From a virus: DNA of 21,875 nucleotides. The translations under genes were made by a program, and so were the position numbers. The stretch's first letter is position 1, and each line of letters starts with the position of its first letter. The DNA is taken from positions 1 through 21,875 of IMG/VR virus record IMGVR_UViG_3300008107_000476; one strand, given 5' to 3'. Positions 1 through 21,875 of this stretch are shown in pieces. Under the pieces are notes generated by a model that did no database searches, was not told the origin of the DNA, and saw only the letters and a list, made by a program, of their open reading frames with translations.

Positions 1-107
1 CTCGTGCCGATGACGAACTGGTAACGAAGTTGGCCGCCGTGCTGAAGACGCCTGCCGGCGAGGATCTGGTTCGCTGGGTGATGAAGCAGGCGGAGGCTGT
101 TCGGTGA
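1..107 (+). CDS. 3' end of an unidentified protein (partial)
   Basis: The reading frame with codons starting at position 3 is open from the window edge to TGA at 105-107 and encodes the last 34 residues of a protein (ending in KQAEAVR). It overlaps the next gene by GTGA at 104-107, the same junction style used through the whole block, which supports it being real. The fragment looks helical and mixed-charge. No domain can be recognised and the start lies outside the window. Confidence 0.6.
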   Translation, partial: RADDELVTKLAAVLKTPAGEDLVRWVMKQAEAVR

Positions 108-724
108 GCCATGACGAGATCGTTCGCACCGTCGCCGTCGTGGCGGCAGTTGCTCTGCTCGCTGCGCCGTACCGGCAGCAGCTCGCTCAGTACGCCGCTC
201 AGGCCGCCGAAGCCGCCAAGCAGCACGGTGCAACCATCGGCCGCATCGCAGCCGCCGCACTGATCCTCGTGGCGGCGTGGGGAAAGATCCCGCTGCCGTC
301 GTTGCCGTCTGCCCCAGCTATCCCGGCCGTCACGATTGACACGCCGTCATCTGCAATGCAGTCCACCGTGCGCCCGATTGCCGACGTGCTGAAGGCCGCC
401 CCCGTGGGCGACAGGATGCTGTGGGCGAATCTCTGGAGCAAGGCCGCCACCGTCGTGGCTGGCGACGAGCTCGGCACGGAAGTGGTGATCACTGACACGC
501 GTGCTCTGCGGATGTTTACCACGCTGGCACTCGACATCGGCTGGCGTCGCATCGGCGACCACAAGCCGGGCACGTATGCCGGGCTGCGGCAGGCCGTCGA
601 GAAGGCCATGAGCGACACGCTCGGCATGGAAGCCAAACCAATCGACGCCGAGACGCGAGCCAAGGTGGTCGAACTGTATCGCGGCATCGCATGGGCCGGC
701 ATGGCTGGAGGGTGCCCAGAGTGA
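104..724 (+). CDS. Membrane protein of unknown function, two N-terminal hydrophobic segments
   Basis: A protein of 206 residues starting with GTG at 104, which overlaps the stop of the preceding gene. Hydrophobic, alanine-rich segments at about residues 8-22 and 46-60 could be two membrane helices, separated by a short Ala/Gln-rich stretch. The rest (residues 70-206) looks soluble and mixed helical. I recognise no family. It is the first complete gene of a run of overlapping genes that includes a cysteine peptidase, a lipoprotein and small membrane proteins, so a role in lysis or at the host envelope is possible. That role is inferred from position only. Confidence 0.7.
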   Translation: MSHDEIVRTVAVVAAVALLAAPYRQQLAQYAAQAAEAAKQHGATIGRIAAAALILVAAWGKIPLPSLPSAPAIPAVTIDTPSSAMQSTVRPIADVLKAAPVGDRMLWANLWSKAATVVAGDELGTEVVITDTRALRMFTTLALDIGWRRIGDHKPGTYAGLRQAVEKAMSDTLGMEAKPIDAETRAKVVELYRGIAWAGMAGGCPE

Positions 725-746
725 GTACCTCGGCGGCCTGGTCGGC

Positions 747-1700
747 GTGTACGCCGATCCTGCTGCCTCTGAGCGGCTCACGCAGTACCTGCTGACGCAG
801 GGCCAAGCACCTGACGGCGGAACCACATGCCGACGCTACGGGCTCGTGGGCACCGGTGCCGGCAAACTGTGGGCACCGTTTGAGATTATGCAGCGGGTGT
901 TTCCGGACTGCCTGCCGGCGTCTGCTCAGACACGTGGCGACTGCGTAGCGCACTCGACGCGGACGGCCTGCCTCGGCACGCTCGCCTGCGAGATCGCCGC
1001 TGGCAAGCCCGACGAAGTCACTGGCCTCGTCGAAGGTGCCCCCGATTTGTCCGACGATGCCCGGCGTGACGGCGTTCTGAGCACCGAGGCGATCTACTGG
1101 TTTCGCGGGCACGGCGGCGACGGGTGGAGCTGCGACCACGCGGCCGAGGTGGTGCTGAAAGAATCCGGGTTGTGGGTGCGTCGCAAGTACGAAGCCCTCG
1201 GCGTTGATCTGACGCGGTACAGCGGCAACGTCGCCGGCAAGTGGGGCTCGAGCAAGCCGCCATCCACGGTGCTGAACATCGGCCGCGAGCACCTTGTGCG
1301 GACAGCCACCAGGGCTCGCACGTTTGAGGAGGTGCGGGATCTCATCGCAAACGGCTACTGCATCAGCAGCTGCGGCAGCGAGGCGTTCTCAAACACCCGA
1401 GACTCTAACGGCGTGTCCCGTCGCTCGTCGGCAACGTGGCATCACGCCATGGCGTACCTCGGCGTCGATGACCGTGACGCCACCAAGAAGGCGTATGGCG
1501 AGCCGCTGGTGCTCGTGCAGAACTCGTGGGGCAAGTGGAACACCGGGCCGCGTGCCGTCATGGGCACGACGCTGGAGATCCCGCACGGCTCATTCTGGGC
1601 GAAGTGGTCTGACATCAGCGGACGCTACTGCATTGCCTTCTCTGGCGTGAATGGGTGGCCTGCCCAGCAACTGCCCAACTGGACGGGGGACGTACTGTGA
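747..1700 (+). CDS. Papain-like (C1 family) cysteine peptidase
   Basis: A protein of 317 residues with the three landmarks of C1 peptidases: the nucleophile in QTRGDCVAHS (Cys66), the histidine in WHHAMAYLGVD (His233) and the asparagine in VQNSWGKW (Asn259). Gln61 may be the oxyanion residue, although its spacing to the cysteine is one residue shorter than in papain. No signal peptide or obvious propeptide is seen with this GTG start. The start is uncertain: the frame stays open upstream of 747, but the GGAGG at about 706-710 and the GTG at 721 serve a different frame that stops after 24 codons. The gene sits between a membrane protein and a lipoprotein. Possible roles are lysis through a protein-rich envelope, virion processing or attack on host proteins. 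The family call is firm; the role is inferred. Confidence 0.85.
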   Translation: MYADPAASERLTQYLLTQGQAPDGGTTCRRYGLVGTGAGKLWAPFEIMQRVFPDCLPASAQTRGDCVAHSTRTACLGTLACEIAAGKPDEVTGLVEGAPDLSDDARRDGVLSTEAIYWFRGHGGDGWSCDHAAEVVLKESGLWVRRKYEALGVDLTRYSGNVAGKWGSSKPPSTVLNIGREHLVRTATRARTFEEVRDLIANGYCISSCGSEAFSNTRDSNGVSRRSSATWHHAMAYLGVDDRDATKKAYGEPLVLVQNSWGKWNTGPRAVMGTTLEIPHGSFWAKWSDISGRYCIAFSGVNGWPAQQLPNWTGDVL

Positions 1701-1951
1701 GATTCATGATCGCATTCTTGCTGGTGCTGGTTGGCTGCGTGATGACGCTGCCCGCTGATGACTCCACGCTGACGGCTGAGCTCGCGTCAGAGACAGCACG
1801 AGCCATGGTGCAGATGCGGGCCACGCCGGCACCGACTCCTGAGCCTGCCGGCGACAAGTGCGAGAACTGCAACGGAACCGGCAAGGTTGGTGACGGGCGA
1901 GTGTTCGTGAAATGCCCAGAGTGCGACGGCACTGGAAAGCGCAAGAAATGA
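1697..1951 (+). CDS. Small putative lipoprotein with DnaJ-type zinc knuckle
   Basis: An 84-residue protein starting with GTG at 1697, overlapping the stop of the peptidase gene. The N-terminus is a short hydrophobic signal ending in a lipobox, LVGC, with Cys14 as the likely lipidated residue. A linker rich in Thr and Pro (about residues 42-52) follows. The C-terminus carries two CxxCxGxG motifs, CENCNGTG (Cys55, Cys58) and CPECDGTG (Cys73, Cys76), as in the cysteine-rich zinc domain of DnaJ, but only one zinc site's worth. A frame opening 42 bases upstream would bury the lipobox, so the GTG start is preferred. A Pro-rich small lipoprotein next to membrane genes recalls an outer spanin, but the zinc knuckle is unusual for one. 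Confidence 0.75.
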   Translation: MRFMIAFLLVLVGCVMTLPADDSTLTAELASETARAMVQMRATPAPTPEPAGDKCENCNGTGKVGDGRVFVKCPECDGTGKRKK

Positions 1952-2268
1952 CCCGCGACCAACTGATCGCCGCCGTCTGGGACGAGCTGCCCAAGAGTCG
2001 CTACCTGCTCGGCCGTCGCCGTGTGGATCGGCTCACGGCCCGCTGCATCAAGAAGTGGCCCGTGCCCGTGCTGTACCAGTGCGACGCACAGCAGACGGTT
2101 GTTGTCGGCGAGCACCTGGCCAAGAGCATCGAACGCCAAGAGCGTGCCGAGTACGGAATGGGATTCTTCGCCTCTATCATCCTGGCCGCAATCGTCAGCG
2201 AGATCATCAAGATTCTCATCCGACGCTGGCTGGAGAATCGCACCGAGATGCTGGAGGCGATGCTGTGA
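1948..2268 (+). CDS. Small protein with one membrane segment, unknown function
   Basis: A 106-residue protein starting at ATG 1948, overlapping the stop of the lipoprotein gene (ATGA). The first 65 residues are basic and soluble. A strongly hydrophobic stretch at about residues 70-91 is followed by a charged tail (RRWLENRTE), which suggests a single membrane helix near the C-terminus. No family is recognised. It is followed with a GTGA overlap by another single-helix membrane protein, so the two may act together at the membrane, possibly in lysis. That is an inference from location. Confidence 0.7.
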   Translation: MTRDQLIAAVWDELPKSRYLLGRRRVDRLTARCIKKWPVPVLYQCDAQQTVVVGEHLAKSIERQERAEYGMGFFASIILAAIVSEIIKILIRRWLENRTEMLEAML

Positions 2269-2498
2269 CGGATGCTGCCAAGGACACGCTCTACACGGTT
2301 CTCGAGCGATGGGGATTCCCGACGCTCGTTGCCATTGCTGTTGGCTGGGTGCTGCGGCATGACGTTCTGCTGCCGCTCGTCGAAGAGCATCGCGTTTTCG
2401 TGCGAAGCCTGAGCGAGACGCAAAGCGAAATCAGTAAGGCCGTTACCGAGCAGACGAAACTGCTGTACGAGATGAGGCAGATGAGGGACCAACCATGA
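2265..2498 (+). CDS. Holin-like small membrane protein with coiled coil
   Basis: A 77-residue protein starting with GTG at 2265 in a GTGA overlap. It has one predicted membrane helix (about residues 15-37, WGFPTLVAIAVGWVL) followed by a charged heptad-like helix (residues 38-74). This layout is common among small phage membrane proteins annotated as holin-like or lysis accessory proteins. No specific holin family can be assigned by eye. Its position after the peptidase and lipoprotein genes and its tight coupling to them support a membrane role in release of virions, but direct evidence is lacking. Confidence 0.7.
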   Translation: MTDAAKDTLYTVLERWGFPTLVAIAVGWVLRHDVLLPLVEEHRVFVRSLSETQSEISKAVTEQTKLLYEMRQMRDQP

Positions 2499-3214
2499 GC
2501 ATGTCACCAAAACTGCTGAGGCCACGGCAGGCGGGCTTCAACCCTAAGAGCATCAGCGGGCTGGCCGCTTGGTATGACGCCAGCGTTGCGTCGAGCATCA
2601 CGCTCAACGGCAGCACCGTATCGCAGTGGGCTGACCTCAGCGGCAACGGCCGCAATCAGTCTCAGGCAACCGCCGCGATTCAGCCCACCTACAACGCCAC
2701 GGGGCTGAACGGCAAAGGCACGCTAACGACGACAGGCACGCAGTGGATGCAGGCCAGTGCGTTTGCTACTGCTGCGGGCGGTGCCTACACGGTGTTCGCG
2801 GTGCTGAAGTTTGATGTCACAACGGGCCAGCCTTACGCATGGCAGCGAGGCGTTGTGAACGGGGCGCATAGCCTGCTCGTTTCGACGGCCGACACTTGGG
2901 CAGCACGCCGCTCATCGGGAAACCAAGGCACCCGAGTGGGTGCCATAGCCCAAGGCCAGTTTTACATCGTCACTACGGTATTCCGGTCGAACCTCTCCCG
3001 CATCTATGTGGGCAGCACGGTGGGGACCGACAACACCGCGACGGTCACCGCGCCAACTGGCAACCAAGTGCTCACACTGTTCGCGTTGGACAGCGGAACG
3101 CGCAGCGGCCACCCTGGATTTGCGGAGTTTCTCTACTACAACGCAGAGCTCGACGATACGCAGCAGGCGGCCGTGCGTTCGTACTTGTCGAAGAAGTGGG
3201 GGCTGACGCTGTGA
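2495..3214 (+). CDS. LamG / concanavalin A-like lectin-fold protein
   Basis: A 239-residue protein starting at ATG 2495, overlapping the preceding stop. It begins with the signature ISGLAAWYDAS (residues 19-30), then VSQWADLSGNGR (residues 42-53), and ends with LYYNAELDDTQQAAVRSYL before a final KKWGL, the pattern of concanavalin A-like (LamG) jelly-roll domains found in phage tail and surface proteins. The whole protein is essentially this one domain, with no collagen-like stalk or membrane segment. It is likely a virion surface or receptor-binding protein that touches host carbohydrate. The domain call is fairly secure; its place in the virion is inferred. Confidence 0.8.
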   Translation: MSMSPKLLRPRQAGFNPKSISGLAAWYDASVASSITLNGSTVSQWADLSGNGRNQSQATAAIQPTYNATGLNGKGTLTTTGTQWMQASAFATAAGGAYTVFAVLKFDVTTGQPYAWQRGVVNGAHSLLVSTADTWAARRSSGNQGTRVGAIAQGQFYIVTTVFRSNLSRIYVGSTVGTDNTATVTAPTGNQVLTLFALDSGTRSGHPGFAEFLYYNAELDDTQQAAVRSYLSKKWGLTL

Positions 3215-3501
3215 GCACACGCTACTTCCGGTCCACGCCTGAGATATACGACGTTGTCTGCGGGCAGCTGGATTCGTCATACGGATACCCCAACGAATCA
3301 ACCAAGACGCAGCGAACACTGCCCCCGGCAAGCGATCTGCCGTCTGACGCTGAAGGCCGCGTGTATCTAGCCGTAGACGCTGCTTACTGCGACTTCATCC
3401 TGCCCTCAGCAATGCTGCCCCAACTCATTGGAAGCGGTGCAGTTGAGGAGCTGGACGAGTCCACGTATCTGCAAGAGTTTCCGCAGACGCCCGTACTATA
3501 A
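3211..3501 (+). CDS. Unknown small protein downstream of the LamG protein
   Basis: A 96-residue protein starting with GTG at 3211, overlapping the preceding stop. It starts STRYFRSTPEIYDVV and contains a run of acidic and polar residues with no membrane segment or recognisable motif. It is mixed alpha/beta in appearance. The strict GTGA junction and steady codon use support a real gene. It may be a partner or cap of the LamG-like surface protein, judged from neighbourhood only. Confidence 0.65.
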   Translation: MSTRYFRSTPEIYDVVCGQLDSSYGYPNESTKTQRTLPPASDLPSDAEGRVYLAVDAAYCDFILPSAMLPQLIGSGAVEELDESTYLQEFPQTPVL

Positions 3502-3520
3502 GCACACCTAGGAGACGAGC

Positions 3521-3877
3521 ATGGCCGACAACATCATCAGCCGCAAGGCCCGCGACTTCGACATCACGCTGACCACGGCCACGGCATCCGCCACCACACT
3601 GGACATGCGTGACGTTGCTGGTGCCATCGTGCAGTTCGGCACCATGAGCACCAACGCCAGCACGCTCCAGATGTGGGTGGGCAACAGCCCCACCGGCACC
3701 TATGCACGCCTCTACAAGAGCGATGGCAGCGTTGCCGATCTGACGCTGAGCCCATCGAGCACGCTCGGTCGTGCCTACTCGTTGCCCGATGAAGTGTTCG
3801 GCGCTGAGTATCTGCGGATCGTGTCGGCTACCACGAACAGCACCGGCACTACCGGGTTCGTGATGTTCAAGTCTTGA
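3521..3877 (+). CDS. Small beta-rich protein, putative virion component
   Basis: A 118-residue protein preceded by a good ribosome-binding site (AGGAGA, eight bases before the ATG). The sequence is rich in Thr, Ser, Ala and alternating hydrophobic residues and ends YLRIVSATTNSTGTTG, typical of a compact beta-sandwich structural protein. I recognise no family. The strong ribosome-binding site, in contrast to the overlapping genes before it, suggests abundant expression, which would suit a decoration or fibre-associated protein. It is followed by a run of ten C before the HNH gene. Confidence 0.65.
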   Translation: MADNIISRKARDFDITLTTATASATTLDMRDVAGAIVQFGTMSTNASTLQMWVGNSPTGTYARLYKSDGSVADLTLSPSSTLGRAYSLPDEVFGAEYLRIVSATTNSTGTTGFVMFKS

Positions 3878-3880
3878 CCG

Positions 3881-3890
3881 CCCCCCCCCC
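3881..3890 (+). repeat. Run of ten cytosines
   Basis: A C10 homopolymer lies between the stop of the preceding gene (3875-3877) and the ATG of the HNH gene (3893), where a ribosome-binding site would be expected. Such tracts can vary in length by slippage and are also prone to sequencing error. Confidence 0.9.
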
Positions 3891-3892
3891 TT

Positions 3893-4303
3893 ATGCCGCA
3901 ACGCATCCCAACCCACAGGCCGCTGCGGCTGCGATCGTCACGCCCGCAGCGAGACGAGAGCGGCAGGCCCAACGCGGCAGCCCGTGGGTACTGCGACAAG
4001 GCGCACCGAGCGTGGCGTCAGGCTGTGCTGGTGCGTGATGCCTGGCAATGCCTGGGCTGCGGCGTGGTGGCTCAATCAGCTCACGCTGACCACATCGTTC
4101 CCGTCAGCGAAGGTGGAGCTAGGTACGACGTAGCAAACGGACAGACGCTGTGCAGGTCGTGCCACGGACGGAAAACGCGACGCGAGCAGGCTTTGCGTCG
4201 CGCAGGAAGCCAGGTCGCCGTCGCGGCGCAGCCGTCGCCGGGGCGAGGCGTCGCCGTGGCGGCGACGGAGGGCGGGCAAAATCCCTCCGTCAAAGCAAAA
4301 TAA
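3893..4303 (+). CDS. HNH endonuclease of the packaging module
   Basis: A 136-residue protein with the HNH (beta-beta-alpha-metal) fold: structural zinc pairs Cys53/Cys56 (CLGC) and Cys87/Cys90 (CRSCH), the catalytic core ADHIVP (Asp66, His67), a GG turn and Asn82 in the ANGQTL motif. HNH nucleases placed just before the terminase genes are known partners of the packaging machinery in cos phages of the HK97 group, where they help terminase cut concatemers. The N-terminal 30 residues are basic and may bind DNA. The C-terminal 35 residues are low complexity and overlap a cluster of hairpins. There is no clear ribosome-binding site before the ATG, only the C10 run. Confidence 0.9.
   Translation: MPQRIPTHRPLRLRSSRPQRDESGRPNAAARGYCDKAHRAWRQAVLVRDAWQCLGCGVVAQSAHADHIVPVSEGGARYDVANGQTLCRSCHGRKTRREQALRRAGSQVAVAAQPSPGRGVAVAATEGGQNPSVKAK
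4249..4267 (+). repeat. Perfect 8-bp hairpin in the end of the HNH gene
   Basis: CGTCGCCG (4249-4256) and CGGCGACG (4260-4267) form an 8-bp stem with a 3-base loop. Its right arm shares bases with the next hairpin (4264-4291), so the two structures exclude each other. A weaker 5-bp version (CGCCG tcg CGGCG) lies just upstream. This is a candidate packaging or regulatory element. Confidence 0.6.
4264..4291 (+). repeat. 9-bp hairpin before the small terminase gene (candidate cos region)
   Basis: GACGGAGGG (4264-4272) pairs perfectly with CCCTCCGTC (4283-4291) across a 10-base loop. It is followed by an A-rich tract (4292-4306) that stands out from the GC-rich surroundings. There is no T run, so it is not a standard terminator on the + strand. 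Position between HNH and terminase genes fits a cos or packaging signal, but this is inference. Confidence 0.5.
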
Positions 4304-4360
4304 AAACCCCGGTCGCCTGTGGCGTGTGCGCGGCCGCAAGTTTCCGCGAGGTTTTTGACG

Positions 4361-4834
4361 ATGGGCAAGCGTGGTCCCAAGCCAAAGCCTGCTTCGGTAC
4401 GCAAACTGCTGGGCAACCCAGGCAAACGGCCGATCAGGCCCGACCTTCCGGCCCCGCCAGGTGCGCCGCCGATTCCGGCTCGGCTAATGGTGGACCCGGT
4501 CGCCGTAGAGAAGTGGCACGAGTTCGTGCCCATCCTCTTGGGCATCGGCACGCTCACGACGGCCGATGGCGAAGCGTTAGCGACTTTGTGCGAGGTGCAT
4601 AGTGCAGCACAAGCCTGCCTGCTTGAGTTCCGTGCCACTGGACCAGTGATGCACACTGACTTAGGTGGCGTGAAGCCCAACCCTGCAGGGCCGCTATATC
4701 GCGGATTAGTCAGCCTGCAGGCGTCGCTAATGGGCGAGTTTGGATTGACGCCAACGTCAAGGACGAGGCTAGGTGGCAAGGAAGAGAAACCCGCCGACGA
4801 AGTCGAAGACTTCTTCCGTCTCCACGGCGCGTGA
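4361..4834 (+). CDS. Terminase small subunit, P27 family
   Basis: A 157-residue protein starting at ATG 4361, with GAGG at 4348-4351 as ribosome-binding site. The start MGKRGPKPKPASVRKLLGNP is the typical N-terminus of P27-type small terminases. The middle is helical (WHEFVPILLGIGTLTTADGEAL), followed by GPLYRGLVSLQASLMGEFGLTP and an acidic tail. It recognises the packaging site in phage DNA and brings in the large subunit. An in-frame start 42 bases upstream exists but adds residues not expected in the family. The end overlaps the large subunit gene by 62 bases. Confidence 0.9.
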   Translation: MGKRGPKPKPASVRKLLGNPGKRPIRPDLPAPPGAPPIPARLMVDPVAVEKWHEFVPILLGIGTLTTADGEALATLCEVHSAAQACLLEFRATGPVMHTDLGGVKPNPAGPLYRGLVSLQASLMGEFGLTPTSRTRLGGKEEKPADEVEDFFRLHGA

Positions 4835-6386
4835 ACTGACGCCCGAAGGTCAGGCGAAGTACGAGCGTGTCGTGCACTTCTTTGAGAAGGTGCTGCGGCA
4901 CAGCAAAGGGCAGAATGCCGGCAAGCCGTTCACGCTGCTGCCTTGGCAGCATCATGTGCTGCGGGAACTCTTCGGCCGGCTGAACCCAGACGGCACGCGG
5001 CAGCACAGAGTCGGCTATATCGAGCTGCCGAAGAAGCAGGGCAAGTCCACGACGCTGGCCGGCATCGCTCTTTACATGACGGCCTTCGACTCCGAGCCGG
5101 GGGCGGAAGTCTACGGGGCGGCCTGTGACCGTGAGCAGGCGGGCATCATCTACCGCGAGGCGGCGTCGATGGTGCGGGCGTCGCCTGCGTTGTCTCGGCA
5201 CCTCGAGGTGATAGACAGCCGCAAGACCATCGTGCACAAAGCGAGCAACTCGTTCTACCGGGTGCTCTCGGCTGACGCGTTCCGTGCTGAGGGGCTCAAC
5301 ATTCATGCCCTGCTCTTCGACGAACTGCACGCCCAGCGTGACCGCCGCTTGTGGGATGCCTTGCGGTACGGCGGTGCGGCTCGCAGATCGCCACTCATCC
5401 TGTCCATCACCACGGCCGGCTTCGACCGCAAAAGCATCTGCTGGGAGCAGCACCAGTACGCCGAGCGGTGCACGGCCGACCCGACCACAGACCCGGCGTT
5501 CTTCGGCTGCATCTACGCCGCCCCGCCCGAGTGCGGTGCCGATGGGACGTGGAAGGAAGAAAGCGTCTGGCACCAAGCCAACCCCAGCCTGGGCGAGACG
5601 ATCACGCTGGAGTCATTCAAGGCCGATGCCCGCGAGGCCGAGCAATCGCCTTCCAAGCTCAATGCCTTCTTGCGTTACAGGCTCAACGTCTGGACCACGC
5701 AGGACACGCGATGGCTGTCGCCTGACGCCTGGGCGAAGTGTGGCAAGCCGCTCGACTCCGACCTAGAGAAGCGGGAATGGTTTGCCGGGCTTGACCTCGC
5801 CAGCACCACCGACCTTTCGGCGTTCGTCATGGTGAGCCAGGCGAGCGACGGCACCTTCGACGTGCTTCCGTTCTTCTGGGTACCGGAGGCCAACGCCGCC
5901 GAGCGGACGCTGCGAGACAAAGTGGACTACGTCGGCTGGATACGCGACGGGCACATCCGTGCCACCGACGGCAACGTCACCGACTATGACGTGATCCGGC
6001 GAGACATCAACGAACTGGCGAAGAAATACAACATCCGGCAAGTGGGTATCGACAGATGGAACGCGACGCAACTATCCCTGCAACTGCAAGGCGATGGGAT
6101 CGATGTGGAAGGATACGGGCAGGGCTACGCCAGCATGACGAGCCCCTGCCGCCAACTCGAGGCGCTCGTGTTGTCGGAGCGGATGCGGCATGGGAGCCAT
6201 CCCGTGCTGAGTTGGATGGCCGCCAACTGTGCCCTGCAAACCGACCACCAAGACAACTGCAAACTCAGCAAAGCCAAGAGCACGGAACGCATTGACGGGA
6301 TGGTGGCCATGGTTATGGCCCTCGGGATTCACGCGACGGCAACGGCTCCGCCACCAGAACAAAACTGGGACATCATCACGCTATGA
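4773..6386 (+). CDS. Terminase large subunit
   Basis: A 537-residue ATPase-nuclease of normal length for the Terminase_1 family. It shows Walker A PKKQGKST (residues 86-93), Walker B ALLFDE (Asp183, Glu184) and the coupling motif SITTAGFD (residues 211-218). The C-terminal RNase H-like nuclease has acidic residues in FAGLDLASTTD (Asp341), VGIDRW (Asp427) and RIDGMVAM (Asp508). It translocates DNA into the prohead and cuts at genome ends. Translation likely starts at GTG 4773 inside the end of the small subunit gene, implying coupling. It is complete with all key residues present. Confidence 0.96.
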   Translation: MARKRNPPTKSKTSSVSTARELTPEGQAKYERVVHFFEKVLRHSKGQNAGKPFTLLPWQHHVLRELFGRLNPDGTRQHRVGYIELPKKQGKSTTLAGIALYMTAFDSEPGAEVYGAACDREQAGIIYREAASMVRASPALSRHLEVIDSRKTIVHKASNSFYRVLSADAFRAEGLNIHALLFDELHAQRDRRLWDALRYGGAARRSPLILSITTAGFDRKSICWEQHQYAERCTADPTTDPAFFGCIYAAPPECGADGTWKEESVWHQANPSLGETITLESFKADAREAEQSPSKLNAFLRYRLNVWTTQDTRWLSPDAWAKCGKPLDSDLEKREWFAGLDLASTTDLSAFVMVSQASDGTFDVLPFFWVPEANAAERTLRDKVDYVGWIRDGHIRATDGNVTDYDVIRRDINELAKKYNIRQVGIDRWNATQLSLQLQGDGIDVEGYGQGYASMTSPCRQLEALVLSERMRHGSHPVLSWMAANCALQTDHQDNCKLSKAKSTERIDGMVAMVMALGIHATATAPPPEQNWDIITL

Positions 6387-7672
6387 GCGAAGTTCTCGCC
6401 GACCACCGCATGCTTGAGCTTCGCGGCATCGATTGGCCCGACGTGTCGAGCAGCCGCACGCCTTCCGGCATTCGCGTCACGGCCGACAACTCGATGGCGT
6501 GCTCGGCCTACACGGCCTGCATTCGCGTCATCTCCGATGCCGTCTCTTCGCTGCCGCTTCACGTCTTTGAGCGGATGGCCAACGGCGGCAAGGCGAAAGC
6601 CACTAGCCACCCGATTTACCGGCTGTTGCACATGCAGCCCAATCCGTGGCAGACGGCCCAAGAGTTCCGCGATTGGATGACCGGCATGTATCTCCACTAC
6701 GGTGCGAGTTATGCCGAGATACGCCCAGGTGCTCGTGGTGCAGTCTCTGAGCTGTGGCCGCTGCACTCGAGCCGGATGACGCCCGAGCGGCTTGAGAACG
6801 GCAGCGTGCGGTACAAGTACCGCGAGCCAAGCGGACGCGAGACGATCTACAGCCAGGAGCAGATTTTCTGCCTGCGATTCACGACCGAGGATGGCGTGAC
6901 GCCGGTGCCGACGTACAGGATTTTTCAAAACGCCATCGGGCTGGCTCAAGCGCTAGAGGCTCATGGCAGCACGTATTTCGGCAACGGCGCCCGGCCCGGC
7001 ATCGTGCTGGAGAGCGACAACCCGATCCCGGTGGAAGCGGCAGAGCGTCTGCGGGAGCAGTGGGAGCGGATGCACCGGGGCAGCGATCGTGCCTTCCGCA
7101 CTGCCGTCTTGCCTAATGGTGTGAAGGCCCATGAGCTCAGCGGCAGCAACGAGGCCGCCCAGTTTCTGGAAACGCGGCAGTACCAAGTCATTGAGATTTG
7201 CCGGGCGTTCCGTGTGCCGCCGCACATGATCCAAAGCCTTGAGCGTTCGACGTTCAACAACATCGAAGTGCAAGGCACGGAGTTCGTGCAGCATTGCCTC
7301 ATGCCGCACCTGAAGCGATGGGAGGCCGCCATCTCGCGGGATCTCATCGTTGATGACGAGCGGTACTTCGCTGAGCACAGCGTGACCGGGCTGCTGCGTG
7401 GCGACCACGCGAGCCGTGCTGCCTATTTCGTCTCGGCCCTGCAGAACGGCTGGATGAGCGTGAACGAAATCCGCGAGCTTGAGAACCTCAACCCGATCGG
7501 GCCGGAAGGTGACAAGCACTTTGTTCAGTTGAACATGACCACGCTCGACAAGGCAGGCGAGCCGGCTGCACCTGAGCCGACGCCAGAGCCGCCAGCAGTG
7601 GAAGACGAAGACAGCCCAGAGGATGACGCCGAAGACCAGGCCGAGCAGGAGGAAACGCCAGATGGAACTTGA
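6383..7672 (+). CDS. Portal protein, HK97 family
   Basis: A 429-residue protein that overlaps the terminase stop (ATGA at 6383). Features of the HK97 portal family are visible: SMACSAYTACIRVISDAVSSLPL (about residues 34-56 as a run of short motifs), NPWQTAQEFRDWM, the long helix region ending in EICRAFRVPPHMI (about residues 269-281) and FNNIEVQGTEFV. The last 40 residues are very acidic and Pro-rich, a common disordered tail. It forms the dodecameric ring at one capsid vertex, through which DNA enters, and docks terminase and the connector. It sits between terminase and prohead protease as expected. Confidence 0.95.
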   Translation: MSEVLADHRMLELRGIDWPDVSSSRTPSGIRVTADNSMACSAYTACIRVISDAVSSLPLHVFERMANGGKAKATSHPIYRLLHMQPNPWQTAQEFRDWMTGMYLHYGASYAEIRPGARGAVSELWPLHSSRMTPERLENGSVRYKYREPSGRETIYSQEQIFCLRFTTEDGVTPVPTYRIFQNAIGLAQALEAHGSTYFGNGARPGIVLESDNPIPVEAAERLREQWERMHRGSDRAFRTAVLPNGVKAHELSGSNEAAQFLETRQYQVIEICRAFRVPPHMIQSLERSTFNNIEVQGTEFVQHCLMPHLKRWEAAISRDLIVDDERYFAEHSVTGLLRGDHASRAAYFVSALQNGWMSVNEIRELENLNPIGPEGDKHFVQLNMTTLDKAGEPAAPEPTPEPPAVEDEDSPEDDAEDQAEQEETPDGT

Positions 7673-8330
7673 GCGACGCTGCCTCGCGTTTGAGGAGTGC
7701 CCCGAAGCCGAACTGACGATTGAGACTCGTGCCAACGGCACGCAGGTGCTGACGGGATACGCAGCCGTCTACAACCGCTTCAGCCTGCCGCTGCGTGAAG
7801 GCGGCTCGCAGTTTCGCGAGATCATCTTGCCCGGTGCGTTCGACAAGATCCTAAACCGTCAGCGTGGCAAGAGCGACGTTGTGGCACTGCTGAACCACGA
7901 CGCCAATCTGATTCTCGGCCGCACGTCGAGCGGGACGCTGGAGCTTTCCAGCGACGATAAGGGGCTGCGATACACGGTGACGCCGCCCGATACGCAGGTG
8001 GGGCGTGACACGCTGGAGCTCGTGCGTCGGCGTGACTTGCGTGGAAGTTCTTTCGCTTTCGGGCTTTCCGGCCCAAACGCCGAGCGGTGGACGAGCGACG
8101 AGCAAGGTGCCGTGCGTGAGATCCGCGAGGTGTCGCTGCTGGCAGACGTGAGCGTTGTTCTGACGCCCGCCTACCCAGCAAGCAGCGTGACGGTGGCCCA
8201 GCGTTCGTACGCAGCGTGGCTGGCATCGCAAGAGACTCCCGAGCCAGCAGGCCAGGCGGTTGATTCGCGTTCGGCTCTGCGGGGTGTCGCCGCCGCCTGG
8301 TCTGCTCTTCTGAGGCTCAAGCGTGTCTGA
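7662..8330 (+). CDS. Prohead protease, HK97 family (S78-type)
   Basis: A 222-residue protein with start ATG 7662, preceded by AGGAGG at 7648-7653 and overlapping the end of the portal gene by 11 bases. The family core is clear: TGYAAVYNRFS, LPGAF, the catalytic histidine in ALLNHD (His79) followed by LGRTSSGTLEL, and the catalytic serine in RGSSFAFGL (Ser129 or Ser130). It cleaves the N-terminal scaffold-like region of the capsid protein and is then lost. The C-terminal 40 residues beyond the core are poorly conserved in appearance and may be self-cleaved. Confidence 0.95.
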   Translation: MELERRCLAFEECPEAELTIETRANGTQVLTGYAAVYNRFSLPLREGGSQFREIILPGAFDKILNRQRGKSDVVALLNHDANLILGRTSSGTLELSSDDKGLRYTVTPPDTQVGRDTLELVRRRDLRGSSFAFGLSGPNAERWTSDEQGAVREIREVSLLADVSVVLTPAYPASSVTVAQRSYAAWLASQETPEPAGQAVDSRSALRGVAAAWSALLRLKRV

Positions 8331-8493
8331 ACCACGCTGCACGTGCGGCGAGAAGCTGCGAACCCGCAGCAGTCGCCAATGCGGCGACGAGCGGCAGCGG
8401 TATTTGCGTTGCCCACGGTGCGGGCAGCGTGCTGTTGCGTTTGTGAAAACAACACTTTCCGCGCTGCGGTACTGCAAGGTTCCACGCCCGTAG
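8323..8493 (+). CDS. Tiny zinc-ribbon-like protein
   Basis: A 56-residue frame starting with GTG at 8323, overlapping the end of the prohead protease gene by 8 bases, and ending at TAG 8491-8493. It has cysteines at 6, 8, 20, 30, 33 and 51, arranged CTCGEK ... RQCGDERQ ... LRCPRCGQRA, and is strongly basic. This is the look of a small zinc ribbon that binds nucleic acid or a protein partner, similar in style to phage Com or Ogr proteins, but I cannot assign it to either. It fills the gap between protease and capsid genes, which are often adjacent. Confidence 0.6.
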   Translation: MSEPRCTCGEKLRTRSSRQCGDERQRYLRCPRCGQRAVAFVKTTLSALRYCKVPRP

Positions 8494-8541
8494 TGGCAAG
8501 TTGAACTCCATCGGCAATACCGCCGGCGGAGATCACACACA

Positions 8542-9861
8542 GTGGACAACCTTAAGAAGCTGCAGGACGAGGCCGTTGCTCTCGCCAACCGGATCGACGC
8601 CGTGCGGGCGATCGAGAGCACCGACGCCGACAAGATCGCCGAGCGCGACCTTGAGCTCGAGACGCTCAACAGCGACGCCGCGAAGCTCGCCAAGAAGATC
8701 GACTTCGAGAAGTCGGTGGCCGACGCTTCCAAGAATCTCCGCTCCGTGGTGGACCGCTGCACCCCGGCTCCCGAGGTGCGTGCCGAGGAGCCCAAGGTGC
8801 GGATCTCGTCCGTGCCCTACGCGGGCAAGCTGCGTGCGTTCAGGTCGGAAGAGGACGCCTACAAAACCGGCATGTGGTTCAAGGCCAAGGGCGGCGACGT
8901 TGAGGCGAAGCGGTGGTGCCAGGATCACGGCGTCGAGAGCCGTGCCCAGGGCTCGACCGGCTCGACCACCGGCTCGGCCTTCGTGCCCGACGTTCTTGAG
9001 TCCACCGTGCTGCGGCTCGTCAACGACTATTCGGCGTTCGCCGCCAACGCGATGAACGTCAACATGGCGTCTGACTACGTGCTGTTCCCGAAGCGGACGG
9101 CCGGTGCCACGGCGTACTGGATCTCGGAAAACACCGCCATCACGGCGAGCGATCCGACCAGCACGCAGGTCAGCCTGACTGCGAAGAAGGTGACCGGGGC
9201 GGTGACGATTGCGAACGAGCTCCTGCGTGACTCGATCGTGAGCATCGCCGATTGGCTGGCCGCTGAGCTCTCGCTGACGCTGTCCACCGCCATTGAAACG
9301 GCGGCGTGGAACGGCAACCCGAGCAATGCCCCGGCTGTTGCCGGCATCGCCACGGGCTACACGGGCGGGCTCTACGCTTCGTCTGGTGCCACCTACGCGG
9401 CGTCGCTCGTGACGGCTGCCGGTGACACTCCCGACGAGGTGACCAAGGCCAACCTGCTGAAGATGATGGCTACCTTGCCCCAGCATTCGCAGGCGGGTGC
9501 CAAGTGGTTTGTTTCGCCGTTCTTCTTCGCCACCTGCATGCAGAACCTCGATCTTGCCCAGGGCGGATCGGTGGGCCTGTCGCAGGGGATGGGGCTGACG
9601 TTCCTCGGCAAGCCGGTGGTGCTCACCGACCAGCTGCCGGCTGGCTCGGACTCGACCGGCGTGGTGATGGCCCTCTACGGCGATCTGATGAACTCGTCGA
9701 TCTACGGTGTCCGCCAGGGCATCGAGATTGCTTCGAGCGATCAGGTGAACTTCCTGAGCGACCAGAGCGTGATTCGTGCGGTGGCTCGAGTTGCCATCTC
9801 GCACCACACGCTCGGCAGCGACACTGTCGCTGGCCCGGTCATCGGCCTCGTGGGTGCGTGA
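8542..9861 (+). CDS. Major capsid protein, HK97 gp5 family
   Basis: A 439-residue protein with a GTG start at 8542. The N-terminal 70 residues form a charged coiled coil (the delta domain that acts as scaffold), followed by a linker. The HK97 fold starts near GSTTGSAFVPDVL (about residue 141). Typical segments follow: TAYWISENTAITASD, LTAKKVTGAVTIANELL, the helix LAAELSLTLSTAIETAAWNG and KPVVLTDQLP near the end. The adjacent prohead protease should remove the N-terminal domain somewhere before about residue 140; the exact site cannot be read. It is the most abundant virion protein and is followed by a strong hairpin. Confidence 0.95.
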   Translation: MDNLKKLQDEAVALANRIDAVRAIESTDADKIAERDLELETLNSDAAKLAKKIDFEKSVADASKNLRSVVDRCTPAPEVRAEEPKVRISSVPYAGKLRAFRSEEDAYKTGMWFKAKGGDVEAKRWCQDHGVESRAQGSTGSTTGSAFVPDVLESTVLRLVNDYSAFAANAMNVNMASDYVLFPKRTAGATAYWISENTAITASDPTSTQVSLTAKKVTGAVTIANELLRDSIVSIADWLAAELSLTLSTAIETAAWNGNPSNAPAVAGIATGYTGGLYASSGATYAASLVTAAGDTPDEVTKANLLKMMATLPQHSQAGAKWFVSPFFFATCMQNLDLAQGGSVGLSQGMGLTFLGKPVVLTDQLPAGSDSTGVVMALYGDLMNSSIYGVRQGIEIASSDQVNFLSDQSVIRAVARVAISHHTLGSDTVAGPVIGLVGA

Positions 9862-9887
9862 GCGGCTTGACACCTGTGCAACGCTAG

Positions 9888-9915
9888 GCGGGCGGCTCCA
9901 ACCGGGGCCGCCCGC
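9888..9915 (+). terminator. Strong hairpin after the major capsid gene
   Basis: GCGGGCGGCTCC (9888-9899) pairs with GGGGCCGCCCGC (9904-9915), including one T-G pair, leaving a 4-base AACC loop. It stands 27 bases after the capsid stop. The following bases (TCTCGTTTGC) are only weakly T-rich, so it may be a leaky terminator or an mRNA end-stabilising structure that lowers expression of the genes behind it. Confidence 0.7.
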
Positions 9916-9934
9916 TCTCGTTTGCAGGGGCACC

Positions 9935-10666
9935 ATGCTAGTCAAAGTCGGTGGCACCGAAGTAGAGATCCGAGTCGAGGCCGTGCTGAGCATGCCTAGG
10001 CTCTCGTTCACGGCAAACCACTTTGCGTGGGCTCAAGCACTCATGCCCTTGGGCATTCGCCCCACAATGGGCACTGGTGCGTTCTGGGACCAAGTAAACA
10101 CGCGAGTCATGGAACAGTTCATTGACTCGGCCGAATATCTACTCTGCATCGACTACGACACGTTCTTTACGCGGCAGGATATTGAGACGCTGTTTGCCAT
10201 GGCGATGACGTTTCAATGTGACGCCATCACGGGGCTGCAAACCAAGCGAGAAGACGGCCGCCCAATGCTGACGCTCAAGGGCACGCTGGACTCGCCACCG
10301 GAGGAAGGGCACACGCAGCTGCCGGCGTCGTGGTTTGCCGAGCCCGTGCAGGAGGTGGACACGGCACACTTCGGCTGCACCGTGATCAGCACGGCCGCAC
10401 TCAAGCGAACCAAAAAGCCATGGTTTTGGAGCAAGCCAGATCCCGATGGCTCGTGGAACGACGGCCGGATTGATCCGGATATCTGGTGGTGGAAGAACTG
10501 GCGCGAGAGCGGCAACCGTGTCTTTATCTCACCCCGCGTCGTGCTGGGTCATGGCGAGTACGTCGTGACGTGGCCCGGCAAGAACCTCGGAACGCCTGTG
10601 TTTCAATGGGCGACGGAGTTCACGACAACCCACAAACGCCCCGAAACTGCATGGAGTGTCGGCTGA
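9935..10666 (+). CDS. GT-A-fold glycosyltransferase-like protein
   Basis: A 243-residue protein starting at ATG 9935. After a short N-terminal strand it shows SMPRLSFTANHF (residues 19-30), a mid-domain TGAFWDQVNTRVMEQF, then YLLCIDYDTFF with the metal-binding DxD motif Asp73-Tyr-Asp75, and HFGCTVIS in the acceptor part. It ends with DPDIWWWKNW and ISPRVVLGHGEY, which could hold the late histidine of GT-A enzymes. It likely transfers a sugar from a nucleotide donor to a virion protein or another target. It lies in the head module right after the capsid gene, so capsid or tail decoration is a reasonable inference. The donor and acceptor are unknown. An upstream in-frame extension reads through the hairpin and is rejected. 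Confidence 0.8.
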   Translation: MLVKVGGTEVEIRVEAVLSMPRLSFTANHFAWAQALMPLGIRPTMGTGAFWDQVNTRVMEQFIDSAEYLLCIDYDTFFTRQDIETLFAMAMTFQCDAITGLQTKREDGRPMLTLKGTLDSPPEEGHTQLPASWFAEPVQEVDTAHFGCTVISTAALKRTKKPWFWSKPDPDGSWNDGRIDPDIWWWKNWRESGNRVFISPRVVLGHGEYVVTWPGKNLGTPVFQWATEFTTTHKRPETAWSVG

Positions 10667-10905
10667 TGGCGAAACTGAAGTTCACCCGAGCGTGGCGTGG
10701 CTATTGCAAGGGGCAGACGGCAGACGTGCCCGGCGGGCTCGCTCAGCAGCTGATCGCTCAGCGTGTCGCGGTCGAGGACAACCAGCAGTCGCTGATTGAA
10801 ACGGCCGCCATCGAGCACGCCACAGAGACGGCCGACGCCACGCCACGAAAACGAGGACGCCGTGCAGTACCTAAGCCTGACTCGCCAGACGCCGCCGGCC
10901 GTTGA
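10666..10905 (+). CDS. Small protein of the head module, unknown
   Basis: A 79-residue protein whose ATG overlaps the stop of the glycosyltransferase gene (TGATG). The first 35 residues (KLKFTRAWRGYCKGQTADVPGG, then LAQQLIAQRVA) resemble short SH3-like proteins often found after phage capsid genes. The C-terminus is Arg- and Pro-rich and overlaps the next gene by 44 bases. Its function is unknown. A role at the capsid or connector is possible from position only. Confidence 0.65.
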   Translation: MAKLKFTRAWRGYCKGQTADVPGGLAQQLIAQRVAVEDNQQSLIETAAIEHATETADATPRKRGRRAVPKPDSPDAAGR

Positions 10906-11479
10906 GCCTGTCACCGTCGCAGAGGCCAAGGCTCACCTGCGGGTGGATACGAGCGACGACGATACCTACATTGGCACGCTCGTCACTGCGGCGCGTGAAT
11001 GGGTTGAGTCCTACCTAGATCGCACGCTCGTGAATACGCAGTGGCGTCTGCGGCTCCATCGGTTTCCCACGGACAGCCAATACCCGATTGATTTGCCACG
11101 CCCGCCCGTCGTGTCGAGCGGCACTGCCACGGCGGTGACGATCACCTACACCGCCGAGACGGGCGGCACTGCCACGCTCTCGACGGCAGAGTACCGGGTG
11201 CAGCGGTTTGAGACGCCGGGCCGTGTAACGACTGTCTACGGCGGCACCTGGCCGGCGAGCATGGAGGACAACGACGCCGTCGTAGTGACGTGGTGGGCCG
11301 GGTACGGGGCCAGCGGCTCAAGTGTCCCCGCCGCAACAAAGCACGCCATCTTGATGCTTGTTGGACACTGGTACGACGGTGCCCGGCAGGCCACTGTGAC
11401 AACTGGAGCAGTGCCGCAAGAAGTGCCGTTTGGCGTCAAGTCGCTCTTGGACTCTCAACGCTGGGGATCGTACCAATGA
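10862..11479 (+). CDS. Head-tail connector protein, gp6-like
   Basis: A 205-residue protein with a GTG start at 10862, GAGG just upstream, and 44 bases of overlap with the preceding gene. The N-terminal helical domain has the standard signature of HK97 gp6-like connectors: PVTVAEAKAHLRVDTSDDD, YIGTLVTAAREWVESYLDRTL. A beta-rich middle and a C-terminal helical segment (AATKHAILMLVGHWYDGARQ) follow. It forms a ring under the portal. An upstream in-frame start would add an Arg/Pro-rich stretch that is coding in the other frame, so it is not preferred. Confidence 0.9.
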   Translation: MQYLSLTRQTPPAVEPVTVAEAKAHLRVDTSDDDTYIGTLVTAAREWVESYLDRTLVNTQWRLRLHRFPTDSQYPIDLPRPPVVSSGTATAVTITYTAETGGTATLSTAEYRVQRFETPGRVTTVYGGTWPASMEDNDAVVVTWWAGYGASGSSVPAATKHAILMLVGHWYDGARQATVTTGAVPQEVPFGVKSLLDSQRWGSYQ

Positions 11480-11874
11480 GCATCGACGGCCGCATCAATG
11501 TTGACGTGCTGTTTCACGACAAGGACGGCACCGCATCGCTCAAGGTGGTGAGCCTGCAGGATTCTGAGGCCTATACAACTGGCGAAGTCGCCGTCATGTC
11601 AGGCACATGCAGCACCACTGGCGTGACGCTGTCATTTGGGCCAACCACATACCGCGACGCCTCTGGCCAGCTCGTGAGTGTGCAGCCAAGCATCGGCCGC
11701 GTGGCATTCCTCGCCACCGGCAACGGCGGAGTTCTGACGCAGGCCAACGGATCTCTGTACCTCTCATCCGCAAACGACGCCTGCGTCAGCAACATTGACG
11801 AACAGGAGTCTGTTGCTGTTTTTGCAGTCAACGGCACGACTCGCTACACGGTTGTCGTGTGGAGTCAATCGTGA
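11476..11874 (+). CDS. Unknown beta-rich protein of the head-tail module
   Basis: A 132-residue protein starting at ATG 11476 in an ATGA overlap. It is rich in Ser, Thr, Val and Gly, with alternating hydrophobic patterns throughout and no charged coiled coil, so probably a beta-sandwich. It lies between the gp6-like connector and the head closure protein. No family is recognised. It is probably a virion protein (decoration, joining or tail-related), inferred from location. Confidence 0.65.
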   Translation: MSIDGRINVDVLFHDKDGTASLKVVSLQDSEAYTTGEVAVMSGTCSTTGVTLSFGPTTYRDASGQLVSVQPSIGRVAFLATGNGGVLTQANGSLYLSSANDACVSNIDEQESVAVFAVNGTTRYTVVVWSQS

Positions 11875-12188
11875 TGGACGCCGGCCGCCTCCGCGAGCGA
11901 GTAACGGTGCAGCAGGCTGCGGAGACTCGCAACGCCCTCGGCGAAACCGTGCTTTCGTGGAGCACGTTTGCCACGCGATCGGCCAGCGTCGAAGGCGTTT
12001 CTGCTCGTGAGGCACTCGCTGCTGGGCAGCAAGACGTGACGATCACGCATCGCGTACGGATGCGTTACCTGAGCGGTATGACGCAAAACATGCGAATCGT
12101 ATGGCGATCTCGCACGCTCAACATCATCAGTTTGCTTGAGTACGACAATCGAACTGAGCACGTCGCCATCTGCGAAGAGGCGGTTTAA
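11874..12188 (+). CDS. Head closure / head-tail joining protein
   Basis: A 104-residue protein starting at ATG 11874; GTG at 11871 is in the same frame and could also be used. The pattern DAGRLRERVTVQQAAETRNALGE, then WSTFATRSASVEGVSAREALAAGQ, HRVRMRYLSGMT and a final strand is typical of the Phage_H_T_join family (SPP1 gp16 / HK97 head closure). It seals the connector after DNA packaging and gives the docking surface for the tail. It sits between the connector and gp10-like genes, as expected. Confidence 0.9.
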   Translation: MDAGRLRERVTVQQAAETRNALGETVLSWSTFATRSASVEGVSAREALAAGQQDVTITHRVRMRYLSGMTQNMRIVWRSRTLNIISLLEYDNRTEHVAICEEAV

Positions 12189-12892
12189 TGTCGGGCGGCA
12201 TTGATATCAAAGTTGAGTTTCCGGAAATGAAGCAGCTGCGGGACGCGTTCCGCAGTTTCCGCCCGAGCCTCGCAAGAAAGCACATGGGCGCGGCTATTCG
12301 TCGCAGCCTTGCACCAGGGCTAACGGCACTTAAAAGCAACGTCACTCGCGGCCCAACAGGGAACCTGTATCGCGGAATCACCAGCAAGGTGAAGACTTAT
12401 AAGAGCGGGAACGCCGTAGGGCTTGTGGGTTTTGTGGCTGCGGGCAGCGGTCGCTCCGCATCGGCCGGCGGCGGATCTGTGCGCCGGGGCAAGGACCGTG
12501 CTTTTCATGCCGGATTCGTTGAGTTCGGCACGAAAGAGCGATTCATCAAAACGTCTTCCATTCGCAGCGGTGCGTCAGTTGCGTCGAGCTTTAAGACACT
12601 CGGCGCGTTCAAGATTGCTCGAGTTGCTCGACGCGGAAAGTTTGCTGGCGTAGTCAGGGTGAACACTTCCCCTAAGTACCCAAAAGCGTTTTTCAAAAAG
12701 GCTTCTGCGGGGGAGCGGCTCAGCCTCAGGGAAATGCCTGTTGGCGGCAAAAAGGGGCAGCCACCCGTAAGGACGGCCTACCGTGAGTCGTTAGGCACGA
12801 TGCGATCAGCGCTGCAGGTTGAAATGACAAAGTCTCTGATTGCTGCGCAGAAGGACTTGGCTTCCAAGTTCCCCGTCAAGCCAAGAGGGTGA
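12188..12892 (+). CDS. Tail completion protein, HK97 gp10-like
   Basis: A 234-residue, very basic protein whose ATG overlaps the TAA of the preceding gene. The core HAGFVEFGTKERF (residues 107-119) is the hallmark of the HK97 gp10-like family, preceded by helices (LARKHMGAAIRRSLAPGL) and a short Gly/Ser-rich loop. It is longer than common members (about 130-170 residues) because of an insertion at about residues 120-180 and a helical C-terminus. It helps join tail to head. Family call from motif and gene order. Confidence 0.85.
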   Translation: MSGGIDIKVEFPEMKQLRDAFRSFRPSLARKHMGAAIRRSLAPGLTALKSNVTRGPTGNLYRGITSKVKTYKSGNAVGLVGFVAAGSGRSASAGGGSVRRGKDRAFHAGFVEFGTKERFIKTSSIRSGASVASSFKTLGAFKIARVARRGKFAGVVRVNTSPKYPKAFFKKASAGERLSLREMPVGGKKGQPPVRTAYRESLGTMRSALQVEMTKSLIAAQKDLASKFPVKPRG

Positions 12893-12896
12893 TTTG

Positions 12897-13310
12897 ATGC
12901 TTCGATCGCCTGAGTCAGTGCTGAGCAACGCTCTTGCCACAGCCCCGGCTGTCGCCATCCTCGTCGGCACTCGTGTCTATCCCTTGCTCGCGCCAGCTTC
13001 GGCCGCCCTGCCGTTTATTACGTGGCGTCGCGTTGGCATTGAGCGTGAGCAAACGCTCGGGCAGCCGTCCGGAATGCCACGAGTGAGCGTGGAATGCGTT
13101 ATGTACGGCACGACGTATCAAGAGGCCAGAAGTCTCGCCGACGCGGTGCGGGCTGTTCTGGATGGATACGGGGGGTTTTTCGACAATACAACGGTACGGC
13201 AGACGGCTCTGCAGGACGAGTCGGATGACTTTGTCACGCTGGCCGGAACTGATCTACCGCCCGTGTATCAGATCACGCAGCGATACGACGTAATGTGGAG
13301 CGAGGAATAG
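12897..13310 (+). CDS. Tail terminator, DUF3168 family
   Basis: A 137-residue protein starting at ATG 12897 after AGAGGG. It has the DUF3168 layout: an N-terminal helix (PESVLSNALATAPAVAILVGTRVYPLLAP), ALPFITWRRVG, a central strand block (RVSVECVMYGTTYQEARSLADAVRAVLDGY) and a C-terminal strand (PPVYQITQRYDVMW). This family forms the ring that caps the tail tube. Its position between gp10-like and tail tube genes agrees. Confidence 0.9.
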   Translation: MLRSPESVLSNALATAPAVAILVGTRVYPLLAPASAALPFITWRRVGIEREQTLGQPSGMPRVSVECVMYGTTYQEARSLADAVRAVLDGYGGFFDNTTVRQTALQDESDDFVTLAGTDLPPVYQITQRYDVMWSEE

Positions 13311-13314
13311 CAAA

Positions 13315-13692
13315 ATGCCCATCACGCCCCATGACTCCAGCGGCACGACATTCTCTTTTGCAGGCACGACCTACACTGTCACGTCGATCACGTACAGCAT
13401 CACCGACAATGCAACAACCGATCAGATCGACGTTTCGCACCTTGGCCAAACTGCTGGGCAGACCGTGCTGACGTTGGCTCGGCCTCTCAAGGGATCTGCC
13501 GGCGACACTGGCAAGGAAGTCACGATTGAGTATCTCGCCACGTCTGGCGGCCCGATCGCCCAGGGCGCAAACGGCACGCTTTCGATTGCCGGCGGCGTCT
13601 CGCTGAACGTCGGCGCAACGTGCAAGAGCTCAAGCATCACGCTTACGGTAAATGACGCCGTGCGTGGTTCAGCCGCATTCCAGGTGCCTTAA
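13315..13692 (+). CDS. Tail tube-like protein (candidate major tail protein)
   Basis: A 125-residue protein with AGGA upstream of the ATG. It is beta-rich with SITYSITDNATTDQIDVSHLGQ (residues 24-45), which resembles the loop and strands of phage tail tube proteins in this size class, then TLARPLKG and repeated Ser/Thr strands. There is no membrane segment. It lies just after the tail terminator, where the major tail protein is expected. A second candidate follows directly, so I cannot say which one builds the tube. Confidence 0.7.
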   Translation: MPITPHDSSGTTFSFAGTTYTVTSITYSITDNATTDQIDVSHLGQTAGQTVLTLARPLKGSAGDTGKEVTIEYLATSGGPIAQGANGTLSIAGGVSLNVGATCKSSSITLTVNDAVRGSAAFQVP

Positions 13693-13710
13693 TCGCCACA
13701 GGAGACATCC

Positions 13711-14031
13711 GTGGCGACGTACAGCCAAGGCGTATCAGTGTCATGGGGCGGCACGCCCTTCACTGAGGTTGTCGGGCTCGATTGGCAGGTCGGCGGCGGC
13801 CCGCCTAAAGGTCGGCTCACCAAGTGGACTGATGAGGTTGGCTCAGTCAGCGTCACCACGCTGGGGACAGCCAATACCAGTTCCGATGAGTACGGCAATC
13901 GCAAACAGCTGACCATATCTGGTGGCGGCCAAGACTTGACCTCCTATGCAGTATGGGAGTCGTTGAGCGTTGCGAACGAAGTGAACGGCGTGGCTCGTTT
14001 CACCGTGACGTTCAAGCTATTGGATGCCTAG
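13711..14031 (+). CDS. Second small beta-rich tail protein
   Basis: A 106-residue protein with a GTG start at 13711 and a strong ribosome-binding site (AGGAG, six bases upstream). It starts ATYSQGVSVSWGGTPFTEV and ends GVARFTVTFKLLDA, a compact beta fold common in small tail tube proteins. It precedes the tail assembly chaperone, the usual place of the major tail protein. The good ribosome-binding site suggests high expression, so it may be the true tube subunit, with the preceding protein a partner, or the reverse. Confidence 0.7.
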   Translation: MATYSQGVSVSWGGTPFTEVVGLDWQVGGGPPKGRLTKWTDEVGSVSVTTLGTANTSSDEYGNRKQLTISGGGQDLTSYAVWESLSVANEVNGVARFTVTFKLLDA

Positions 14032-14034
14032 ACC

Positions 14035-14388
14035 ATGGGACTACGCGAGCAGATCAAATCGGCCAGCGTGCGAAAGCCTCTCAAGGTGCACGTGCGTGAG
14101 TGGAACATAGATGTTTTCGTCCGCGTGTTGAGTGTCGGCGAGCGTGATGATTGGGAGCTAGCGTGGATCGACATTCGCAGCAAAGGCGTCGAGAAGTTTA
14201 AGAACTTCCGAGCGTTCTACTTGGTGCGCACCTTGTGCGACGAGCATGGCGTGCGAATCTGGCAAGACAACGAGATCAACGAAGTTGCGTCGCTAGATGG
14301 TGCAGTGATGGGAGAACTGTTTGACGTGGCACAGAGGCACAACAAACTCACGGAGGCGGACGTAGTCGAACTCGCCGGCGAGCTTTAA
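14035..14388 (+). CDS. Tail assembly chaperone, gpG-like (upstream frame)
   Basis: A 117-residue protein between tail tube and tape measure genes. It begins LREQIKSASVRKPLKVHVREWNIDV with the compact alpha/beta pattern of siphovirus tail assembly chaperones, and ends EADVVELAGEL before TAA at 14386-14388. It binds the tape measure protein and tube subunits during tail assembly and is not in the finished virion. The frame that follows continues as a gpT-like domain, and the stop sits in CTT TAA C, so part of the product is probably extended by a +1 frameshift to 219 residues. Confidence 0.85.
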   Translation: MGLREQIKSASVRKPLKVHVREWNIDVFVRVLSVGERDDWELAWIDIRSKGVEKFKNFRAFYLVRTLCDEHGVRIWQDNEINEVASLDGAVMGELFDVAQRHNKLTEADVVELAGEL

Positions 14389-14695
14389 CGCGAGGCCGTC
14401 GCGTCGATTTCTCTTCATGCTAGCAAGTCATCTGCGGATGACTGTTGGGCAGATTGAGCGAGAGATGGACAGCCGCGAGCTGAGTGAGTGGCTGGCCTAT
14501 GCACGGTATTTTCAGCCGCTTGATAGCTCGTGGGCACAGACAGGACTTCTAGCCAGCGTGGTTTTGGCTCCTCACACACGACGTGGTCAATCGCCGTCCC
14601 CAGCAGACTTCATCCCATTGGAAAAGCCGCCGCAGCACCGCACGCAAATGCTCGACGTACTGCAGCAAATGAAACGGGACTTGGACGGCAAATGA
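14366..14695 (+). CDS. gpT-like extension of the tail assembly chaperone (downstream frame)
   Basis: This frame is open from 14366 (after TAG at 14363-14365) to TGA at 14693-14695. Its conserved-looking start, RRFLFMLASHLRMTVGQIERE, then MDSRELSEWLAYARYFQPLD, is the pattern of the T domain of G-T chaperones, and the RRF part lies before the only ATG (14417). No ribosome-binding site precedes that ATG; the bases are pyrimidine-rich. So it is most likely made only as a fusion after a frameshift at 14383-14386. If the shift is +1 at CTT, the extension adds 102 residues starting with NARPSRR. A free 92-residue product from 14417 is possible but less likely. Confidence 0.85.
   Translation, partial: SNSPASFNARPSRRFLFMLASHLRMTVGQIEREMDSRELSEWLAYARYFQPLDSSWAQTGLLASVVLAPHTRRGQSPSPADFIPLEKPPQHRTQMLDVLQQMKRDLDGK
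14383..14389 (+). promoter_or_regulatory. Candidate +1 programmed frameshift site, CTT TAA C
   Basis: The Leu codon CTT precedes the stop TAA. A one-base forward slip would re-pair the tRNA on TTT and continue with AAC in the T frame. This copies the logic of the prfB site (CTT TGA C). A small hairpin (ACGCG at 14388-14392 with CGCGT at 14400-14404) follows directly. The preceding GGCGAG is only a weak Shine-Dalgarno-like sequence. Confidence 0.65.
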
Positions 14696-14696
14696 T

Positions 14697-16025
14697 ATGA
14701 GCACCGCACTCGGCCTGGCAATGCAGATTACGGCGAATACTGCCCAGCTGGCGCAGGCTGTCGCTGACGTAAACAGCCGGCTTGACTCCATGGCCGCCGC
14801 TGGCCAAAAGGCTGCCGATGATCTCGGCACGCTCAAGAACCTAAAGATTGGCGAGCTTGCGGTTGGCGGTTTGCAGGCTGCCACCACTGCCTTCATCAAT
14901 CTGAGCGGCGCAGTGACAGGAGCAGTCACGAGCGTTGCGTCATTTGCGTTAAGCGTAGGCCAAGAACTGGATGCGCTCAACGACGTGGCGAACCGTACTG
15001 GCGTCGGGGTTGAGGCGTTGCAGGCATACGCTCGAGCAGCAGCCGACACCGGCATTAGCGTTGAGGGCTTTGCCAAACAGATACAGACGCTCACCCTCAA
15101 CATTGGAAAAGCGACGCTAGACGAAAAAGCGCAAAAGAAGTTTGAGGAGCTCGGCATTGTGTTCTCGGAGCTGAAGGAGCAGACGCCAGAGCAGCAGTTT
15201 GAACAAATCGTGGATGCGATTTCCCGCATTGCAGATCCTGCCGAGCGTGCGGCCACTGCTGTTAAGTTCTTCGGCAAAGGCGGCATTCAACTCGGCGAAC
15301 TCTTCACGCTTGGGCCAGGTGCCTTAGAGAAAATGCGTGAAGAGGCTATTGCCCTCGGGCAGGTTGTCAGTGCCGACGCCGTCAAGGCAATCGACAACAT
15401 GAACGACGCCTTCGGCAAGGTCTACGCGACGATCAAGGGCATTGCAGGGGCAATCCTTGGCGAGTTAGCAGGGCCAATAGCAACTATCGCCGAGGAGCTT
15501 CTTGGCGTCATTAAACAGGCTGGCCCGCAGCAGATCGCTCAGCAGGTGGCGTCTGGCCTGCTGGATTTCATCAAGCTGGCCGGCAACGCCTTTTTTAAGC
15601 TCGCTCAGTTTATTGAGGCTTTCGTAAACAAGTTTGCTCCAATCCTCGGTATTGATATTCGCTCTGAGGCTGAGAAAGAGTTGGAGACTCTGCGCGAGCA
15701 GCAGGCACGAGCATCTGCGGGAGCGGCAGGAGGCGGCATGGGCGGCGTTGTGCCTCAGTCGCTGCGTGGCGCGGAACTGACGCCCGAGCAACTTGCAAGA
15801 ATCCGCGAGCTTGAGACGCAGATTGCAGCAGAAGCCGCCGGCAGCGTGCTGAACAAGTTTCAAGCGAACTTCAACGCGGCCATCGACACAGCGTCAGACA
15901 GCCTGCGGCAGCGAATGGAAGCGCAAGCCGCGTCGGCAGAGCCAAACAAGGCCCAGAAGGAGCAGCTGGAGGTCTTGCGTCAGATCAAGCGGAATGGCGA
16001 AGTCGGCGTCGTGGAGTTTCTGTAG
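14697..16025 (+). CDS. Tail tape measure protein
   Basis: A 442-residue, mainly helical, Ala-rich protein directly after the chaperone genes. The N-terminus (ALGLAMQITANTAQLAQAVADVNSRLDSM) is the usual start of tape measure proteins. It has hydrophobic stretches at about residues 60-90 and 235-285 and long charged helices near 325-440. It sets tail length and is later ejected. It is short: at the common rule of about 0.15 nm per residue it would give a tail near 66 nm. No peptidase or lysozyme domain is seen. Confidence 0.9.
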   Translation: MSTALGLAMQITANTAQLAQAVADVNSRLDSMAAAGQKAADDLGTLKNLKIGELAVGGLQAATTAFINLSGAVTGAVTSVASFALSVGQELDALNDVANRTGVGVEALQAYARAAADTGISVEGFAKQIQTLTLNIGKATLDEKAQKKFEELGIVFSELKEQTPEQQFEQIVDAISRIADPAERAATAVKFFGKGGIQLGELFTLGPGALEKMREEAIALGQVVSADAVKAIDNMNDAFGKVYATIKGIAGAILGELAGPIATIAEELLGVIKQAGPQQIAQQVASGLLDFIKLAGNAFFKLAQFIEAFVNKFAPILGIDIRSEAEKELETLREQQARASAGAAGGGMGGVVPQSLRGAELTPEQLARIRELETQIAAEAAGSVLNKFQANFNAAIDTASDSLRQRMEAQAASAEPNKAQKEQLEVLRQIKRNGEVGVVEFL

Positions 16026-16027
16026 CC

Positions 16028-16909
16028 ATGGCTGTCATCCAATGGAACGAGGTTTTGCCAAGGACTTTCTCGCAGCGGTTTGGCGAGTCGCCAACTGCGG
16101 AGACGAAAGTTGTTGTCACTGTTGACGAGCCGACCAGCACGCAAGAAGTAATCAATGCGGTGGGCGTCCGCATCGGGGACTCTCATCCTGAGTATTCATT
16201 TCTGCGCATGCTTGACGCATCACTCAGCGAAGTGGATCGTTACCACGTTGAGATAACTTTTCGATACGAGCTGCCCAAGCCGATGGGCGGAAGCGGTGAA
16301 GATTACGAGCCCAACCCCCTCGCCCGCCCAGACGTGTGGACGTTCTCGATTGGTGGCGCACAAGTTCCGGCTCTCGTGTATTTCGACGGCTCCGGAAACA
16401 GCACCCGCAAGCCACTGCAGAACTCCGCCAAGGATTATTTCGAGGGGCTAACGGTAAATGAGGCTGAAGTTCGTGCCAGCATCTCAGGCAATAGGGGGCA
16501 GTTTCCTCTTGGTTTGGCTGCGGCAGTAACCAATACAGTAAACTCCTCGGCTTATTTGGGAGGTGTCGCACATACTTGGTTCTGCACTGGGATTAGTGGC
16601 CAGCAGGCAAGCGAGGTAGTCAACGACGCTGAGGTGCGTTATTGGCAAGTTAGTGCCGAGCTCATCTACAGACAGAGCGGGCACAACCTTCTGTTGCCTA
16701 ATGTTGGATTCAACTTTCTTGATTCTGGAGTCAAAAAGCGTGCGTACGTGAAAGATCCGGATAGCGGCGAAAAAGTGCCGTGCACCACTCCTGTTCCGCT
16801 AACGTCTTCCGGGGGAATCAAGGGCGACAACGCCGAGCCGGACATACTCGTTCGACGTGTCTACCCAGAAACAGATTTCTCCAACTTCTTCGGCACTCCG
16901 CCGTTCTAA
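16028..16909 (+). CDS. Putative tail tip / distal tail protein, unrecognised family
   Basis: A 293-residue protein right after the tape measure, where the distal tail protein is expected. It starts VIQWNEVLPRTFSQRFGESPTAE and is mixed alpha/beta in the first 85 residues (EVDRYHVEITFRYELP), with a beta-rich rest that includes WTFSIGGAQVPALVYFDG and a C-terminal FSNFFGTPPF. I do not recognise a known family. Position suggests a baseplate hub or distal tail role. Confidence 0.65.
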   Translation: MAVIQWNEVLPRTFSQRFGESPTAETKVVVTVDEPTSTQEVINAVGVRIGDSHPEYSFLRMLDASLSEVDRYHVEITFRYELPKPMGGSGEDYEPNPLARPDVWTFSIGGAQVPALVYFDGSGNSTRKPLQNSAKDYFEGLTVNEAEVRASISGNRGQFPLGLAAAVTNTVNSSAYLGGVAHTWFCTGISGQQASEVVNDAEVRYWQVSAELIYRQSGHNLLLPNVGFNFLDSGVKKRAYVKDPDSGEKVPCTTPVPLTSSGGIKGDNAEPDILVRRVYPETDFSNFFGTPPF

Positions 16910-16912
16910 GCC

Positions 16913-17392
16913 ATGTCGCAGCCAACGCGAAACATCTTCATCACTGCAGCCACCAGCAAACAGGTAACATTGACGCTGTGCACGGCAAATACTGCCACGC
17001 TCAGTCTGACGGCGTACCCTGTGTTTTCTGCCGCTACGTCTGACGGCACCACCTTTTATTCCGCCGATCGGCCCCTTCGTTGGTTTACGCCTAGCACTGG
17101 CGTTTTTACTGCAGCGACGTTGGCCGCGACCGCAAACACAGCCGGCGACGGGCACACTGCCACGCTGACCTTTGGCCAAGGGTTTGCGGCGACTTCGGTG
17201 GAGCACGTCGCTGGGGCAACGCCGCGACGATACAGGTACGTCGTTCATCTGTCATCGCACACGCCCGCAACGGCCTACTCGTCTTCCGTCACTTCGAGCA
17301 CGGCGGTGCTATTGAGCGGCACGATCAATATGGCTATCGCAGCCACGACGCCTACTCCGGCGCTCAGCATCTGCGACGTGCAGGTAATCTAG
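16913..17392 (+). CDS. Beta-rich tail-region protein, unknown
   Basis: A 159-residue Thr/Ala/Ser-rich protein with repeated short strands and no helix-forming charged segment. Most of it looks like a beta-sandwich or a fibre-like structure. It lies three bases after the stop of the putative tail tip gene. No family is recognised. A virion surface role is likely from composition and position. Confidence 0.6.
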   Translation: MSQPTRNIFITAATSKQVTLTLCTANTATLSLTAYPVFSAATSDGTTFYSADRPLRWFTPSTGVFTAATLAATANTAGDGHTATLTFGQGFAATSVEHVAGATPRRYRYVVHLSSHTPATAYSSSVTSSTAVLLSGTINMAIAATTPTPALSICDVQVI

Positions 17393-17394
17393 CT

Positions 17395-17739
17395 ATGGCG
17401 CAACGACAAAGTGGCAAAGCATCGTCGACTGACCGAGTGACTTTTACCAAGTCAACTGCTGAGCGAATAGCAAAGGCTGTGCGTACTTTTGAGCGAGGTG
17501 ACCGCTCGTCTTCTAAGTTGAGTTTTGAGCGAGTCTCAGTGGCTTCTGGTGCCGTATTTAGGACTGGGACATTTACTGGCGTTTGGCAAATCGGGCAAAC
17601 TGCGGCCGTAACGCTTAGGAGCACGGGCAGCACTGCGGCGGCCATGAATCTTTTCGCTGGCGTAACCGCGCAGACATCAAAAAACTGCGCAATCGCCAAA
17701 GATGGCACTGCATGGTTTCTGATCGCTTCGGAGTGTTAG
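17395..17739 (+). CDS. Small tail-region protein, unknown
   Basis: A 114-residue protein two bases after the preceding stop. The first 45 residues are basic and polar (SGKASSTDRVTFTKSTAERIAKAVRTFERG), possibly helical or disordered; the rest is beta-rich (FRTGTFTGVWQIGQTAAVTL) and ends with FLIASEC. It may bind or cap a neighbouring virion protein. No family is recognised. Confidence 0.6.
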   Translation: MAQRQSGKASSTDRVTFTKSTAERIAKAVRTFERGDRSSSKLSFERVSVASGAVFRTGTFTGVWQIGQTAAVTLRSTGSTAAAMNLFAGVTAQTSKNCAIAKDGTAWFLIASEC

Positions 17740-17744
17740 CCCCC

Positions 17745-18221
17745 ATGCTGCTTCCTTGTAGTCCATGCTGCCCTGGCGTATGTTGCTGCGGAGAACAGAA
17801 AACGGTTACGGTTGCCAATGCGTCAACTAATAACGCTTGGTGCCCTGTTTTGTATGACAGGCCGCCGACACGCAACCTTTCGTCAAGCGAAACGCTTCTT
17901 GGCAACTGGTGCAGAGTAGGAGTGGATGTTGTAGGAGACGCACCATGGGGTTCGGACGTTACCGTTGTAAAGGTTGATTTCCTTTATCCTGCGTGCAAAG
18001 ATGGCGTCGAAAAACAAGACACAGTGAGGCTTCAAGTTGTAGAGGGCTTCGCATCATGGAGCGCAGTGTACGAAAAGGAGCTTAATGGGTGCCCTTCGTG
18101 CGACGATCAAGTAGAATACGTGTTTGGCCCTGGCGATGTGATCTCGGGCGATGGCACGTTTTGCGGTGGAAACGTAACGTGGACTGTTAAGGTCAAGGGG
18201 CCGTGCAATCCACTGCCATGA
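17745..18221 (+). CDS. Cysteine-rich tail-region protein, unknown
   Basis: A 158-residue protein with 13 cysteines, six of them in the first 15 residues (CSPCCPGVCCC). ATG 17745 is chosen because it lies after the preceding stop and has GGAG at 17730-17733; an upstream in-frame ATG at 17712 would overlap the previous gene. Two more cysteines are in GCPSC. The body looks beta-rich (VEYVFGPGDVISGDGTFCGG, WTVKVKG). The cysteines may bind metal (zinc or an iron-sulfur cluster), as in some phage tail tips, or form disulfides. No family is recognised. Confidence 0.65.
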   Translation: MLLPCSPCCPGVCCCGEQKTVTVANASTNNAWCPVLYDRPPTRNLSSSETLLGNWCRVGVDVVGDAPWGSDVTVVKVDFLYPACKDGVEKQDTVRLQVVEGFASWSAVYEKELNGCPSCDDQVEYVFGPGDVISGDGTFCGGNVTWTVKVKGPCNPLP

Positions 18222-18508
18222 TTAAATGCCGTCTATTACATTTAGCAGATCGCTGCCGCGAGCGTGGATACACGCTTGAAGAGGTGCGTGCGTGCATCGT
18301 CAGCGAGGACGGCGACACGATCACCGTGGACGAGACGCACCCGGCGTACCCGCGAGCGAAGCCCGGCCTAGGCGACATGGTCAAGGCTGGGCTGTCTGCG
18401 ATTGGCATTACCGAGGAGCGTGTCAGTAAGGCCATTGGCCGCCCGTGTGGTTGCTCAAAGCGGGCTGAGTCGCTAAACGCACTAGGCCGCAAGATCGGCA
18501 TCGGTTGA
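18218..18508 (+). CDS. Small protein with C-terminal CGC motif, unknown
   Basis: A 96-residue protein starting at ATG 18218 in an ATGA overlap. The C-terminal part GLGDMVKAGLSAIGI ... RPCGCSKRAESLNALGRKIG resembles a short conserved motif in many phage proteins of unknown function, in which a CGC or CGGC turn precedes a basic helix. Other cysteines at 4, 18 and 31 may help bind metal. It may be the last gene of the tail set or the first of the accessory set. Confidence 0.65.
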   Translation: MIKCRLLHLADRCRERGYTLEEVRACIVSEDGDTITVDETHPAYPRAKPGLGDMVKAGLSAIGITEERVSKAIGRPCGCSKRAESLNALGRKIGIG

Positions 18509-18529
18509 CGCCCGTGCCATAGTCGGGCG
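18509..18529 (+). promoter_or_regulatory. Hairpin before the HExxH gene
   Basis: CGCCCG (18509-18514) pairs with CGGGCG (18524-18529) over a 9-base loop. It starts right after the preceding stop codon and ends one base before AAGGAG, the ribosome-binding site of the next gene. It lacks a T run, so a role in translation or mRNA stability is more likely than termination. Confidence 0.45.
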
Positions 18530-18543
18530 AAAGGAGTCTGCCC

Positions 18544-18834
18544 GTGGCCGAGGATCACGTCTTTACGCTCAACGGTGACGAGCGGTGGCTGATCCGTTTC
18601 ACGGATCTCAAGGGCCAAGCGTACGGCTACACGTTTAGCCAGAAGGCGAAGCGGCCACGCATCTTGATCCACGACGCGCTCAAGGGGCGGCACAAGCTCA
18701 CCATCATCGTGCACGAACTGATCCACGCCTTGTTCCCAACCGCCAGCGAGGAGCACACGGAGCAGGCGGGCAAAGACATTGCCAAGGTGCTCTACAGCCT
18801 CGGATACCGGGAGGTGCAGGATGGCGGGAGCTGA
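18544..18834 (+). CDS. Small HExxH putative zinc peptidase
   Basis: A 96-residue protein with GTG start 18544 and AAGGAG at 18531-18536. The motif IIVHELIHALFP (His57, Glu58, His61) is the HExxH zinc-binding and catalytic signature; acidic residues in TASEEHTEQ (Glu69, Glu70, Glu73) could give the third ligand, as in gluzincins. The first 50 residues are beta-rich. It is much smaller than most active metallopeptidases, so it may be a minimal peptidase or an inactive relative. Role unknown; possible targets are host repressors or virion proteins. Confidence 0.7.
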   Translation: MAEDHVFTLNGDERWLIRFTDLKGQAYGYTFSQKAKRPRILIHDALKGRHKLTIIVHELIHALFPTASEEHTEQAGKDIAKVLYSLGYREVQDGGS

Positions 18835-19825
18835 CGCAATCACTGAGATGGCCCGTCGGCTGTGCAGGCTGCACCCGGACGCACCTGCACGCACGCTGGC
18901 TCGCCGCCTGGTGCGAGAGTGCAACAACGCCATCACTTTGAAGCAGGCCAACCTGCGGATCTCTCGGCAGTTCGGCGTGCAGGGAAAGCACTCACGAAAG
19001 AACGTTCGGGCCGTCGCACCACGTGCCGGCCGTAAGGCTGGCGAAGTGATCTCAATGCCTAAGAGCATGGCCGAATCGTGGACGCCGCACGTCATGAAGG
19101 TGCTGGGGCCGGTAGGCATCATCTCCGACGTGCACGTTCCGTATCACTCTGAGATCGCCGTGGCCGCTGCCATCGGGTTTCTCAAGGAGCAGAACCTATC
19201 GGCTCTGCTGCTCAACGGAGACATCGCAGACTTCTATGCAATCAGTCGCTACATGAAGGATCCGACGCAGCGAGACTTCAAGGGCGAGCTTGAGGCGGTG
19301 CGTTCGTTCATTGCCTACGTGCGGCAAGAGTTTCCCGACATCCCAATCGCTTACAAGCTCGGCAACCACGAAGAGCGTTGGACGCACTGGCTGTGGCAGC
19401 ACGCCGCTGAGATCAGCGACGATCCACGCATGAGCCTTGGGGCGTGGCTGGATCTAGACAAGCACGACGTGACGCTCGTTGAAGACCAGCGGCCCATCAT
19501 GCTTGGGCAGTTGCCCGTGTTCCACGGCCACGAGTTGCCGCGTGGCATGGCTGCCCCGGTGAACGTCGCTCGTGGCGTGTGGATGCGAATGAAGGGCACG
19601 GGCCTCGTCGGTCACCATCACCGCACAAGCAATCACGCCGAGAGCGATTGGCGGCACCGTGAAACTGCCAACTGGTCTGTCGGCTGTCTCTGCGATCTGA
19701 CGCCTGAGTATTCGCGGGTAAATGCTTGGAACTGGGGATTCGCCGTGTGCACCGTTCACGAGCGTGGGGCGTTCGACGTGCACAACTACCGAGTCATGGG
19801 CGACGGCACGGTGCGATCGGCATGA
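18821..19825 (+). CDS. Calcineurin-like metallophosphoesterase with N-terminal HTH-like region
   Basis: A 334-residue protein starting at ATG 18821, with GGGAGG upstream and 14 bases of overlap with the preceding gene. The phosphoesterase motifs are in order: SDVH (Asp103, His105), NGDIADF (Asp134), GNHEE (Asn182, His183), FHGHE (His235, His237) and GHHH (His265-267). Together these bind two metal ions. The first 60 residues (ARTLARRLVREC ... TLKQANLRISRQFGV) look like a helix-turn-helix. Substrate could be a nucleotide, a DNA end or a phosphoprotein. Such enzymes occur in phage genomes, but with unclear roles. Confidence 0.85.
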   Translation: MAGADAITEMARRLCRLHPDAPARTLARRLVRECNNAITLKQANLRISRQFGVQGKHSRKNVRAVAPRAGRKAGEVISMPKSMAESWTPHVMKVLGPVGIISDVHVPYHSEIAVAAAIGFLKEQNLSALLLNGDIADFYAISRYMKDPTQRDFKGELEAVRSFIAYVRQEFPDIPIAYKLGNHEERWTHWLWQHAAEISDDPRMSLGAWLDLDKHDVTLVEDQRPIMLGQLPVFHGHELPRGMAAPVNVARGVWMRMKGTGLVGHHHRTSNHAESDWRHRETANWSVGCLCDLTPEYSRVNAWNWGFAVCTVHERGAFDVHNYRVMGDGTVRSA

Positions 19826-20091
19826 GAAAACAAACACCAGGCAGCGACGCCGCGATTGAGGCCGGCTGCACTTGCCCTGCGTTGGACAATAACCACGGAC
19901 GCGGGTTTTTCTGGGGCACCGCTCCGCTGTTTTGGATTAGCGAAACCTGCCCACTGCACGCCACACGAAAGGACGCCGATGAGCCCATCGATCGCAGAGG
20001 CCAACGAAACGCTACGAAACGCAGTCGAGGCACGCCGCGAGGCCCAGGCCGCCGGCAAGCCGCACGAGGCGTGGTACGTGTCACCAAGTGA
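19822..20091 (+). CDS. Small protein with CTCP..DN / CPLH motif
   Basis: An 89-residue protein starting at ATG 19822 (ATGA overlap). Its first 49 residues hold a pattern seen in short phage and bacterial proteins of unknown function: AGCTCPALDNNHGRG, FWIS and CPLH. The cysteines and histidines could bind one zinc ion. After about residue 50 the sequence becomes Arg-rich and low complexity, coinciding with the overlap (113 bases) with the next gene, so that tail probably results from reading over the next gene's sequence. Confidence 0.7.
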   Translation: MRKQTPGSDAAIEAGCTCPALDNNHGRGFFWGTAPLFWISETCPLHATRKDADEPIDRRGQRNATKRSRGTPRGPGRRQAARGVVRVTK

Positions 20092-20569
20092 AACAGATTC
20101 GTTTCAACCTGTTACAAAACCTCTGCCCGAGCGACATGAGGCAGAGGTTTCGTATCAGCAGGACATTCACGAGCACCACCTGCACCGGGCTGGCCTGACG
20201 CAAGACGAGCTTGATGAGGCCATTGAGCGGTTGCGTGGTGACGGGCTGCGGCAGACTGACGTGCACCAGACATCTCAGGCGTTCTTCGATCTATGCGACG
20301 GACTCAAGGAAATGCATCGCAAAAAAAGCCGCGACTACGGATGCCCGAGCGGCACGGACCCGCTGGCCAATATTCGTAACGGTGCCAAGTTCGTTGGCAT
20401 CCCGGCCTGGCGTGCTGCGATGGTGCGGCTGAGCGACAAGGTAACGAGGCTGGCCACGTTCAACGCCACCGGGCATCTGCACAACGAGGGAGTGATCGAC
20501 ACGCTCGAGGACTTGGCGAGCTACTCGCTCTTGGCACTGCTGCTGTACCGGGAAGAGAACGATGGCTGA
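19979..20569 (+). CDS. DUF1599 / nucleotide modification-associated domain 1 (NMAD1)-like protein
   Basis: A 196-residue protein starting at ATG 19979 with AAAGGA just upstream. The C-terminal half has the features of this family: KKSRDYG (residues 115-121), PLANIRNGAKFVGI, MVRLSDKVTRL (residues 148-158) and the helix GVIDTLEDLASYSLLALLL. The fold is all-helical and MazG-like. The N-terminal 100 residues are helical and polar and less characteristic. The family is linked with phage nucleotide or DNA-base modification, but no modifying enzyme is visible nearby in the window. Confidence 0.75.
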   Translation: MSPSIAEANETLRNAVEARREAQAAGKPHEAWYVSPSETDSFQPVTKPLPERHEAEVSYQQDIHEHHLHRAGLTQDELDEAIERLRGDGLRQTDVHQTSQAFFDLCDGLKEMHRKKSRDYGCPSGTDPLANIRNGAKFVGIPAWRAAMVRLSDKVTRLATFNATGHLHNEGVIDTLEDLASYSLLALLLYREENDG

Positions 20570-20741
20570 GCCGCTCACCGACGCCTACCTGCTTGAGTGC
20601 GAGATGCGTGCCCGCAAGTTCAGCGGTGCGTACACCGGCACCTCTGGCACGCTGGCAGCGGACGTGCTGCGGTTGCTCAAGGAGCTCAGCCGGATCAAGG
20701 GCGAGGCCGCCGTTGAGCGAGCCAGACGAGTAGATGCGTGA
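20562..20741 (+). CDS. 59-residue helical protein, unknown
   Basis: The frame from ATG 20562 overlaps the end of the NMAD1-like gene by 8 bases and stops at TGA 20739-20741. It encodes a 59-residue, mostly helical, charged protein (TDAYLLECEMRARKFSGA ... DVLRLLKELSRIKGE). No domain is recognised. It is the last + strand gene before the convergent integrase. Confidence 0.6.
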   Translation: MAEPLTDAYLLECEMRARKFSGAYTGTSGTLAADVLRLLKELSRIKGEAAVERARRVDA

Positions 20742-20749
20742 GCCGGGCG

Positions 20750-20793
20750 GCGGGTTGAGGCGGCGGGTACTCCTTTCCCCGACGCCTCCCCGC
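20750..20793. terminator. Large hairpin between convergent genes
   Basis: Three stem segments stack: GCGGG/CCCGC, GAGGCG/CGCCTC and CGGG/CCCG, with a TT bulge and one G-A mismatch, around a 10-base loop (20768-20777). It lies exactly between the last + strand gene (end 20741) and the integrase (end 20802, minus strand). No clear T run is present on either side, but the location suits a two-way terminator. Confidence 0.65.
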
Positions 20794-20801
20794 TTGCTCG
20801 G

Positions 20802-21713
20802 CTACCTCGGCTTCCCAGGCCCGTTAAGGTCCAGCGGCGGAAGTGCCGCCGTGCTGTCGCTGTCGTTCGGGCAGATCACCGGATCGACGTAGACACGCTG
20901 CAGGTTGGGGTCGCTGTGATCCAGCAGCTGAGTGGCAGCAGCCCGCCCGCCGGCCAGGGCGGCGTAACTCGCGGCCGTCCTGCGGAGCCCGTGGAATCCC
21001 CGGTATTTCACCCCGGCTGACTTGCACAGCAGTTTGAGGCTCGTCCACTGGCTGCGACTGCGGCGGTCCCACGGCCATACCAACTGGTGATCCTCGCGCC
21101 GGTGCTGGGCCAGCATCGCCGCCAAGTCCGGCGTGATCTGCCGCTCAATGTCCCTGGTTGAGCCCTTACGGGTCTCCCCGCGAAAGATGACCCGACGCCC
21201 GGCTAGGTCAACATCGCCCCACCTGAGCGACGTGGTGGCCTCATACCGCTCTCCGGTGCAGTAGATCGCGTAGATGAGCGTGCCCCACCACCAGGCGGCA
21301 GGCAGGCCGTCGATATAGCCGTTTCGGTGCCGAGCCTGCCGCACCAGGGCGGCGACATCCTCGGCCGTGTAGGCCCGGCCCGTGGGCAGACGCTTGGGCA
21401 CCTTGATCGTGGGCAGTTCGGGGAACTCAACGGCCAGACGTTTCCTGGCTGCATACGTCCACACGGCCGCAAGCATGACCCGGTCTTTGCGGACGCTCGC
21501 CGGGCTCGGCAACCGGCCACGCCAGCCGGGCGTCTCGGCTCGCCACCGTAGGTAGCGGGCAATCACCAGATCGTCGAGATCCCGCACCGTGGGCTCGTGG
21601 CCGAGGAATCGTTCCAGGCGATCCACGAGCATCCCGTACAGCGACACCGTCTTCCCTTTGAGCCCCCGCAGCAGGGCGTAACGCTCCACCAGTTCCTTCA
21701 AAGTCATGGCCAT
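20802..21713 (-). CDS. int: Tyrosine recombinase / phage integrase
   Basis: A 303-residue protein on the minus strand. An N-terminal SAM-like core-binding domain (about residues 1-90, TLKELVERYALLRGLKGKT) is followed by the catalytic domain with all key residues: Arg156 (TGERYEA), Lys183 (TRKGS), His241 and Arg244 (FHGLRRTAASY), His266 (LLDHSDPN) and the nucleophile Tyr275 (LQRVYVDP). It integrates and excises the phage at an attachment site. No separate arm-binding domain is seen. Start ATG 21713 is used, although Met3 could serve. Its minus orientation and position at the end of the gene set mark the lysogeny side of the phage. Confidence 0.95.
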   Translation of the reverse strand: MAMTLKELVERYALLRGLKGKTVSLYGMLVDRLERFLGHEPTVRDLDDLVIARYLRWRAETPGWRGRLPSPASVRKDRVMLAAVWTYAARKRLAVEFPELPTIKVPKRLPTGRAYTAEDVAALVRQARHRNGYIDGLPAAWWWGTLIYAIYCTGERYEATTSLRWGDVDLAGRRVIFRGETRKGSTRDIERQITPDLAAMLAQHRREDHQLVWPWDRRSRSQWTSLKLLCKSAGVKYRGFHGLRRTAASYAALAGGRAAATQLLDHSDPNLQRVYVDPVICPNDSDSTAALPPLDLNGPGKPR

Positions 21714-21759
21714 GGCTGATGATCCCCGGCACGTGAACGGCTGTCCATGCCCAGTGACT

Positions 21760-21765
21760 ACTATA
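21760..21765 (-). promoter_or_regulatory. Possible -10 element of the integrase promoter
   Basis: On the minus strand TATAGT lies 47 bases before the integrase ATG. No convincing -35 element stands at the right spacing, so this is weak evidence. Confidence 0.25.
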
Positions 21766-21801
21766 CAACCCCTCGACTCCCCTCGCCTCCACTAGAGTTC
21801 T

Positions 21802-21817
21802 CGTACACCACTGTACG
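21802..21817. repeat. Inverted repeat CGTAC-N6-GTACG
   Basis: CGTAC (21802-21806) and GTACG (21813-21817) form a dyad upstream of the integrase gene. It has the size of a repressor operator or a recombinase-site element. Confidence 0.5.
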
Positions 21818-21829
21818 CCGCCGGGGCTC

Positions 21830-21850
21830 CCTTGACCAAATGCGTCAAGG
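21830..21850. repeat. Inverted repeat CCTTGAC-N7-GTCAAGG
   Basis: A perfect 7-bp dyad with a 7-base spacer, upstream of the integrase gene and close to the edge of the window. It could be a regulator operator or the core of an attachment site. No tRNA gene end is visible beside it. Confidence 0.55.
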
Positions 21851-21875
21851 ACGGCGGCGGCAGTGGGGTGCGGGA

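Follow-up and report, generated by a model that had tools for sequence, protein, structure and literature searches.

How could two overlapping tail chaperone-like genes of an uncultivated phage, offset from each other by +1, be translated into a fusion? Tail chaperone pairs are normally joined by a −1 frameshift, and phage Mu uses a −2 slip. The stretch of DNA analyzed here (referred to as the window) is the 21,875-nt IMG/VR virus record IMGVR_UViG_3300008107_000476, positions 1 to 21,875. An earlier reading of this DNA (the sequence-only reading) had proposed that its two frames are connected by a +1 slip at CTT TAA C. The features relevant to this proposal are as follows.

12840-13310, + strand: tail terminator/tail completion protein (PF11367, E 2e-11; phrog_347)
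14035-14388, + strand: gpG-like tail assembly chaperone, short form, 117 aa (phrog_344, E 8e-23; intact in 97 relatives)
14350-14385, + strand: last 12 codons of G, nearly invariant synonymously (ACGGAGGCGGACGTAGTYGAACTMGCCGGSGAGCTT), probable upstream RNA element
14366-14695 (stop 14693-14695), + strand: gpT-like open frame, +1 relative to G (PF06223, Phage_tail_T, E 1e-7; phrog_337, E 5e-14)
14383-14389, + strand: putative +1 shift site CTT_TAA_C (P-site Leu codon, stop codon, next base)
14387-14692, + strand: gpT-like part that would be read after the slip, 102 aa (pN/pS 0.08 in its pre-ATG codons)
14417-14419, + strand: first ATG of the T frame, within the conserved T domain and without an upstream Shine-Dalgarno sequence
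14697-16025, + strand: tape measure protein, adjoining T downstream (phrog_9483 and other tape measure families, E 6e-21)

The locus is organized like a lambda-type G/GT pair. G-like and then T-like domains lie in order between the tail tube/terminator and the tape measure, the T domain is in a different frame that is open into the end of G, and the tape measure gene sits directly 3′ of T, the arrangement expected for a tail chaperone pair. ORF coordinates bore out the sequence-only reading on several points: the G frame ends GCC GGC GAG CTT TAA, then C; the gpT-like frame is offset by +1 and open from 14366; and a +1 slip at CTT would give a product of the proposed 219 residues (117 + 102). 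Searches of PDB sequences with G and T profiles returned no significant match, and the two proteins encoded upstream of G (13315-13692 and 13711-14031) show no detectable paralogy. From these data and those below, we are highly confident that the two genes form the G/GT chaperone pair of a siphovirus-like phage, joined by a putative +1 slip at CTT-stop.

If the junction is a +1 shift site, is it kept in related phages? Homology searches of IMG/VR identified 80 loci with a closely related G (82-100% identity); each carries CTT TAA C or CTT TAG C and has T in the +1 frame. Later searches extended this set to 97 homologous loci, where the junction codon is always CTT (97/97), the stop that follows is TAG in 52, TAA in 45, and TGA in none, with C (94) or T (3) as the base that follows it. 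The conservation of CTT-stop-C that had been suggested as a check on the slip thus holds for CTT but not strictly for C, as a few loci have T at that position. These loci, L394-L398, L312, and L319, form a sub-group with TAG T instead of TAG C after CTT and with greater synonymous variation upstream, and they show the shift context varying naturally.

Many of the 97 contigs are near-copies of one another; 35 representatives remain below 97% identity across G and most of T. Among these representatives, the terminal CTT codon shows no variation, while codon choice at the eight other G codons that always encode leucine differs in 48-74% of sequence pairs. We also conducted two degenerate DNA scans. 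Both set no constraint on the pre-stop codon and allowed TGA, and the second set none on the post-stop base either. Every place read back contained CTT followed by TAA or TAG (97 and 101 places, respectively); with both the P-site codon and the post-stop base free, CTT was found in 101 of 101. The 7-mer CTTTARC is not rare by itself, occurring once in the window versus 1.8 times expected; the excess over chance is its exact retention at the junction, not the frequency of the 7-mer. The lack of TGA need not reflect release factors, because TGA C would place Asp in the fusion instead of Asn or Ser.

Conservation extends upstream of the junction at the level of synonymous sites. Over its final 12 codons, G has a synonymous variation of 0.11, versus 0.35 in the whole gene, and 8 of these 12 codons have no synonymous variation, compared with 2 of the other 100 (permutation p about 1e-5); the T codons downstream vary normally after the first one. 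Such low variation at the end of G suggests an upstream RNA element, and this 36-base block probably stimulates the shift. An alternative is that the +1 shift is real but the block has another origin or function, as a recently spread recombination joint, a binding site, or an RNA-processing signal, a reading we consider a serious contender, if a somewhat disfavored one. It is consistent with our search for known types of stimulator: we found neither a stable nor a covarying RNA structure around the site (the covariation term is only −0.8), a downstream hairpin differs from one relative to the next (z from −3.05 to −0.53), and an Rfam search gave no match. Nor is there a Shine-Dalgarno sequence at the spacing used in prfB, 3 bases upstream of CTT; the best anti-Shine-Dalgarno match lies at least 26 bases upstream of CTT and is also present in relatives whose T is in the −1 frame. 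Against this alternative, the end of the block coincides exactly with the shift site, and the −1 relatives show a far weaker signal, with a milder dip in the last ten G codons (0.25).

We next consider whether T could be a separate protein that starts at ATG 14417, by re-initiation after G terminates 28 bases upstream, with no fusion made. This ATG is kept in all 33 +1 representatives, its distance from the G stop is short enough for coupling, and many relatives have a TTG or CTG in frame upstream of it (in 14 and 20 of 35 representatives, respectively), so some separate T could also be made. As the sole source of T, however, re-initiation is quite unlikely. T-family homology starts ahead of the ATG, as had been claimed from the sequence alone: the phrog_337 alignment begins at residue 11 of the open T frame, seven residues upstream of ATG 14417. 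The ATG also lacks a ribosome-binding site, as the same reading had held, in that no Shine-Dalgarno sequence precedes it, and the window's T frame contains no ATG, GTG, or TTG between its upstream stop and ATG 14417.

Selection on the stretch between the junction and the ATG (T-frame codons 2-10) points the same way. In the 35 representatives, pN/pS over these codons is 0.078 in the T frame, compared with 3.2 when the same bases are read in frame 0 and 1.5 in frame −1; for comparison, it is 0.14 for G codons 1-105 and 0.22 for T codons 12-90. Because protein-level selection here is strong, we conclude that this pre-ATG stretch is translated in the T frame, and no representative has an ATG within it. 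Re-initiation also leaves the invariance of CTT unexplained, and relatives are annotated as fusions.

Where could the ribosome change frame? In most relatives, a T-frame stop lies 12-14 bases upstream of the G stop, and T is open no further back than −11 relative to the G stop, leaving GCC GGC GAG CTT TAA as the only stretch in which the slip can take place. By pairing rules, a move of one base forward would allow re-pairing at CTT alone (to TTT), and a move of two bases back should allow it at none of these codons. This bears on a −2 slip as in phage Mu, which has that precedent in its favor and results in the same frame as +1. We regard it as highly unlikely, as GCC GGC GAG CTT appears to offer no two-back re-pairing, it would add a residue to the product and disrupt the gapless alignment described below, and a −2 slip would not require that the stop and CTT be kept. 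A pseudogene or a sequencing or assembly error, suggested by nothing but the split itself, is refuted by an identical arrangement in about 100 contigs and by two intact frames with low pN/pS, leaving it a negligible probability.

Distant homologs in isolated phages carry T in the −1 frame. The G genes of phiSASD1 and Dubu end ACG GGA AAC TGA, and the genes of both phages are annotated as joined; −1 relatives from IMG/VR end GGA AAA TCC TAA, GCA AAA AAC TAA/TGA, GGG AAA ACC TGA, or GCG GGG GAA TGA/TAA. A −1 heptamer (GGGAAAA, AAAAAAC, GGGAAAC, or GGGGGAA) is present at the end of G in 105 of 128 −1 loci versus 0 of 97 +1 loci, in agreement with the earlier statement that this junction has no run suited to a −1 slip. 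The heptamer marks the −1 subtype and excludes nothing from the family, since some known tail chaperones shift +1 or −2. Homologs joined by −1 had been named as a finding that would count against the +1 slip. They do occur, but in sister phages with a correspondingly different frame offset, and so they point to an evolutionary switch and leave the +1 reading standing.

No gaps are needed to align the +1 fusion with those made by −1 in these relatives. The rows at the junction read VVELAGEL-NARPSRRFLFMLASHLRMTV in the window and VEELTGN-LIARPERQFYFRLASHLGMPV in phiSASD1, with ELGKI-LNARPMRRFLFALAGHLGMTV and AIAGE-MNARPTLQFKLRLAGHLKKT in two further loci (L095 and L094, respectively). A quick-search tree of 101 fused proteins, which leaves out the junction residues and has several long branches elsewhere, places all +1 rows to one side of a single branch (SH-aLRT 99). 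The +1 loci are one clade, with one change of frameshift direction. The +1 type CTA GCC GGC GAG CTT TAA CGCC is two bases longer than the GGGGGAA type CTA GCG GGG GAA TGA ACGCC; these two extra bases would turn −1 into +1.

Together, the comparative data support a +1 slip at CTT-stop as the only reading that fits everything tested; from them we infer the slip itself, its direction, the slip codon, its efficiency, and the function of the upstream block. In the mechanism we propose, most ribosomes would terminate at TAA after CTT and release gpG (117 aa). A minority would stall while the P site holds Leu-tRNA paired with CTT and the A site presents the stop followed by C; the tRNA would then move one base forward and re-pair with TTT, and reading would continue with AAC GCG AGG to yield the 219-aa gpGT (junction ELAGEL-NARPSRRFLF). 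In phage lambda, the fusion links the tape measure and the tail tube during assembly, and gpGT may have the same role here; lambda-type pairs produce G and GT at a fixed ratio and require both for tail formation. The site would act like that of prfB, the gene for release factor 2, with TAA or TAG in place of TGA, and the nearly invariant 36 upstream bases probably act as RNA to promote slippage. When 32 shift codons were compared ahead of UAG, CUU_U gave by far the highest efficiency (PMC5009743). An ancestral −1 site was most likely replaced by the +1 site in one phage clade, which is known from metagenomes. A fuller scenario, which we put forward tentatively and consider less likely than not, is that the lineage went from −1 to a prfB-like TAA/TAG +1 site, that a new 36-base RNA stimulator took the place of the prfB Shine-Dalgarno sequence, and that the G:GT ratio is set by the speed of UAG/UAA termination and hence by the supply of release factor 1.

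Could the host's ribosomes make this slip? Planctomycetes are a plausible host phylum: some planctomycete genomes contain prophages with a 54-56% identical large terminase. No +1 member was present among 392 sampled in the planctomycete search, and a scan of genome contigs gave one weak match, in Phycisphaerales, with the −1 arrangement. In four planctomycete genomes with such prophages, prfB has CTT TGA C and a +1 continuation, so planctomycete ribosomes are likely able to make the slip; these genes were found by a family search, a direct pattern search being too strict. These four prfB genes (L390-L393) have no AGGGGG-type Shine-Dalgarno sequence 3 bases upstream, the stretch before CTT being, for example, AAGGACTCT.

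Other features of the window were also noted. A phage integrase (PF00589) is encoded on the opposite strand at 20802-21713 (−), so the phage is probably temperate. A 317-aa protein at 747-1700 contains a papain-like NSWG motif (LVQNSWGKWNTG) and is a possible cysteine peptidase; it has no Pfam or PHROG match. Between the capsid and head-tail adaptor genes, a 296-aa frame (9776-10666) has an IDYDTFF stretch that recalls glycosyltransferases; its single weak PHROG match is to a family with no function assigned in PHROG. Opposite the capsid gene, the other strand has a 492-aa open frame (8533-10011, −) that is probably a by-product of base composition.

The sequence-only reading expected a stop-driven TAA +1 site in a tail chaperone to be uncommon. 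On record, CUU-stop +1 sites are essentially confined to prfB: according to the PRFect study (PMC10885494), every such entry in RECODE is a prfB gene. As far as the literature searched shows, a tail chaperone with CUU-UAA/UAG is new. Selection has apparently maintained CUU-stop chemistry, with TAA/TAG, in a structural gene of a phage, and because homologs use −1 at the same protein position, the family offers a clean natural comparison of a change in direction with the product held constant. Such fusions are missed by annotation tools that seek −1 heptamers, and by PRFect, which includes no CUU-stop search. The upstream block is a directly testable candidate for a new type of +1 stimulator.

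How does this site compare with known systems? The lambda-type −1 G/GT pairs of phiSASD1, Dubu, and the IMG/VR relatives share homologous proteins, position, gene order, two products, and a gapless fusion alignment; they slip at X_XXY_YYZ or GGGGGAA, whereas the +1 clade would slip at CTT-stop and has no −1 heptamer. Mu makes the same net frame change and differs in direction and site. Bacterial prfB, whose +1 site has the consensus YTT_TRA_C (PMC3711429), resembles the phage site in its P-site CTT, A-site stop, C after the stop, +1 re-pairing to TTT, and conserved upstream sequence; of the CTT (or TTT) and C typical of prfB, the phage loci have CTT in 97/97 and C in 94/97. In contrast, the usual prfB stop is TGA, read by RF2 alone, while the phage clade has TAA or TAG and never TGA (0/97), which argues against simple RF2 autoregulation at the phage site. 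The prfB site also has a Shine-Dalgarno-like stimulator a few bases upstream, which the phage site lacks at that spacing, and prfB encodes release factor 2, whereas the phage locus encodes the tail chaperone domains of a tail gene whose short product is presumably functional. In the Listeria phages PSA, A118, and A500, tsh shifts +1 at CCC_UGA (PMC5009743). This too is a phage gene with a +1 slip at the codon before the stop, but the slip extends the major tail protein, not a tail chaperone, and uses a proline codon and UGA. The tail chaperone of the haloarchaeal virus HSTV-2 very likely shifts +1 (PMC5009743); it is likewise a chaperone pair joined by +1, in this case in an archaeal myovirus.
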